From Thomasclavelia ramosa DSM 1402 (lineage in GTDB: Bacteria > Bacillota_I > Bacilli_A > Erysipelotrichales > Coprobacillaceae), in assembly GCF_014131695.1 (NCBI RefSeq), contig NZ_CP036346.1, forward strand, positions 1,178,001 to 1,242,000: a DNA stretch of 64,000 nucleotides. Reading direction: 5' to 3'. Numbering within the stretch: position 1 is the stretch's first letter; each line of letters begins with the position of its first letter. Of this stretch, positions 1 to 64,000 are shown one piece after another. Position numbers and translations under genes: made by a program. The notes under the pieces were generated by a model, which was given only the letters and a program-made list of their open reading frames with translations, did not search any database and was not told the DNA's origin.

Positions 1-1
1 T

Positions 2-922
2 TTAAGTCGAGAAGATTATTATACTGCTTTTGGAAATACTATGGATTTTCAAACAATTGGACGAGAATTACAGATTTTATCTACTGATCATTTCTCAACT
101 AATGATTATTATATGTCTGAAGGGCAATATCTTAAAACGGATGATATGAATCAATTATTAAAACGCTCTGAGGATACTAGTAAATATCCTTATACCTTAC
201 AAGCACAGCGGGGAACTACTATTGGCGGAGTTGCAAATCCAATCATGGTAAGTACAGTGCATGAACAAGATTATTATGAAAAAAACGGATCTGAATATGT
301 CTTAAAGGGTCTATCATTAGCAATCGTACTAGATCCTCGTGATGAAAAAAATGAACGTTTAGACACCTCATTAGATGAATCGTTAGTTGTTGATTTTGGG
401 CGTGAAGCAATTAGTAAATTATACAAATATTTACAGAGTAAAAAAGACTTAAAAGATATTCCTGCTAATATTTGTGTTTATTATGCGACTAATACTAACG
501 AAAGTGATATTAATGGTCGTTATATTTTAAAAAGTTATTGTGATGGCAGTGTGGGAAATATTGAAACATTAGATTACAAAAATTATATGTTTACAAGTAC
601 AGAAGCAACTGCTGCTGATGAAGATACAGCATCACAATTTGAAATTTTTAAAAGTAATATGAAAAAAGCTGCAACTGAGGCAGTTGGTGTAATTGGCTAT
701 GGTCGTTATAAAAATGGTCAGATTCAGTCAATGAAAATAAATTTAAAAGTAAATATTAAAACATATACTGAATTGCTTTATTTGATTTCTACTGCAGCTG
801 ATGAATTAAATACTCAATTTAGTGGTTTTGATATTAAAGTATTAGTTAGTTCACAAGATCAACTAGAGGCATTGATTGTTAAAGATAAAGGTGAAGATGC
901 GAAGAGTATCTTGTTGTATTAG
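2..922 (+). CDS. camS: CamS family sex-pheromone lipoprotein, 5'-truncated
   Basis: The reading frame is open to the first base of the window, so the first ATG (41) is internal and the N-terminus with any signal peptide or lipobox is missing. The visible part carries the family-like YYMSEGQYL segment and a long soluble domain, as in CamS/YerH proteins (PF07537). In Bacillus the homologue yerH also lies near gatCAB, and here gatC follows within 10 bases, which supports the call. The gatC ribosome-binding site overlaps this stop codon, so the genes are probably co-transcribed. CamS proteins are surface lipoproteins whose processed signal peptides can act as enterococcal sex pheromones; the function of the mature protein is unclear. 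Confidence 0.8.
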   Translation, partial: LSREDYYTAFGNTMDFQTIGRELQILSTDHFSTNDYYMSEGQYLKTDDMNQLLKRSEDTSKYPYTLQAQRGTTIGGVANPIMVSTVHEQDYYEKNGSEYVLKGLSLAIVLDPRDEKNERLDTSLDESLVVDFGREAISKLYKYLQSKKDLKDIPANICVYYATNTNESDINGRYILKSYCDGSVGNIETLDYKNYMFTSTEATAADEDTASQFEIFKSNMKKAATEAVGVIGYGRYKNGQIQSMKINLKVNIKTYTELLYLISTAADELNTQFSGFDIKVLVSSQDQLEALIVKDKGEDAKSILLY

Positions 923-932
923 GAGGTAATTT

Positions 933-1223
933 ATGGAAAATAAAGAAGAAATGTTAAAAAAGCTTGGATTGAAAACAATGTTTAATATTACTGATGCAGA
1001 AATGCCAGAGTTAGTAGAAGAATATGAGATTTTTATGAATCACGTTGCCGTATTAGAGAAAATAGACACTGATGGTAAGGCACCATTAGCATATCCTTAT
1101 GAAATTGAGACATGCTTTTTACGTGATGATGAACCGATTGATGTAATAAGCCGAGAAGATGTTTTAAAAAATGCTAAGAGTGTTCAAGATAATCAAATTA
1201 AAGTACCAAAGGTGGTGGGATAA
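933..1223 (+). CDS. gatC: Asp-tRNA(Asn)/Glu-tRNA(Gln) amidotransferase subunit C
   Basis: This 96-residue acidic protein matches GatC in length and in position, directly before gatA and gatB. GatC wraps around GatA and stabilises the GatCAB complex, which converts misacylated Glu-tRNA(Gln) and Asp-tRNA(Asn) to the correct aminoacyl-tRNAs in the cytoplasm. The AGGAGG site at 921-926 sits 6 bases before the ATG and overlaps the camS stop. Its own stop overlaps the gatA start by one base (TAATG), indicating translational coupling. The identification rests on context plus general GatC-like features. Confidence 0.93.
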   Translation: MENKEEMLKKLGLKTMFNITDAEMPELVEEYEIFMNHVAVLEKIDTDGKAPLAYPYEIETCFLRDDEPIDVISREDVLKNAKSVQDNQIKVPKVVG

Positions 1224-2671
1224 TGAAAGTTTATTCAATTGAAGAATTGCATAATTTAATCGTTAATCAAGAAATAGATTTAAATGAATATTATTATGAT
1301 TTATTTAAAGAAGTGGAATTTCAACAAAATCGCTTAAATGCATTTGTTACAATCACTAAAACTCAAGCAATGGATAATATTAAAGAACTTAAAATATCTG
1401 ATGAAGAAATATTGAAAGGGATTCCTGGAGTATTTAAAGATAATTACAATACTAAAGGAATTAAAACGACAGCTTCAAGTAAAATGCTAGAGGATTATGT
1501 ACCAGTTTACGATGCTGCGGTTGTTGAAAAATTATATAATGAAGGTGTTAGTTTAATTGGTAAATCAAGTATGGATGAGTTAGCAATGGGTGGTACTAAC
1601 AAATCCGCTCTAACTGGGCCTGTATATAATCCGTGGGATTCATCAAGGATAGCGGGAGGATCATCAGGTGGCAGTGCAGCACTTGTTGGTAGTGGGGTTG
1701 TTCCATTTGCCTTAGGTAGTGATACCGGAGATTCAATTCGTAAACCGGCTGGATTCTGTGGTGTAGTTGGTTTCAAGCCAACTTGGGGAAGAATTTCAAG
1801 ATTTGGTGTTATTCCTTATGCTTCAAGTTTAGATCACGTAGGTGCTTTTACTCGAAATGTTCGTGATATGGCAATTGTAACTGAAGCATTAGCTGGTCGT
1901 GATGAAAGAGATATGACTTCAAGCACACGGCCAGTACCACATTATTTAAAAGAATTGAATAGTGATATTAGGAATATGAAAATTGCTGTTTTAAAAACAG
2001 TTAGTAATGAAATTAGAAATGATGATATTAAAAATAATTTCAACCATGTAGTTGCAACCTTAAAACAATTAGGGGCATGTGTCGAAGAGGTAGAAATTCC
2101 AGTTCATCTAGCTAAAGCAATTTTACCAACTTACACGATTATCGCTAATAGTGAAGCAACAAGTAATCATTCGTGCTTAGATGGAATTAAGTATGGTGAT
2201 CGGCAACCTGGTTCATCAACTGACGAAGTAATGATTAATTCTCGAACTGATGGATTTGGTGCTCATATTAAACGTCGTTTTATTTTAGGAAATTTAGCCT
2301 TAGCTACAGAAAATCAGGAACGGATGTTTAGAAAAGCTCAACGAGTACGTCGTTTGATTGTAGAAGAATTAAATAAAATTTATGATAATTATGATATTAT
2401 TTTGACTCCTAATGGTGGTAGTGTAGCCCCAAAACTTGATGAAGCAAATGATGATCGCCTATCAGATGAATACTTGATTTTAGAAAATCATTTAGCTTTA
2501 GGAAATTTTGCTGGGACGCCAAGTATTTCAATTCCGTCTGGTTTTAGTGAAGGAATGCCGATTGCTATAAATCTGATGGGACGTTTATTTGAAGAACAAA
2601 CAGTATTAAATGTCGCTTATGCTTTAGAACAAGCATTAGGATTTGAAAATCAATATTCAAGAGAGGGGTAG
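1223..2671 (+). CDS. gatA: GatCAB amidotransferase subunit A (amidase)
   Basis: Amidase-signature protein of 482 residues that releases ammonia from glutamine for transamidation on GatB. The catalytic Ser-cisSer-Lys triad can be placed at K72, S147 (in GGSSGGS) and S171. The spacings of 75 and 24 residues are the same as in FAAH (142/217/241). The residue before the nucleophile is Asp (TGDSIRKP), where most family members have Gly (TGGSIR). I recall the same change in Mollicutes and related GatA proteins, so it is probably lineage-typical and not a defect. The gene sits between gatC (1-base overlap) and gatB (5-base gap). Confidence 0.97.
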   Translation: MKVYSIEELHNLIVNQEIDLNEYYYDLFKEVEFQQNRLNAFVTITKTQAMDNIKELKISDEEILKGIPGVFKDNYNTKGIKTTASSKMLEDYVPVYDAAVVEKLYNEGVSLIGKSSMDELAMGGTNKSALTGPVYNPWDSSRIAGGSSGGSAALVGSGVVPFALGSDTGDSIRKPAGFCGVVGFKPTWGRISRFGVIPYASSLDHVGAFTRNVRDMAIVTEALAGRDERDMTSSTRPVPHYLKELNSDIRNMKIAVLKTVSNEIRNDDIKNNFNHVVATLKQLGACVEEVEIPVHLAKAILPTYTIIANSEATSNHSCLDGIKYGDRQPGSSTDEVMINSRTDGFGAHIKRRFILGNLALATENQERMFRKAQRVRRLIVEELNKIYDNYDIILTPNGGSVAPKLDEANDDRLSDEYLILENHLALGNFAGTPSISIPSGFSEGMPIAINLMGRLFEEQTVLNVAYALEQALGFENQYSREG

Positions 2672-2676
2672 AGAGA

Positions 2677-4110
2677 ATGAATTTTGAAACTGTTATTGGA
2701 TTAGAAGTTCATTGTGAACTTAAAACAAAATCGAAAATGTTTTCTGGGGCCCCAGTAACATTTGGTGAGGCACCAAATACAAATGCCAATATCGTCGATA
2801 TGGGGATGACAGGGGCAATGCCGGTACTAAATAAATCTGGTGTTGAATTTGCGATACGGGTATGTAATGCTTTAAATATGGAAATAGATGAACTGGTACA
2901 ATTTGATCGTAAAAATTATTACTATTCAGATTTACCAAAAGGATTCCAAATTACGCAAGATCGTTTCCCAATTGGGCGAAATGGAACAATGAAGATTGAG
3001 GTAAATGGTCAAACACAAGTAATTGAAATTGAAAGATTACATATGGAAGAAGATACTGCAAAACAATTACACTTTGACGATTATTCATTGATTGATTATA
3101 ACCGAGCTGGTATTCCGTTAATTGAAATTGTTACTAAACCGACGATCCGCAGTGGTGCGGCAGCAGCTGCCTATTTAGAAAGATTAAGACAAATTTTCTT
3201 ATTTACAGAAGTTAGTGATGCTAAAATGGAAGAAGGCTCAATGAGATGCGATGTCAATGTATCAATTCGACCATATGGTAGTGAAAAATTTGGTACAAGA
3301 ACAGAAATTAAAAATTTAAATTCAATTTCAAATGTACAAAAAGCAATTGAATTTGAAGTTGCTCGACAAGAGAAAGTCTTAATTAGTGGTGGTGAGGTAC
3401 TCCAAGAAACACGCCGTTATGATGAAGATAGTAAAGAAACTGTAGTAATGAGAGCTAAAGGTGATGCAGTAGATTACAAATATTACCCAGAACCAAATAT
3501 TTTACCTATTCGATTGAATCATCAATGGGTTGAAGGAATTATTGAAAGAATTCCAGAGATGCCAGAATCACGAGTAGCTCGATACATAAATGAATACAAA
3601 ATTCCTAAAACTGATGCATTGATACTTGTTCAAACTAAAGAAGTTTCGGATTTCTTTGATGCGACAGTTGCTTATACTAAGCATTATAAAATTGCATCTA
3701 ACTGGTTATTAGGCGAGGTACAAGCATATTTAAATAAAAATAATTTGATTATTACAGATACTAATATAACTCCTGAGTATTTAGCAAAAATGATCAATTA
3801 TATTCAAGATGGAACAATCTCAAGTAAACAAGGAAAGAAAGTGTTTGAAATCTTGATGAATGAAGGTAAAGATCCAGAAATTATTATTGAAGAAAATAAT
3901 ATGAAACAAATTTCTTCACCGGAAGAATTAACTAAAATTATTAATGAAGTTCTTGATAATAATCCTCAATCAATTGAAGATTATAGCAATGGTAAAGATC
4001 GAGCTGTGGGATTCTTAGTTGGACAAATTATGAAAAAAACCGGTGGTCAAGCTAATCCTGGTCTTACAAGTAAATTACTAATTGAACTATTGAAACAAAG
4101 AATTTCATAA
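2677..4110 (+). CDS. gatB: GatCAB amidotransferase subunit B
   Basis: 477 residues beginning NFETVIGLEVHCEL, the hallmark start of GatB, followed by the YYYSDLPKGFQITQ segment of the kinase-like core. A C-terminal YqeY-like tRNA-binding domain (about 330-477) ends in GGQANPGLTSKLL. GatB phosphorylates the misacylated tRNA side chain and transfers ammonia channelled from GatA. It is the last gene of the gatCAB unit; an extended -10 promoter for the next gene follows directly. Confidence 0.97.
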   Translation: MNFETVIGLEVHCELKTKSKMFSGAPVTFGEAPNTNANIVDMGMTGAMPVLNKSGVEFAIRVCNALNMEIDELVQFDRKNYYYSDLPKGFQITQDRFPIGRNGTMKIEVNGQTQVIEIERLHMEEDTAKQLHFDDYSLIDYNRAGIPLIEIVTKPTIRSGAAAAAYLERLRQIFLFTEVSDAKMEEGSMRCDVNVSIRPYGSEKFGTRTEIKNLNSISNVQKAIEFEVARQEKVLISGGEVLQETRRYDEDSKETVVMRAKGDAVDYKYYPEPNILPIRLNHQWVEGIIERIPEMPESRVARYINEYKIPKTDALILVQTKEVSDFFDATVAYTKHYKIASNWLLGEVQAYLNKNNLIITDTNITPEYLAKMINYIQDGTISSKQGKKVFEILMNEGKDPEIIIEENNMKQISSPEELTKIINEVLDNNPQSIEDYSNGKDRAVGFLVGQIMKKTGGQANPGLTSKLLIELLKQRIS

Positions 4111-4139
4111 TGTACAAATAATTCTATATTTGGTACAAT
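4111..4139 (+). promoter_or_regulatory. Candidate extended -10 promoter
   Basis: TGTACA (4111-4116), a 17-base spacer and TGGTACAAT (extended -10, hexamer 4134-4139) lie between gatB and the next gene. The predicted transcription start at about 4146 lies in the ribosome-binding site (4144-4151), so a transcript from it would have almost no leader. Confidence 0.35.
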
Positions 4140-4159
4140 GGTTGAAGGAGGATATAAAT

Positions 4160-4903
4160 ATGTCTCAAAGAAAAAGATTTAGTTTTGATGATGAAGTAGA
4201 TGATACAATTGATCTATCAAAAGATGATCTTAAAAATTCATCAATAACTAATAATGATAAACCTTCAAACGACAATGTCTTTGCTGATGAAGATGGTTTA
4301 GATGCCAAAGCTTATCCTACTGATAACGGGGGAGATAAATCAATGAAAAACAAGAAGAAACGCAAGTTTAAAATTAAGAAATGGCAAATTGCATTAATTG
4401 CTTTTCTATCAATAATTATTGTGTTCGTCATCTATGTATTTGTTGCTGGAGGAAATGATGGACCAGTTTATGGTGATCGTTGTGCTTCTTTAATTGCAAT
4501 TGACAAAAGTAAATTTACAGGAGTTGAAGATGCAATCAAAGCAGACCCAAGCGTTAATAGTATCAATATTGAAGTAGATTGTCGAATTGTTAAAATTAGT
4601 ATGAATTTTGTTGATAATACTTCTTCAGATACTGCTAAACAACTGGCAACAAACGCCTTACACACATTAGATGATACTTTAGGTGAAAATAAGGAAGAAG
4701 GTAGAGCATATAGTAATTTATTTACTACTGCTAATGGCCGTGGACAATACAACGTAGAGTTTGTTCTAACGAGCAATGGTGATACTAATTTCCCTATATT
4801 TGGTACTAAACATCCAAATAGTGATGATATTACTTTTACTGGAGCTAATGTAGTTGATCAAGCTGCAACTGATCGTGCGGCTAATACGAACGCTAATCAA
4901 TAG
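4160..4903 (+). CDS. Single-pass membrane protein of unknown function
   Basis: I do not recognise the family. The product (247 residues) has an acidic, disordered-looking N-terminus (1-60), a lysine-rich stop-transfer stretch (KNKKKRKFKIKK, about 63-74), one hydrophobic helix (about 76-96) and an extracytoplasmic domain of about 150 residues with two Cys. A Lys-rich patch before the helix implies N-in topology. The start is taken at ATG 4160, behind GAAGGAGG at 4144-4151; a longer frame from TTG 4130 would begin inside the promoter. The gene lies alone between gatB and the methyltransferase and ends at a terminator that overlaps its stop codon. Confidence 0.75.
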   Translation: MSQRKRFSFDDEVDDTIDLSKDDLKNSSITNNDKPSNDNVFADEDGLDAKAYPTDNGGDKSMKNKKKRKFKIKKWQIALIAFLSIIIVFVIYVFVAGGNDGPVYGDRCASLIAIDKSKFTGVEDAIKADPSVNSINIEVDCRIVKISMNFVDNTSSDTAKQLATNALHTLDDTLGENKEEGRAYSNLFTTANGRGQYNVEFVLTSNGDTNFPIFGTKHPNSDDITFTGANVVDQAATDRAANTNANQ

Positions 4904-4925
4904 ACGAGCATGGCTCGTCTTTATT
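4902..4925 (+). terminator. Intrinsic terminator
   Basis: AGACGAGC (4902-4909) and GCTCGTCT (4913-4920) form an 8-bp stem with a 3-base loop, followed by a T-rich tail. It overlaps the stop codon of the membrane protein gene. Confidence 0.8.
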
Positions 4926-4940
4926 TATGAGGAGGACTAA

Positions 4941-6287
4941 ATGAAAAAAAATGATTATTTTTATGGTGAATGCACAGATTTAACTCACGATGGTCAAGGA
5001 GTTGTTAAGATTGATAACTTTACATACTTTGTAAAAGGTATGCTTACGGGTGAAAGAGGACGGCTAAAAGTAATAAAGGTATTAAAGAATTACGGAATTG
5101 CACGTTTAATTGAATTAGAAGTTACTTCAAAATATCGTATTGATCCCAAATGCTCTGTCTTTAGACCATGCGGAGGCTGTCAGTTACAACATCTTAATCC
5201 TCAAGGACAGATGATTTATAAAACAAAACGGGTCAAAGATTGTTTAGAAAGAATCGGGAATTGTAAAGTGGCGGTAAATGATTGTATTATGATGGAAAAA
5301 CCGTGGCATTATCGCAATAAAGTTCAAATGCCAGTTGGAGTTAAAGGAAATCATTTAGTAACTGGTTTCTATAAACAAAAGTCTAATGAAATCATCCCAT
5401 GTGAAAACTGTTATATTCAAAATGAATTATCAAATCAGATAACTAATCGAGTTAAAGAATTAATGGAAGAGTTTAAAATTTACCCATATGATAAGTTAGC
5501 TCATCAAGGTAATATTAAGCATATTTTGACTAAACACGGTTATCATACAGACGAAGTAATGTTAGTACTAATTAGTTATCGTAATAAAATTAAAGATATA
5601 GATAAATTAGTGGAAATAATTACAAAAGAATTTCCAATGATTAAAACAGTTATTCAAAATATTAATCATCGCACTGATAATGTAATTTTAGGTGAACAAG
5701 AAGTCATTTTGTTTGGTAATGGATATATTTATGATACTTTATTAGGTAATAAATATAAAATTTCTTTAAAATCTTTTTATCAAGTTAATCCAATCCAAGT
5801 AGAGAAATTGTATTCAAAAGCAATTGAATTTGCTGGTTTATCTAAAGAAGACATAGTTTTAGACGCATATTGTGGAATTGGAACAATTACATTATCAGTA
5901 GCCAAATACGTAAAAAAAGTGTATGGTGTTGAAATCGTTGAAACGGCAATTGATGATGCAAAAAATAATGCAGTTTTAAATAATATTAGTAATGCTGAAT
6001 TTAAATGTAGTGATGCTGGTAAATATATGCTAGAACTAGTTAATCAAGATCAGCATTTAGATGTTGTCTTTGTTGATCCACCACGTAAGGGGTGTTCAAC
6101 AGAATTTTTGGATAATTTGATTCAAGCAGAACCCAAGAAAATAATTTATATTTCTTGTGATGTAGCTACTCAAGCACGTGATATCAAGTATCTTCAAGAA
6201 TTTGGGTATCATGCTGATGTCTGTCAGCCTGTTGATATGTTTCCTCACACAACACATATAGAAAATATAGTTCGTTTGTCAAAATAG
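4941..6287 (+). CDS. rlmD: 23S rRNA (uracil-5-)-methyltransferase, RlmD/RlmCD type
   Basis: 448 residues with an N-terminal TRAM-like domain (about 1-58). A [4Fe-4S] Cys set follows: C71, C77 and C80 in CSVFRPCGGC, with C154/C157 further on. The C-terminal half is a SAM-dependent methyltransferase with DAYCGIGT (SAM binding), VDPPRKG and the catalytic Cys in YISCD (about 406). The family methylates C5 of uridines in 23S rRNA (U747/U1939 in other bacteria). In Gram-positives a single RlmCD can modify both sites, so the exact target is open. The ribosome-binding site GAGGAGG precedes ATG 4941. Confidence 0.93.
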   Translation: MKKNDYFYGECTDLTHDGQGVVKIDNFTYFVKGMLTGERGRLKVIKVLKNYGIARLIELEVTSKYRIDPKCSVFRPCGGCQLQHLNPQGQMIYKTKRVKDCLERIGNCKVAVNDCIMMEKPWHYRNKVQMPVGVKGNHLVTGFYKQKSNEIIPCENCYIQNELSNQITNRVKELMEEFKIYPYDKLAHQGNIKHILTKHGYHTDEVMLVLISYRNKIKDIDKLVEIITKEFPMIKTVIQNINHRTDNVILGEQEVILFGNGYIYDTLLGNKYKISLKSFYQVNPIQVEKLYSKAIEFAGLSKEDIVLDAYCGIGTITLSVAKYVKKVYGVEIVETAIDDAKNNAVLNNISNAEFKCSDAGKYMLELVNQDQHLDVVFVDPPRKGCSTEFLDNLIQAEPKKIIYISCDVATQARDIKYLQEFGYHADVCQPVDMFPHTTHIENIVRLSK

Positions 6288-6307
6288 CCATGATAAAAAT
6301 AATTACT

Positions 6308-6339
6308 AAACAGATTTCCTAAAAGAAGTCTGTTTTTTT
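6308..6339 (+). terminator. Intrinsic terminator of the rRNA methyltransferase gene
   Basis: AAACAGATTTC (6308-6318) pairs with GAAGTCTGTTT (6325-6335), with one G-T wobble and a 6-base loop. T residues run to 6339. Confidence 0.85.
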
Positions 6340-6428
6340 ATAATTTATGACGAGTAAATTGATTTCAATTGTTCTAAATCTATAATTATAGTAAAATTAG
6401 ATAACCTAATAAAAGCGGGCGACTGATT

Positions 6429-6625
6429 GTGAAAAAATGGTATAATGAAGAATATGAATTTACAATTGAAGTAACAGTTTTTACGTGGGAATAAAGCAGA
6501 ACATTATTGCTGTAATGGTGAAGAAATTGGTGATAAATACACTTGTACATATGGTTGCTCTAAGAGGTAATGATGATCATGTTTCCAATTATAGGGGTAG
6601 TTAGATTAGAAATAGGGGAAACAAA
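6429..6625 (+). pseudogene. Decayed TIGR04076-like gene
   Basis: From GTG 6429 the frame reads VKKWYNEEYEFTIEVT and then breaks. The next frame continues FLRGNKAEHYCCNGEEIGDK and YTCTYGCSK. After a further deletion a third piece reads MMIMFPIIG. From memory these pieces match, in order, the small Cys-containing TIGR04076 family of anaerobes. At least one frameshift and one deletion separate them, so no full-length product can be made. Its remains run up to the next gene. Confidence 0.7.
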
Positions 6626-7127
6626 ATGAATGCATTTATTTTACTTATTCCTTTTTTATTAATAGCATTTATTAACGAAGGTGCAATCAAACGGGCTGGA
6701 TATTTTGCTCCACTGCAAGGCAATGAGAAAATAGCTTATGTAATTTATCAGATGGCCAATATCGGAATCTTTATATATTTTTTCTTATCAGTAATAATTG
6801 ATTTATCTTGGCAGTTTTGTTTAGGTCTACTGGTTTATTTGTTAGGATTGGGAATGTGCATTGTTTTGGTTAAAGATTTTTTCTCCAAGAAATGATGGCT
6901 TAAATACTAACGAGATTTACCGTTTCTCTCGAAATCCAATGTATATGTCATATTTTATTTTCTTTTTAAGAACCGTATTATTAACACAATCAATAATCTT
7001 ATTTATAATTTTATTACTATTTCAAATCTCTATACATTGGGTTATTCTTTCAGAGGAGCAATGGTGTATCAGCAAGTTTGGAATTGCTTATGAACAATAT
7101 ATGAATCAAGTAAGAAGATATATATAG
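6626..7127 (+). pseudogene. Membrane methyltransferase of the PEMT/ICMT type, frameshifted
   Basis: Two overlapping frames (6626-6895 and 6861-7127) together make one protein of about 166 residues. The first gives three to four hydrophobic segments ending LVKDFF. The second gives SPRNDGLNTNEIYRFSRNPMY and ends in EEQWCISKFGIAYEQYM, the RxxRNPxY and E-E-W motifs of phospholipid/isoprenylcysteine methyltransferases (PF04191). The frames join at a six-T run (6877-6882): with five T the sequence would read KDFSPRNDG without a break. This could be a genuine 1-base insertion, a phase-variable tract or a sequencing error. Confidence 0.8.
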
Positions 7128-7191
7128 TTAAATAAAGAATTATAAAAAGAACAATAATAAATATTAGTAGCATACTTATGATGTCTTATTG

Positions 7192-7220
7192 TTGTTTTGA
7201 AGTAATATTAATGGTATACT
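7192..7220 (+). promoter_or_regulatory. Candidate extended -10 promoter
   Basis: TTGTTT (7192-7197), a 17-base spacer, and TGGTATACT with the hexamer at 7215-7220. It lies 24 bases before the 58-residue open reading frame at 7245. Confidence 0.4.
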
Positions 7221-7244
7221 GAGTTCCAGTATAGAGGTGCGAAA

Positions 7245-7421
7245 ATGAAAATAGAGTTTAAAATGTCTTATAAATTAGGATTATTAGAATTTAAAGTTGG
7301 CGATCAACTAGAAATTAGTAAGAACACTATATTTGAAAGTATAAATGATAAGTATTATATGTTAATTTTAAAAGGATTGCGTTATGATCTTCTTAAAGAA
7401 GATATTAAAATTATTCAATAA
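7245..7421 (+). CDS. Small protein of 58 residues, unknown
   Basis: ATG 7245 opens MKIEFKMSYKLGLLEFKVGD and runs 58 codons to TAA 7421. The frame has its own candidate promoter, a GAGGTGCG site upstream and a terminator just after it, so it looks like a real single-gene unit. The product is soluble, Lys/Leu/Ile-rich, with an alternating pattern that could be a small beta-alpha fold. No family recognised. Confidence 0.5.
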   Translation: MKIEFKMSYKLGLLEFKVGDQLEISKNTIFESINDKYYMLILKGLRYDLLKEDIKIIQ

Positions 7422-7432
7422 AATATTTAATT

Positions 7433-7462
7433 TGGCTATATCTTAGTGATTAGCCATTTTTT
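7433..7462 (+). terminator. Intrinsic terminator
   Basis: TGGCTA (7433-7438) pairs with TAGCCA (7451-7456) and is followed directly by six T. It ends the small gene at 7245-7421. Confidence 0.6.
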
Positions 7463-7563
7463 GTTATGGAAAATAAACTTAAAATAATTTTATTATCTGT
7501 GCTATAATAAATATTACTAATAAACATTTAATATTTAACAATTATTATTTATAAGGAGGAAAT

Positions 7564-8097
7564 ATGCAATACATATCTAAATATACTTCACCGTTAGGAG
7601 CAATAACATTAGCTAGTAATGGTGAAGCATTAACAGGTCTATGGTTTGATGGTCAAAAATATTTTGGCGCTAATTTATCAAAAGAATATAAGAACGTAGA
7701 GTTACCAGTATTTAAACAAACAAAGGAATGGCTTAACTTATATTTTAATGGTCAAAAGCCAGATTTTATTCCTCTTTTGGCTCTTCAAGCAAGTGAATTT
7801 CGTCTTGCTGTATGGCAAATATTGCTAGAAATACCATATGGACAAACCCTCAGCTATGGCGACATTTCAGCCGTTTTAGCAAAGCAAAAAGGTTTAAAAA
7901 CAATGTCAGCACAGGCTGTTGGCGGTGCAGTTGGACACAATCCGATCTCAATCATTATTCCTTGTCATCGAGTCGTTGGAAGTAACGGAAACTTAACTGG
8001 TTATGCTGGTGGTCTTGAAAAAAAGATTGCACTGCTTCAATTAGAAGGAGCGGATATGGGAGCGCTGTTTACTCCTAAAAAAGGGACAGCATTATAA
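7564..8097 (+). CDS. ogt: Methylated-DNA--protein-cysteine methyltransferase
   Basis: 177 residues. The acceptor Cys is C134 in the PCHR motif (IIPCHRVVG), followed by NGNLTGYAGGLEKKIALL, the conserved end of the O6-alkylguanine repair domain. An Ogt-type N-terminal domain covers about 1-75. The protein removes alkyl groups from O6-alkylguanine by irreversible transfer to its own Cys. An extended -10 (TGCTATAAT, hexamer 7503-7508) and an AAGGAGG site precede ATG 7564. It appears to be a single-gene unit. Confidence 0.95.
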   Translation: MQYISKYTSPLGAITLASNGEALTGLWFDGQKYFGANLSKEYKNVELPVFKQTKEWLNLYFNGQKPDFIPLLALQASEFRLAVWQILLEIPYGQTLSYGDISAVLAKQKGLKTMSAQAVGGAVGHNPISIIIPCHRVVGSNGNLTGYAGGLEKKIALLQLEGADMGALFTPKKGTAL

Positions 8098-8129
8098 GTT
8101 AATTAAACTTAAAAATGGAGGCATTTATT

Positions 8130-8320
8130 ATGAATGATTTTGTGAATCTTATTAAAGATGAAGTTATAAAATCTCCATTTTATTATAGTCAAGGGTACCA
8201 ATATAGGGATTGGAGATTACTGTTTTATTAATTTTGATTGTATTTTTTAGATTTGAATATAATAACCTTGAGTTACCATGTAAGAAATATATAATTTATG
8301 CAATAAATTGTAACAAATAA
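8130..8320 (+). pseudogene. Remnant of a small membrane protein gene
   Basis: After a GGAGG site, ATG 8130 opens MNDFVNLIKDEVIKS and stops at 8231 after 33 codons. In the next frame the sequence goes on as ITVLLILIVFFRFEYNN, a hydrophobic helix, to a stop at 8320. A single frameshift near 8215 would join a soluble head to a membrane segment. The parent family is not recognised, and the 33-codon frame could also be a genuine tiny gene. Confidence 0.35.
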
Positions 8321-8336
8321 ATGAATATAGTATAAT
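8308..8336 (+). promoter_or_regulatory. Sigma-A-type promoter
   Basis: TTGTAA (8308-8313), a 17-base spacer and a perfect TATAAT (8331-8336). It lies 36 bases upstream of ATG 8373. Confidence 0.6.
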
Positions 8337-8372
8337 ATATTTAAATATTATAGGAAAGAAGGAATGTAGTTT

Positions 8373-8738
8373 ATGAACAAAGAAGTATTAAATTATATTG
8401 CTGAAAAGACACGTGAATTGATTGTTGCTCCAACTTGCAGTAATGAAACAAAGGAAGCTGCCCAAGCATGGTTAAATGCGATTGGAACAGAAAGCGAAAT
8501 GGCTGAGACTAAGAAATATATCGCTGAATTAGAAGAAGATATTATGCCAATTGATAATTTAATTAGGTTTGCTGGTTCTGACAATGGTAAAGCTTATTTT
8601 GGTGAAGAAAATGCTAAAAATATTGAAAGCCATGCTAAAGAAATTAAAGCTAACGGGGCTAAATATTGCGATTGTCCGGCTTGTTTAGTTGTTGCTCAAA
8701 TTCTTGAAAAGAAGTCTGAATTATTTAATGAAAAATAA
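8373..8738 (+). CDS. Small Cys-containing cytosolic protein, unknown
   Basis: 121 residues, mostly helical and acidic, ending in a tight Cys cluster KYCDCPAC (about residues 99-104) plus one Cys near residue 22. Similar small proteins occur widely in anaerobic Firmicutes, where some are labelled as heat-shock/Hsp90-like. I see no GHKL ATPase motif, so I do not accept that name. The CxCxxC cluster suggests a metal or thiol role (inference). It has its own promoter (TATAAT 8331-8336), a GAAAGAAGGA ribosome-binding site and a very strong terminator. Confidence 0.75.
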   Translation: MNKEVLNYIAEKTRELIVAPTCSNETKEAAQAWLNAIGTESEMAETKKYIAELEEDIMPIDNLIRFAGSDNGKAYFGEENAKNIESHAKEIKANGAKYCDCPACLVVAQILEKKSELFNEK

Positions 8739-8748
8739 TAGGTTTATG

Positions 8749-8781
8749 AAAATATTGTTCCTTTAGGAACAATATTTTTAT
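8749..8781 (+). terminator. Strong intrinsic terminator
   Basis: AAAATATTGTTCC (8749-8761) pairs perfectly over 13 bp with GGAACAATATTTT (8766-8778) around a TTTA loop, followed by T. Confidence 0.9.
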
Positions 8782-8923
8782 TTAAAATGTAAATCCTTTT
8801 TACAAAAATATTCTTTTTTAAGGATTGATTTGTAAAACCTCTTCTAAATAGACTTTAATGTATTTAAGTAAATAAAATATGATGTTAAATTAAATGCAAG
8901 AAAATATTAGAGGAGGAGTTTAA

Positions 8924-9853
8924 ATGAGAGCAGTAACAACAATATTTCCTGTTATATTTATGATTGGAATAGGAACTTTTTCAAGAATAAGAGGTTTTAT
9001 TACACCAAGTCAAAAAGATGGAGCAAATAAAATAGTATTTAATATTTTATTTCCAATAATGATTTTTAATATCCTTTTTACTTCTAAGCTAGAGACTTCA
9101 GCTATTTTTATTGTTTTATATGTGTTTATTGCATATTGTGTTATTTTGTTTATTGGAAGATTTATAATAAATTTTACTGGGGAAAAATTTGCTCATATTT
9201 CACCTTACTTGTTAACGACATGTGAAGGTGGTAATGTAGCTTTGCCCTTGTATCTATCAATTGTAGGGGCTTCAAGTAATACTGTAATATTTGATTTAGC
9301 AGGTGTTTTTATGGCTTTTGTAATTATTCCAATTATGGTTGCAAGAGCGGGTGCTGGTGAAACAAGGATTAGGGAACTTATTAAAACAATTCTAACTAAT
9401 TCATTTGTAATTGCAGTTATTTTGGGGTTAGGACTTAATTTATTAGGTACATATAATTTTTTATCAAACAGTTCATATTTAGGAATATACAGTAATACAA
9501 TCACCCAAGTAACAGCACCGATTGTAGGCGTAATTTTATTTATCATTGGGTATGATTTGAATATCAATATGGAAATATTGGGAGCAGTGTTAAAATTGTT
9601 AGTTGCTAGAATTATTTTTTATATTCTAGTGATTATTGGTTTCTTTATCTTCTTTCCAGGGCTTATGATTGATAAGGTTTTTATGATTGCAGTTTTGATT
9701 TATTTTATGAGTCCTACTGGTTTTGCTATTCCAATGCAGATTTCCCCTTTATATAAAAGTAATGATGATTGCGGTTTTGCTTCGGCAATCATTTCTTTGA
9801 ATATGATAATCACTTTAGTAGTTTATGCTTTGATCGTTGTGTTTATTGCTTAA
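8924..9853 (+). CDS. AEC family transporter (auxin efflux carrier fold)
   Basis: 309 residues with about ten hydrophobic segments across the whole length. The FNILFPIMIFNILF stretch and the helix-breaking SPTGFAIPMQI motif near the C-terminus are typical of AEC/BASS-like carriers (PF03547). Such proteins export or exchange organic acids such as malate or malonate in bacteria; the substrate cannot be read here. The AGGAGGAG site precedes ATG 8924. The decayed LysR-type gene directly downstream was probably its regulator, so expression may now be constitutive. Confidence 0.85.
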   Translation: MRAVTTIFPVIFMIGIGTFSRIRGFITPSQKDGANKIVFNILFPIMIFNILFTSKLETSAIFIVLYVFIAYCVILFIGRFIINFTGEKFAHISPYLLTTCEGGNVALPLYLSIVGASSNTVIFDLAGVFMAFVIIPIMVARAGAGETRIRELIKTILTNSFVIAVILGLGLNLLGTYNFLSNSSYLGIYSNTITQVTAPIVGVILFIIGYDLNINMEILGAVLKLLVARIIFYILVIIGFFIFFPGLMIDKVFMIAVLIYFMSPTGFAIPMQISPLYKSNDDCGFASAIISLNMIITLVVYALIVVFIA

Positions 9854-9918
9854 TGTTAGTATTGTTAATAAATTTTTGATATGGCATAATGAAAATATAT
9901 TATTATTGGAGATAGTTT

Positions 9919-10280
9919 ATGGTTATTTGATTTTAACATATTTTTAGTAGCCGTAAGAGAAGAAAATATGACTAAAGCGTCTAAATTATATATTCAATTT
10001 AGCTGATATTGCTATGGTGGTTGATGCAGTTGGAAGAAGAATTAGGTGTAAAACTATTTAAGAGCAACAATCACAGCATTTATTTAACAGATGAAAGAAA
10101 ATTGTCTAGTAACGGGCTCAAGAAATTGTTAATTTAACTAAAAAGGTGCAAGAAGAACTTATTAAAGATGACATGGCTTTATCTGGTGTTATTACGAGAG
10201 GTTGTGGTGGAATGCAAAGTATTGAAGAAGCAACAAGATTAATAACTGATAAAAAAGACTTATCAACAAAGGAGTATTAA
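9919..10280 (+). pseudogene. Decayed LysR-type transcriptional regulator
   Basis: Three frames together give LysR-like sequence in order. DFNIFLVAVREENMTKASKL is the start of the winged helix. QLEEELGVKLFK follows, where LysR proteins have QLExxLGxxLF, and SIYLTDE continues. A last piece reads AQEIVNLTKKVQEELIKDD and SGVITRGCGG before TAA 10280. Several frameshifts and a truncation after about 100 codons kill the gene. The last bases supply the ribosome-binding site of the next gene. Confidence 0.8.
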
Positions 10281-10284
10281 TAAT

Positions 10285-11040
10285 ATGGATAGTACAATAA
10301 AATTCGATGGCCTAGCAAATCTTTATGAGGATGGTAGACCGGAGTACCCGACTATATTAATAGAAAAGTTATATACTGACTATGGTTTTAAATCAACATC
10401 CATAATCGCAGATATAGGTGCTGGAACTGGTAAATTTTCAAAGCTGTTATTAGGACAAGGTAGTAAGGTTTTTTGTGTCGAACCTAATAAAGATATGAGA
10501 AATGAATTAGTCAATAAATTAAATAAATATAATAAATTGCATGCTATCAATGGAACTGCTGGTAATACTACGTTAGATACTAGTTCTGTTGATTTTATTA
10601 CATCTGCTCAGGCATTTCATTGGTTCAATGTTCATGAGTTTAAAAGAGAATGTAAGAGAATCTTAAAATTAGAAGGGCGGGTAGCATTGGTTTGGAATGT
10701 ACGAGAAATGGAGTCACCATTGAATCAAGAGTGCTTTCAAATTTATAAACAGTATTGCCAAAACTTTGTTGGGTTTAATGGTGGGATTAAACGCGATGAT
10801 GAAAGAATAAAGGAATTTTTTGATATGCACTATAAGCGTATGGAGTTTCCAAATCCTTTATTTTTTGACCAGAAGGGTTTTATTAAGCGCTGTATCTCAG
10901 GTTCATATTCTTTAAAAAAAACTGATCAGAATTATTTTGAATACATTGCTGCCTTAGAAAATGTATTTGATAAATATAGCAATAACGGACAGTTAGTAAT
11001 GGAGAATAAGACGGTTGTTTATATAGGAAGATTAAAATAA
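10285..11040 (+). CDS. Class I SAM-dependent methyltransferase
   Basis: 251 residues. Motif I is ADIGAGTGKFSK (about 42-53), the acidic motif II is CVEPNKDM, and SAQAFHWFN is the post-motif region typical of Methyltransf_11 proteins related to small-molecule methylases. The substrate is unknown. AAAGGAG at 10268-10274, inside the LysR remnant, precedes ATG 10285. Confidence 0.88.
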   Translation: MDSTIKFDGLANLYEDGRPEYPTILIEKLYTDYGFKSTSIIADIGAGTGKFSKLLLGQGSKVFCVEPNKDMRNELVNKLNKYNKLHAINGTAGNTTLDTSSVDFITSAQAFHWFNVHEFKRECKRILKLEGRVALVWNVREMESPLNQECFQIYKQYCQNFVGFNGGIKRDDERIKEFFDMHYKRMEFPNPLFFDQKGFIKRCISGSYSLKKTDQNYFEYIAALENVFDKYSNNGQLVMENKTVVYIGRLK

Positions 11041-11164
11041 ATGTAGTTCAATGTCAATGAGAAATACTTTTATAGCTTTACCATTAGTTAAAGGGGCATA
11101 TATGATTATATAGTCATAAAAGCGCTTTCTTAATTTAGGCGGTAATAGGAAGGAAGAGATGGCC

Positions 11165-11419
11165 ATGTACCATAGATTCCCAACTAAATATCTTGAATTA
11201 GAATTGACTGAAACAATGGTCTTTGCCTAACTAGAAGTTTTTAGTAAAATTATTGAGAAAATTCATTAGGCTGGATTCAACTACTCTATGGATGATTTTG
11301 GAAGTGGCTATTCTTTTTTAGGAATATAAAAAGATTCAGATATCGTTAAGCTTGATGGTACATTCTTTTCTTCTGAAACGATGAATAAGGGGAAAGAAAA
11401 TATTATTGATAAGAAATAG
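11165..11419 (+). pseudogene. Remnant of an EAL-domain c-di-GMP phosphodiesterase
   Basis: One frame reads KYLELELTETMVFA, stop, LEVFSKIIEKIH, stop, then AGFNYSMDDFGSGYSFLGI, stop, then KDSDIVKLDGTFFSS. ELTE and DDFGSGYS are diagnostic of EAL domains. Three in-frame stops (first at 11228-11230) and the loss of both ends, including the EAL signature itself, show a dead gene. The rest of 11041-11559 shows no other coding sequence. Confidence 0.85.
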
Positions 11420-11559
11420 TGATTAAATCACTGAACAAATTATTTATAGTTAACATTTTGATAGCATTATCAAACATTAGATACTATTACATTGATTAAA
11501 GCTATATTATAATATAATTGGATTTAAAATTTGAGATATAAATGTAAGGGAGTTAAACC

Positions 11560-12174
11560 ATGGGCTTTAATGATGAAAGAAAACGAATGAATGAGGGTGA
11601 ACTTTATCGTTCAAATGATGCGGAAATTCTAAAAGAACAACTACAGTGTGTAGAAAAATTATATGATTATAATGTAACAAGGCCTTCAGAAAAACAAAAA
11701 CGTAAGGGATTGCTAAAAGAAATGTTTGCAGTGATTGGTGATGGATGTCATATTGAACCACCATTTCATGCTAATTGGGGTGGGAAGTATGTACATTTTG
11801 GTAAAGGAGTATATGCCAATTTCAATCTAACTTTAGTAGATGATGTTGAGATTTATGTTGGTGATTATACTATGATGGGTCCAAATGTTACAATTATTAC
11901 TGGAACTCACCCAATTTTACCGGAATTAAGAAAAGAAGCATATCAATTCAATCTTCCAGTTTATATTGGTGAAAATGTATGGATTGGTGCTGGAACAATT
12001 ATTTTACCAGGTATTACAATTGGTGATAATAGTGTTATTGGTGCTGGAAGTATTGTAACAAAAGATATTCCTAAAAATGTTGTTGCTTATGGGCAACCAT
12101 GCACAATTAAACGGGAAATAAATGATCATGATAAAATTTATTATTATAAGGAAAGAAAAATCAAAAGTGTTTAA
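11560..12174 (+). CDS. Maltose/galactoside O-acetyltransferase-like hexapeptide acetyltransferase
   Basis: 204 residues with an N-terminal Mac domain (about 5-60, ERKRMNEGELYRSND) and a left-handed beta-helix of hexapeptide repeats. The repeats include the catalytic-His loop TGTHPI and the C-terminal run IGDNSVIGAGSIVTKDIP. Related enzymes acetylate sugars with acetyl-CoA as trimers. Whether it is a maltose (Maa), galactoside (LacA) or NodL-type enzyme cannot be decided from the sequence. Two overlapping TATAAT hexamers (11508-11518) lie upstream and TAAGGGAG precedes ATG 11560. Confidence 0.9.
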   Translation: MGFNDERKRMNEGELYRSNDAEILKEQLQCVEKLYDYNVTRPSEKQKRKGLLKEMFAVIGDGCHIEPPFHANWGGKYVHFGKGVYANFNLTLVDDVEIYVGDYTMMGPNVTIITGTHPILPELRKEAYQFNLPVYIGENVWIGAGTIILPGITIGDNSVIGAGSIVTKDIPKNVVAYGQPCTIKREINDHDKIYYYKERKIKSV

Positions 12175-12188
12175 TATTTTTGATTTTT
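12156..12188 (+). terminator. Probable AT-rich terminator
   Basis: AAAAATCAAAA (12156-12166), inside the end of the gene, pairs with TTTTGATTTTT (12178-12188), ending in a T run. Confidence 0.4.
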
Positions 12189-12269
12189 TTATTTATGGAT
12201 TAAATACGTATTACTAATAATATTAGTAATAGCTTTAGGTTTAAGCTATAATATAAAAGTATAATGTAA

Positions 12270-12383
12270 TATTATTGTGATCCAATCCAAGAAGATAGTA
12301 AGATGCTTAAAGAAGCAAAGAATGAGGATTTAGAAGCACTACCAGAACTTTATACACAATTTGAAAACGTGGTTACTGCTTAA
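12270..12383 (+). pseudogene. Unrecognised coding remnant
   Basis: After a TAA, one frame reads YYCDPIQEDSKMLKEAKNED and LEALPELYTQFENVVTA to TAA 12383. The strongly helical, acidic composition looks like protein sequence, but it has no start signal or family match. The remainder of 12175-12649 shows no convincing gene. Confidence 0.25.
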
Positions 12384-12649
12384 GCATTGGAAAGTTAGCC
12401 CTTGTTCAATGACTCTAAATCAATATGCCTAATCAAATTAATATTAATGATAGAACAAAAGAATTCAAAATAAGAAGATATTTATTTTATTTTTATTGCA
12501 ATTTTTTTATTATCTTATCATTGTTAAAGGTGAAAATGCCTAGCACTGAGTCTATCTGTTTATAAAGGTTTATTTAATAGTTGACAGTAAAAAATAGTTA
12601 GATAATAATTAGTAAATTAAAATTTTGATTGATAAGGGGGAGTATGGTG

Positions 12650-13831
12650 ATGGAGAATATATTAGTAATTGGTAACGGCTTTGATATTGCACATGGTTTT
12701 AATACTCGTTACGAAGATTTTATAAATTTTTGTAAGACTATTGCAACGGTTTATCAAGGATTTAAGGATAATCAATTCATATATCAAAATGAATATAATG
12801 ATATATTAAAAGAAAAATTAGATAAGGTTTTTAAAGAAAAGTCGGTTTCTGCCAAAGCAATAAAATATTTTTCAAACTTAACTCCAACATCTGAAACTTC
12901 TCAATTTATCAAAGCATGTAAAGAAAATTATTGGCTTACATATGTCTTAAAAAATAAAAGTATGATTGGGGATAAGTGGTCAGATCTTGAATATGTCATT
13001 GCTAAACAAATAGAGATATTATCATATATTTCAAATAATCTTAACTGGCATACTCGAGAAGAAACTATGCTCGCTTCACGATATTCTAGTAATTTAATTG
13101 AATTATTTAAGATTGTAACAGAAGAACGTGGAAATAATACCGATTTTCAGCATCAGATAGAACTCACAAAGAAACATTTATATCGAGAATTGGAAGAATT
13201 AACATGGTTATTAGAAATATATTTAACACGATTTTTAAATACTAAAACCAAGAAAATTGAATTATTTAAATATTTACCAGTAACTAAACTCATTTCTTTT
13301 AATTATACTGATACGTACACAAGAATGTATAAAAAAGAAACAAATACAGTTCATTATATTCATGGATTTGCTGCTAAAGATAGGATAAAAGAAGAAAATA
13401 ATATGGTTTTTGGAATTGGCTCAGAAATTAAAAATGTCACCGATAATGATAAGTATGATTATCTTGAATTTCAAAAGTATTATCAAAGGATTGTTAAAAA
13501 AACAGGTAATAACTACACTAAATGGTTAAATGACAATGAACAATTTTATATCTATTTTTTTGGTCATTCCTTAGATATTGTAGATGGAGATGTAATTAGA
13601 AAACTGATTCATTGTAAAAAAGCAAAAGTAATTATCTTTTATTATAATCAAAAAGCCTTGAATGCATTAGTTGTTAATTTAGCAAAGATTTTAGGAAAAG
13701 ATGAACTTATTCAATTCACTAATGAAGAAAAAATCACTTTTTATAAATCTGATGATTTTGAAATAATTAAAAAACTTAAAAATACAATGTATCAAACTCG
13801 TCATGAGAAGCTTAAGAGTACAGTTAGATAA
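12650..13831 (+). CDS. AbiH-like phage abortive-infection protein
   Basis: About 394 residues opening ENILVIGNGFDIAHGFNTRYEDF, the diagnostic N-terminus of the AbiH family (PF14253), with a nucleotide-binding-like GNGFD motif. The central and C-terminal parts are helical, with FNYTDTY, VHYIHGF and FFGHSLD segments as in other members. AbiH was described as an abortive-infection protein in lactococci; its mechanism is not established. Starts at ATG 12644 or 12650 are both possible behind AAGGGGG; 12650 gives the better spacing. No other defence genes are adjacent. Confidence 0.8.
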   Translation: MENILVIGNGFDIAHGFNTRYEDFINFCKTIATVYQGFKDNQFIYQNEYNDILKEKLDKVFKEKSVSAKAIKYFSNLTPTSETSQFIKACKENYWLTYVLKNKSMIGDKWSDLEYVIAKQIEILSYISNNLNWHTREETMLASRYSSNLIELFKIVTEERGNNTDFQHQIELTKKHLYRELEELTWLLEIYLTRFLNTKTKKIELFKYLPVTKLISFNYTDTYTRMYKKETNTVHYIHGFAAKDRIKEENNMVFGIGSEIKNVTDNDKYDYLEFQKYYQRIVKKTGNNYTKWLNDNEQFYIYFFGHSLDIVDGDVIRKLIHCKKAKVIIFYYNQKALNALVVNLAKILGKDELIQFTNEEKITFYKSDDFEIIKKLKNTMYQTRHEKLKSTVR

Positions 13832-13856
13832 ATCCAATTAGAAATGAGGAAATAAT

Positions 13857-14282
13857 ATGGAGAAAATCATTAAAGTGGGAATAGGTGTTTTGTTAATCAA
13901 GAATAATCAGATTCTTTTAGGACATCGGATAAAAGATGGGGTTGATACTGGTGGCATCTATGAACCGGACACATGGTGTCTACCAGGTGGAAAACAAGAG
14001 TATCATGAAACTATTTTTGAAGGAGCAATTAGAGAAGTTAAAGAAGAAACTAATTTAAATATCTCACAGATAGAAGTTTTTAATGTAGTCGATGATATTC
14101 AATTAAATAAGCACTATGTAACGATACATATTATTGCTAAAAATTACGATGGAGATTTAAAAGCTATGGAACCAGATAAACAAGATGAGTGGTGCTGGTT
14201 TGAAATAGAAAAGCTGCCTAATAATATTTATTCCCCTTCAAAAAAATTTATTGAAGCATATTTAGATAGAAGTATCACCTAG
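13857..14282 (+). CDS. NUDIX hydrolase
   Basis: 141 residues with a complete Nudix box (about 45-68): GGKQEYHE, then FEGAIREVKEETNL. It keeps the catalytic REVKEE core, with Asn in place of the usual Gly after EET. The WCLPGG lead-in and the ADP-ribose/8-oxo-dGTPase-like layout suggest a nucleoside-diphosphate-X substrate that cannot be named. It follows the AbiH gene by 25 bases on the same strand and may share its transcript. Confidence 0.9.
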   Translation: MEKIIKVGIGVLLIKNNQILLGHRIKDGVDTGGIYEPDTWCLPGGKQEYHETIFEGAIREVKEETNLNISQIEVFNVVDDIQLNKHYVTIHIIAKNYDGDLKAMEPDKQDEWCWFEIEKLPNNIYSPSKKFIEAYLDRSIT

Positions 14283-14393
14283 ATAAATCTTATTATAAGA
14301 ACGATATTTTTGAAATCATTGGCGTTGAAGAATAGACTAAATACATTATTAACAATGTGGTTAACACGTGTTTATACTATTAAAGGAAATATT

Positions 14394-14718
14394 ATGAATA
14401 AATATACAATGATAAAAGAAGTTATTTGAAAAACAACAAGATATTAAAAAAGCAGATAAAACGTCAAAATATATGAGAGATTTATTTACATTTTATGGAA
14501 TTCCCTCACCCTAGCGCAAAGATAAGACAAATACAAACTTGCTGGAGCAAAAAATTGTTAATAGTTTTGGAAGTGATGAGTTTTTTATTAATAAAGCAAT
14601 TGGCTGGAGTTTAAGAAATTATTCTAGAACTAATTTGGTATGGGTAATAAACTTTATTATTAAATATCGTACTCTAATGAATAAGCTAAGTATTAAAGAA
14701 GCTAGTAAATATTTATAA
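14394..14718 (+). pseudogene. DNA alkylation repair (AlkD-like) pseudogene
   Basis: ATG 14394 opens NKYTMIKE, then shifts frame to LFEKQQDIKKADKTSKYMRD and LFTFYGIPSP, then a TAG. The sequence then jumps to FGSDEFFINKAIGWSLRNYS and LSIKEASKYL. These are the N-terminal and C-terminal AlkD motifs. The family is about 230 residues, so roughly half the protein is deleted, in addition to a frameshift and a nonsense codon. Confidence 0.8.
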
Positions 14719-15247
14719 TTTATAGTGTTGCATGTATTTTTTTGATATTTAAGATGGATATAATTGATAATATACAAAGTTATTATAAGAATATATTTTA
14801 TGAAAGAGTATTTCGCCTGTAGGTATGATTTGTTAATAGACTGTTTATTCTGAGAGTCTGACAAATCTTAAAGATTGAGACGCATATGAGTCTGTTATTT
14901 TATATAGAAAATTTTGTAGTTGTAGGAAGGACATATCCTTTAATATATACCGAGGAAAAGGAAAAAGGCAAGACATTATTTATTGAAATACTATTAATTG
15001 GAGTTGGACTCGCAATGGCTACATTGTTGTATCAATTTATAAAGCTTAAGGAATAAAAAATAGCTAATTATGCTATTGGAAGAATTGATATTAGAAATAC
15101 AGTTTTAAAAGAATATTACCTCCATTGATTATTGGGTAGTGTTACTTTTTTAACTATTATTGATGGAAAATGATTTTTGAATATTTAGGAATGCTTGTAT
15201 TTTTATATATAAGTTAAAAGAGGGGAAACATGACAGTCTCTCTTCTT
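14719..15247 (+). other. Gene-poor spacer
   Basis: Apart from the 56-codon frame at 14886 and a hairpin before the HsmA remnant, nothing coding is visible. The base composition matches the flanking pseudogene zone. Confidence 0.5.
14886..15056 (+). CDS. Possible small membrane protein, 56 residues
   Basis: ATG 14886 gives MSLLFYIENFVVVGRTYPLI, then a charged EEKEKGK segment, then a hydrophobic helix IEILLIGVGLAMATLLYQF and a Lys-rich end. The architecture of one helix with a positive tail is sensible for a small membrane protein. There is no clear ribosome-binding site, and it lies among pseudogenes, so it could be the tail of a lost gene. Confidence 0.3.
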   Translation: MSLLFYIENFVVVGRTYPLIYTEEKEKGKTLFIEILLIGVGLAMATLLYQFIKLKE

Positions 15248-15253
15248 TTAACC
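15213..15253 (-). terminator. Possible terminator of the HsmA-region operon
   Basis: An imperfect inverted repeat (TTAAAAGAGGGGA against TCTCTCTTCTTTTAA) spans the end of the minus-strand operon. The T tract is short. Confidence 0.35.
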
Positions 15254-15624
15254 CTTCATTCCAATATAAATACCAATTATATAAGGAATCAACCATATTG
15301 ACCAAACGATAATACTAAATTTATGAAAAGTTTTTTTAGCACGATCATTTTTTTTAATTAGTATTACTGTTGCCCAAACTGCATGAAAAGCCATTAAAAG
15401 TAAAGCAATTGATCCAGTAATGACGTGGAGATTAAAATTAAAATTGTGCCCTGATATTTGTCCCATAATATTCGTTCCTGATGTATCACAAATAAAGCCA
15501 AGCCAAAATATCAAAGCATGCCATTTTAGTAAACTGCCACTCTTTTTTCAGCAAAAACACCGATTGTATAAAAAACCAGTGCTAGCGTCATGAAAATAAT
15601 TGCCATAATAAGTAATATTGACAT
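15248..15624 (-). pseudogene. hsmA: HsmA family membrane protein, frameshifted
   Basis: On the minus strand ATG 15624 opens a helix, IIFMTLALVFYTIGVFAEK, then stops. The next frame carries the rest, including WLGFICDTSGTNIMGQISG, LHVITGSIALLLMAFHAVWA and NDRAKKTFHKFSIIVW. Together these are a complete HsmA/TIGR03987-type four-helix protein of about 125 residues. The break is a run of six T on the plus strand (15543-15548) where seven would restore the frame AEKKSGSLLKWH. It is the last gene of a tetR-controlled unit, behind a probable ribosome-binding site (AAGGAGAA). Confidence 0.75.
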
Positions 15625-15640
15625 ATAAATGTATTTCTCC

Positions 15641-16480
15641 TTAATCTGTAAATTCTTTTTTTAAAGAAATTAATAATATTAGTAATGCAATCATCATAGT
15701 AATATGTGAAAGTCCTGCAAAACCAGAAAGCATCTTATCTATCAAACTATTTATAGCCGTATTAGTTATTTGTAGAATCCCACGAATTAGCATAGTGAGG
15801 ATCATAAAAGGTAAAGAAAAATTATAAATGATTACAAATTTTTTAAATAGTCGATTATTTTGTATATTTGTCACTTTTGCAATTACAGCTAGGATGATAA
15901 ACAGTAATGTTCCTAAAATTAATAAATGAGGATGAATTACACTTAATACGGTAGGCATTGAATAAGCATAAAATTTTGTAAATTCACGATAAAAAACACC
16001 CCCAGCCATTGCTAAAATAAAATATATAATAGCAATATTTATTAAAGATTTAGGAGAATAATCTAAAGTCTTATTTAATGATTTATAGTAATTTAAACCA
16101 AAGATGATACCGGCCAAAAATAGCGCAGCTCCTAAACCAGTATAGAAAATAGCGATAAATCTATCCGGTAATAAATTAAATGTTCGAATTGTTATACCAA
16201 AAATTATCATAAATGCCATAATAATAAATGATTTAAGATCAAAGAAATTTAAAAAGAATTGTTTTTCTATTTCATAGCTATGAATTCTATGGGTATGTTT
16301 TTTAGTTAATTTGTAAAATATAGCAAACCAAAAAATAATAAAAACAATGATTGAGAGAAAGAAATTTAATAACTTTGTATATCCAACATATGTTTCAATT
16401 CCAATTTTTAAAATATTGAAACCAGCAATAAGCCACACGATTGAAGCTATTAATAATAAATTATACTTTTTTACTTTCAT
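15641..16480 (-). CDS. Two-part membrane protein with a C-terminal DUF2871-like domain
   Basis: 279 residues with about eight hydrophobic helices. The N-terminal half (1-140: YNLLLIASIVWLIAGFNILK, then LLPDRFIAIFYTGLGAALFL) resembles a small membrane-protein family of Firmicutes. The C-terminal half (about 145-279: AMAGGVFYREFTKF, IHPHLLILGTLLF) matches the DUF2871 pattern, which I recall mostly as a separate protein of about 135 residues. It may therefore be a fusion. GGAGG precedes ATG 16480. A TetR-type operator lies 22 bases upstream of the start. Confidence 0.7.
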   Translation of the reverse strand: MKVKKYNLLLIASIVWLIAGFNILKIGIETYVGYTKLLNFFLSIIVFIIFWFAIFYKLTKKHTHRIHSYEIEKQFFLNFFDLKSFIIMAFMIIFGITIRTFNLLPDRFIAIFYTGLGAALFLAGIIFGLNYYKSLNKTLDYSPKSLINIAIIYFILAMAGGVFYREFTKFYAYSMPTVLSVIHPHLLILGTLLFIILAVIAKVTNIQNNRLFKKFVIIYNFSLPFMILTMLIRGILQITNTAINSLIDKMLSGFAGLSHITMMIALLILLISLKKEFTD

Positions 16481-16501
16481 AATAAACCTCCATAATTAAT
16501 C

Positions 16502-16514
16502 TGAACACTGTTCA
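16502..16514. promoter_or_regulatory. TetR operator, copy 1
   Basis: TGAACACTGTTCA is a perfect inverted repeat of the form TGAAC-N3-GTTCA. It lies directly downstream of a minus-strand TATAAT, where a bound repressor would block the membrane-protein/HsmA operon. The same pattern recurs at 17136-17148 before the tetR gene. Confidence 0.7.
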
Positions 16515-16532
16515 CTTTGAATTATAAGTATT

Positions 16533-16552
16533 CCCACTTCGTAATAAGTGGG
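16533..16552 (-). other. Hairpin after the tetR stop codon
   Basis: CCCACTT and AAGTGGG form a 7-bp stem with a 6-base loop directly after the tetR stop. No T tract follows on the minus strand, so it is a weak terminator or an RNA-stabilising structure. Confidence 0.45.
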
Positions 16553-17110
16553 CTAGTATAAATATCGTTCAACTAACTCAATAATACCTTGGTAGTTTTG
16601 TTGTGGATTAACGATTGAAAAAATGAAAAGTTCAAAAATATACTCAATGAATAAAGTTTGATCTAATTTTTGATTAAAAGCATCTTTTCTTATTTTTTGA
16701 TCTTTTTTTAATACAATTAATAAATTTTGTTTTAAATGGAAAAAATATTTTTTCATCATTTTTTGTCCAACGACTTTATCTTCAGCAGCTAAAGACATTG
16801 CATGTTTTGAAAGAAATTCAGGATATTCTTGGCTGCCTTCTTGAATACTTTCAAATAACCAAGTCAAACATTCAATGAAATTCGTAAAACTAAATTGTTC
16901 ACTAGACATGTGAAAAATATCTTTCCAAATACTTTCGATAGTCGAACATAAGAGTTCTGATTTTGATGGAAAATAGTTATATATTGCGCCTACTGAAACA
17001 CTACATTCAATTGCAACAGAACGCATATTAATTGAAGATAGACCTTTTTCTTTAGCTAAACGTTGACAGATAGAAATTATTTCTTCTTTTGATGTTGATG
17101 GTAAATTCAA
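16553..17110 (-). CDS. TetR family transcriptional regulator
   Basis: 185 residues. The N-terminal helix-turn-helix (about 10-55) includes SSINMRSVAIECSVSVGAIY and NYFPSKSELL, the canonical TetR recognition helix followed by YFPSK. The rest is an all-helical ligand-binding domain. It heads a minus-strand unit with the DUF2871-like protein and the broken hsmA. Matching palindromes before tetR and before the next gene indicate repression of both itself and the operon. The ligand is unknown. AGGAGG lies just upstream of ATG 17110. Confidence 0.92.
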   Translation of the reverse strand: MNLPSTSKEEIISICQRLAKEKGLSSINMRSVAIECSVSVGAIYNYFPSKSELLCSTIESIWKDIFHMSSEQFSFTNFIECLTWLFESIQEGSQEYPEFLSKHAMSLAAEDKVVGQKMMKKYFFHLKQNLLIVLKKDQKIRKDAFNQKLDQTLFIEYIFELFIFSIVNPQQNYQGIIELVERYLY

Positions 17111-17134
17111 AATATTTCCTCCTTATAATTTTAT

Positions 17135-17149
17135 ATGAACCATGTTCAT
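17135..17149. promoter_or_regulatory. TetR operator, copy 2 (autoregulation)
   Basis: ATGAACCATGTTCAT is a perfect inverted repeat with core TGAAC-N3-GTTCA, 25 bases upstream of the tetR start. It shares both half-sites with the palindrome at 16502-16514. Confidence 0.7.
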
Positions 17150-17297
17150 GTTGAATAATACGCCTTATTTTTATAATAGTCAAACATAATGACTTTGCTT
17201 TTTTATCAATTATTTTAAATGAATCTAGAGTTTGGCTGATTACTATTTTATGTTAGAATGATAGTATCAAAATAAATTATATTTGAGGTGAAAAATA

Positions 17298-17740
17298 ATG
17301 TTGATTGTTGATGGAGAAAAATATCTTGCGGAAATAAAAGAATTGATCATTGAGTATACAAATTCATTGAATCGAGATTTCTCTTTTCAAAACATAGATG
17401 CTGAATTAGAAGATTTAAAAAGAAGATATCTATAGTCTCATGGGCGTATTTTAGCGGTTGTCGACTGATGGTAAAGCTGTTGGCTGTATTGCTTATTGTC
17501 ACCATCGTAATCAATGCTGTGAAATGAAACGTCTATATGTAAAACCAGATTTTCGTAATCAGTGACAAGGTCAAAAATTAATTGAAGCAATTATTGAAAC
17601 TGCTCAAGGAGATGGTTTTGGATACAATCAAACCGTTAAAAAGGGCGATTTCGTTATATAAAAAATATGTTTTTAAAAAAATTGAACCACATTATGATAA
17701 TCCAACGGATGACGTAATTTATATGAAATTAGTATTCTAA
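17298..17740 (+). pseudogene. GNAT acetyltransferase pseudogene
   Basis: ATG 17298 opens MLIVDGEKYLAEIKELIIEY and continues to a TAG at about codon 46. A frameshifted continuation gives DGKAVGCIAYCHHRNQCCEM and KRLYVKPDFRNQ, then TGA, then QGQKLIEAIIETAQGDGF. KRLYVKPxFRxxxxGxxL is the acetyl-CoA-binding motif A of GNAT enzymes, with the RGxG Arg codon now a stop. Two stops and at least two frameshifts show decay. Confidence 0.85.
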
Positions 17741-17765
17741 TAAGCAAAGAAAGTGAGATAGGTTA

Positions 17766-18566
17766 ATGGGAATATTATTGGTTAGGCTTATTGATGTAAT
17801 AAATGAATATAGTGAAGATAGTACTTTTTATAGTATTGCTTATACAATGCTTTTGAATTTTGATAATTTGCAAAATCTTAGTATTAATGATGTTGCAAAT
17901 TTATGTCATGTATCAAAATCAACTATTAGTAAGTTTGTACGATCATTAAATTTTGAAGATTATTCCGATTTTAAGGCAGAAGCATATTTTAAGGAAAATC
18001 GTTTTAACAGTGATTATAATTATGTTGCCAATATCCAACAATATATTGCTAATCAAGACGCAAATACCTATATTGACAAAGTTATTCAGGATATTGAAAT
18101 AATCAAAAATATTGATATGACAGTGATTAGAAAAATTGCTCAAATAATTTATCAATATCCAAAAGTCACGGCATTTGGAACACTTTTTTCACAATTGGGA
18201 GCGTTAGATTTGCAGTATAAACTGGCCTATAATCATAAATTTATTATGAGTTATGTAAATGATGTTAAACAAGACGAATACTTAAAAAATAATAGTGAAC
18301 AAGGTGTTGTGATCATTTATTCTAATTCTGGTAACTATTTAAATAAGTATCAGTTATCATCATTTGATGAAAAGAAAAAATACGACTATAAAAATAAAAA
18401 GGTTATTTTAATTACTGCAAACGAAATGATGGTAAATCATCCCGATGTTGATATTTGTCTTGTCTATCAGCATTTATCTAAATTACAAACACATAGTTAT
18501 ATCTATCCTTTGATTAATGACTTGATTGTTGCTGAATATAGAAGTTTCCAAAATGCGAACTTTTAA
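17766..18566 (+). CDS. MurR/RpiR family transcriptional regulator
   Basis: 266 residues with an N-terminal HTH_6 domain (NLSINDVANLCHVSKSTISK, then FVRSLNFEDYSDFKAE, about 35-75) and a degenerate sugar-isomerase-like SIS domain (about 110-250). RpiR regulators sense phosphosugars. It stands 51 bases before a GH1 6-phospho-glycosidase on the same strand, so it most likely regulates that gene. The ribosome-binding site before ATG 17766 is weak. Confidence 0.9.
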   Translation: MGILLVRLIDVINEYSEDSTFYSIAYTMLLNFDNLQNLSINDVANLCHVSKSTISKFVRSLNFEDYSDFKAEAYFKENRFNSDYNYVANIQQYIANQDANTYIDKVIQDIEIIKNIDMTVIRKIAQIIYQYPKVTAFGTLFSQLGALDLQYKLAYNHKFIMSYVNDVKQDEYLKNNSEQGVVIIYSNSGNYLNKYQLSSFDEKKKYDYKNKKVILITANEMMVNHPDVDICLVYQHLSKLQTHSYIYPLINDLIVAEYRSFQNANF

Positions 18567-20066
<1,500 letters not shown>

Positions 20067-20068
20067 GG

Positions 20069-20092
20069 AGGGAAATAAAATTCCCTTTTTTT
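20069..20092 (+). terminator. Intrinsic terminator of the GH1 gene
   Basis: AGGGAA (20069-20074) and TTCCCT (20081-20086) with a 6-base loop and seven T. Confidence 0.75.
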
Positions 20093-20163
20093 AAATTTTA
20101 ATCGGGTCTATTTATAATTTAGGTTAATATATTTAAAGGAGGAATGATTAGGAGGAATCATAG

Positions 20164-21183
20164 ATGTGTACAGCAATAAAGATATATTCAGATAATGGAG
20201 ATATTTATTTTGGTCGAACAATGGATTTTTCATTTGAATTAAATCCTGAACTTTATTATATTCCTGCAAAATACCAGTGGCGCAATGTTCTAAATACTCA
20301 TGATATTGAAAATAAGTACAATATTCTTGGTATCGGGCAAGATGTCTCTCCTGTTGCTTTAAGTGATGGTGTTAATGACCATGGATTTGCAGTTGCGGCA
20401 TTATATTTTTCTGGGTTTGCTCAATATGATGGGCTAAAAAAAGATAATACATCAATTATCCCGATCGCTGCTTTTGAACTAGTTTATTTTTTATTAAGTC
20501 AATGTGCTTCAGTAAAAGAAGCTCAAGAATTAATAAAAGTCATCAAAATTATTGGTGTAGAAGATAGTATTACACATATAGCAGCTCCTCTTCATTGGAT
20601 AATAAGCGGTGCAAATAACAATTGTATGGTGATTGAAAAAACAATAGATGGTCTACATGCGATTAATAATCCTATTGGTGTTCTTGCAAATAGTCCAGAT
20701 TTTTCTTGGCATATGACTAATTTATGAAATTATTACAATTTATCGCCATATCAATTTCAAGAAGCAATATGGAACAATATAAAACTTACTCCATTTGGAC
20801 AAGGTGCAGGAACATTAGGCTTACCAGGGGATTATACACCACCATCACGTTTTATTAGAGCAGCATTTCAAAAAACATATACAGATATTCCAATTGATCG
20901 TCATCAAGCTGTGATAACTTGTTTTCGGATCATGGAAACGGTCAGTATTCCTAAAGGGGTCGTCATTACAGCAAATCAAACTTCTGATTATACTCAATAT
21001 ACGATGTTTATTAACTTAGCAACTCGAGAATATTATTTTAAAACATATTGGAATAATCAGATAACAAGAGTTGAATTTCCTCAATATGATGAAAAAGATA
21101 TGAAAATGCTTTCATTAGGACCGTTAAATCAAACGATTGAATTTAAAACTAGAAGTATTTTTTATAAAAGGATGTGTTGTTAG
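20164..21183 (+). pseudogene. Choloylglycine hydrolase family enzyme interrupted by one in-frame TGA
   Basis: Codons 1-187 run to a TGA at 20725-20727, and the same frame continues without another break to TAG 21183, about 339 codons in all, the usual family length. Catalytic residues are visible: Cys2 (MCT), Arg18 and Asp21 (FGRTMDF), Asn near 176, and an Arg in PSRFIRAAF in the second half. Position 81 is Tyr (ALYFSG), where bile salt hydrolases tend to have Asn and penicillin V acylases Tyr, so the ancestor may have been acylase-like. A CGA (Arg) to TGA change would explain the stop. The first fragment alone lacks half the fold and is unlikely to work. Confidence 0.9.
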
Positions 21184-21197
21184 ATACATCTTTTTTT
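21166..21197 (+). terminator. Intrinsic terminator
   Basis: AAAAGGATGT pairs with ACATCTTTT (21186-21194) with one bulge, followed by T residues to 21197. Confidence 0.65.
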
Positions 21198-21228
21198 GTT
21201 TATATTTATGATTATTGTGAAAGAATAA

Positions 21229-21246
21229 AATATGCTTAAGCATATT
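21229..21246. promoter_or_regulatory. Palindrome upstream of the nrdAB promoter
   Basis: AATATGCTTAAGCATATT is a perfect 18-base palindrome ending 2 bases before the -35 hexamer of nrdA. It does not resemble the NrdR box I know. It is a candidate operator for an unknown regulator. Confidence 0.5.
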
Positions 21247-21248
21247 CG

Positions 21249-21278
21249 TTGAAGATAATCGAATGACTATGCTAGAAT
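21249..21278 (+). promoter_or_regulatory. nrdAB promoter
   Basis: TTGAAG (21249-21254), an 18-base spacer and TGCTAGAAT (extended -10, hexamer 21273-21278). Its position supports the nrdA start at 21302 over an earlier in-frame ATG at 21263. Confidence 0.5.
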
Positions 21279-21301
21279 GGCATTCTAAGGATGTGAAAAA
21301 A

Positions 21302-23809
21302 ATGTTGATACAAAAAAGAAATGGTCTTTTTCAAGACTATGATAACAACAAAATAGAAACAGCAATAAAAAAAGCTTTTTGCAGTTTATCTGAAACAATA
21401 AAAGATGATGAATTAAAAAAGATGATTGCAGATATTGAAAAACATATTATAGCTGATATGTCTGTTGAAGCAATTCAAGATTTGGTTGAAGAAACATTGA
21501 TGAAACATGGATATCTTCAAGTAGCAAAAGCTTATATTTTATATCGTCAAAAGCATACGGAGCAGCGATTGATAATTGATGAACTGCTTGCCTTATTGGG
21601 AGATCAAAATCTAAAAAAGGTTCTATTGAAGATTCACAAAGACTATCCTCAAGAAGAATATTCATTGCAATTATTATTAGTGAAATTTAAAACATTTTAT
21701 AAAGAGGGTATGAGTCATTTTGAAGCGTTGAAAATGTTGATGAAAGCGAGTGTGGAATTAATTAGTAAAGAAGCACCTAAATGGGAGATGATTTCAGCTC
21801 GATTTTTAACTTATGATGTAAATCAACAGGTTGACCAAAAAATGAATACCGCTGGTAGATATACTTTTTATGAGCGGATTAACTATTTAGCACAACAAGG
21901 TTATTATGGACAATATATTCTTGAAAGCTATTCAAAAGATGAAATAGACATGTTAGGACAGTATATTAGCGAATCGCGAAATGAATTATTTACATATAGT
22001 GGTCTTGAATTGATTGTTAAAAGATACTTGATTCAAAATCATGACCGCGAAATTATTGAAAAACCACAGGAAATGTTTATGTCAATTGCTATGCATTTGG
22101 CCATGAATGAATCAAATAGAGTTAAGTGGGCAAAAGAGATTTATGATATTTTAAGTACTTTAAAAGTGACGATGGCAACACCAACTATGTCTAATGCGAG
22201 AAAGCCATTTCATCAAATGAGTTCATGTTTTATTGATACTGTCGATGATTCATTAGCAGGAATATATAAAAGTATAGATAATTTTGCTAAAGTTTCAAAA
22301 AACGGTGGTGGAATGGGACTGTATTTTGGAAAAGTACGTGCTAATGGAAGTAGTATCAGAGGTTTCAAAGGAGCAGCAGGAGGTGTGATTCGATGGCTTA
22401 AACTTGTAAATGATACTGCAACAGCAGTAGATCAATTAGGAGTTCGGCAGGGAGCAGCAGCAGTATATTTGGATGCATGGCATAAAGATCTACCCGAATT
22501 TTTACAAATTAGAACAAATAATGGCGATGATCGAATGAAAGCACATGATATTTTTCCTGCGGTTTGTTATCCAGATTTATTTTGGAAATTAGCTAAAAAT
22601 GATTTGGAAGCTTCATGGTACATGATGTGTCCACACGAGATACATGAAGTTAAAGGTTATTATTTAGAGGATTGTTATGGTGAAGAGTGGGAAAGGAAAT
22701 ATTATGAGTGCGTTGAAGATGACCGAATTCCTAAACGCGTTATGACAGTTAAAGAAATTGTTCGTTTAATTATTAAATCACTAGTTGAAACAGGAACTCC
22801 TTTCACATTTAATCGCGATCATGTTAATAATTTTAATCCTAATCCTCATCAGGGAATGATATATTGCAGTAATCTTTGCACAGAAATTGCTCAAAATATG
22901 CAAGCGATGGAGATCTTACCGTCTGAGGAAATTGAGGTTAATGGTGAAACTATTATTGTTGAAAAAACAAAACCAGGTGATTTTGTAGTTTGTAATTTAG
23001 CTTCATTAACATTAGGTCATCTTGATGTCTTAAATGATGATGAATTGAGACACGTTATCAGTGTTGTAATTAGGGCTTTGGACAATGTAATTGATTTAAA
23101 TTATTATCCAATTCCTTTTGCCAAAATAACTAATCAAAAATATCGTGCGATTGGATTAGGAACAAGTGGTTATCATCATATGCTGGTAAAATTGAAAATG
23201 TCATTTGAAAGTGATGAGCATTTACAGTTTATTGAGCAGCTTTATGAAAAGATTAATTACTTTGCGTTGGAAGCTTCATGTGATTTAGCTAAAGAAAAAG
23301 GAAGTTACTCATTGTTTAATGGTAGTGATTTTGAAACAGGTGCATACTTTATAAAACGTCGCTATCAAAGTAAAGCATGGCAAAATCTTCAAGCTAAAAT
23401 CAAAGAAAATGGTTTAAGAAATGGATATCTTTTAGCGATTGCCCCAACCAGTTCAACTTCAATTATTGCTGGAACAACAGCAGCGGTTGATCCTATCATG
23501 AAAAAGTATTTTATGGAAGAGAAAAAGGGAAGTATGATTACTAGAGTTGCTCCCGACTTAGATTCTGAAACTTTTTGGTTATATAAAAATGCGCATTATA
23601 TTGATCAAGAGTGGATTGTTAAAGCAGCGGGAATTAGGCAGCGTCATCTCGACCAGTCACAATCAGTTAATTTATATATGACAAATGAGTTTACTTTTAG
23701 AAAGTTGCTTAATTTGTATATTAAAGCTTGGGAGTATGGTGTTAAAACATTATATTATGTTAGAAGCCAGTCTTTAGAAGTTGAAGAATGTGAATCATGC
23801 AGTTCATAG
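21302..23809 (+). CDS. nrdA: Ribonucleoside-diphosphate reductase, class Ia alpha subunit
   Basis: About 835 residues from ATG 21302 behind TAAGGATG. An N-terminal ATP-cone (RNGLFQDYDNNKIETAIKKAF) gives allosteric control. The redox Cys pair lies in SSCFIDT and in CSNLCTEI, with the thiyl-radical Cys in NLCTEI. NGGGMGLYFGKVRA and PTSSTSIIAGTT form the substrate site, and the C-terminal tail carries ECESC for thioredoxin exchange. It reduces ribonucleoside diphosphates with NrdB, 9 bases downstream. The protein should be intact and aerobically functional, notable for a presumed anaerobe. Confidence 0.95.
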   Translation: MLIQKRNGLFQDYDNNKIETAIKKAFCSLSETIKDDELKKMIADIEKHIIADMSVEAIQDLVEETLMKHGYLQVAKAYILYRQKHTEQRLIIDELLALLGDQNLKKVLLKIHKDYPQEEYSLQLLLVKFKTFYKEGMSHFEALKMLMKASVELISKEAPKWEMISARFLTYDVNQQVDQKMNTAGRYTFYERINYLAQQGYYGQYILESYSKDEIDMLGQYISESRNELFTYSGLELIVKRYLIQNHDREIIEKPQEMFMSIAMHLAMNESNRVKWAKEIYDILSTLKVTMATPTMSNARKPFHQMSSCFIDTVDDSLAGIYKSIDNFAKVSKNGGGMGLYFGKVRANGSSIRGFKGAAGGVIRWLKLVNDTATAVDQLGVRQGAAAVYLDAWHKDLPEFLQIRTNNGDDRMKAHDIFPAVCYPDLFWKLAKNDLEASWYMMCPHEIHEVKGYYLEDCYGEEWERKYYECVEDDRIPKRVMTVKEIVRLIIKSLVETGTPFTFNRDHVNNFNPNPHQGMIYCSNLCTEIAQNMQAMEILPSEEIEVNGETIIVEKTKPGDFVVCNLASLTLGHLDVLNDDELRHVISVVIRALDNVIDLNYYPIPFAKITNQKYRAIGLGTSGYHHMLVKLKMSFESDEHLQFIEQLYEKINYFALEASCDLAKEKGSYSLFNGSDFETGAYFIKRRYQSKAWQNLQAKIKENGLRNGYLLAIAPTSSTSIIAGTTAAVDPIMKKYFMEEKKGSMITRVAPDLDSETFWLYKNAHYIDQEWIVKAAGIRQRHLDQSQSVNLYMTNEFTFRKLLNLYIKAWEYGVKTLYYVRSQSLEVEECESCSS

Positions 23810-23818
23810 GAGGTAATA

Positions 23819-24859
23819 ATGGAACTTAAACAAAAAGCATTATTTAATGCTAAAGGTGATATTGATGTAAGAAAACGTCGAATGATAAATGGAAATACAA
23901 CAAATCTTAATGATTTTAATAATATGAAATATCAGTGGGTCAGTGATTGGTACCGTCAGGCGATGAATAATTTTTGGATTCCAGAAGAAATAAATTTGAC
24001 TCAAGATATTAGAGATTATCGTTTGTTAAGTGAGGCAGAACGAACCGCATATGATAAGATTCTTTCATTTTTAGTTTTCTTAGATTCTTTACAGACAGCC
24101 AATCTTCCTAATATTGGTGAGTATATTACAGCAAATGAAATTAATCTTTGTTTAACCATTCAAGCATTTCAAGAAGCGGTCCATTCACAAAGTTATAGCT
24201 ATATGCTTGATTCAATTTGTTCACCAACTAAACGAGATGAAATTTTATATCAATGGAAATTTGATGAACATTTGTTGAAGCGAAATGAATTTATTGGTGA
24301 ACAGTATAATGCATTTCTTGAACATAAAGATAGTTTTCATTTAATGAAAACGATTATGGCTAATTATATTTTGGAAGGAATTTATTTTTATTCAGGATTT
24401 ATGTTCTTTTATAATTTAGGGCGAATGGGTAAGATGTCGGGATCAGCTCAAGAGATTCGTTATATTAATCGTGATGAAAATACACATTTATGGTTATTTA
24501 GAAATATGATTATTGAGCTGCAAAAGGAAGAACCGACATTATTTACCCCTGAAAAGATTGAGGTTTATCGTAATATGCTAAAACGTGGAGTTGAAGAGGA
24601 AATTGCTTGGGGGCAATATGTCTTGGGAAATCGAATTGAGGGTCTAACGATGGATATGGTCAGTGATTATATTCATTATCTCGGTAATTTAAGAGCATTT
24701 TCATTGAATTTTGAACCATTATATGAAGGATTTGAGACAGAACCTGAAGCAATGAAATGGGTAAGTATTTATAGTAATGCAAATAACATTAAGACCGATT
24801 TTTTTGAAGCAAAATCTACTGCTTATGCAAAGTCTAGTGCTATTGAAGATGATTTATAG
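23819..24859 (+). CDS. nrdB: Ribonucleoside-diphosphate reductase, class Ia beta subunit
   Basis: 346 residues of the ferritin-like R2 fold. The metal ligands can be matched to E. coli NrdB: Asp in FLDSLQ, Glu and His in QEAVHSQSY, Glu in LEGIYF, and Glu/His in RDENTHL. The radical Tyr is kept four residues after the first His (HSQSY). It therefore belongs to the Tyr-radical di-iron/di-manganese type, not the Phe-containing Ic type. AGGAGG precedes ATG 23819 and overlaps the nrdA stop, so the two subunits are co-translated. Confidence 0.95.
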   Translation: MELKQKALFNAKGDIDVRKRRMINGNTTNLNDFNNMKYQWVSDWYRQAMNNFWIPEEINLTQDIRDYRLLSEAERTAYDKILSFLVFLDSLQTANLPNIGEYITANEINLCLTIQAFQEAVHSQSYSYMLDSICSPTKRDEILYQWKFDEHLLKRNEFIGEQYNAFLEHKDSFHLMKTIMANYILEGIYFYSGFMFFYNLGRMGKMSGSAQEIRYINRDENTHLWLFRNMIIELQKEEPTLFTPEKIEVYRNMLKRGVEEEIAWGQYVLGNRIEGLTMDMVSDYIHYLGNLRAFSLNFEPLYEGFETEPEAMKWVSIYSNANNIKTDFFEAKSTAYAKSSAIEDDL

Positions 24860-24868
24860 AATATTTAG

Positions 24869-24900
24869 AAAAGCAAGATAGAAAACTACCTTGCTTTTTT
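24869..24900 (+). terminator. Intrinsic terminator of nrdAB
   Basis: AAAAGCAAGATAG (24869-24881) pairs with CTACCTTGCTTTT (24886-24898) with one mismatch and an AAAA loop, followed by T. Confidence 0.9.
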
Positions 24901-24958
24901 GATTGATCTATTGTTCAGCTATTTGATGCATAAACGTTTATTAGAGGAGGATATATTG

Positions 24959-25603
24959 ATGTATAGAATAAAAAAATCCGTTATTATTTTCTTCGCTTAT
25001 CGCATTTATTGTTAGCCTGATCTATTTATTAATATCTATAGTAATAGCAGTATATTATAATCTATGGAATGGTCTATTCCTTCATTCTTATTGTAATTCA
25101 GTCGTTTTTGTGTTTTGTTTCCTGTGATAATGATGAGAAATTTTTTATACACCGCTATATATTTTATTTTCAAATATTAATGTGGATGTATCATTGGATA
25201 ATTTAGCTTTGTCTTCACCAGTTGTCTCGAGCATGTACTTAAATATCATTATGATAGCATCAGTAGGAATCATCGGTTATATAATTTTACAGTCTATTCA
25301 CCTTAATAAACAGCCACCTTTAATTACTGTCTTTAGTATTTCAGCGATGCATAGGTGCTATTTTAATGATTTTAATTTTATTTTGTCAAAGCTCCGATGC
25401 TATTATTAAGGCGTGAACATGAAGCTATTGTTAATCATCAATTATGTATCACTAATACTTTTGAACAGGTTTTTAAAGAAAAAATGCTAAAACTTTATAA
25501 AAAAGTTCGGTATCTTTGTAATACTCATGGATATCCTTTTACTAAAAATATTCATTCAAAATATCTTGCTGATTTAATTTATCTAAAAATGAAGCTTCTA
25601 TGA
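24959..25603 (+). pseudogene. Decayed multi-helix membrane protein region
   Basis: AGAGGAGG precedes ATG 24959, which opens MYRIKKSVIIFF. The next frame continues SSLIAFIVSLIYLLISIVIA and ends within 60 codons. A later frame (25182-25409) carries NIIMIASVGIIGYIILQSIH, then FSISAM, which shifts into YxGAILMILILF. Frame changes thus separate at least four hydrophobic helices of one former protein. A last frame (25397-25603, 68 codons) is soluble and not recognised; it could be the start of a second dead gene. No family assigned. Confidence 0.5.
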
Positions 25604-25730
25604 TACTTTTTACTGATTATCTATCTGGTAGACAGTAAGCTTAAAAACTGTATTGCAATGTGATATATTAAACTTTGCCTAAAAATAATAACTATGCTAG
25701 TAATAGTTTATTTTTTTATTATATATTTGT

Positions 25731-25759
25731 TTGACAAGTCTAACACCAGGAGATAAGAT
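25731..25759 (+). promoter_or_regulatory. Promoter of the ABC/FtsX operon
   Basis: TTGACA (25731-25736), a 17-base spacer and TAAGAT (25754-25759). The DtxR-type palindrome at 25770-25785 covers the expected transcription start. Confidence 0.6.
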
Positions 25760-25769
25760 ATAATTGTTG

Positions 25770-25785
25770 GTTAGATTAGGCTAAC
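25770..25785. promoter_or_regulatory. DtxR-type operator, site 1
   Basis: GTTAG-ATTAGG-CTAAC, one of five palindromes of the same form in the window. It overlaps the expected +1 of the promoter at 25731-25759. Confidence 0.7.
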
Positions 25786-25857
25786 TATTATAATTGTTTT
25801 AATTGAAATATTTAGCATTAAATCCTATTTTAAAAAGATTATAGAGGGTGTTGTGTG

Positions 25858-26124
25858 GTGAATCGGATGATTCTATTCGAAAAATCAATTTGTAAGATTG
25901 AAAAATGAGAATTATCCATATTGTGTGATGATGGAAATTAATGGGATGAGTTGTACCGATTGTCAGCAACAAATTGAAAATGAGTTTAATCAGAAGAAAA
26001 TTTATTTAGAACAGCATTTGGCTGTACTTCTACCAAAACAAGATGCAAGTGTGGAATCAGTCTAGGTTTTAATAGAGATAGTTGGCTATCGTGTTATTAA
26101 ATTAAAAAAATCTGAATTAAAAGA
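25858..26124 (+). pseudogene. Decayed heavy-metal-associated (HMA) domain protein
   Basis: A frame from GTG 25858 (NRMILFEKSICKIEK) stops, and the next frame continues YPYCVMMEINGMSCTDCQQQ, then IENEFNQKKIYLEQHLAVLL, a TAG, and VLIEIVGYRVIKLKKSE. GMSCTDC is the GMxCxxC metal-binding motif of MerP/CopZ-like HMA domains. One frameshift and one nonsense codon are visible. It lies in the leader of the ABC/FtsX operon, behind the DtxR-type operator, so it was probably the first gene of that operon. Confidence 0.7.
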
Positions 26125-26137
26125 TAGGGGGATTTAT

Positions 26138-26836
26138 ATGTATTTGCAATTAGAAAATGTAGAAAAATATTATGGTGAAAATGAAAATCGGGTTCAAGTT
26201 TTAAAAGGGGTCAATGGTTCAATAGAACGCGGTGAAATCTGTGTTATGCTAGGACCTTCAGGCTCTGGTAAATCAACATTATTAAATTTAATTGGAGGTA
26301 TCGAAATAATTGATTATGGTAATGTGATAGTTGGTGGAATTGATTTAGCATCTTTATCAAAAACAAAATTAGGGTTATACCGGCGGGATACTTTGGGCTT
26401 TGTTTTCCAATTTTATCATCTAGTCCCAAATTTAACAGTAAAAGAAAATATTGAAACAGGTGCATATTTGAGTAAGACACCACTAGCTGTTGAAACACTA
26501 TTAGATAAATTAGGATTAAAAGAACATTGCAATAGGTATCCTAATCAATTATCAGGAGGACAGCAGCAACGAACTGCAATTGGTCGTGCTCTAGCAAAAA
26601 ATCCTAAATTATTATTATGTGATGAACCGACAGGAGCTTTAGATTATCATACATCTAAAGATATTTTAGAATTATTAGAACAGATTAATCAGGATTATGG
26701 AACAACTATTTTAATTGTTACTCATAATGATGCAATTGCTAAAATGGCACATCGCGTGCTGCGTTTGCGAGATGGACAAATTGTTTCAAACTATTTAAAT
26801 ACATCACGAATCAATGCTAAAGAGTTAGAATGGTAG
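26138..26836 (+). CDS. ABC transporter ATP-binding protein, MacB/LolD type
   Basis: 232 residues with all ABC motifs: Walker A GPSGSGKST, the Q-loop in FVFQFYHLVPNLTV, signature LSGGQQQR, Walker B LLLCDEPTGALD and the H-loop in VTHND. The FQFYHLVPNLT segment is typical of ATPases paired with FtsX/MacB permeases, one of which follows 12 bases later. AGGGGG precedes ATG 26138. The operon starts at the DtxR-type operator 25770-25785, which suggests metal-dependent expression. The substrate is unknown. Confidence 0.93.
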   Translation: MYLQLENVEKYYGENENRVQVLKGVNGSIERGEICVMLGPSGSGKSTLLNLIGGIEIIDYGNVIVGGIDLASLSKTKLGLYRRDTLGFVFQFYHLVPNLTVKENIETGAYLSKTPLAVETLLDKLGLKEHCNRYPNQLSGGQQQRTAIGRALAKNPKLLLCDEPTGALDYHTSKDILELLEQINQDYGTTILIVTHNDAIAKMAHRVLRLRDGQIVSNYLNTSRINAKELEW

Positions 26837-26848
26837 TAGGGTGTTAGC

Positions 26849-29095
26849 ATGAAAAATCCATTAAATAAGAGTTTAAAAAAAGAATTCACTGATAACTTAG
26901 CTCGTTATCTAGCACTTGCTTTGGTCATGATAGTTATGATTGCAACTGTTTCAGGTTTTTTTAGTGTAGCTTATAGTGTTAATAATCTATTAAAACAAAA
27001 TCAAGATGAATGTTTAGTCGAGGATGGACAGTTTACTGTTTTAAAACCATTGACTAAAGAAGTAATTAAAGAAATTGAAAAAGAGCCTGTAAAACTTTAT
27101 GAAAATTTCTATAGCGAGCAAAAGATCAAAAATAGTGCTACATTAAGGATATATCAAGATCGTGAAAATATTAATTTGGTTACAGTTTACCAAGGGAAAC
27201 TCCCAAAAAAGCATCAAGAAATAGCATTAGATCGGCTTTTTGCAATAAAAAATGGTTATAAAATAAATGATCAAATTAAGGTCAATGGTATAAAGTTAAC
27301 TATCGTTGGATATTTAAGCCTACCTGACTATAGTTCGTTGATTAAGGATAATAGTGATTTAATGATGGATCCTATCCATTTTGGAGTTGCTATTGTAGAT
27401 GAGTCAGATTTTGCTTTATTAAAAGAGAATAATATTAATTATACTTATAGTTATAAATCAAATGATGATTTAAGTAGTAAAGAAAATTACGATCAATTAA
27501 ATCAAATTAGAGATATCGTAGTTGATAGTGGATGTAGCTTAACAGGAATGATGACCCAAGAGATGAACCAGGCAATATCATTTTTACCTAATGATATGGG
27601 TGGTGATATCCCAATGATGAATATGTTGTTTTATATCATTTTGGTTATTTTAGCCTTTATTTTTGTTGTAATTTCACAGGCGATAATTGAAGACCAAGCA
27701 ACTGCAATTGGCACATTACTAGCTAATGGTTATACAAAACAAGAGTTGATTCACCATTATCTTACTTTAGTAATGATCATTGTTTTTGTAAGTGGACTAG
27801 TGGGAAATGTTATTGGATATACAATAATGCCTTCATTTTTTTCTAATATGTACTATAACAGTTATTGCTTGCCACCATTACAGTTAAAATTTATTCCTAG
27901 TGTATTTGTTAATACTACTGTGATTCCTTTTTTGGTTATTTTGATAGTCAATTATTTAATGTTATGGCATAAATTAAATATTTCGCCATTAAAATTTTTA
28001 AGACAAGATCTACATGAAAATAAGAAAAGTCATTATATTCATTTAAAGCAAACGTCGTTTATTAAGCGCTATCGTCAAAGAGTGATTCTTCAAAATAAGG
28101 GAAGTTATTTGGTTTTAATGATTGGAATTATTTTTGCTAGTTTTCTTTTAACTTTTGGTTTTTGTATTACCCCGTCGATTGAACGTTATTTAGAAAATAT
28201 GGAAAATAGTATTAAAACAAACTACCAATATCTTTTAAAGGTACCAGTTGAAGCTGCTGGAGAAAAAATAACATATACATTATTACAAACCTATTTTGCT
28301 GCTGGGGAAATTGACTTAGATGTTTCATTCTATGGATTAGATGATAATTCTATATATTATGCGGATATTGATTTGCCAAAGGAAAAAGATCAAATTATTA
28401 TTTCCTACGATTTTGCTAAAAAAGTTGGCTTAGAAAAAGGAGATAAAGTAACGTTTACAAACCAATATACTGAACAAGAATATCAGTTAAAGGTTTTTGA
28501 TATTTATAATAGCCGAACTAATATAAGTGTTTATATGTCACGTGAATCATTAAATAATTTACTCGAAGAAGATCTGAATTATTATAATAGTTATTTATCA
28601 GATCAGAAGTTAAATATTGATAAAAAATATCTTAGTACGATGATTACTAGGACAGATATGCTGAAAATTGGCGATCAAATGACGGAAACCTTTTCACAGA
28701 TGATTCCGATTATGAGTGGGATAGCGATAGTTATTTATTTAGTTGTAATGTATATTCTAACAAAACTAGTATTAGATCGAAATACTAATTATATGTCGTT
28801 TTTAAAAGTGATAGGCTATAACAGCCAAGAAATTGCTAAGATATATCTTAAAGCTACAGCTTTGGTAGTAGTATTTTCATTATTGATTAGTTTACCAATT
28901 TGTAAATATGGTTTAGAAATATTGTTTATTCAAGCAATGATGAGATTTGCAGGATATATAGAAATCTATATTCCAACCTACCTCTATGTAATGATTTTTA
29001 CTGTTGGCTTAATTACTTATTTTGTTGTTAATTGGCTATTGAATAAACAAATTCAAAGAATTGATTTAGGGAAATCTTTAAAAGAAACAGAATAA
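26849..29095 (+). CDS. FtsX/MacB-like ABC permease
   Basis: 748 residues. A first helix (about 17-42) is followed by a large extracytoplasmic domain (to about 250), three helices (about 256-375), then a second repeat of helix (about 425-445), extracytoplasmic domain (to about 620) and three helices (about 630-740). This 1+3 plus 1+3 layout is that of two fused FtsX modules and lacks a C-terminal ATPase. It works with the ATPase 12 bases upstream, probably in mechanotransmission or export at the membrane. Overexpression in metal starvation is inferred from the shared operator. Confidence 0.85.
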   Translation: MKNPLNKSLKKEFTDNLARYLALALVMIVMIATVSGFFSVAYSVNNLLKQNQDECLVEDGQFTVLKPLTKEVIKEIEKEPVKLYENFYSEQKIKNSATLRIYQDRENINLVTVYQGKLPKKHQEIALDRLFAIKNGYKINDQIKVNGIKLTIVGYLSLPDYSSLIKDNSDLMMDPIHFGVAIVDESDFALLKENNINYTYSYKSNDDLSSKENYDQLNQIRDIVVDSGCSLTGMMTQEMNQAISFLPNDMGGDIPMMNMLFYIILVILAFIFVVISQAIIEDQATAIGTLLANGYTKQELIHHYLTLVMIIVFVSGLVGNVIGYTIMPSFFSNMYYNSYCLPPLQLKFIPSVFVNTTVIPFLVILIVNYLMLWHKLNISPLKFLRQDLHENKKSHYIHLKQTSFIKRYRQRVILQNKGSYLVLMIGIIFASFLLTFGFCITPSIERYLENMENSIKTNYQYLLKVPVEAAGEKITYTLLQTYFAAGEIDLDVSFYGLDDNSIYYADIDLPKEKDQIIISYDFAKKVGLEKGDKVTFTNQYTEQEYQLKVFDIYNSRTNISVYMSRESLNNLLEEDLNYYNSYLSDQKLNIDKKYLSTMITRTDMLKIGDQMTETFSQMIPIMSGIAIVIYLVVMYILTKLVLDRNTNYMSFLKVIGYNSQEIAKIYLKATALVVVFSLLISLPICKYGLEILFIQAMMRFAGYIEIYIPTYLYVMIFTVGLITYFVVNWLLNKQIQRIDLGKSLKETE

Positions 29096-29115
29096 CTATA
29101 GGTTATTCTGTTTTC
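29085..29115 (+). terminator. Intrinsic terminator of the ABC/FtsX operon
   Basis: AAACAGAATAAC (29085-29096) and GTTATTCTGTTT (29102-29113) form a 12-bp stem overlapping the stop codon; the T tail is short. Confidence 0.7.
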
Positions 29116-29136
29116 ACCTAAAAGGAGGAGATTTTA

Positions 29137-30090
29137 ATGCTTGAAGATATTAAGCTGCCGTTTATAGATAAAAAGGTTATTAATAAGCATGAAAGAGAGT
29201 ATCAAATAGGTTTAATCGATGGACAGGGAGTAATGACGAGCATAGATATTTATCCAGGGATACAAGTTATATATAATAATTTTCATTGTTTTACTGCTCC
29301 GACTGATCAATCTCTCAATCGGCATCGTTATATTGAAATTAATCATTGTCTAAAAGGTAAATTTGAATGTCAGTATAATAAAAATTATTATGCATATTTA
29401 TGTCAAGGAGATTTAGCAATTAGTGGTGGAACATTAAATAAATTAACTCACTCATTTCCATTGGGTTATTATAATGGTGTAGAAATTTTGATTGAAGTAG
29501 AAAAAGCTAAAGAGAATAAATTATTAGATGAATTCAATATTGATATTGATTTAATCAGTAAACGTTTAAAAGAAAGCCATAATGTATATATTTTTCGTGC
29601 TACTGCTCAAATTGAACATATTTGTTTAGAAATGTATGAGATAGAAGAGGAATTAAAGAGGAATTACCTAAAAATAAAAGTGTTAGAACTGTTATTATTT
29701 TTATCACATCATGACTTTGGAATTTTAGAAAATGAAAAGCATTATTATCCAAAAAAACAAATTGAGATTATCAAGGCAATAAAAACAGAGCTTAGTAACA
29801 ATATTTCAGCTAAATATGATCTTGAAAAACTAGTAAAACAATACAATATTAATATTCATACATTTCGTAAAGCATTTAAAGAGATTCACGGTAAACCAAT
29901 CTATCAGTGGTATAAAGAATATCGTTTAGAGTATAGTTTAGGTCTACTGATTAATACCGATATTCCAATTATCGAAATAGCTAATGAGATTGGTTATTCT
30001 AATCCAAGTAAATATTCAGCTGCATTTTATCAATATACTTCTATGACACCCCAGCAATATCGTAAATCACATCTTAAAATGGAGCAATAA
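29137..30090 (+). CDS. AraC family transcriptional regulator
   Basis: 317 residues. The C-terminal double helix-turn-helix (about 215-315) reads LEKLVKQYNINIHTFRKAFK, then IIEIANEIGYSNPSKYSAAF and SMTPQQYRK, the full AraC signature. The N-terminal domain (HRYIEINHCLKGKFECQY) is a ligand/dimerisation domain like those of PchR/YbtA-type regulators of siderophore genes. It precedes a heterodimeric ABC transporter pair by about 80 bases, a gene order also seen in siderophore-uptake loci. The ligand is not known. AAAGGAGG precedes ATG 29137. Confidence 0.9.
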   Translation: MLEDIKLPFIDKKVINKHEREYQIGLIDGQGVMTSIDIYPGIQVIYNNFHCFTAPTDQSLNRHRYIEINHCLKGKFECQYNKNYYAYLCQGDLAISGGTLNKLTHSFPLGYYNGVEILIEVEKAKENKLLDEFNIDIDLISKRLKESHNVYIFRATAQIEHICLEMYEIEEELKRNYLKIKVLELLLFLSHHDFGILENEKHYYPKKQIEIIKAIKTELSNNISAKYDLEKLVKQYNINIHTFRKAFKEIHGKPIYQWYKEYRLEYSLGLLINTDIPIIEIANEIGYSNPSKYSAAFYQYTSMTPQQYRKSHLKMEQ

Positions 30091-30141
30091 TAACAAAATG
30101 GAGTAGCAGTAATAATATTTAGGAGTTATACTCTCTTATAA

Positions 30142-30159
30142 AGTTAGTCTATTCTAACT
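30142..30159. promoter_or_regulatory. DtxR-type operator, site 2
   Basis: AGTTAG-TCTATT-CTAACT lies 14 bases before the first ABC half-transporter and overlaps its ribosome-binding-site leader. TATACT (30127-30132) just upstream is a possible -10. Confidence 0.7.
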
Positions 30160-30173
30160 AAAGGAGGGTTAAT

Positions 30174-31937
30174 ATGACAGTATTAAAATCTTTATTTGCT
30201 TATGCTGGCAAATATAAATATTTAACAATACTTTCTTTAGTATTTTCAATGATAAGTGCTATTTTATTATTAATGCCATTTATTATGATTTGGAAAGTTA
30301 TTGAGGTTATTTTGGCAGAGTATCCAAACTTTGCCCAAGGAAGTATTGCGATACAATACGGCTGGTACGCGTTAATTTTTGCTGCAGTTGGAATTTTATT
30401 GTATGTTTCGGGCTTACTTTGCTCACATTTAGCTGCATTTAGAATTGCTTCAAATATGCGTAAAAAAGCTTTACATCATGCTGTTCAATTACCACTTGGA
30501 TATTTTGCTAAAGAAGGAAGTGGTAAATTAAGAAAAATTATTGATGAAGCTGCAGCTTCAACAGAAACTTATTTAGCACATCAATTACCGGATATGGCAC
30601 AATTGATTACTACTGTTTGTGCGGTAATAGTCTGTTTATTTATTTTTGATTGGAAGTTTGGGATAGCTGCACTAATTCCAACGATTTTAGCACTATCAAA
30701 TATGTTTAAAATGATTGGTCCTGGCTTACAGGAATCAATGAAAGCATATATGGATGCACTTGAAGGAATGAGTAATGAAGCAGTTGAATACATTCGTGGG
30801 ATACCTGTTGTTAAAACATTTCAACAGACAGTTTTTTCTTTTGATCGTTTTCATCAATCAATTAATAATTATGAAAAATTTGCAATTGGTTATACAAATA
30901 AGATGCGTTTCCCAATGACTTTGTTTACGACCTTCATCAATAGTATTTTCATTTTCATTATTGGCACAATGATGTTATTGATCTTAAACGGTTTTGATTT
31001 AAATTCTTTAATGCCAGATTTCTTATTTTATGTTATTTTTACACCAATTATTGCAGTAACAACTAATAAAATTATGTTTGCAAGTGAAAATACAATGATG
31101 GCTGCAGATGCTTTAAACCGAATCGAAGGAATTATTAATCAAAAGCCGTTTACGTATAAGCATAGTCTGCAAGAAATCACCAATAGTGATATCGAATTTG
31201 AGCATGTCTCTTTTACTTATCCAGAAAGTGAAAATGAAGTCATTCATGATGTTAATTTGAAAATAAAAAGTGGTTCTATTGTTGCTTTTGTTGGTAAAAG
31301 TGGAGGTGGTAAATCAACGCTAGTATCCCTAATACCGAGATTTTATGATGTGACTAAAGGGACTATTAAAATTGGTGGTGTCGATGTTAAAGAAATTAGT
31401 GAAAAAGAATTAATGAGTAAGATTTCATTCGTATTTCAAGACAGTCGTCTTTTAAAGAAAAGTTTTAAAGAAAATATTAAGATGGGATCAAATGCAAGTG
31501 TTGAAGATATTCAGACGGCAGTTCATAAAGCTCAATGTGATGATATTATAGAGAAATTTGATCAAGGATTAGAAACTAAGATTGGTAGTAAAGGGGTTTA
31601 TTTATCAGGTGGGGAAACCCAAAGACTGACATTAGCACGAGCCATTGTTAAAGATGCTCCAATTTTGTTATTAGATGAGGCTACTGCTTACGCTGATAGT
31701 GATAATGAAGTCTTAATGCAAAAAGCAATTATGGAATTAGCAAAAGACAAGACTACGATTATGATTGCTCATCGACTTTCAACAATTGTAAATGTTGACT
31801 GTATCTATGTTGTTGATAATGGTGAAATTATTGAGAGCGGAACGCATCAAGAATTATTAATTAAAAACGGATTATATGCTCAAATGTGGCATCAATATTG
31901 TCAGTCAGTAGAATGGAAAGTAGGTGAACAAGAATGA
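30174..31937 (+). CDS. ABC half-transporter 1A (exporter fold, possibly YbtP/IrtA-like)
   Basis: 587 residues. Six helices fill about 1-310, and a nucleotide-binding domain follows (about 340-580) with Walker A GKSGGGKST, signature LSGGETQR, Walker B ILLLDEATA and H-loop IAHRLST. The next gene overlaps its stop by 4 bases, so the two form a heterodimer. Exporter-fold pairs behind an AraC regulator and a DtxR-type operator resemble YbtPQ/IrtAB siderophore importers (inference); a drug or peptide exporter cannot be excluded. AAAGGAGG precedes ATG 30174. Confidence 0.88.
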   Translation: MTVLKSLFAYAGKYKYLTILSLVFSMISAILLLMPFIMIWKVIEVILAEYPNFAQGSIAIQYGWYALIFAAVGILLYVSGLLCSHLAAFRIASNMRKKALHHAVQLPLGYFAKEGSGKLRKIIDEAAASTETYLAHQLPDMAQLITTVCAVIVCLFIFDWKFGIAALIPTILALSNMFKMIGPGLQESMKAYMDALEGMSNEAVEYIRGIPVVKTFQQTVFSFDRFHQSINNYEKFAIGYTNKMRFPMTLFTTFINSIFIFIIGTMMLLILNGFDLNSLMPDFLFYVIFTPIIAVTTNKIMFASENTMMAADALNRIEGIINQKPFTYKHSLQEITNSDIEFEHVSFTYPESENEVIHDVNLKIKSGSIVAFVGKSGGGKSTLVSLIPRFYDVTKGTIKIGGVDVKEISEKELMSKISFVFQDSRLLKKSFKENIKMGSNASVEDIQTAVHKAQCDDIIEKFDQGLETKIGSKGVYLSGGETQRLTLARAIVKDAPILLLDEATAYADSDNEVLMQKAIMELAKDKTTIMIAHRLSTIVNVDCIYVVDNGEIIESGTHQELLIKNGLYAQMWHQYCQSVEWKVGEQE

Positions 31938-33673
31938 TAAAAAAGGTTCAAGAGCGTTTTGCTTTAACCCATTTGGGAGCAGTTAATTTAATTAAGGCTT
32001 GTGTTTCATGTACGATATCATATTTAGCAATCGCAATGTCAATTGGAGTGTTATATTATTTTACTTGTGATGTTTTAGAAATGCTATATGGCAGTTCAAA
32101 TACAATCTTATATTCAATGTATCTGATTGAATTTGTAATAGTTGTTATCTTAATTTTTATCGCTCACTATATTCAATATAATATGACTTTTTATAATACT
32201 TATAAAGAAAGTGCAAGATTAAGGATTCGTGTTGCTGAAAAACTTCGAAAATTCCCGTTAATGTTTTTTTCAAAACGTGATTTATCAGATTTAACAACAA
32301 CAATTTTGTCTGATGTTACGGGAATGGAACAGGCTCTATCACATTTTATTCCTGAATTCTTTGGGTCAATAGCTTCCACACTTTTACTATCTATATCGAT
32401 GTTCTTTTTCGACTTTAGGATGGCTTTAGCAGCTGTTTGGTGTGTTCCTGTATCATTTTTATTAGTAGTTCTGGCTAAACGAAAATTAAGTAATGCTGGA
32501 TTTAAAGATCGTCAAAAACAATTAGTTCGAACTGAAAAGATTCAAGAGACGCTGGAGACAATTAGGGATTTAAAAGCTAATCACTATACTCAGCAGTATC
32601 TTAATGAGGTAGATCAAGTTATTGATGATTGTGAAAAGAGTCAAATTAAAACAGAACTTACAAATGCTTTATTTGTAGTTAGTTCACAATTGATTTTAAA
32701 ATTAGGAATTGCAACAGTAGTCATTTATGGAGTAACATCACTAATCAATCAAATGATTGATCTGAAAGTCTTTATGTTATTTTTAATTGTTGCTTCTCGT
32801 CTTTATGATCCTCTTAGTGGGACATTACAAAACTTAGCAGCGATTATCAGTTGCGATCCTAAAATTGCTCGTCTAAATGAAATAGAAAATTATCCCCTTC
32901 AAACTGGTGAAGAAAAATTTGAACCAAGTAACTATGATATTGAATTTAAAAATGTAAGTTTTGAGTACCAATCTGAAAAAAAGGTACTTGAAGATGTAAG
33001 TTTTGTTGCTAAACAAAATGAAATTACGGCTTTAATTGGAAATAGTGGTGGCGGTAAAACAACCTGTGCTTCATTAGCTGCTCGTTTTTATGAATTAAAC
33101 GAAGGGGTTATTAAAATAGGTGGAATTGATATTTCTACAGTTGATCCCGAAATACTATTATCAAAATTTTCTATTGTTTTTCAAGAGGTTGTTTTATTTA
33201 ATAATACTATTTTAGAAAATATTCGCATTGGTAAAAAAGATGCAACTGACGAAGAAGTCATGGAAGCAGCTCAAAAAGCTTTTTGTGATGAGTTTGTTGA
33301 AAAACTGCCAGATGGATATAATACGGTTATTGGTGAAAATGGTTCAAAATTATCAGGTGGGCAACGGCAGCGAATTTCAATAGCTCGAGCAATTCTTAAA
33401 GATGCACCTATTATTTTATTAGATGAAGCAAGTGCTTCATTGGATGTTGAAAGTGAGACCTTTGTACAAAAAGCGTTATCACGTTTGATTGCTAATCGAA
33501 CCGTCATTATGATTGCTCACCGGATGAGGACGATTGCTAATGCCTCTAAGTTGATTATTTTAGAAGATGGACATGTAGTTGAGCAAGGAACTCCAGAACA
33601 ATTATTACGTAAAGAAGGGGTTTATCAAAGAATGGTTGACCTGCAAAAAATGAGTAACGAGTGGAAATTATAA
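31934..33673 (+). CDS. ABC half-transporter 1B (exporter fold, possibly YbtQ/IrtB-like)
   Basis: 579 residues, six helices (about 1-300) then a nucleotide-binding domain with Walker A GNSGGGKTT, signature LSGGQRQR, Walker B IILLDEASASLD and H-loop IAHRMRT. It starts within the stop codon of its partner (ATGA overlap), which indicates coupled translation in equal amounts. Both catalytic Glu residues of the pair (DEA) look intact. Transcription ends at the hairpin at 33675-33701. Confidence 0.88.
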   Translation: MIKKVQERFALTHLGAVNLIKACVSCTISYLAIAMSIGVLYYFTCDVLEMLYGSSNTILYSMYLIEFVIVVILIFIAHYIQYNMTFYNTYKESARLRIRVAEKLRKFPLMFFSKRDLSDLTTTILSDVTGMEQALSHFIPEFFGSIASTLLLSISMFFFDFRMALAAVWCVPVSFLLVVLAKRKLSNAGFKDRQKQLVRTEKIQETLETIRDLKANHYTQQYLNEVDQVIDDCEKSQIKTELTNALFVVSSQLILKLGIATVVIYGVTSLINQMIDLKVFMLFLIVASRLYDPLSGTLQNLAAIISCDPKIARLNEIENYPLQTGEEKFEPSNYDIEFKNVSFEYQSEKKVLEDVSFVAKQNEITALIGNSGGGKTTCASLAARFYELNEGVIKIGGIDISTVDPEILLSKFSIVFQEVVLFNNTILENIRIGKKDATDEEVMEAAQKAFCDEFVEKLPDGYNTVIGENGSKLSGGQRQRISIARAILKDAPIILLDEASASLDVESETFVQKALSRLIANRTVIMIAHRMRTIANASKLIILEDGHVVEQGTPEQLLRKEGVYQRMVDLQKMSNEWKL

Positions 33674-33674
33674 A

Positions 33675-33701
33675 AACTAGCAAGATATTGCTGGTTTTTT
33701 T
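33675..33701 (+). terminator. Intrinsic terminator of ABC pair 1
   Basis: AACTAGCA (33675-33682) pairs with TGCTGGTT (33689-33696), one wobble, followed by seven T. Confidence 0.85.
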
Positions 33702-33723
33702 GTTAGATTTATATAACTTTAGA

Positions 33724-33751
33724 TTGACTATGACGAAAAAAAGAGTATTCT
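33724..33751 (+). promoter_or_regulatory. Candidate promoter of the P-type ATPase operon
   Basis: TTGACT (33724-33729), a 16-base spacer and TATTCT (33746-33751), placing the transcription start just before the DtxR-type palindrome. Confidence 0.4.
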
Positions 33752-33763
33752 AATAGTATAGGG

Positions 33764-33781
33764 TGTTAGTTTTGACTAACA
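33764..33781. promoter_or_regulatory. DtxR-type operator, site 3
   Basis: TGTTAG-TTTTGA-CTAACA, 28 bases upstream of the DUF6110-like gene and downstream of its candidate -10. Confidence 0.7.
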
Positions 33782-33809
33782 TCTTTATAATAAGTTAGGA
33801 GGAACATTA

Positions 33810-34037
33810 ATGAAAGATTTATTAAAAAACAAAACTGTATTATCCTTTGTAGGAGGAATTGCAGCAACGATTGCTGGTGCAAAGTTTTTAAAAAGCGATA
33901 AAGCTAGAACAATGGCGGTTAATTCTTTAGCTTCGGGAATGAAGCTAAAAGACGATGCGATGGCTACTTATGAAACGATCAAGGAAGATGCAAAAGATAT
34001 TTGTTACGAAGCAAAAGCTAAAAATGAGGGAGAATAG
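33810..34037 (+). CDS. DUF6110-like small protein
   Basis: 75 residues: a short hydrophobic N-terminal helix (VLSFVGGIAATIAGAKFL, about 11-28), then a charged helical tail with one Cys (DICYEAKAKNEGE). I recall small proteins of this type as companions of P-type ATPases with a divergent N-terminal HMA-like domain, and such a gene follows after 7 bases. It may be a membrane-anchored accessory or chaperone of that pump (inference). TTAGGAGGA precedes ATG 33810. Confidence 0.7.
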   Translation: MKDLLKNKTVLSFVGGIAATIAGAKFLKSDKARTMAVNSLASGMKLKDDAMATYETIKEDAKDICYEAKAKNEGE

Positions 34038-34044
34038 ATAGGTT

Positions 34045-36168
34045 ATGAAAGCTTATCAAATTGTTCATGATATGCCTGGACGAATGCGAATTCGTTATGG
34101 TAAATATACTTTTTCAAAAACTGCAGCAATTGGATTAAGCTATGAATTAGAACGTTGGAAAATGGTTAATAAGGTCGAAGCTAATGATATAACAGGAAGT
34201 ATTTTATTTATTTATGATAAAAATAGAAGAAGAGAATTATTAGCTTTAATACGACAATTTGAAATAGAAAAATTTGATGTAACACCATATCTAGCGACAA
34301 TCAAGGAGTATAATTCTTATGAAATAACACAAAAAGAAGTTAGCCAAAATTATACTTCTAAATTTATAAAGTTATTGCTTCGCCGTTATTCAATTCGGTG
34401 GTTTTTACCAACTCCGATACAATATTTAAGCAGTATCGTTTTAGCGGTTAAATATTTCAAAAAGGGGCTAGCTTCATTAGGTAAAGGACATATTGATGTG
34501 CCAGTTCTTGATGCGACAAGTATCGCTGTATCGATGCTTAATAGACAGTTTAAAACAGCTGGCGATATTATGTTTTTATTGTCGGTATCACAATTATTAG
34601 AAGACTATACAAGAAAAAAAACAACTTTACAATTAAAAGAATCATTATCACTTCATCTAGATAAGGTTTGGATCTTAGAAAATGAGTCAGAAATAGAAAT
34701 TCCTAGTGATACTCTAAAAAGAGGTGATATAGTTATTGTTCACATGGGGACGATGATCCCTGTTGATGGAGAAATAACCGATGGTCAGGCTTTGATCAAT
34801 GAATCAAGTTTTACTGGTGAGCCTCTAAGTAAAGCGGTTGGTAAGGATGATACTGTTTTTGCAGGAACAATTGTAGAAGAAGGAAAAATTTATGTAAAAG
34901 TTAGAAATCTACAAAAAGAAAGTCGTATTAATAAAATTGTTGATATGATCGATGTTAATGAAACATTAAAAGCTGGTGTTCAATCGCGAGCTGAACATCT
35001 TGCTGATTCGATTGTTCCATTTAGTTTTTTTGGCTTCTTTGGATTGCTATTATGGACAAGAAGTCTAACAAGAGCGACTTCAATTTTATTAGTTGATTAT
35101 TCGTGTGCAATTAAATTGACTACATCAATTTCTATCATCAGTGCAATGCAAGAGGCTGGAAAACATTCAATCATGGTTAAAGGTGGTAAATATCTTGAAG
35201 CGATGGCTCAAGCCGATACAATTGTCTTTGATAAAACAGGAACTTTAACTAATGCGACTCCATTCGTTCAAGAAGTAACACCACTAGATGACTACAGTCG
35301 TGATGAAGTACTTAGAATTGCAGCTTGTCTTGAAGAACATTTCCCTCACAGTGTTGCTAACGCAATTGTTAAGCAAGCCCAAGATGAGGAATTGTTACAT
35401 CAAGAAGAACATGCTGAAGTAGAATATATTATTGCTCATGGTATTGCTACTAATTTACATGGTCAAAGAGCAATTATTGGTAGTGAGCATTTTGTTTTTG
35501 ATGATGAACAGATTGAAAAACCCCCTGAAATAGTTCAGTTGATCAGCAAATTACATAGTAAAGGAGCTAGTTCATTGATTTATTTAGCAATAGGTCAACG
35601 CCTAGCAGGAATCATTAGTATTTATGATCCGCTCAAGCCGGAAGCCAAGCATGTAATTAATAATTTACGGGAGATTGGTTTTAAAAAGGTTATTATGTTA
35701 ACTGGAGATTGTGAAAACGCTGCAGGGCATATTGCAAATGAACTAGGAATAGATGATTATAAAGCTGGTATTTTACCAGAAGATAAAGCTGAGTATATAA
35801 GACGGTTAAAAGCGAAAGGTAAAAAAGTCGTGATGGTGGGTGATGGCGTAAATGATACTCCGGCACTATCAAGTGCAGATGTATCTATTTCAATGCAAGA
35901 TAGTTCCGATATTGCCCGTGAACTAGCAGATGTGACATTGACTTCAAGTCGTTTGGATGAAATTGTTGAATTTAAAAAGATTTCGATATTACTAATGCAA
36001 AGAATAAAACATAATTATACTAATATCGTGGCATTTAATAGTTTATTAATTTTATCTGGACTAATTGGATTATTACAGCCTAATACAAGTGCATTTTTAC
36101 ACAATACTTCAACATTCCTATTTTCTGCTGTCTCAACAAAACCGCTTCTTTATAAAAAAGAAAATTAA
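34045..36168 (+). CDS. Heavy-metal translocating P-type ATPase
   Basis: 707 residues. The N-terminus (about 1-75: HDMPGRMRIRYG) is a degenerate HMA_2-like domain without CxxC. The actuator motif is SSFTGEP, the phosphorylation site D396 in DKTGTLTN, and the hinge VGDGVNDTPAL. The transmembrane metal site reads YSCAIKL (C354), not the CPC of copper or SPC of cobalt pumps, so the metal is uncertain. Related CtpC/PmtA-like pumps export Mn, Fe or Zn. It shares a transcript with the DUF6110-like gene behind DtxR-type operator 3 and precedes the DtxR gene itself. Confidence 0.88.
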   Translation: MKAYQIVHDMPGRMRIRYGKYTFSKTAAIGLSYELERWKMVNKVEANDITGSILFIYDKNRRRELLALIRQFEIEKFDVTPYLATIKEYNSYEITQKEVSQNYTSKFIKLLLRRYSIRWFLPTPIQYLSSIVLAVKYFKKGLASLGKGHIDVPVLDATSIAVSMLNRQFKTAGDIMFLLSVSQLLEDYTRKKTTLQLKESLSLHLDKVWILENESEIEIPSDTLKRGDIVIVHMGTMIPVDGEITDGQALINESSFTGEPLSKAVGKDDTVFAGTIVEEGKIYVKVRNLQKESRINKIVDMIDVNETLKAGVQSRAEHLADSIVPFSFFGFFGLLLWTRSLTRATSILLVDYSCAIKLTTSISIISAMQEAGKHSIMVKGGKYLEAMAQADTIVFDKTGTLTNATPFVQEVTPLDDYSRDEVLRIAACLEEHFPHSVANAIVKQAQDEELLHQEEHAEVEYIIAHGIATNLHGQRAIIGSEHFVFDDEQIEKPPEIVQLISKLHSKGASSLIYLAIGQRLAGIISIYDPLKPEAKHVINNLREIGFKKVIMLTGDCENAAGHIANELGIDDYKAGILPEDKAEYIRRLKAKGKKVVMVGDGVNDTPALSSADVSISMQDSSDIARELADVTLTSSRLDEIVEFKKISILLMQRIKHNYTNIVAFNSLLILSGLIGLLQPNTSAFLHNTSTFLFSAVSTKPLLYKKEN

Positions 36169-36199
36169 GCAAGTAGGGAGATTTCCTTACTTGCTTTTA
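36167..36199 (+). terminator. Intrinsic terminator of the P-type ATPase operon
   Basis: AAGCAAGTAGGGA (36167-36179) pairs with TTCCTTACTTGCTT with G-T wobble and a 4-base loop, then T residues. Confidence 0.85.
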
Positions 36200-36271
36200 T
36201 AATCAATTGAATTATAAGATAAATAAATGTCTATACTATAAAAAATTAATAAATTTAAGGGAGAAGTGGTT

Positions 36272-36628
36272 ATGGGAGAAGCACTGGAAGATTATTTAGA
36301 AGCTATTTTAATTTTATCTAATCAAAATAAAGCCGTTCGTTCTGTTGATTTAGCAGTGTATCGAGGATATTCTAGGGCAAGTATTAGTTATGCAGTTAAA
36401 GAGCTTAGAAATAAAAATTATTTAGAAGTAAATAAAGATGGTCATCTCAAGTTAACATCGAGTGGTCAAGTACTTGCTAATAGAATTTATGAACGACACT
36501 GTTTTTTTAAAAAACTTTTAATCGCTGCTGGCGTAAGTTCAAACCAAGCAGAAATAGAAGCTTGTAAAATGGAACATGGAATTAGTGATGACAGTTTTGA
36601 AAAGTTGAAAACGTTGTTAGATTTTTAG
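36272..36628 (+). CDS. DtxR family metal-dependent transcriptional repressor
   Basis: 118 residues from ATG 36272 behind AAGGGAGAAG; a GTG six bases earlier is less likely. A winged helix (about 1-62: EDYLEAIL, SVDLAVYRGYSRASISYAVK) is followed by a short dimerisation domain. Probable metal ligands are D7, E10, H76, C98, E101 and H102. D7/E10 match MntR (D8/E11), while C98-x2-E101-H102 matches DtxR (C102/E105/H106), so the metal (Mn or Fe) is unclear. It lacks the SH3-like FeoA domain. As the only DtxR gene in the window it is the natural owner of the five GTTAG-N6-CTAAC sites; none lies before the gene itself. Confidence 0.88.
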   Translation: MGEALEDYLEAILILSNQNKAVRSVDLAVYRGYSRASISYAVKELRNKNYLEVNKDGHLKLTSSGQVLANRIYERHCFFKKLLIAAGVSSNQAEIEACKMEHGISDDSFEKLKTLLDF

Positions 36629-36728
36629 CATGGAATTTTTGTTTGAGTATAAACATAGATATTGTAAAAATTGATTGAATAGAAATTTATTAAAAAAATG
36701 CTGTTAATATGTTTTAAAATAAAAAGAC

Positions 36729-36756
36729 AAAATCAAATATTTTTGGTTTTGATTTT
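36729..36756 (+). terminator. Possible terminator
   Basis: AAAATCAAA and TTTGATTTT form a 9-bp AT-rich stem about 100 bases after the DtxR stop; the T tail is weak. Confidence 0.3.
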
Positions 36757-36809
36757 ATCCGTTCATTTATCTGAATTTTAATGGTATATATTTTTATAAG
36801 AAAATTTCG

Positions 36810-36992
36810 TTATTTGCTGATTTCAGCATAAATGTGTAATTGATGTAGAGAATGAATATAATCATTAAGCACATGTAATCTTAGTTGTGTATCAACTGGT
36901 AATGATAAAAAATATTCGCGAGAACTAGAACTGCGCTGGATTAATTCATGTAAGTTTTGATATTTAATGTCACTCACCTCTAAACATATCAT
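36810..36992 (-). CDS. Small conserved-looking protein, unknown
   Basis: 60 residues on the minus strand with HELIQRSSSSREYFLSLPVD, then VLNDYIHSLHQLHIYAEISK. This pattern (a Ser-rich turn, SREY-SLP, NDYIHS, LH-YA) resembles a small family of unknown function I recall from Firmicutes. The start is uncertain: ATG 36992 has no clear ribosome-binding site, and a GTG follows five codons later. It is isolated from its neighbours. Confidence 0.45.
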   Translation of the reverse strand: MICLEVSDIKYQNLHELIQRSSSSREYFLSLPVDTQLRLHVLNDYIHSLHQLHIYAEISK

Positions 36993-37136
36993 AGCCGTTA
37001 TTGATAAAAATATACAGGTTCAAAAACATAATGATTTAATTGCATAAAATAGAAAAGGAAATACAAGCATATTAAAATTGCACGTTGCTAGAAACATTCA
37101 TACGTAACAAATGTATTTTAAATTATCCTTTATTAT

Positions 37137-37460
37137 CTATAATAAAAAAGAGAAAAAAATAAAGGTGATTATAAAATTAATAAGGAAAAGTATTTCAATA
37201 GCTATGCGGTTGAATCCAAATTGGATAATACTGTTTAATAGTAGAAAGAATAATGGAGCTATAAAATCAACAACAGCTGCAAAGTCATGAATTATTGCTT
37301 CAATCGTATCTGGGTCTTTTGTTAATACTAAAGCATTCAGACAGGAGCTCGCCTCCAAAGGATAATATCATGATGGATAACACCATTAGCGATACAATAG
37401 GAAATGAGAAAGATTTTAAAATGATAAAAAATCTAATGGTAATATAACTAAGAAAAATTC
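37137..37460 (-). pseudogene. Remnant of a membrane protein gene
   Basis: The minus strand has a 73-codon frame (37137-37358) with DPDTIEAIIHDFAAVVDFIA and two hydrophobic stretches, no ribosome-binding site, and further hydrophobic pieces upstream in another frame. It looks like the tail of a broken membrane protein. The rest of 36993-37732 shows no gene. Confidence 0.35.
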
Positions 37461-37704
37461 TAAGCCAAATCAGCTAAAAATTATAAATTCTTTTTACAGG
37501 GTCTTTAGAATTTTCTAATATACCTTATTATCATAAATCTACTTTTACAGCTAGAATAAAATGATTTTAAGATTTCTGGTAATAAAAATTCACCAAAATC
37601 ATTATTAAAAGAATCAACTAAGTAAATTGATGTATAGGTAGTTTTTCATAATAACTCATCACTTTATTTAATAATTATATTATTTTGTTGATTAACTTAA
37701 TAAA

Positions 37705-37738
37705 CAATAAAAACATGACATAAGTCATGTTTTTATTG
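37705..37738 (-). terminator. Strong terminator of ABC pair 2
   Basis: CAATAAAAACATGAC (37705-37719) and GTCATGTTTTTATTG (37724-37738) form a perfect 15-bp stem with a 4-base loop. It overlaps the stop codon of the ABC gene on the minus strand and can act in both directions. Confidence 0.85.
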
Positions 37739-39472
37739 GCTCCAGCCTTTGGTATTATTACGGACATTGATAAAATCTTGGTATATTCCAGTTTGTTTGA
37801 TTAACTGGTTATGGCTTCCGCTTTGTGCAATTTTTCCATCAGCTATGACAAGAATCTTATCTGCGTAGCGAATAGTGTTTAAACGATGTGCTATTACTAA
37901 TAAGGTTTTTCCTTGACATAACTGTGTAATTGCTTCTTGGATATAATTTTCGTTATCACCATCAATACTGGAAGTTGCTTCATCAAGGATAATAATAGGA
38001 GCATCTTTTAAAATACATCGAGCAATTGAAATTCGTTGTTTTTCACCACCGGAAAGGCTTGTACCACCTTCCCCAATAATTGTTTGAAAACCATTTGGCA
38101 GTGCCATGATAAAATCATAACACCGAGCTTTTTTAGCTGCTTCAATGACTTCTTTTTCCGTAGCCTCAAGTCGTCCGATGCTAATATTATTATAGATAGT
38201 ATCCTGAAATAAATAAACACGTTGGAAAACCATACTGATATGATTCATTAAATCAGCAAGTTTAACGTTTTTGATATTTGTTCCACGGATGTTTATTGAC
38301 CCGCTATCAACGTCCCAAAAACGTGTTAATAGATTAGCAATCGTACTTTTACCGCCTCCTGATGGACCCACAAGAGCAAGCATCTTATTTTTTTCTAATG
38401 TAAAATTTATATTGTGTAATACTTCTTTTTTATCATAAGAGAAACTAACATTTTTAAATTTTATTTCTGGTAGATCACTTTGTTCTGGAATTACTTCCAT
38501 ACCATCATCAGGCAGTTCTTTTTGAGCTAAGACATCTTCGACACGATCCATACAACTACTCATTACAGTTAACCGTGTACTTTGACTATACAACGCTTTA
38601 AGTGGACCAAATAAGTCAAATACAAATAAAGTTACTCCAATCAAGTAAGGAACAGTTAGTAAATTTTGAGTTTGTAGATATAATGAGAGTGCTAAAATAG
38701 CAGCTATTCCTAAACCATAAATAATATTTAGCCAACGTTGCCAGGGAGCATGTGTTTCTTCAAATTCTAAATTAGTTCGGCAGCTCTCTTTAAAATTATT
38801 AGAAAGTTCAGCTGATTTTTCACCTAACAGATTATAAGTTTTAATAATACTAATACCCTCAATAAAATCAAGTACAGCATTAGTGAGTTTTTCACTTTGT
38901 TCTTGTCTGATAGTTGAATGTTCTAATGTTTGTTGTTCCATCGCTTTACCTAACCATAGGATTGCTCCAGCAATTAACAATGAAAGTATCCCCAACCAAA
39001 TATTTAAATAGAACATAAAGATGATCATAATAATTTCAGCAAAAATATAGCTCATCATGTCAGCAATCACGGTCATACAATTTTCTTCTATAAAGACCAT
39101 ATCCGTAGATAATACTGAACTAATTTTCCCAATATTTCCTTCAGTAAAGTAACCCATTGGCAATTTTCTAAGATGACGGCCTAATTCCATGCGCATATCT
39201 GAAAAAATTCGATAACCAGAATCACCTTGTAAACGATCAGAAATATTTTGAAAAACTGCTTGAAATAAAACACAAACTATTAATGTAATACCAAGCAGAA
39301 AACATAATCGATCAGACATTTTATTATTATAAAAAGCATTAAAAGCAATAAATGCTAGTCCGATTGGGGATTTTGCTAACATTGATTTTAAAAACGAGAA
39401 AATAAAAGCGATTTTAATATTGCGACGATATTTTCCGGCGATAGCAAGGATTCGTGACATTAATGAGATCAT
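37733..39472 (-). CDS. ABC half-transporter 2B (exporter fold)
   Basis: 579 residues: six helices (about 1-300) and a nucleotide-binding domain with Walker A GPSGGGKST, signature LSGGEKQR, Walker B IIILDEATSSID and H-loop IAHRLNT. It follows its partner with a 2-base gap on the minus strand, giving a heterodimer. It is a paralogue-like counterpart of 1B on the plus strand; the pair architecture is the same. The substrate is not determined. It ends in a perfect 15-bp terminator. Confidence 0.87.
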   Translation of the reverse strand: MISLMSRILAIAGKYRRNIKIAFIFSFLKSMLAKSPIGLAFIAFNAFYNNKMSDRLCFLLGITLIVCVLFQAVFQNISDRLQGDSGYRIFSDMRMELGRHLRKLPMGYFTEGNIGKISSVLSTDMVFIEENCMTVIADMMSYIFAEIIMIIFMFYLNIWLGILSLLIAGAILWLGKAMEQQTLEHSTIRQEQSEKLTNAVLDFIEGISIIKTYNLLGEKSAELSNNFKESCRTNLEFEETHAPWQRWLNIIYGLGIAAILALSLYLQTQNLLTVPYLIGVTLFVFDLFGPLKALYSQSTRLTVMSSCMDRVEDVLAQKELPDDGMEVIPEQSDLPEIKFKNVSFSYDKKEVLHNINFTLEKNKMLALVGPSGGGKSTIANLLTRFWDVDSGSINIRGTNIKNVKLADLMNHISMVFQRVYLFQDTIYNNISIGRLEATEKEVIEAAKKARCYDFIMALPNGFQTIIGEGGTSLSGGEKQRISIARCILKDAPIIILDEATSSIDGDNENYIQEAITQLCQGKTLLVIAHRLNTIRYADKILVIADGKIAQSGSHNQLIKQTGIYQDFINVRNNTKGWSQ

Positions 39473-39474
39473 AA

Positions 39475-41220
39475 TTAATTACCTCCTTGATTATGACTAA
39501 CTCTCCAATTAGCACTATTATTTGCCATGGTCCATAACTTTTGGTATTCAAGGCAAGTATCTATAAGTTCTTGATGAGTTCCTACTGCGTTTAAATAGCC
39601 ATTTTTAAGTACACAAATCTGATGTGCATTGATAATTGAATGTAGATGGTGGGCAATAACAATAACAGTTTTATCTTTGATAACTTCTGCAATTGCGGCA
39701 TTCATTTTTTCTTCATTTTCTGGATCCATAAATGCAGTAGCTTCATCAAGAACAATGATTGGAGCATCTTTGAGAATTGCCCGAGCAAGAGAAATTCTTT
39801 GTCGTTCACCACCGGATAATTGTTTTCCTCCATCACCTGCCAAAGTATGAATTCCTAATTCAAGACGGCTTAAAAATTCATCACACTGTGCTTTACTAGC
39901 TGCTTGATAAACTTCTTCATCACTAGCATCAAGCCGTCCCATTCTAATATTTTCCATCAAAGTTGTATTAAATAGAAATTGTTCTTGTGATACATAGGCA
40001 ATTTGATTATTTAACGTTTCAATGCTCATTTGTCGTAAATCTTGATTTCCAATTTTGATCGAACCTGAATGGACATCATAAAAATGAACAAGCAGTTTTG
40101 CTAATGTGCTTTTTCCACTTCCAGATTCCCCAATCAAAGCCGTTAGTGAGCCTTCTTTAATTTCTAAGTTAATATTATGTAAAACTACATTATTATTGTA
40201 TGCAAAACTAACATTATCAAAGCTGATATGATGGTTTCTGTCTTTAAAACAATCAGATGTTTGTTGTAGTGGCGGTGCACTTAACATTTTTTCAAGAGAC
40301 TCAATTTTATAACTGATTTGTGGTAAAGTTGAGACAAACGCCAAAGCCCGTAAAAGCGGAGTACCAATTGCGAATGATAAGCAAAGAATAAGAACTAAGT
40401 CAGGTAAACTCGAATAGTTGTGAAGAACTAACCAAGATCCAAATGGTAGAGTAAGTAAAGCTACACATGGTAAAATACTATTATAGAGTGCCATCCATGG
40501 CCAACAAGCTTTGTACCAGGCAAGAGTGAAATCACGATATCCACGTATATCATTTTCAAAACGATGATATGATTCACCATCGCGATTGAATACTTTAACA
40601 ACTTCCATTCCATTAACATATTCAATAATAGTATTATTCATTTTTTGTGCAGATGCGTAGTAATTACTCATTTCTTTCATACCAATTTTGAACATTGCCC
40701 CCATCGCTAATAAACCAATGGGAAGAGAACCTAAAGATAATAAGGCAAGTTTCCAATCAACAATAAACATAACAATATAGATGAAGAGGGGAATAGCTAA
40801 GTTCGAGATCCCTTCCGGCAAAGCATGTGCCAATAGTAGTTCAATTGCTTCAATATCATCAATAAAAGTTTTTTTATGAGCTCCAACTCCTTTTTCTTGA
40901 ATAACTCCTAATGGTTGCTTTTCAAGTTTGCATTGTAAAGAAATTCGTAGATTTTTTAATGTGTGATATGCACTTTGGTGTGATAAGGCAAGACCTTTAA
41001 CATAAAAAACGGCATATAAGATAAGTGAAATTGCAATGGCAATAACTCTAAAAATAATATAATGAGTGCTTATTTGCTGATGCATGATTAAAGGTGTAAT
41101 AATTTGATAGATAAAAAGAAATGGTAAGATATTCATTCCTACTCCAATCAGCATTGTGGCAATAGCTTGATAAGTTTTTTTTCGATAATCACCAGCGTAT
41201 TCTAATACTTTTTTAAGCAT
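39475..41220 (-). CDS. ABC half-transporter 2A (exporter fold)
   Basis: 581 residues, six helices then an ATPase domain with Walker A GESGSGKST, signature LSGGERQR, Walker B IIVLDEATAFMD and H-loop IAHHLHS. The KTFIDDIEAIELLLAHALPE coupling segment resembles that of half-transporter 1A. DtxR-type operator 4 (41237-41254) lies just upstream and a TetR gene precedes it on the same strand, so two regulators may act on this pair. AAGGGATT is a weak ribosome-binding site before ATG 41220. Confidence 0.87.
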   Translation of the reverse strand: MLKKVLEYAGDYRKKTYQAIATMLIGVGMNILPFLFIYQIITPLIMHQQISTHYIIFRVIAIAISLILYAVFYVKGLALSHQSAYHTLKNLRISLQCKLEKQPLGVIQEKGVGAHKKTFIDDIEAIELLLAHALPEGISNLAIPLFIYIVMFIVDWKLALLSLGSLPIGLLAMGAMFKIGMKEMSNYYASAQKMNNTIIEYVNGMEVVKVFNRDGESYHRFENDIRGYRDFTLAWYKACWPWMALYNSILPCVALLTLPFGSWLVLHNYSSLPDLVLILCLSFAIGTPLLRALAFVSTLPQISYKIESLEKMLSAPPLQQTSDCFKDRNHHISFDNVSFAYNNNVVLHNINLEIKEGSLTALIGESGSGKSTLAKLLVHFYDVHSGSIKIGNQDLRQMSIETLNNQIAYVSQEQFLFNTTLMENIRMGRLDASDEEVYQAASKAQCDEFLSRLELGIHTLAGDGGKQLSGGERQRISLARAILKDAPIIVLDEATAFMDPENEEKMNAAIAEVIKDKTVIVIAHHLHSIINAHQICVLKNGYLNAVGTHQELIDTCLEYQKLWTMANNSANWRVSHNQGGN

Positions 41221-41236
41221 GTAATCCCTTCTTTCT

Positions 41237-41254
41237 GGTTAGTTTTAGCTAACC
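41237..41254. promoter_or_regulatory. DtxR-type operator, site 4
   Basis: GGTTAG-TTTTAG-CTAACC, 17 bases upstream of ABC half-transporter 2A on the minus strand. No good -10 is visible next to it, so it may act on transcription coming from the tetR promoter. Confidence 0.65.
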
Positions 41255-41286
41255 TAAGTTTTTTTTAAAACTCCCATCTAGGGAGT

Positions 41287-41901
41287 TTAACGTGTATATC
41301 CAAGAACTTGGTACCAGTTAAAGAAATGGCAGACAATTTGGCAATGATTCTCTATTTGCTCCCAACTAAAACCATGGATGAATGGCTCATAGATCGTAGT
41401 CCAAAAAGAAGATAGTAGAGTATGAAATTCCGTTTTACTGATTTCCGTAGTAAAAATTCCTCGATTTTTAGCTTCAAGATAATATTCATAAGTATAGATG
41501 GACATTTTTTCAACCCAGTCGTGAGTAAAATTAGAAAAGGAAGTACCTTGTGAGCATGATAGTAATAGAATAAAGCCATCATAATGGCTATATAAAAATT
41601 TAAACCACCATAACATTACATCGTTATTCATATTCCAGGCTTCAATTAATTCAAATTCTGTAACTGTTTCAAAATTGATCCTACGGTTGTCAGCGACTTC
41701 ATTTAAAGCTTCTAAAGTAGGGGTAACTACTGCTGTAAATAATTCCTCTTTACTTTTATAGCGTTTGTAAAGTGCCCCTGTAGTAACCTTTGCATTTGCA
41801 CAGATTGTTTTCAAAGAAGCTTTCTCATAACCTTGTGATAAAAATTCTTCTTTAGCACTTTTTAAAATTCTTGGATCAATAGATTTATCGGGTTTTGACA
41901 A
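41287..41901 (-). CDS. TetR/AcrR family transcriptional regulator
   Basis: 204 residues. The N-terminal HTH (about 8-55) has SAKEEFLSQGYEKASLKTIC, ANAKVTTGALYKRYKSKEEL, the TetR signature. The C-terminal domain (WNMNNDVMLWWFKFLYSHYD) resembles multidrug-type regulators. It is the first gene of the minus-strand ABC pair 2 unit. A 48-base compound palindrome (41914-41961) covers its -10, indicating autoregulation. Its stop codon lies in a hairpin (41268-41288) that lacks a T tract, so read-through into the ABC genes is likely. Confidence 0.92.
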   Translation of the reverse strand: MSKPDKSIDPRILKSAKEEFLSQGYEKASLKTICANAKVTTGALYKRYKSKEELFTAVVTPTLEALNEVADNRRINFETVTEFELIEAWNMNNDVMLWWFKFLYSHYDGFILLLSCSQGTSFSNFTHDWVEKMSIYTYEYYLEAKNRGIFTTEISKTEFHTLLSSFWTTIYEPFIHGFSWEQIENHCQIVCHFFNWYQVLGYTR

Positions 41902-41913
41902 TTTATCGCCTCC

Positions 41914-41961
41914 TTTTATACTGATAATTAAATTATCGATAATCTAATTATCAGTATAAAA
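41914..41961. promoter_or_regulatory. Compound operator of the TetR/ABC-pair-2 unit
   Basis: Two 17-base arms (41914-41930 and 41945-41961) are perfect inverted repeats of each other, with TACTGATAATTA at their core. The 14-base centre contains a further palindrome ATTATCGATAAT (41932-41943). The outer arm covers the tetR -10, so a repressor bound here would block the promoter. Confidence 0.75.
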
Positions 41962-41981
41962 GTAATTGCACTTGATGTCAA
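41953..41981 (-). promoter_or_regulatory. tetR promoter
   Basis: Read on the minus strand: TTGACA (41976-41981), a 17-base spacer, TATACT (41953-41958). The -10 lies in the compound palindrome. Confidence 0.7.
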
Positions 41982-42045
41982 TCGTTACAATAAAATTTTA
42001 GGTTGAAAGTAATAAATTTGTTTTTATAAAAATTTAATTGGAATA

Positions 42046-42088
42046 AATAAAAAAGCCAACTTTTGAATAATGTATAAGTTGACTTTTT
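42046..42088 (-). terminator. Intrinsic terminator of the gpmA unit
   Basis: AAAAAGTCAACTT pairs with AAGTTGGCTTTTT on the minus strand (42050-42088) with one G-T pair, followed by T. Confidence 0.75.
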
Positions 42089-42128
42089 GAGGATTATTTA
42101 ATTTAGAGGTATTTCAAGTATATGTGCT

Positions 42129-42227
42129 TTATTGATGATAACGCTTTAAAAGAATTTTTTTTAAATAAGCTTTAATATAGAAAATTAAACTTAGCAATAA
42201 TGCTAAAAGGATCAATGTTTCAATCAT
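42129..42227 (-). CDS. Possible 32-residue membrane peptide behind gpmA
   Basis: On the minus strand an ATG 2 bases after the gpmA stop opens MIETLILLALLLSLIFYIKA, a hydrophobic helix, then YLKKILLKRYHQ, a basic tail. This one-helix, positive-inside layout is typical of small membrane proteins. There is no separate ribosome-binding site, so translation would depend on coupling to gpmA. The shared terminator follows. No family known. Confidence 0.35.
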   Translation of the reverse strand: MIETLILLALLLSLIFYIKAYLKKILLKRYHQ

Positions 42228-42229
42228 AA

Positions 42230-42982
42230 TTAAACAGTAACTAGTTTTTTACCCTGATCAGCAACAGCATCGATCTTCTCTTTTAATAACGTTTCATCAC
42301 CTAAATAGTAATGTTTTATTACTTTAAATTCATCATCAAATTCATATACTAAAGGAATTCCAGTTGGAATATTAATATTCATGATTGCTTCGTTACTTAA
42401 CTTATCAAAGTATTTAACCAACGCTCTTAATGAATTACCATGTGCAACAATTAAGGCTCGTTTACCAGCCTGCATATCTTTTTTTACTGTTTCATTAAAA
42501 TAAGGAATAACCCGCTCAATTGTTGTTTTTAAGCTCTCACCTGCTGGTAAAAGAGCAGAGTCAATATTTCGATACATTGCCTGCTTTTGCGCGCTGCGTT
42601 TATCATTTATATTTAAAGCTGGTGGCAGTACATCAAATGAACGACGCCAAATTTTCACCTGTTCTTCACCGTATTTTTCTGCAGTTTCCGCTTTATTTAA
42701 TCCTTGTAAAGCACCATAATGACGTTCGTTTAGTTTCCAGCTTTTATTGACAGGCAGCCAGCAGAGATCCATTTCATCTAATATATGATTTAATGTGTGA
42801 ATGGCTCTTTTCAGATAAGAAGTGTAGCATACATCAAATTCATAACCTTCATTTTTTAAAATCGTGCCTGCTTGTATTGCTTCTCGATGGCCAGTTTGGC
42901 TTAAATCTACATCTGTCCATCCTGTAAAAAGATTTAATTTATTCCAGTCACTTTCTCCATGACGTACTAATACTAGTTTCAT
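42230..42982 (-). CDS. gpmA: 2,3-bisphosphoglycerate-dependent phosphoglycerate mutase
   Basis: 250 residues. The phospho-His is H8 in [10 protein letters not shown], followed by [15 protein letters not shown]. The second half has [20 protein letters not shown], with the catalytic Glu, and [13 protein letters not shown], with the second catalytic His: a complete GpmA. It interconverts 3- and 2-phosphoglycerate without a metal ion. The other common enzyme, GpmI, needs manganese. The promoter is close to consensus and DtxR-type operator 5 lies directly behind its -10, so the gene should be on when the repressor's metal is scarce (inference). Confidence 0.95.
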
Positions 42983-42996
42983 AATATCTCTCCTTT

Positions 42997-43016
42997 TAGT
43001 TAGCTTAAGCTAACTA
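42997..43016. promoter_or_regulatory. DtxR-type operator, site 5 (gpmA)
   Basis: TAGTTAGCTT followed by AAGCTAACTA is a perfect 20-base palindrome containing GTTAG-N6-CTAAC, the longest of the five sites. It begins 7 bases after the gpmA -10. Confidence 0.8.
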
Positions 43017-43023
43017 TATTTGT

Positions 43024-43052
43024 ATAATATTCCAATGAACAAAATTTGTCAA
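43024..43052 (-). promoter_or_regulatory. gpmA promoter
   Basis: On the minus strand: TTGACA (43047-43052), a 17-base spacer, TATTAT (43024-43029). The operator at 42997-43016 covers the transcription start region. Confidence 0.8.
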
Positions 43053-43060
43053 CTAAGATG

Positions 43061-43411
43061 ATAATAAAAGCAAGCTGTTACAATATTTTTCACAAAAGAA
43101 TTAATCTGATTTTACTGACTGAAAAGATTAAGATTTCATTTGAAATGATTTTTAGTTATAATAATTTTATAGGCTTGAGAAGTTAGAGAGTGAGGGAATG
43201 GTTATAGTAACAGCAAGCACTGATGTGGCTTTTTGATTATCAATGAAAATATATATAAAAATATGATAATATTTTAGTAACATTGGAAATAAAAATGCCG
43301 GTATCGATTAATATTGATGAAAGCGACTTTTCAACTTTTGAAAATGCTGGATTTAATATTAAAAATAATGATATATTAGAAATAATGAAAGCGATTTAAT
43401 GAGGTAGGAAA
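43061..43411 (+). other. Spacer with a short coding-like remnant
   Basis: No full gene. Near the end one frame without a start reads NILVTLEIKMPVSINIDESD, then FSTFENAGFNIKNNDILEIM to a TAA just before the MFS gene; it looks like the tail of a lost gene of unknown kind. Confidence 0.4.
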
Positions 43412-44602
43412 ATGAGTAGAGTAAAAAGTTTAAATATCAAGTATGTAGCCAGTCAAGTATTTTATTTTGCAACCTTTGCCGCAATGATGGGATATGCCTC
43501 AGTATACCTATTGCACAAAGGTTTTAGTAATTCAACAATTGGTATAATTTTGTCCCTATGCAATATTTTAGCGGTGTTCATGCAACCGGCATTAGCAACT
43601 TTTGCTGATAAGAATCAAAAGATTGAAATTCGTAAAATTATTACAACTATCGTTGCAATAGCAATTGCTTTATCTGCAATTTTATTAGTAGTTCCAAGTA
43701 ATCAGGCAATTATTTTTATTTTGATTGTATCAATCTTTTCATTAATGACAACGATAATGCCGCTAATGAATACTTTGGCATTTGTTTTTGAAAAGTATGG
43801 AATTCAAGTGAATTATGGCTTGGCTCGAGGGCTGGGGTCTGTTGCTTACGCTGTTGCATCAATGGTATTAGGACATGCAGTTGATGCTTTTAGTCCGGAT
43901 TTATTACCAGTATGTTATGTTGTCTTTAATGCACTATTATTTATTGTTGTTCATGGCTATGTATTGCCAAAAAGTGAACAAATCGAAGTTGCAGTTGAGA
44001 CAAATGACGAGGATGAAGTTGCAGTAAATAATGAAGGTTTGCTAAGATTTGCTGGTAAATATAAAAAATTTATTGTATTTTTATTAGGGTTTGTTTTTGT
44101 TTATTTTGCCCATACAATTATTAATAATTTCTTTATCCAAATAATTACTAATGTAGGCGGTAATAGTAGTGATATGGGAAATGCTGTATTTTTAGCAGCG
44201 ATGTTAGAATTACCGACAATGGCATATTTTACGAAGCTTAGTAAAAAAGTTAATTGTGGAACGTTAATTAAAATTTCTATTATTCTATTCTTAGTAAAAC
44301 ATGTGATTACTTATTTTGCAGATGGAATGACAATGATCTATATAGCTCAAGCTTTCCAAATGGGGGCTTATGCTTTATTTATTCCGGCATCTGTTTATTA
44401 TGTGAATTGTAAAATTGCCCCACAAGATATGGTTAAAGGTCAATCATTTGTGACTACTTCAATGACAGTAGCAGGGGTTTTTGGTAACTTGATTGGTGGG
44501 ATGTTACTAGATTCAGTTGGTGTTAGCCAAGTACTGTTAATTAGTGCTGTTCTATCATTAATAGGTGCGGTAATTGTAGTAATGTCTGTTGAAAAAGTAT
44601 AA
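43412..44602 (+). CDS. MFS transporter, MFS_1-like/oligosaccharide symporter type
   Basis: 396 residues with about twelve hydrophobic helices in two halves, joined by an acidic loop (about 190-210, EVAVETNDEDEVAVN). The pattern SQVFYFATFAAMMGYASVYL and the NxxLAV-PxxxxxADK loop between helices 2 and 3 are those of the LacY-related PF12832 group. The substrate is not determined; nucleosides or sugars are typical. GAGGTAGG precedes ATG 43412. It stands alone, upstream of a dead IS element. Confidence 0.85.
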   Translation: MSRVKSLNIKYVASQVFYFATFAAMMGYASVYLLHKGFSNSTIGIILSLCNILAVFMQPALATFADKNQKIEIRKIITTIVAIAIALSAILLVVPSNQAIIFILIVSIFSLMTTIMPLMNTLAFVFEKYGIQVNYGLARGLGSVAYAVASMVLGHAVDAFSPDLLPVCYVVFNALLFIVVHGYVLPKSEQIEVAVETNDEDEVAVNNEGLLRFAGKYKKFIVFLLGFVFVYFAHTIINNFFIQIITNVGGNSSDMGNAVFLAAMLELPTMAYFTKLSKKVNCGTLIKISIILFLVKHVITYFADGMTMIYIAQAFQMGAYALFIPASVYYVNCKIAPQDMVKGQSFVTTSMTVAGVFGNLIGGMLLDSVGVSQVLLISAVLSLIGAVIVVMSVEKV

Positions 44603-44661
44603 TTTTATAGAATTAATGAAAGTGTCGGTTTAGTTATTTAAAATGGTGCTTTAAAATAATA

Positions 44662-46055
44662 TAGGGTACTAAACAAAAAGCTTTAACAAAAAGTAGGGTT
44701 AGAAGATGTATAATCTTCAATAATTATCCTACTTTTTTATGTCTAGATATAGTATTATTTCATTTTTTATTTGTTTTTGTTTTTCTTGATTTGTTTTTAT
44801 TAATAGAAATTGTATACGTATCTAAAAGATTCTGAGAATACATAATTCTATTTCTAGCTCTGTCAAAATTGGTCATTCCATTTACATTAGATAGAATCTT
44901 TTTTACATAATTATTTTTTCCTTCAATACATCCGTTAGATATTCTTCTTCATTATATTCATTTTCTTTAACATCATTAAATACACGATAATCTTCTTTTA
45001 AATTATAAGCCATTTTTAATTCTTTGTTTATAGAAAGAACACATTCTAATACTCCTGCTTCACTAGTTGTATAACCTAATGTACGATCAAAAAAGTACTT
45101 TTCATCATTTATTTTATCGCCACTCTTTAAAAGCAGTTCGTATCTATATTTTAATAATTTGTATTCTTGACTATCTTTGTAACGTCTTAATATCCTTTTC
45201 CTAACTGAATTTAGACAATCTGTAATCTTCTTTAAAATATGGAAACTGTCAATACATATTATAGCTTTAGGAAAATATAGTCTCATTAAAGTGCGGTAAT
45301 GATTATACATATCCATAGAAATGTATTTTACTTTATCACGTTCACTCTTAGGAATGGAGAAGAAATAATCATTAAGTTTCTCTTCACATCTAGATTCAAC
45401 GATATCTAGGATAAGTTAGTTTTTGAATCCCATAATCATAAATGCATATTTATATTTAGAACGTCTGTCGAAATAGAAATCATCTATACATATGATTTCT
45501 TGTAAGTGGTGTCTTTTTAATTGAACATGATTATCAAATATTCTTACTACTGTTGAAGGGCTAACGTTATAGCATTTGGCAATAGATGAGTAAGTAGCTG
45601 TATAATGTTTAAGATCATTTAATATAGAAATTAATGTAACATTTGTAATAGAACTATAACTCTTATCAAAAGAATTTGGTTCATTAAATGTTTTCCTTCA
45701 GTAAGGACATATCATTCTTCTTAATTCGTAATTAATATATGTATCAGTAGCATTTATGATTTGATAAACATATTTTCTTTTTTTATATTCTTTTACTTTA
45801 GAAGTTAGTTTAAGACATTGAGGACATCTGCAAGGTTATCCATTAAGATGTACATATAACAATATTTGTGGTTGAGTTTCTTACTGTCTCAATGTTCTCT
45901 ACCTCTTCTTGTTTTAAATCTAATAAATTAATGATAAAATTTTTGATAAGGGCTTCTCTGGTTATACTTATATCTAGACAAAATAATTATAACAAGGAAC
46001 CCTTTTAATGTTGAAAAAACCTACTTATGTTAAAGCAAGAAAATGAAAAACCCTA
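44662..46055. mobile_element. Degenerate ISL3-family insertion sequence
   Basis: Imperfect terminal inverted repeats bound about 1.39 kb. The left end reads TAGGGT, 12 bases, GCTTTAACA, then AAAAGTAGGGTT. The right end, reversed, reads TAGGGT, 13 bases, GCTTTAACA, then TAAGTAGGTTTT. The size fits the ISL3 family and the transposase remnant inside agrees. No clear 8-base target duplication is left, consistent with an old insertion. Confidence 0.8.
44766..45955 (-). pseudogene. ISL3 family transposase, inactivated
   Basis: On the minus strand, pieces follow in the normal order of the family: CRCPQCLKLTSKV (zinc-binding), STVVRIFDNHV (HTH), ICIDDFYFDRRSKYKYAFMI, LILDIVESRCEEKL, CIDSFHILKKI and ISNGCIEGKNNYVKKILSNV. 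An in-frame TAA before LILDIVES, a stop before the IEGKNN piece and frameshifts near the N-terminus break it. The longest intact frame is 44903-45316 (137 codons). Confidence 0.85.
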
Positions 46056-46207
46056 CAAAATTTTGTTATACCTTTAAAATGCTAGATCAACACTGTTTAT
46101 ATAGAAAAATAAATTTTATTTTAATAATATAAAATAAAATCTAATTAATACTTAAGTTACTTTGATATTTATGTTAGAATCTTAATATTGCGAATAGGAG
46201 GAAATAT

Positions 46208-47161
46208 ATGAGTAAAGTAATTAAGTTAGGCAATTATAAAGGAATCGAGGCAGAAGTAACAAAACAACCTGTTGCTGATACAGAGGTAGATAATGAGATT
46301 CAACGTTTAGTTGCTCAAAGTACAAGTCTAATCGAAAAAGATGGTGATGTTACTAATGGCGATGTAACAACTATTGATTTTGAAGGTTTTAAAGATGAAG
46401 TTGCTTTTGATGGTGGAAAAGCTGAAGGTTTTCAACTAGAAATCGGGTCTGGTCAATTTATTCCTGGATTTGAAGAACAAATGATTGGGATGAAAAAAGG
46501 TGAAACAAGAGAATTAAATTTAACTTTTCCAGAAAATTATGGAGCTGCAGATCTTGCTGGAGCAGATGTTGTTTTTAAGGTAACTGTTCATAAAATTGAA
46601 GAGAAAAAAGAAGCTGAGTTAAATGATGCGTTTGTAGCATCACTAAATGCACCTGGAATCGAAACGATTGATCAATTGCGCGATAATATAAAAGCATCTT
46701 TAGAAGCCCAACATGAACAGGCATTTATGGCTGCTAAAGAAAATGCAGCATTAGGAAAATTAATTGATGACTGTGAAGTAGAAGTAGAGGAAAGTGATAT
46801 TGAAAAAGCGCTGCAACAACAACTTCAACATATCAGTATGGAACTTGCTAGTCAAGGAATGCAATTAGAACAATATTTACAAATGATGGGAATGAATCAA
46901 GAGACATTATTACAACAATTAGCACCTTCAGCTAAACAACAAGCAACTTTTGAAGCCATTATTGATGAAATTGTGGCGATTGAAAATTTAGAGACTAGTG
47001 ATGAAGAAGCAAATCAACAAGTAGAAGCAATTGCCGCACATAATCAAGTGTCTAAAGAAGATGTTTTAAATCAAATTGATATTGAAAGTTTGAAACGTGA
47101 TTTAAATAGAATTAAAGCAAGCCGATTAATTATGGATAACACTGTTTTTATTGAAGTATAA
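46208..47161 (+). CDS. Trigger-factor-like peptidyl-prolyl isomerase/chaperone without the ribosome-binding domain
   Basis: 317 residues. The FKBP-type PPIase domain (about 45-135: DVTTIDFEGFKDEVAF, IGSGQFIPGFEEQMIGMKKG) is followed by the helical C-terminal chaperone domain (about 140-317) of trigger factor. The N-terminal ribosome-docking domain and its GFRxGxxP motif are absent: the protein starts at about residue 110 of normal Tig (about 430 residues). No upstream remnant codes for the missing part and AGGAGG precedes ATG 46208, so it is an authentic short form. It may be a second, ribosome-independent chaperone; the full tig would be elsewhere. Confidence 0.85.
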   Translation: MSKVIKLGNYKGIEAEVTKQPVADTEVDNEIQRLVAQSTSLIEKDGDVTNGDVTTIDFEGFKDEVAFDGGKAEGFQLEIGSGQFIPGFEEQMIGMKKGETRELNLTFPENYGAADLAGADVVFKVTVHKIEEKKEAELNDAFVASLNAPGIETIDQLRDNIKASLEAQHEQAFMAAKENAALGKLIDDCEVEVEESDIEKALQQQLQHISMELASQGMQLEQYLQMMGMNQETLLQQLAPSAKQQATFEAIIDEIVAIENLETSDEEANQQVEAIAAHNQVSKEDVLNQIDIESLKRDLNRIKASRLIMDNTVFIEV

Positions 47162-47164
47162 TAG

Positions 47165-47208
47165 AAAGAATTATTGATATCTTTATTAAGATATCATAAT
47201 TCTTTTTT
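47165..47208 (+). terminator. Intrinsic terminator
   Basis: AAAGAATTATTGATATC (47165-47181) pairs with GATATCATAATTCTTT with one bulge, followed by T. Confidence 0.9.
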
Positions 47209-47301
47209 TATAATAAGTATGAAGATTGTACAGTTACTTAATCCAAGATGAAAAATAATTGTTATAATTAGAAAAAGTTGATAATTTAAATCGAGGGTTA
47301 T

Positions 47302-47643
47302 ATGAAAAAAATTTTAATTAGTATTATTTTATGTGGATGTAAAACAGCTGTGAGTCGAGAAATTAAAACAGAAACACGATATAATCAAATTGAAATCAAT
47401 GCAGCTATGGATGAAATTGAAATGGAATTTGCAAATTGCACCTTATTGGAATTATCTTTTGATGAAACAAATGAGCAAAATCAAAATTTTGATAGTGGGA
47501 AAATTATTGTTTATGGTAAAATCAAGGTTGACGAGACAATTGGTATCGAAAATTTAGAGATTAACAGTATTTGTGATAAATTTTTTTTAATTTTGGAAGT
47601 TAACATGCATGGTGAGTGGAAAATAGCAAGCTATGGATGTTGA
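47302..47643 (+). CDS. Putative lipoprotein of unknown function
   Basis: 113 residues opening MKKILISIILCGCKTAV, a very short signal peptide ending in a lipobox-like LCGC (Cys13). It continues EIKTETRYNQIEINAAMDEI, then CTLLELSFDET. This resembles a lipoprotein family of unknown function I recall from Clostridia, whose members usually have a longer signal peptide and a WKVxxWG end (here WKIASYG). The shortened signal and diverged body may mean early decay. It lies between the trigger-factor-like gene and the SDR gene. Confidence 0.55.
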   Translation: MKKILISIILCGCKTAVSREIKTETRYNQIEINAAMDEIEMEFANCTLLELSFDETNEQNQNFDSGKIIVYGKIKVDETIGIENLEINSICDKFFLILEVNMHGEWKIASYGC

Positions 47644-47698
47644 ATTCTAGGAACTAGAAGTATTTAGGAAAGTAAAAACGATAATAAAGGAGGAATTG

Positions 47699-48442
47699 AT
47701 GATGCAACGTGGTATTTTAATTACGGGTGGCGCTCATGGGATTGGAAAACAAATTTGTTTGGATTTTTTAAGGCAAGGGGATAAAGTATGTTTCATAGAT
47801 ATTAATGAAGAGGCATCAAAACGCTTTGAAAGTGAATATCATGATTTATACTATTATTACGGTGATGTAGCAAATCCAGATACATTGAAAAATTATGTTG
47901 ATTTTGCTAAAAAAAGGTTAGGACGAATTGATGTATTAGTTAATAATGCCTGTAAAGGGATGAGGGGAATATTATCGGATATTGATTATAATACTTTTGA
48001 TTATGTACTTTCAATAGGTTTAAAAGCCCCTTATGAATTAAGTCGATTGTGTAAAGAAGAATTAATTAAAAATAAAGGAAAGATTATTAATATTGCTTCT
48101 TCACGAGCGTTTCAGTCAGAGCCCGATAGTGAGGCATATGCCAGTGCAAAAGGTGGAATCGTAGCTTTAACACATGCATTAGCGATATCACTGGGTCCTG
48201 ACGTATTAGTTAATTGTATTGCTCCCGGATGGATCAATGTTGATGAAATAGAAAATTTTGGTGAACTTGATAAGGCTTCTCTACCGGCTGGGAAAGTAGG
48301 AACACCAAAGGATATTTCTAAAATGGTTTTATTTTTATGTGGGCAAGATTTTATTACCGGAGAAACGATTACGATTGATGGCGGAATGAACAAACGGATG
48401 ATTTATCATGGTGACTGGAATTGGCAATATCATGAAGAATAA
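47699..48442 (+). CDS. SDR family NAD(P)-dependent oxidoreductase
   Basis: 247 residues with the Rossmann GGAHGIG (about 10-16), NNAC in place of NNAG (about 82), catalytic Ser134/Ser135, Y147 and K151 (YASAK), and the C-terminal FITGETITIDGGM. Asp in FIDINEE at the end of beta-2 favours NAD over NADP. The substrate is unknown. AAAGGAGG at 47686-47693 serves ATG 47699 or the next codon. It converges on cdaR with only 24 bases between stops. Confidence 0.9.
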   Translation: MMQRGILITGGAHGIGKQICLDFLRQGDKVCFIDINEEASKRFESEYHDLYYYYGDVANPDTLKNYVDFAKKRLGRIDVLVNNACKGMRGILSDIDYNTFDYVLSIGLKAPYELSRLCKEELIKNKGKIINIASSRAFQSEPDSEAYASAKGGIVALTHALAISLGPDVLVNCIAPGWINVDEIENFGELDKASLPAGKVGTPKDISKMVLFLCGQDFITGETITIDGGMNKRMIYHGDWNWQYHEE

Positions 48443-48466
48443 AAAATAGTAGTATACTAATTTTTG

Positions 48467-49507
48467 TTATTTTAATTTTAAAGCTAAATATAAAATATTA
48501 GCATCACGAAATTTTCGTGGATTATAACCACATAATTTATGGATACGATCTAATTTATACTGTAATGTATTTTTATGGATAAAAAGACGATTAGCAGTAT
48601 TTAATAAGGACATATCCTCTTCAAAATATATGTGTAATAAATTTAAATCTTCTAATGATAACATTGCAATTGTTTTATTTAGATAGTCTTTTTTGTCATA
48701 AATGGATATTGATTGAAGAATAATTTCAAGTGTTAACACATCATAGTTAATATATTGATGGTCTTGAATATTTCTTAGAGCAATTAAGGCAGAATGATAA
48801 GATTCACTAAGTTTTATTAAAGGAATTTGTTTACCAACAGCTATTGAAACCTGATTACCGGCAAGTTTTTTGAGCTTATATTCACATCTATTAAAGTAAT
48901 CAGCATCTATTATTGCTAGAAAACGATTGGGGTACTGATAGTGATATACCGGAATGGCTAAGCTATGAAGTTCTTGGATAATAGACTGCTCATTTACGAG
49001 CCGTTTTGCTAAAATAATCAAAAGACGATAATTGTTTTTTAAATCTAACTGAAAATATTTTAACATATCTGAAAAATATTGGGAGTCAAGGTTTTCTTGG
49101 TCCAGTAATGATTGTAACAGATAATGCATTTTTTCAGCCTGGCTACGATTAAATTCATTCAGCTCTTTTTCTCGAATTAATAGATTTGTGATTTTTTGTG
49201 CTAAATAGGCATATTTTTTTACTTTATCAGGTTTACCACTGATTCCAATAACAGCAATAATTTGATCGTGGTAATAGACTGGTAAATTAACTCCCTGAAG
49301 ACTACCATTAAAACTAGTATCATCATACACTTCGATAATTCTTTTCTCCTTGATGGCTAAAAGACCAGCTTCATGGAAGGAACCAATTCTTTTTATATCT
49401 GTACTGGCATAGATAATTCCTTGACAATCAATAAAATTAATATCGTGGTCACAAATATCTTTAACTGTTTCAACGATTTGAGTAGCTAATTGGTTATTAA
49501 TATACAT
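48467..49507 (-). CDS. cdaR: CdaR-type sugar diacid regulator
   Basis: 346 residues from ATG 49507 behind AGGAGG; a longer frame starts 13 codons earlier without a site. The N-terminal sugar-diacid recognition domain (about 1-130: QLATQIVETVKDICDHDINF) is followed by a central GGDEF-like part and a C-terminal HTH_30 domain (about 290-346: LLNTANRLFIHKNTLQYKLD, RIHKLCG). In E. coli CdaR activates glucarate/glycerate genes including garK. The divergent glycerate kinase gene 127 bases away is the obvious target. Confidence 0.88.
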   Translation of the reverse strand: MYINNQLATQIVETVKDICDHDINFIDCQGIIYASTDIKRIGSFHEAGLLAIKEKRIIEVYDDTSFNGSLQGVNLPVYYHDQIIAVIGISGKPDKVKKYAYLAQKITNLLIREKELNEFNRSQAEKMHYLLQSLLDQENLDSQYFSDMLKYFQLDLKNNYRLLIILAKRLVNEQSIIQELHSLAIPVYHYQYPNRFLAIIDADYFNRCEYKLKKLAGNQVSIAVGKQIPLIKLSESYHSALIALRNIQDHQYINYDVLTLEIILQSISIYDKKDYLNKTIAMLSLEDLNLLHIYFEEDMSLLNTANRLFIHKNTLQYKLDRIHKLCGYNPRKFRDANILYLALKLK

Positions 49508-49560
49508 ATAATCCTCCTTTGGTATAAGTACTAAATAAATATGCATTTTATTTAAATAAC

Positions 49561-49576
49561 ATGTTAATTATAACAT
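49561..49576. promoter_or_regulatory. Inverted repeat between cdaR and glycerate kinase
   Basis: ATGTTA-ATTA-TAACAT lies in the divergent promoter region and could be the CdaR binding site. A TATTATAAC -10-like element follows before the kinase gene. Confidence 0.45.
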
Positions 49577-49634
49577 ATTATTTATAAAAATAATTTGTTA
49601 TATTATAACTAAGAAAAACAAGGGGGATAAAATA

Positions 49635-50771
49635 ATGAAAATAGTTATTGCGATCGATTCGTTAAAAGGAAGTTTATCTTCAATTGAAGCTGGAGAAGCA
49701 ATCAAAGCAGGAATAGAGCATGTATATGATGATGCAAAAGTAATAGTAAGCCCACTAGCTGATGGTGGAGAAGGAACGGTTGAGGCATTAACCGAGGGTA
49801 TGGATGGAAATATGCGTTCTCTTGAAGTTACGGGGCCATTAGGCACTAGAGTAGTTTGTCAATATGGAATTATTACAGAAACGAAGACGGCAGTTATTGA
49901 AATGGCGAGTGCTGCAGGAATTACTTTGGTAGCTCCAGATCAGAGAAATCCCTTACTGACAACAACTTACGGTGTTGGTGAAATTATTGCTGATGCAATT
50001 ACAATGGGATGTCGGCATTTTATTATAGGGATTGGCGGTAGTGCCACAAATGATGGAGGAATAGGAATGTTACAGGCACTAGGTTACCGTTTTTTAGATA
50101 AATATGGAAATCAAGTAACATATGGAGCACAAGGACTGGAACAATTAGTTGAAATCGATGACAGTGGGGTTGTTTCTTCGTTGAACGAGTGTACTTTTAA
50201 AATTGCTTGTGATGTTAATAATCCGCTATGTGGTAAACTAGGGAGTAGTGCTGTTTATGGACCGCAAAAAGGGGCGACTGCTGAAATGATAAAAAAAATG
50301 GATAAGGGGCTTAATGATTATGCTAAATTAGCGAAATTAAAATATCCTAACGCTGATCCGGAACTACCCGGTACTGGAGCTGCCGGTGGTCTAGGCTTTG
50401 CATTTTTGACATTTTTAAATGCACAATTAGAATCAGGTATTAAAATTGTTTTAGAAGAAACACGATTAGAAGAATATATAAAGGATACTGATATTGTTAT
50501 TACTGGTGAAGGGCGTCTTGATTTTCAAACAGCCATGGGTAAAGCTCCAATAGGGGTTGCTAAATTAGCGAAGAAGTATCATAAGCCAGTAATTGCTTTT
50601 GCTGGAAGTGTGACAGCGGATGCTAATGAATGTAATCACCAAGGTATCGATGCTTATTTTCCGATTGTTCGTGGTGTTACAACTTTAGAGGAAGCAATGG
50701 AGAGCAGTAATGCTAAAAATAATTTAATAGCTACTGTTGAACAGGTGTTTCGTTTGTGGAAGATAAAATAA
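49635..50771 (+). CDS. garK: Glycerate 2-kinase (GarK/GlxK type)
   Basis: 378 residues starting MKIVIAIDSLKGSLSSIEAG with PLADGGEGTVEAL, IGIGGSATNDGGIGML and GTGAAGGLGFA, the Gly-rich motifs of glycerate kinase family 1 (PF02595). It phosphorylates D-glycerate to 2-phosphoglycerate (the GarK product), feeding glycolysis beside gpmA's product. AAGGGGG precedes ATG 49635. The gene is divergent from cdaR and probably activated by it. Confidence 0.95.
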   Translation: MKIVIAIDSLKGSLSSIEAGEAIKAGIEHVYDDAKVIVSPLADGGEGTVEALTEGMDGNMRSLEVTGPLGTRVVCQYGIITETKTAVIEMASAAGITLVAPDQRNPLLTTTYGVGEIIADAITMGCRHFIIGIGGSATNDGGIGMLQALGYRFLDKYGNQVTYGAQGLEQLVEIDDSGVVSSLNECTFKIACDVNNPLCGKLGSSAVYGPQKGATAEMIKKMDKGLNDYAKLAKLKYPNADPELPGTGAAGGLGFAFLTFLNAQLESGIKIVLEETRLEEYIKDTDIVITGEGRLDFQTAMGKAPIGVAKLAKKYHKPVIAFAGSVTADANECNHQGIDAYFPIVRGVTTLEEAMESSNAKNNLIATVEQVFRLWKIK

Positions 50772-50900
50772 GATGATATGATAAATGTATATAAAATTTG
50801 TTCAAAAAGGAGCGATGGGAATGGGAATCTGGATTAAACAGTAGCATGCAGGGCTTTACTGTTTATAGCCTTGCTCGATAAAAAATTCAGGAGGCAGAAT

Positions 50901-51663
50901 ATGATATATTTTAAATACAAGAAAAAAATGTTTATTGTCAGATGTTAGGGGAAGAGTAACCGCTATTGTTTTTGCATGGAAATACAGCATCAGCTGGAGT
51001 GTTTGAATAAATTTTATCACTATATCAAGATGAGTATAAACTTATTTTAATTGATTTTTTAGGACATGGTAAATTACAGTGAATAGCGAGGTTTCCTACT
51101 GACTTATGGTGACAAGAAGCTGATCAGCTAATCGCTTTATTAGAATCCTTAAATATTAAAGATGTTACTTTAATCGAAACAAGTGGAGGTGTTTGGGGTG
51201 CAGTTAATGCTGCATTAAGACGCTCAGATTTAATCACTTGTGTAGTGGCAGATAGTTTTGATGGGCGAACTCTTCGTCGGGGATTTGCCAAAGCATTAAT
51301 CGAGGAGTGGGTCATGGCAATAAACAATCTTGCAGCAAGACAATTTTATCAATGGTGTCAAAGTGATAATTGGGAGACTTTGGTGAATCAAGATACTGAG
51401 GCACTGTTAAGACGAATTGATTTGGGTTTACCGTAGAAGTACCTTTAAATACTTTAAAGGTACTATTGTTGTTAATTACTAGTGGGAAGGATGCGATGTT
51501 ACACAGTGATATCATAGAAGAATATGAAAAAATTATATACGAGCATCCACCTGTTAAAATGATTATCTTTCCAACGGGTAAGCATCCTTCGTTATTATCA
51601 AATGCCGTGGCAGCATCCACTGCTATAAAAGAATTTTTGAGCAGTAGTAAACAAAGGAGTTAA
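50901..51663 (+). pseudogene. Alpha/beta hydrolase pseudogene
   Basis: CAGGAGGCAG precedes ATG 50901. Later frames give LLFLHGNTASAGVFE, LILIDFLGHGK, ADQLIALLESLNIKDVTLIE, TSGGVWGAVNAALRRSD, VVADSFDGRTLRRGFAKALI, then LLLITSGKDAMLHSD and GKHPSLLSNA, in the normal order of the fold. LFLHGN is the oxyanion loop. The nucleophile elbow reads ETSGG where GTSGG is expected. At least four stops and frameshifts separate the pieces. The 50772-50900 spacer shows nothing else. Confidence 0.85.
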
Positions 51664-51678
51664 CTCCTTTGTTTTAGA
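51649..51678 (+). terminator. Palindromic terminator
   Basis: AAACAAAGGAGTT and AACTCCTTTGTTT form a perfect inverted repeat (51649-51674) followed by T; it still stands at the end of the dead hydrolase gene. Confidence 0.75.
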
Positions 51679-51756
51679 CTTCAGTTAATAAAAATAGTAT
51701 TTATATTATAATTACAAATGATATACTCATATTAATTAGTAAAAGGAGAAACAGAA

Positions 51757-52527
51757 ATGATAAAAGCGATATTTTTTGATATTGATGGAACACTAGTGAG
51801 TTTTAAAAATCATCAAATACCTGCCTCAACTATCGAGTCGTTAAAAAAGCTAAAAGAAAAGGGAATCAAAATTTTTGTTGCTACAGGACGGGGAAAGGAT
51901 GGTTTAGATATTTTAGATGAGATTGAGTTTGATGGCTATATAACCTTAAATGGTCAGTATTGTTATGTTGATAATCAAATAATATATGAAAATACAATTA
52001 AACGAGATGATTTACAGAAACTTTTGAATTATTTAGAAGACCATCCTTTTCCATGTGGGTTCACGGAAGAACATAATAAATATTTTAATCTTCGTGATGC
52101 TCGAGTTGATGAAATTCATCGCATTACTTTGAATGATGATCATCCAGCTGGTGATTGTAGTGATGTAGTTAATAAAAAAATTTATCAATGTATGTGCTTT
52201 ATTGATGAGCGGGAAGAACAAAAATTAATGCAGATTATGCCTAATTGTATTTCTGCGCGATGGCATCCACTTTTTTGTGATGTTTCTCCCAAAGGAGGAA
52301 CAAAACAAAATGGAATTGATAAGTTTTTAGATTTTTACCATATTGATCGTAATGAAACAATGGCTTTTGGTGATGGTGGGAATGACATTGAGATGTTACA
52401 ACATGTGGCATTATCAGTGGCAATGGAAAATGGTAATGATAAAGTTAAAGAAATTGCTGATTATGTGACTGCTGATGTAGACGAAGATGGAATTTTAAAA
52501 GCACTGCAGTATTTCAGTATTCTTTAA
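51757..52527 (+). CDS. HAD superfamily phosphatase, Cof type
   Basis: 256 residues with HAD motif I FFDIDGTLVS (D8, D10), motif II in FVATGRG, and motifs III/IV in a conserved Lys with FGDGGNDIEML. The C2-type cap and IVTADVDEDGI-like end are Cof subfamily features. Such enzymes dephosphorylate sugar phosphates or flavin/pyridoxal precursors; the substrate is not fixed. AAAGGAGA precedes ATG 51757. Confidence 0.92.
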   Translation: MIKAIFFDIDGTLVSFKNHQIPASTIESLKKLKEKGIKIFVATGRGKDGLDILDEIEFDGYITLNGQYCYVDNQIIYENTIKRDDLQKLLNYLEDHPFPCGFTEEHNKYFNLRDARVDEIHRITLNDDHPAGDCSDVVNKKIYQCMCFIDEREEQKLMQIMPNCISARWHPLFCDVSPKGGTKQNGIDKFLDFYHIDRNETMAFGDGGNDIEMLQHVALSVAMENGNDKVKEIADYVTADVDEDGILKALQYFSIL

Positions 52528-52605
52528 AATAAGATGATGACTTATCATTAATGATGAAAGTGATATTTCAAGGGAGTATAATATTGTTTGTAAGAGGTGA
52601 TTAAA

Positions 52606-53079
52606 ATGGATGAAATTAAAGTGCCTTCAACTAGATATCATAAAATAGTAAATCTTCTTTGTATAATAATATTGACAGGAACACTAGTCTTTTTGGTAAC
52701 TAATTGGACGATGATCCCGGATCAAATTCCAGGACATTATGATAGTGCTGGAGTAATCAATCGATGGACAAGTAAGTCAGGGCTATGGATAGTTTATTTT
52801 GTTGGAATCATAATGTTTGCGGGATTATCAGTAATAGAACATTTTCCTAAAACGTGGAATACTGGTGTAGCTATTACTAAGGAAAATCAAAAACATGTTT
52901 ATCAATTAATAAAAGGAATGATAGTAACCCTGAAATTATGTATCACCACAATATTTATGTTTTTAACACTGTATACGACTTTGATGATTAATTTGCCAAA
53001 ATGGTTTACACCGCTTTTTCTAATTATTACATTTGGTTCAATGATAGTTTATGGTATAATGATTTATAGAGCTCGATGA
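52606..53079 (+). CDS. DUF1648 membrane protein
   Basis: 157 residues from ATG 52606 behind AGAGGTG; a GTG nine bases earlier is less likely. It has four helices and the DUF1648 box after helix 1, WTMIPDQIPGHYDSAGVINR, then WTSK. In Bacillus SdpI-like proteins this domain is found in immunity/signal membrane proteins; the role here is unknown. The spacer 53080-53315 holds no gene. Confidence 0.8.
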   Translation: MDEIKVPSTRYHKIVNLLCIIILTGTLVFLVTNWTMIPDQIPGHYDSAGVINRWTSKSGLWIVYFVGIIMFAGLSVIEHFPKTWNTGVAITKENQKHVYQLIKGMIVTLKLCITTIFMFLTLYTTLMINLPKWFTPLFLIITFGSMIVYGIMIYRAR

Positions 53080-53315
53080 AATTACCTAATAATTAAGGGT
53101 GTATTAATCTCTTATTAAAAATACGAAAATGATATTTGTTTTTAATAATAAATTGAACTATCGCTTTTAATAGTGTTCTTCTGTAAAAAAATTATTTCCG
53201 TGTCTAATACATTTTTTTTGTACAAAAATAATATATTGATAGCATTCCTTTATATTTTATGTCTTTTCTGTAGACGATAGTTTACAGAAATATATCCTTT
53301 TATTATAAATAATGG

Positions 53316-53346
53316 TTGACCTAAAGTTCACTTTAGGTAGTACAAT
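53316..53346 (+). promoter_or_regulatory. MerR-type promoter/operator
   Basis: TTGACC (53316-53321) and TACAAT (53341-53346) are separated by 19 bases, too long for sigma-A alone but typical of promoters activated by MerR-family regulators. A perfect dyad ACCTAAAG-TTCA-CTTTAGGT (53319-53338) fills the spacer. No merR gene is in the window. Confidence 0.8.
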
Positions 53347-53365
53347 GTATTTTGAGGTGGTAAAA

Positions 53366-54514
53366 GTGAAATATCGGGAATTAGGAAGAACAGGTTTAAA
53401 AGTTAGTGAAATAGGTTTAGGCTGTGAAGGATTTATGAAAATGGATACTGATCAAGTTAAGAAATTTGTTGCTCAGGCTTCAAAAATGGGAATAAATTTT
53501 ATAGATTTTTTTTCATCAAACCCACATGGGCGGAGTGCTTTTGGTAAAGCGATAGCTGGTAAACGTGAAAAGTGGATTATTGAAGGGCATATATGTACTT
53601 TTTGGAAAAATGAACAGTATTTGAGAACTCGTAAAATGGATGAAGTAAAAGCTGGGTTTGAAGATTTGCTGGCAAGACTGCAGACTGACTATATTGATAT
53701 TGGAATGATCCATTACATTGATGCTAAAAAAGATTTTGAAGAAGTTTTTAATGGTGAAGTAATTGAGTATGTAAAGGGTTTAAAAAAACGTGGAATTATT
53801 AAACATATTGGAATTAGTTCTCATAATCCACTTATTGCAATTGAAGCTGTTAAGACAGGATTAGTTGATGTAATACTGTTTTCAATTAATCCTTGTTATG
53901 ATATGTTGCCTCCATCTGAAAATGTTGATGATTTGTGGGATGATGAAAGGTATGCGGAACCGCTTTTTAATATTGATCCAGTCCGTCAAGAATTGTATGA
54001 ATTGTGCCAAACTAAAGGAGTTGCATTAACTGTGATGAAAGCATTTGGAGGGGGAGATTTATTAGATGAAAAGTTATCGCCGTTTAAGGTTAAAATGACA
54101 CCGTTACAGTGTATTCATTATTGTTTAACGCGACCGGGAGTAGCTTCGATCATGGCAGGAAGTCATAGTATTAAAGAGATGATGGAGGCATTAGCTTATG
54201 AAGATGCAAGTATGGTAGAAAAAGATTTTGCTAATGTTTTAGCTAATATACCAAAACATTCATTTGAAGGAAATTGTGTATATTGCGGACATTGTGCTCC
54301 ATGTGTCAAAGGCATTAATATAGCTGATGTAAATAAATTTGCAGATTTATGTGTTGCTCAAGGGGAAGTACCAGAAACAGTTAGAGAACATTATGAAGTT
54401 TTAGCTCATCATGCAAGTGAATGTATTGAATGTGGGGTATGTATAAAAAATTGCCCATTCAATGTTAAGATTATTGAAAAAATGAAAGCAGCAGTAGCAA
54501 TTTTTGGTTATTAA
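53366..54514 (+). CDS. Aldo/keto reductase with C-terminal 4Fe-4S ferredoxin domain
   Basis: About 382 residues from GTG 53366 behind GAGGTGG. The frame extends to 53312, but that lies upstream of the promoter, so the shorter start must be used. The AKR barrel begins KYRELGRTGLKVSEIGLGCEGF and has IDFFSSNPHGRS. The C-terminal part carries CVYCGHCAPC and CIECGVCIKNCPF, a ferredoxin-like Cys set. Such proteins are common in anaerobes and often under MerR control, which agrees with the promoter. The electron donor and substrate are unknown. Confidence 0.9.
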   Translation: MKYRELGRTGLKVSEIGLGCEGFMKMDTDQVKKFVAQASKMGINFIDFFSSNPHGRSAFGKAIAGKREKWIIEGHICTFWKNEQYLRTRKMDEVKAGFEDLLARLQTDYIDIGMIHYIDAKKDFEEVFNGEVIEYVKGLKKRGIIKHIGISSHNPLIAIEAVKTGLVDVILFSINPCYDMLPPSENVDDLWDDERYAEPLFNIDPVRQELYELCQTKGVALTVMKAFGGGDLLDEKLSPFKVKMTPLQCIHYCLTRPGVASIMAGSHSIKEMMEALAYEDASMVEKDFANVLANIPKHSFEGNCVYCGHCAPCVKGINIADVNKFADLCVAQGEVPETVREHYEVLAHHASECIECGVCIKNCPFNVKIIEKMKAAVAIFGY

Positions 54515-54536
54515 AGCTATTGCGTGAGGAAACATT

Positions 54537-55292
54537 ATGGTTGAAAAGTTTGATATAGTAATCACACAACTTGGATTAGAGCGAACAATCCATGTATATT
54601 TACCAGAAGATTATTATGATAGTGATGAACAATATCCAGTGATGTATATGTTTGATGGACATAATTTATTTTATGACCATGATGCTACTTATGGAAAATC
54701 GTGGGGACTAAAGGAATTTCTTGATACCTATGATAAAAAGTTGATTATTGTAGGAATTGAATGTAATCATGAAGGACAAAAACGCTTAAGTGAATATTGT
54801 CCCTATCAAATAGAAAGTAAATATTTTGGTCATCTCAATGGACAAGGAAAGATATTGATGGATTGGGTTGTTAACGAATTAAAGATTCTCGTCGATCAAA
54901 AGTATCGCACTTATCTGTTTCGTGAATGCACAGGCATTGCTGGAAGTTCAATGGGGGGATTAATGGCGTTTTATACTGTTATTTATTACAATAAGTATTT
55001 TTCAAAAGCAGCTTGTATATCGCCATCGATTTCAATGTGTATGGAAGAATTGAAAAATGAATATACTCAAGCTAAAATCATGGAAGATACGCGGGTATAC
55101 TTTAGTTTTGGAACTGATGAGGTCAAAGGGAAAAATGGGATTCAATGGATGTTGAATAATATCTTATATTTTAATGATAGACTGATTGAAAGTAATGCAT
55201 CTAGTTATATAAATGTTGTGGAAAAAGGTCAGCATAATGAAGCATCCTGGCAGTTAGAAAATCAAATATATCTAGATTATTTATGGAAATAA
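54537..55292 (+). CDS. Putative esterase (Esterase D/Fes-like alpha/beta hydrolase)
   Basis: 251 residues of PF00756 type. RTIHVYLPEDYYDSDEQYPV and MYMFDGHNLF form the N-terminal strands; the nucleophile is S138 in GSSMGG (GxSxG). The FGTDEVKG (acid) and EKGQHNEASW (His) segments complete the triad. It lies 22 bases after the aldo/keto reductase on the same strand and probably shares its MerR-type promoter. Substrate unknown. Confidence 0.88.
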   Translation: MVEKFDIVITQLGLERTIHVYLPEDYYDSDEQYPVMYMFDGHNLFYDHDATYGKSWGLKEFLDTYDKKLIIVGIECNHEGQKRLSEYCPYQIESKYFGHLNGQGKILMDWVVNELKILVDQKYRTYLFRECTGIAGSSMGGLMAFYTVIYYNKYFSKAACISPSISMCMEELKNEYTQAKIMEDTRVYFSFGTDEVKGKNGIQWMLNNILYFNDRLIESNASSYINVVEKGQHNEASWQLENQIYLDYLWK

Positions 55293-55349
55293 AATATTTT
55301 TTTAGTGATTGCGATTGCAGATAAAATATATTAAATTAAGGTTATAGCT

Positions 55350-55376
55350 AAGCATGGTTGAAACCATGCTTTTATT
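55350..55376 (+). terminator. Intrinsic terminator of the reductase-esterase unit
   Basis: AAGCATGGT and ACCATGCTT form a 9-bp stem with a TGAA loop followed by a T-rich run. An in-frame ATG at 55354 lies inside this stem and is therefore not the start of the next gene. Confidence 0.9.
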
Positions 55377-55464
55377 TTTGATTTTACCTAATATGGCTTG
55401 TGTGATACAATTATTAAAGATACCAACAAACCAAACAGAAATAATCATTTATAGGGATAAAAAA

Positions 55465-56745
55465 ATGAAACGAAAAAAGAGAAAATTTGCGATAAATGTA
55501 ATGTCGTTAGCTGTAATACCGATACTGATTTTAGGAATGTTTGTAATCTTTATAACCTCAAGTTTAATTTATACTGCCTTAAAGGGCGAAGTTGCTAATA
55601 ATCTTGAAGATTTGGCTAGAGTATCATATCAAGACTTTGACATGCAATATCCAGGTGATTATTACTTAAATAATAACCATTTATATAAGGGAACAGAAGA
55701 TATTCAAAATGATTTTAATTTGGTGGATTTAATTAAAAATAATACCGGGGTCGATGCAACTTTGTTTTATCAAGATAAACGCATACTAACAACAATTCGT
55801 CAAGAAGATGGCAAAAGAGTTGTTGATACGATTGCACCAGATGAAGTTATCGAAACAGTTTTAAATAATGATAAAGAATTTTTTTCAGATTCTGTTGTAA
55901 TTAATGATAGTAGTTATTTTGGTTTTTACATGCCCGTAAAAAATACTGATCAGCACGTCGTTGGAATGCTTTTTATGGGGCGTCCACGTGCTGATGTTAT
56001 GAATCATATTATGCATAATATTTATCTTGTTTCTCTTTCAATCGTTACAATTATGATAATTGCAATTATTGTATCTTATTATTATAGTAAAAAAACGATT
56101 TTTGCTTTAAATACAACAAAACATTTTTTAGGAGCAGTAGCAAATGGAGATTTGACGACTGAAATAGATCCATATGTATTACAGCGTCATGATGAAATTG
56201 GTGATATGGGGCGTTTTGCGGTTATGATGAAAGAGTCTCTTAGTGATTTAGTTGGAAAAGATCCGTTAACGGGATTACATAATCGCCATAGTTGTGATGT
56301 GGTTTTAGCGAGTTTAATTCAGCGTGTAAAACAAAAGAACACTTCTTTTGCAGTGGCAATGGGAGATGTTGATTTTTTTAAATATGTTAATGATACATAT
56401 GGTCATCAAGCAGGTGATGAAACTTTACGTCAACTTGCTAAAGTTATTTCGACCCATATGGAACACCTGGGATTTGTATTTAGATGGGGTGGTGAAGAAT
56501 TTGTCTTGATCTATGAAGATATGGATCGGTATCAGGCTTTTAAGCATTTAGAAATCTTACAAGAACAGATTTATCAAGAGAGTATTTATTGGAAAGATGA
56601 CAAAGTTAAGATTACAATGACATTTGGCTTAGCGGATTCTAATGAATACAATGATCTTGATGAATTGATCAATTTAATTGATGATAATCTTTATCGAGGG
56701 AAAAAAGAAGGTCGTAACCGAATTGTTTTTAATACTTTAAAATAG
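55465..56745 (+). CDS. Membrane diguanylate cyclase with sensor domain
   Basis: 426 residues from ATG 55465. Helix 1 (about 10-36), a Cache-like extracytoplasmic sensor (about 40-185: GVDATLFYQDKRILTTIRQE, FFSDSVVIN, YMPVKNTD), helix 2 (about 185-206), HAMP (about 207-260) and a GGDEF domain (about 262-426) follow in order. The active site GGEEF (342-346) and DPLTGLHNRH are intact; no RxxD inhibitory site is seen before it. It would make c-di-GMP in response to an extracellular ligand. The only EAL sequence in the window is a dead remnant. Confidence 0.92.
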   Translation: MKRKKRKFAINVMSLAVIPILILGMFVIFITSSLIYTALKGEVANNLEDLARVSYQDFDMQYPGDYYLNNNHLYKGTEDIQNDFNLVDLIKNNTGVDATLFYQDKRILTTIRQEDGKRVVDTIAPDEVIETVLNNDKEFFSDSVVINDSSYFGFYMPVKNTDQHVVGMLFMGRPRADVMNHIMHNIYLVSLSIVTIMIIAIIVSYYYSKKTIFALNTTKHFLGAVANGDLTTEIDPYVLQRHDEIGDMGRFAVMMKESLSDLVGKDPLTGLHNRHSCDVVLASLIQRVKQKNTSFAVAMGDVDFFKYVNDTYGHQAGDETLRQLAKVISTHMEHLGFVFRWGGEEFVLIYEDMDRYQAFKHLEILQEQIYQESIYWKDDKVKITMTFGLADSNEYNDLDELINLIDDNLYRGKKEGRNRIVFNTLK

Positions 56746-56758
56746 AAATTAAAACATG

Positions 56759-56786
56759 ACCGTTAAGATAATTTTAACGGTTTTTT
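56759..56786 (+). terminator. Intrinsic terminator
   Basis: ACCGTTAA and TTAACGGT with a 7-base loop, followed by six T. Confidence 0.85.
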
Positions 56787-56881
56787 AGATAAAGATTTCT
56801 AATTGAGAAAATATCTTTAATGTTTCAAAAGATTAGATACAATAGAACTATAAACTTTATTAAAGGTATGAGGTATGAAAA

Positions 56882-57736
56882 ATGATAAAATTAATTGTAT
56901 CAGATATGGATGGAACACTATTGGCGCATGATTCATCAATTTCAAAGGGAAATATTGAAGCAATTAGGTATGCTCAAAGTAAAGGAGTGCAATTTGCAAT
57001 TGCTACCGGGCGTGATTATTCAAGCCTTAAGGGGATATTAGAGGCACATGATTTAAAATGTTTTAGCATTTTAGGAAATGGAGCACAATTTTGTAATGAA
57101 AATGGAGAAATTTTATCAAGTGCATATTTTCCTAAAAAATGTTTTAAACAAGTTTTACAAATATTTGATGAACTAAAGATTCATTATATGATTTTTACTG
57201 CGAATGGTTTTTATTCAACAGCTGAGCCAAATGTTGTTCGTGATGCTTTTATTGATCGCTGTGTTGTTCAGTTCAAGCGCAAACGAGAGGACTACTTAGA
57301 TGATGGCTGTAATCAAGATATGGCGTGTATGAAGTTAAAAAAAATAGGTGACTTAGATGATTTTATTAATTCTTCAATTGATATTATTAAGGTTGAAGCA
57401 TTTAATAATGATGTATCATTAATTGAAAAAGCTAAAGAAAAACTTCAGGAAATTGATGGGATAGCTTATTTATCATCATTTGATGATAATATTGAAGTTA
57501 CCGATAAGGCAGCTCAAAAAGGATTGATTTTGGAAAATGTTATTGAAGAATTAGGTTATTCAAAAGATGAAGTAATGGTTTTAGGTGACGGTCTCAATGA
57601 TATTACATTATTTGAGCGGTTTAAGTATTCTTTTGCGCCAGGTAATGCTAATGAGACAATTAAAGCAATGGCTTATCAGGTAGTTGGAGCATGTGAAGAA
57701 GACGGTGTTTCCCAAGCAATCTATATGATGTTATAA
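56882..57736 (+). CDS. HAD superfamily phosphatase, Cof type
   Basis: 284 residues: VSDMDGTLLAHDS (motif I), AIATGRDYSSLKGIL (motif II region), a C2 cap, then KGLILENVIEELGY and LGDGLNDITLFERF (motifs III/IV). Similar to the HAD enzyme at 51757 but longer and with a separate sequence. Substrate not known. It is a single-gene unit; its ribosome-binding site, GGTATGAGG, is weak. Confidence 0.92.
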   Translation: MIKLIVSDMDGTLLAHDSSISKGNIEAIRYAQSKGVQFAIATGRDYSSLKGILEAHDLKCFSILGNGAQFCNENGEILSSAYFPKKCFKQVLQIFDELKIHYMIFTANGFYSTAEPNVVRDAFIDRCVVQFKRKREDYLDDGCNQDMACMKLKKIGDLDDFINSSIDIIKVEAFNNDVSLIEKAKEKLQEIDGIAYLSSFDDNIEVTDKAAQKGLILENVIEELGYSKDEVMVLGDGLNDITLFERFKYSFAPGNANETIKAMAYQVVGACEEDGVSQAIYMML

Positions 57737-57737
57737 T

Positions 57738-57767
57738 AAAGAGGATTGATAAGATCTTCTTTTTTTG
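57738..57767 (+). terminator. Intrinsic terminator
   Basis: AAAGAGGAT (57738-57746) pairs with ATCTTCTTT with one wobble, followed by seven T. Confidence 0.8.
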
Positions 57768-57781
57768 ATGGGAGGAATTTA

Positions 57782-58228
57782 ATGATAGAAATTAAATTTT
57801 TAAAAAGTACGGATGAATATTGGGATACAATGATTGACTATGTTCAAAATTGTTCTTGGCGTGCTGGTAAATCTTTGGCTAATAAAATGAAGACAGGGTA
57901 TTTTACTAAATGGCAGTGTGTAGTTGGGGTTTGGTATGATAATAAAATTGTTGGTTTTTCGACTTTTGTTGAAAGTGATAGTATAGATAATAGTGGCTAT
58001 CAGCCTTTTATTGGCTATATCTATGTGAATCCGAATTACCGTGGTCAACGTTTAAGTGAAGTGATGATTAAAGAAATTATTGTATGTGCAAGAAAAATGG
58101 GTTTTAAAAAAATATATATACATAGTAGTGAATTTGGTTTATATGAAAAATTTGGATTTAAAATAATTGATTGTGGAAAAACGTGTTCGGGAAGATATGA
58201 AAATATTTATGAAAGGAAGATTGCTTAA
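57782..58228 (+). CDS. GNAT family N-acetyltransferase
   Basis: 148 residues from ATG 57782 behind GGGAGG; an earlier in-frame ATG at 57746 lies in the terminator. Motif A reads IYVNPNYRGQRLSEVMIKE with the RGxxLS pyrophosphate loop, and motif B ends FGLYEKFGFKIID. The substrate is not determined. It overlaps the next gene by one base (TAATG). Confidence 0.88.
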   Translation: MIEIKFLKSTDEYWDTMIDYVQNCSWRAGKSLANKMKTGYFTKWQCVVGVWYDNKIVGFSTFVESDSIDNSGYQPFIGYIYVNPNYRGQRLSEVMIKEIIVCARKMGFKKIYIHSSEFGLYEKFGFKIIDCGKTCSGRYENIYERKIA

Positions 58229-58983
58229 TGATTTTGTATTTTAGCGGGACTGGAAATAGCCGATATATTGCAGAGGTAATTAATTCAGTGATTGAAGATA
58301 AATTAGTTTCTATCAATGAATGTTTAAAAAATAATTTAATTGTTTCATTAGAGCAGCAGTATATTATTGTTTGCCCTACATATGCGTGGCGTATTCCTCG
58401 GGTAGTGGAGCAATTTATTCGGACTAATCATTTTGTTTCGGGAACTAAAATTTATTTTATAATGACATGTGGTGGAGATATTGGAAATGCTGCTAAATAT
58501 ATTAACCGTTTATGTAATGAAAAAAATATGATTTTAATGGGAGTCGGAGAGATTGTTATGCCAGAAAATTTTATTACTATGTTTAAGGCACCAGAAAATC
58601 CAGAAGTGATTATTTCACATGGTGTAGAAACTGCACTTTTACTAGCAGCTGAAATCAAAGCAGGAAAATATTTTTTAGAAACTAAACCTACGTTTATAGG
58701 ACGATTTAATAGTGGCATAGTCAATAGGCTTTTTTATCCAATGTTTGTTAGGGCTAAAGGATTTCATGTTGAAGATACTTGTATTGGTTGTGGTCAATGT
58801 ATCCATGCTTGTCCATTAAAGAACATTAGTCTAGTTGATTCTAGACCTATTTGGGATGAACATTGTACACAGTGTATGGCATGTATCAGTATTTGTCCAA
58901 AAGCTGCAATTGAGTATAAAAATAAGACAAAGGGAAAAAGACGCTACTATCTTAAAGATAGTTATAATAAGGAAATTAAATGA
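58228..58983 (+). CDS. EFR1 family ferredoxin-flavodoxin protein
   Basis: 251 residues. An N-terminal flavodoxin-like FMN domain (about 1-150) opens MILYFSGTGNSRYIAE, with CPTYAWRIPRVVEQFI. Two 4Fe-4S clusters follow: CIGCGQCIHACPLKNI and CTQCMACISICPKAAI. EFR1 proteins are electron carriers of anaerobes; the partner is not known. Coupled to the GNAT gene upstream and to yaaA downstream (4-base overlap). Confidence 0.93.
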   Translation: MILYFSGTGNSRYIAEVINSVIEDKLVSINECLKNNLIVSLEQQYIIVCPTYAWRIPRVVEQFIRTNHFVSGTKIYFIMTCGGDIGNAAKYINRLCNEKNMILMGVGEIVMPENFITMFKAPENPEVIISHGVETALLLAAEIKAGKYFLETKPTFIGRFNSGIVNRLFYPMFVRAKGFHVEDTCIGCGQCIHACPLKNISLVDSRPIWDEHCTQCMACISICPKAAIEYKNKTKGKRRYYLKDSYNKEIK

Positions 58984-59732
58984 AAATTGTAATTACTCCA
59001 GCTAAACGGATGAACGATAATATTGATTATATAGACGTAGAAAGTTTACCTGTTTTTTTGCCACAAACGGAGGAACTGCTAGGAATTCTTAAGACACTAA
59101 AAGTCGATGAAGTAAAAAAGATGTTAGGTTGCAATGATCAAATTGCTCAAATTGCATACTTGAATTATCAGATGATGGATCTAAAAAAGGACACAGTTCC
59201 AGCACTGCTAGCTTATGAAGGAATTCAATATACTAATACGGCAGCTCATGTTTTAACTGATGATGATTATGAATATACAAAACAACATTTACGCATCTTA
59301 TCTGGATTTTATGGTATTTTAAGACCGTTCGATGGTGTTGTGCCATATCGTTTAGAATTAAATAATAAAGTAAAGACAGAAAAATTTAAAAGTTTATATG
59401 AGTTTTGGAACAGTCGAATTTATGATGAATTGACAAAAGATGATAATCAAATACTAGATCTTGGGGCAAAACAATATACTAAAATCATAAAAAAATATTT
59501 AACATCTAGCATAAAATATGTTAAATGCCACTTTAAAGAGGAGAGTGATGAAGGGTATAGGGAAATAGGTGTTTATGTAAAGATGGCAAGAGGACAAATG
59601 GTTCGTTATTTAATTGAAAATCGAATTGATTCATTTGAGGCAGTAAAACAATTTAATTATTTAGGTTATCAATATTGTGAAGCATTATCAGATGTGGAAA
59701 CATATGTATTTATACGGAAAAAGGGGACATGA
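58980..59732 (+). CDS. yaaA: Peroxide stress protein YaaA
   Basis: 250 residues of the DUF328/YaaA family: MKIVITPAKRMN, YEGIQYTNT, RILSGFYGILRPFDGVVPYR and KYVKCHFKEE with KMARGQMVRY. In E. coli YaaA lowers free iron during peroxide stress and binds DNA. It overlaps the EFR1 gene by 4 bases, which may tie it to redox stress. No start doubt. Confidence 0.93.
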   Translation: MKIVITPAKRMNDNIDYIDVESLPVFLPQTEELLGILKTLKVDEVKKMLGCNDQIAQIAYLNYQMMDLKKDTVPALLAYEGIQYTNTAAHVLTDDDYEYTKQHLRILSGFYGILRPFDGVVPYRLELNNKVKTEKFKSLYEFWNSRIYDELTKDDNQILDLGAKQYTKIIKKYLTSSIKYVKCHFKEESDEGYREIGVYVKMARGQMVRYLIENRIDSFEAVKQFNYLGYQYCEALSDVETYVFIRKKGT

Positions 59733-59733
59733 T

Positions 59734-60876
59734 ATGAAAACATTAATTAAAAATGGAATTGTGATTCTTGATGGAATTAAACGGCTTAATAACGGTGCGG
59801 TGATGATTGAAGGTGGAAAGATTACAGGTATTTATAAAGATTATGAAGGATTAGAAGCTGATAGTGTTATTGATGTTCAAAATAATTATATTATTCCTGG
59901 TCTTTTGGATACCCATACACATGGGGCGATGGGATATGATTTTAATAAGTATTCATCAAAGCAGGAGTTAGAAATAATCAGTGATAGCTTATTAGATGAG
60001 GGAGTTACTGGTTTTAACGCTAGTATTGTTTGTGAAAGCCATCACGACACATTGAATCTTTTACAAATGTATGAAGGAAATACCCCAGATAATTTAATTG
60101 GTGTTCATCTTGAAGGACCGTATTTAAATATTAAGAATAAAGGTGTAATGAAAGAAGAACATTTACGTTTAGTAAATTTTGATGAATTTAATCAGTATAT
60201 TTCAACTTGCAGAAAAGTGAATGCAATGACAATTGCCCCCGAGCTGCCTAATGCTTTAGAATTAATCAATTATGCAAGTAACCATGGCTATGTGATGAAT
60301 GTGGGGCATTCAAGTGCAAGTGCTAAAGAGGTAAAAAAGGCACAAGCATACGGTGCAAAAGGAATTACTCATCTTTATAACGCAATGTCACAGCATTTGC
60401 ACCGTGATCCTGGAGTTGTAACTGGTGCAATTTTATCAGATTTAATGTGTGAGCTTATCGTGGATGGCTTTCATATTGATAAAGATGTTATTCGTGCGAC
60501 ATACAAAGCAATTGGAAAAGAGCGAATTATTTTGATTACTGATGCTAATCCCTGTAAGGGATTGCCAGATGGGCAATATCATTTTTCTGGTAAAGATATT
60601 GTAATTGTCGGGGGACATGCTACAGTCAAAGAAACTGGTAGAATTGCAGGAAGCACATTAGGGTTAAATGAAGCTTGTGCTAATATGATGCGTTATTGTG
60701 ACTGTTCAATCGATGATGCCGTACTAATGGCGGCAGTTAATCCAGCTAAATTATATGGATTAAAGCAGGGGAAGATAGAAATTGGTTATCAGGGTGATAT
60801 TGTTGTCATAGATAAAGAGTTTACAATCTTAGCAGTTATCAATCGGGGAATTATAAAAAGAAATAAGTTTATTTAA
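59734..60876 (+). CDS. nagA: N-acetylglucosamine-6-phosphate deacetylase
   Basis: 380 residues from ATG 59734 behind AAAGGGG; the frame extends upstream into yaaA. Metal ligands and motifs are in order: PGLLDTHTHGAMGYDF (H61, H63), GVHLEGPYLN (Glu), MNVGHSSASA (His), GITHLYNAM (His) and ILITDAN (catalytic Asp). It deacetylates GlcNAc-6-P to GlcN-6-P in amino-sugar breakdown and wall recycling. NagB is not next to it, unlike many genomes. Only 1 base separates it from yaaA. Confidence 0.95.
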   Translation: MKTLIKNGIVILDGIKRLNNGAVMIEGGKITGIYKDYEGLEADSVIDVQNNYIIPGLLDTHTHGAMGYDFNKYSSKQELEIISDSLLDEGVTGFNASIVCESHHDTLNLLQMYEGNTPDNLIGVHLEGPYLNIKNKGVMKEEHLRLVNFDEFNQYISTCRKVNAMTIAPELPNALELINYASNHGYVMNVGHSSASAKEVKKAQAYGAKGITHLYNAMSQHLHRDPGVVTGAILSDLMCELIVDGFHIDKDVIRATYKAIGKERIILITDANPCKGLPDGQYHFSGKDIVIVGGHATVKETGRIAGSTLGLNEACANMMRYCDCSIDDAVLMAAVNPAKLYGLKQGKIEIGYQGDIVVIDKEFTILAVINRGIIKRNKFI

Positions 60877-60893
60877 ATATTTAGTGATTTAAC

Positions 60894-60921
60894 TTGACTT
60901 TAAGAAGATATTTGATAGAAT
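60894..60921 (+). promoter_or_regulatory. rpsO promoter
   Basis: TTGACT (60894-60899), a 16-base spacer and TAGAAT (60916-60921), 86 bases before the rpsO start. Confidence 0.65.
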
Positions 60922-61006
60922 ATTATTCGCGGCAACGTCTAGGATATACGAGTACTCGACGTATAGCTTGGAGTTAGCTAAGTTAAACAACAGGAGGATA
61001 ATTAGA
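60922..61006 (+). promoter_or_regulatory. Structured rpsO leader, possible S15-binding regulator
   Basis: The 85-base leader can fold: AACGTC pairs with GACGT across the TAGGATATACGAGTACT loop, and AGCTTGGAGTTAGCT forms a short second stem before AGGAGG. S15 represses its own translation through leader RNAs of different shapes in several bacteria, so a similar control is likely. No known consensus is claimed. Confidence 0.45.
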
Positions 61007-61273
61007 ATGTTAACTAAAGCAGAAAAAACAGCTATTATGCAAAAATATGCTACTAAAGAAGGAGATACAGGATCTCCAGAAGTACAAATCGCAGTATTAA
61101 CAGCAGATATCAACAAATTAAATGGACATTTCAAACAACATCCAAAAGATAATCATTCAAATAGAGGATTATTAAAAAAAGTTGGTAGAAGAAGAGATTT
61201 ATTAAAATATTTAAAAAATAAAGATATTGAAAGATATTCTTCTTTATGTGAAAGTTTAGGTTTAAGAAAATAA
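61007..61273 (+). CDS. rpsO: 30S ribosomal protein S15
   Basis: 88 residues from ATG 61007 behind AGGAGG; an upstream in-frame ATG at 60968 lies in the leader. [40 protein letters not shown] and [16 protein letters not shown] are the canonical S15 sequence. It binds 16S rRNA near the central domain. Lys/Arg-rich with codon use of a highly expressed gene (many ATT, AAA, GAA). Confidence 0.98.
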
Positions 61274-61276
61274 TTG

Positions 61277-61296
61277 GACGCTTTGGCGTCTTTTTT
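61277..61296 (+). terminator. Intrinsic terminator of rpsO
   Basis: GACGC-TTTG-GCGTC followed by six T. Confidence 0.9.
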
Positions 61297-61302
61297 CTTT
61301 AC

Positions 61303-61334
61303 AAAAAAGCTGAATTGAATTCAACTCAGCTTTT
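61303..61334 (-). terminator. Terminator of the O-antigen-ligase-like gene
   Basis: Read on the minus strand, AAAAGCTGA pairs with TCAGCTTTT around a 12-base loop and is followed by T. Confidence 0.75.
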
Positions 61335-61369
61335 AAGAGAGGGTTCACCCTTATTTTGAATAAGCTTTT

Positions 61370-62695
61370 TTAATGATAATCATGTAGATAACCAAGAAAT
61401 AACCAACAAAGAGTTGCTGATAAAGAATAAACATAAAAAACGCCATAGTCAAACATTCCGCCAATAAATTCACTAACAACAATTAATGTAAAAATCATTA
61501 TCTTTAGATAATTGGAACTTTGCTGTTTTACTTTAAATAATTTTAGAATAGATTTAAATGAAGCAATAAAAAATATTATAAATAGACTCGCTCCAGCGAT
61601 TCCAGTTGTTACAAGAGTTTCCAAAAAGACATTATGACTATGAACAACCTGGATTTGTTTGACAACATTACTGTTGGTCAGGTGCCTACCAATAGTTTGA
61701 AAATTACCGGCACCAATTCCTAAAATAGGGTTGGTTTGCCAAATTTCAATTGAAGTATTAAATAATTCAATACGTCCACTGCTGATCTGATTAATTTGAT
61801 TTAAACTTGGCTGAAAATCTCCTTGAAAAAACAATTCAATTGATTCAATTACTTTATTAATTTGAAAACGGCTGCTTGTTTCGTGATGATTACCACTTAA
61901 ATATGATAGACCGTTAGCGGTGATGATACTAGTAATGAAAATAATGATAGAAAGACCTAAAGAAAATAGATATTTCTTTAACTTTGAATAATAACAATCT
62001 TTAAAAAAATAAGTATATATTAAACCAGTCAAAATGACAGCCAAAATAACTAGAGCTGCTCGGCATTGAGTCAAAATAATATATAATAGTTGGACAATGA
62101 TATTTAGTTTATATAATCGTGGATGTGTATATTCGTTTTTTAATGCATAAAGTGCTAATAAAATAGTAATTGCACTCAAAAAGGCTGCAGGATTACAATT
62201 AAAATATACACCAAATAATCGATTTCCTACTAATCCGATTGGCCATCCATTTTGAATTTTCGAGAATTTAAATAAATACATTATTAAAGAACAGATTCCA
62301 GCTAGACCGGTTAATAGGTTGGTCAGAGGAATAATACTTTTTAATTCATCGTAGATATTGTTTGATGAAAAACTTTTTTGATTCCCGTAGATCAAAAAAA
62401 AGATCATTAGCTGTAAAAGTGCAATTAAATATGATTTTAAATTACTATATGGATTGATCGCTGTTGCAAGGAACAAAATCAGGCCATAGGTAATAATTAA
62501 AATAAATTTAATATCATGGTAATTAATTTGTTTTTGATAAAAGTCCCATCCAATGATAAGTCCTCCCCATCCAATCATGATAAATAACAAAATATTAAGA
62601 TTGAAACCTAGGTAACCTAGGGCAAGTGTATTGATAAAAGCATAAATAATAAATGCTAATTTAAAATATTTTCTTGATAATAGATAAGTCTGCAT
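61370..62695 (-). CDS. O-antigen ligase/polymerase family membrane protein
   Basis: 441 residues with about eleven hydrophobic helices. A large external loop (about 275-340) has the motif GIGAGNFQTIGRHL and ends in VVHSHNVFLETLVTTG. HSHN-x2-LE is the active-site pattern of Wzy_C/WaaL proteins (PF04932), which join or polymerise sugars at the outer face of the membrane. In a Gram-positive it may act on a capsule or teichoic-acid-type polymer (inference). No other polysaccharide genes are next to it except the nucleotidyltransferase across the divergent spacer. Confidence 0.85.
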   Translation of the reverse strand: MQTYLLSRKYFKLAFIIYAFINTLALGYLGFNLNILLFIMIGWGGLIIGWDFYQKQINYHDIKFILIITYGLILFLATAINPYSNLKSYLIALLQLMIFFLIYGNQKSFSSNNIYDELKSIIPLTNLLTGLAGICSLIMYLFKFSKIQNGWPIGLVGNRLFGVYFNCNPAAFLSAITILLALYALKNEYTHPRLYKLNIIVQLLYIILTQCRAALVILAVILTGLIYTYFFKDCYYSKLKKYLFSLGLSIIIFITSIITANGLSYLSGNHHETSSRFQINKVIESIELFFQGDFQPSLNQINQISSGRIELFNTSIEIWQTNPILGIGAGNFQTIGRHLTNSNVVKQIQVVHSHNVFLETLVTTGIAGASLFIIFFIASFKSILKLFKVKQQSSNYLKIMIFTLIVVSEFIGGMFDYGVFYVYSLSATLCWLFLGYLHDYH

Positions 62696-62842
62696 AATCC
62701 CCCTCCATGATATTCATTCTAACAAAATATTGATATTAATACTACTTTAATTTGTTTGCTGCGATTTGCTTATTACAATAACTATTAAAATAGTTAAAGA
62801 TAGTGTATAATTAATGAAGAATATTTAGAAATGAGGGACTTT

Positions 62843-63760
62843 ATGAAGAATATTACATTGGTTATTATGGCGGCCGGAATTGGTAGTCGTTTTGGAGGTG
62901 GCATTAAACAATTGGCACCAGTAGGACCAAATGGTGAAATAATCATGGATTATTCCATTTATGATGCTAAAAAGGCAGGTTTTAATAAAGTAGTTTTCGT
63001 TATTCGTAAGGATTTAGAAGCAGAATTTGATGCTGTGATTGGATCACGAATCAAACAAATTATTGATGTTGAATATGTTTTTCAAGAACTAGATAATATT
63101 CCTGACGAATACCAAGAAACATTTAAACAAAGAACAAAACCATGGGGAACAGGGCAGGCAATTTTATGTTGCAAGGATGTAATTAATGAACCATTTTTAG
63201 TTATTAATGCTGATGACTATTATGGTAAACAGGCATACGAAGAAGCTTATAAATACTTAAATGAAAATCATGATAATACGGCTAAACAACAGATTGCGAT
63301 GGTTAGTTTTGTACTTAAAAATACTTTGAGTGATAATGGTGGTGTAACACGTGGGGTGTGCACGGTTGATCAAAACAATCATCTTTGTGATATTGTTGAG
63401 ACACATAATATTGAAAAAGGTGATAATTGTGCATTTGTTAAAAAAGAAAATCAAATTATTGAACTTGATCTCGAGGTACCGGTATCAATGAATATGTGGG
63501 CTCTACAACCAGAAATATTTGATATTTTAGATTCTAAGTTCAAATTGTTTTTATCTCAATTAGAGAATGATAATTTTAAAGATGAGTATCTATTACCAAC
63601 TATTATAGGTTCACTATTAAAAGAAAATCAGGTTGAAGTGACTGTGTTAAAATCGTTAGATAATTGGTTTGGAGTTACATATAAAGAAGATAAACAAACA
63701 GTTATTGAAAGTATTCAAAAATTAACAGCTGTCGGTGTTTATCCACAAAAATTATTTTAA
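62843..63760 (+). CDS. Sugar-nucleotidyltransferase-like protein
   Basis: 305 residues from ATG 62843 behind GAGGGAC; an ATG 12 bases earlier overlaps that site. The N-terminus LVIMAAGIGSRFGGGIKQLA is the nucleotide-binding GxGxR motif of NTP transferases, with INADDYYG as the metal-binding Asp pair. The KPWGTGQAILCCKDVI segment also fits. Family members make NDP-sugars from sugar-1-phosphates; this subgroup often has no defined sugar. It is divergent from the ligase-like gene, suggesting a shared surface-glycan role. Confidence 0.85.
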   Translation: MKNITLVIMAAGIGSRFGGGIKQLAPVGPNGEIIMDYSIYDAKKAGFNKVVFVIRKDLEAEFDAVIGSRIKQIIDVEYVFQELDNIPDEYQETFKQRTKPWGTGQAILCCKDVINEPFLVINADDYYGKQAYEEAYKYLNENHDNTAKQQIAMVSFVLKNTLSDNGGVTRGVCTVDQNNHLCDIVETHNIEKGDNCAFVKKENQIIELDLEVPVSMNMWALQPEIFDILDSKFKLFLSQLENDNFKDEYLLPTIIGSLLKENQVEVTVLKSLDNWFGVTYKEDKQTVIESIQKLTAVGVYPQKLF

Positions 63761-63769
63761 TAGAAACCG

Positions 63770-63795
63770 AAGGAAGATGTGGGTATCTTCCTTTT
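63770..63795 (+). terminator. Intrinsic terminator
   Basis: AAGGAAGAT and ATCTTCCTT with a 6-base loop, followed by T. Confidence 0.85.
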
Positions 63796-63818
63796 GTCTT
63801 TCATCAGCATATACTCTT

Positions 63819-63827
63819 TGGTATAAT
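63819..63827 (+). promoter_or_regulatory. Extended -10 promoter of mgtE
   Basis: TGGTATAAT with a perfect hexamer at 63822-63827; the -35 is weak. Confidence 0.5.
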
Positions 63828-63858
63828 TAATAATGATATGAAAAACGGGGAAAGTCGA

Positions 63859-64000
63859 ATGGAACAAATTAAATTAATTGAAAAATTATTAGAAATAAGG
63901 AAATATAAGGAAATTAAAGAAATCTTAAAAGAAATGAACGATGTGGATGTTGCCGAAATGCTCGAAGGTTTTTCTGATGAAAATATGATACGTATATTTA
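63859..64000 (+). CDS. mgtE: Magnesium transporter MgtE, N-terminal part (3' cut by window)
   Basis: From ATG 63859 (behind ACGGGG) the frame reads MEQIKLIEKLLEIRKYKEIK, then EMNDVDVAEMLEGFSDENMI and is open to the window end. Helical repeats with DVAEMLEGFSDE are the MgtE N-terminal Mg2+-sensing domain. The membrane and CBS domains lie beyond the window. An upstream in-frame ATG at 63838 is less likely because the site lies after it. Confidence 0.7.
   Translation, partial: MEQIKLIEKLLEIRKYKEIKEILKEMNDVDVAEMLEGFSDENMIRIF

Follow-up and report, generated by a model that had tools for sequence, protein, structure and literature searches.

A choloylglycine hydrolase family gene interrupted by a single in-frame TGA in Thomasclavelia ramosa DSM 1402

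The interrupted frame and its setting

The window analysed here, a stretch of 64,000 nucleotides from the Thomasclavelia ramosa DSM 1402 assembly (contig NZ_CP036346.1, positions 1,178,001 to 1,242,000), contains a forward-strand reading frame at 20164-21183 that starts with ATG TGT (Met-Cys) and comprises 339 codons followed by TAG, with a TGA at 20725-20727 (codon 188) as its sole internal stop. Retranslation thus returned the frame of about 339 codons, broken only at codon 188, that the initial annotation of this DNA had described. In a profile search the full frame matched PF02275 with 294.9 bits against a cut-off of 20.4 over residues 2-307, covering 305 of the 316 profile positions on both sides of the TGA, and at the level of sequence this match to the choloylglycine hydrolase family is far above chance. 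All six active-site positions are occupied in the full frame (Cys2, Arg18, Asp21, Tyr81, Asn176 and Arg229), among them the catalytic Cys2, Arg18 and Asp21 named earlier, and Met20 is present as well. The closest proteins found are intact and 53-55% identical, and their alignment crosses the TGA without a frameshift. The features of the locus are as follows.

20090..20118, + strand: promoter-like TTTAAA-17-TATAAT; such sites are no more numerous in the region than expected by chance
20138..20157, + strand: AGGAGG, present twice ahead of the ATG at 20164; the ribosome-binding region looks intact
20164..20727, + strand: 5' part of the choloylglycine-hydrolase-family gene, 187 codons and the TGA, with Cys2, Arg18, Met20, Asp21, Tyr81 and Asn176
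20725..20727, + strand: premature TGA at codon 188, where 9 of 11 close relatives have Arg and 2 of 11 have Asn
20728..21183, + strand: remainder of the frame (151 codons and the TAG), presumably not translated; Arg229 is the codon at 20848-20850
21151..21183, + strand: last codons, beyond the end of the nearest relative (L029); the original stop codon may have been lost
21166..21195, + strand: terminator-like hairpin of 13 pairs (-12.2 kcal/mol) followed by T, with the TAG of the frame in or beside the loop; not among the hits of a consensus scan

The gene is preceded by a glycosyl hydrolase family 1 gene (18618-20066) and followed by genes for the large and small ribonucleotide reductase subunits (nrdA, nrdB type; 21263-24859). 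The glycosyl hydrolase gene has 46 matches in its own genome (G000:C1), 30-39 in each of three other genomes of the genus and two or none in the rest. A full-length large ribonucleotide reductase subunit occurs in just five of the nine genus genomes. Further upstream, an AbiH-family (phage abortive infection) gene of 400 amino acids lies at 12629-13831.

The two halves of the gene and its distribution

The initial annotation had held that a stop shared by all relatives, with many further changes, would speak against its reading, but the relatives do not share it: all 11 close relatives carry a sense codon at the site, namely AGA in seven, CGC in two (both Arg) and AAT (Asn) in two. An in-frame stop thus replaces the sense codon of the relatives in a frame that is otherwise kept, which is the pattern of a nonsense pseudogene. 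The ancestral codon could have been AGA or CGA, and neither can be chosen safely, since the change to TGA would be a transversion from AGA and a transition from CGA; the genome itself uses AGA for 29% and CGA for 16% of its Arg codons. The single CGA to TGA change proposed initially is accordingly one of two likely sources, plausible in itself but not favoured by the codons of the relatives.

The half of the gene beyond the stop is, by several measures, no more decayed than the half before it. Identity to L029 is 52.4% before and 58.2% after the stop, and identity to a further relative (L003) is 52.4% and 53.2%, respectively. At columns invariant in seven relatives, the query differs at 6 of 60 before the stop and at 2 of 36 after it, the latter being inside the range of intact proteins, and on a fixed tree its branch takes up 8.9% of the tree length before the stop and 7.4% after it. 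Given this similar conservation of both halves, in the identities as in the tree branch, the loss would be recent relative to the divergence from the known relatives, in keeping with the recent loss or polymorphism proposed at the outset; 'recent' is nonetheless a loose bound, because those relatives are distant.

The 3' end of the frame may carry a second lesion. L029 ends after Phe-Lys-His, whereas the frame in the window runs about 11 codons further, through the 5' arm of the hairpin, with its TAG at the loop. In another relative (L046, about 50% identical) the stop lies before the hairpin, and the DNA past that stop, if translated, resembles the extension in the window (KKTTFKRECC versus RSIFYKRMCC). 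This suggests that the natural stop of the gene has also been lost, a change that would do no further damage if the internal stop was already there, but since C-terminal ends vary among the relatives, the second lesion stays at the level of a suggestion. The earlier statement that every other codon is open therefore needs a qualification: there is indeed no second internal stop, but the frame exceeds its nearest relatives by some 11 codons and has its end within a terminator-like hairpin.

Among nine genomes of the genus, a full-length match was found only in this one and in one other (G008), where it is distant (34% identical). Copies from the same species were found neither in the genus set nor in plasmids or viral contigs, and the homologues in phage records did not exceed about 34% identity. 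In four genus genomes with the neighbouring nrdA (78-79% identity), the stretch of up to 1.5 kb upstream of nrdA contained no trace of the gene as a syntenic remnant. Because it is so sporadic in the genus (full-length match in two of nine genomes), the gene looks dispensable. One of the relatives, L047 (G315:C66:61245-62194; about 52% identical), is also broken, with an apparent frameshift and a stop near residue 43, or else affected by an assembly error. Our search of the literature on Clostridium ramosum / Thomasclavelia found nothing on this gene.

Explanations for the in-frame TGA

To place the stop in the context of its genome, we took a census of 460 kb of the same genome for stops joining two coding-like stretches in one frame. 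At 12 of the 14 such joints a start codon lies no more than 13 codons away, the picture given by ordinary neighbouring genes, and the joint at window position 26063 precedes a normal gene start. Only the stop at codon 188 is a TGA, and only this one lies inside a gene, without a start for 61 codons. As the sole stop of its kind in 460 kb, it makes both a reassignment of TGA and rampant sequencing error unlikely, and reassignment was rejected on the strength of this census. Selenocysteine at the TGA was likewise rejected, as the best tRNA-Sec candidate scored 46.5 against a cut-off of 47 and Cys is absent from this site in the homologues. That candidate is one among a dozen sub-threshold hits, which are typical of ordinary tRNAs and are also given by control genomes.

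We consider it probable that a single base change at codon 188, from AGA or CGA to the stop TGA, has recently put the gene out of action, and that this strain has no active enzyme from it. Before that change it would have been an intact, sporadically distributed gene, its product a cysteine N-terminal-nucleophile amidase on the penicillin V acylase side of the choloylglycine hydrolase family. The ribosome would halt at the TGA and release a 187-residue fragment, which is predicted to be unable to complete the alpha-beta-beta-alpha fold and would then be degraded, so that no active enzyme would be made from the gene in this strain. Arg229 lies beyond the stop, and the active-site set is therefore incomplete in the translated product (residues 1-187). 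The second half should not be made either, because no in-frame ATG, GTG or TTG occurs until 61 codons past the TGA, and the one found there lacks an evident ribosome-binding site, which speaks against a restart of translation past the stop. With one strain as the basis, the change could also be clonal and confined to a single isolate.

A sequencing or assembly error, with a sense codon in the true sequence and hence an intact gene, is the less likely of the ways to account for a frame that is exactly one substitution from intact and whose tail past the TGA shows no decay, although a base-calling error is the main remaining doubt about the stop. A comparable break occurs nowhere else in 460 kb of the assembly, the genome forms a single contig with a completeness rating of 100%, and the site has no homopolymer. 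In addition, if the natural stop has indeed been lost, with extension into the terminator, this would testify independently to relaxed constraint. The open and conserved frame past the stop might also point to programmed or inefficient read-through of the TGA (recoding or a leaky UGA) yielding some full-length enzyme. This is very improbable given that the site holds Arg, Asn, Gln or one of a few other residues in the homologues but never Cys or Trp, that the tRNA-Sec score is under the cut-off and that codon 188 is the only TGA interrupting a coding frame in 460 kb; low and regulated read-through, with the acylase made only under certain conditions, is slightly less probable still. Equally slim is the chance that the 187-residue protein is functional itself, for instance as a binding or regulatory fragment. 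It does retain five of the six catalytic positions, behind an intact ribosome-binding region, but it is without Arg229 and without the second half of a fold that forms one domain, the conservation extends past the stop into sequence that a short form would not need, and matching genes elsewhere are overwhelmingly full length. A recent nonsense pseudogene therefore remains our preferred reading.

Enzyme class and comparison with known systems

The initial annotation leaned towards penicillin V acylase (PVA) rather than bile salt hydrolase (BSH) because of Tyr81, and this lean holds in part. The aromatic residue at 81, Met20 and the branching with known PVAs are traits of that class, whereas the Asn81 of BSHs is replaced by Tyr, and the best match of solved structure is the PVA 2OQC (240 bits), with 3PVA at 205 bits. 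In the tree, the query, its relatives and both PVAs split from the two BSHs included with 100% support. On the other side, an aromatic residue at 81 alone does not confer PVA activity according to a review, and the query scores 293.9 bits on the NCBIfam equivalog model for PVA (NF058572), short of its cut-off of 600. Nor is the cut-off of the BSH equivalog (NF038245; 290 bits against 350) reached, and the intact closest relatives are likewise under both, while a control from the BSH clade in the same taxonomic family (L016) scores 491.6 bits on NF038245. A fair label on these grounds is 'PVA-like'.

For annotation, no active enzyme should be assigned to the strain on the strength of 20164-21183; for an intact version of the gene, penicillin-V-acylase-like would have been a likelier label than bile salt hydrolase. 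The search of the genome found no other standard member of the bile-salt-hydrolase type, and a family-based prediction of bile deconjugation for the strain should therefore be negative. Besides the interrupted gene, the family turned up in the genome once more, in a distant Ntn-hydrolase-like protein matched at 25 bits and of a kind present in most genomes of the genus.

Compared with known systems, the frame shares Cys2, Arg18, Met20, Asp21, Tyr81, Asn176 and Arg229 with the Gram-positive PVAs (2OQC, 3PVA) and lies on the same side of the fully supported split, but it is broken by the TGA and, at 294 bits, falls below the PVA cut-off. With the BSHs (PDB 4WL3, 2BJF) it has in common the family and five of six catalytic residues, but differs in Tyr81 instead of Asn, in belonging to the other clade and in its score below the BSH cut-off. 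Its fate has a published counterpart in the bsh gene of Streptococcus gallolyticus subsp. macedonicus, a member of the same family with a premature stop that is presumed to be non-functional (PMC12445087), although that gene belongs to another organism and is a BSH where the present one is PVA-like. The literature thus already describes bile salt hydrolase genes with premature stops, and the gene described here is probably an ordinary nonsense pseudogene of a known enzyme family.
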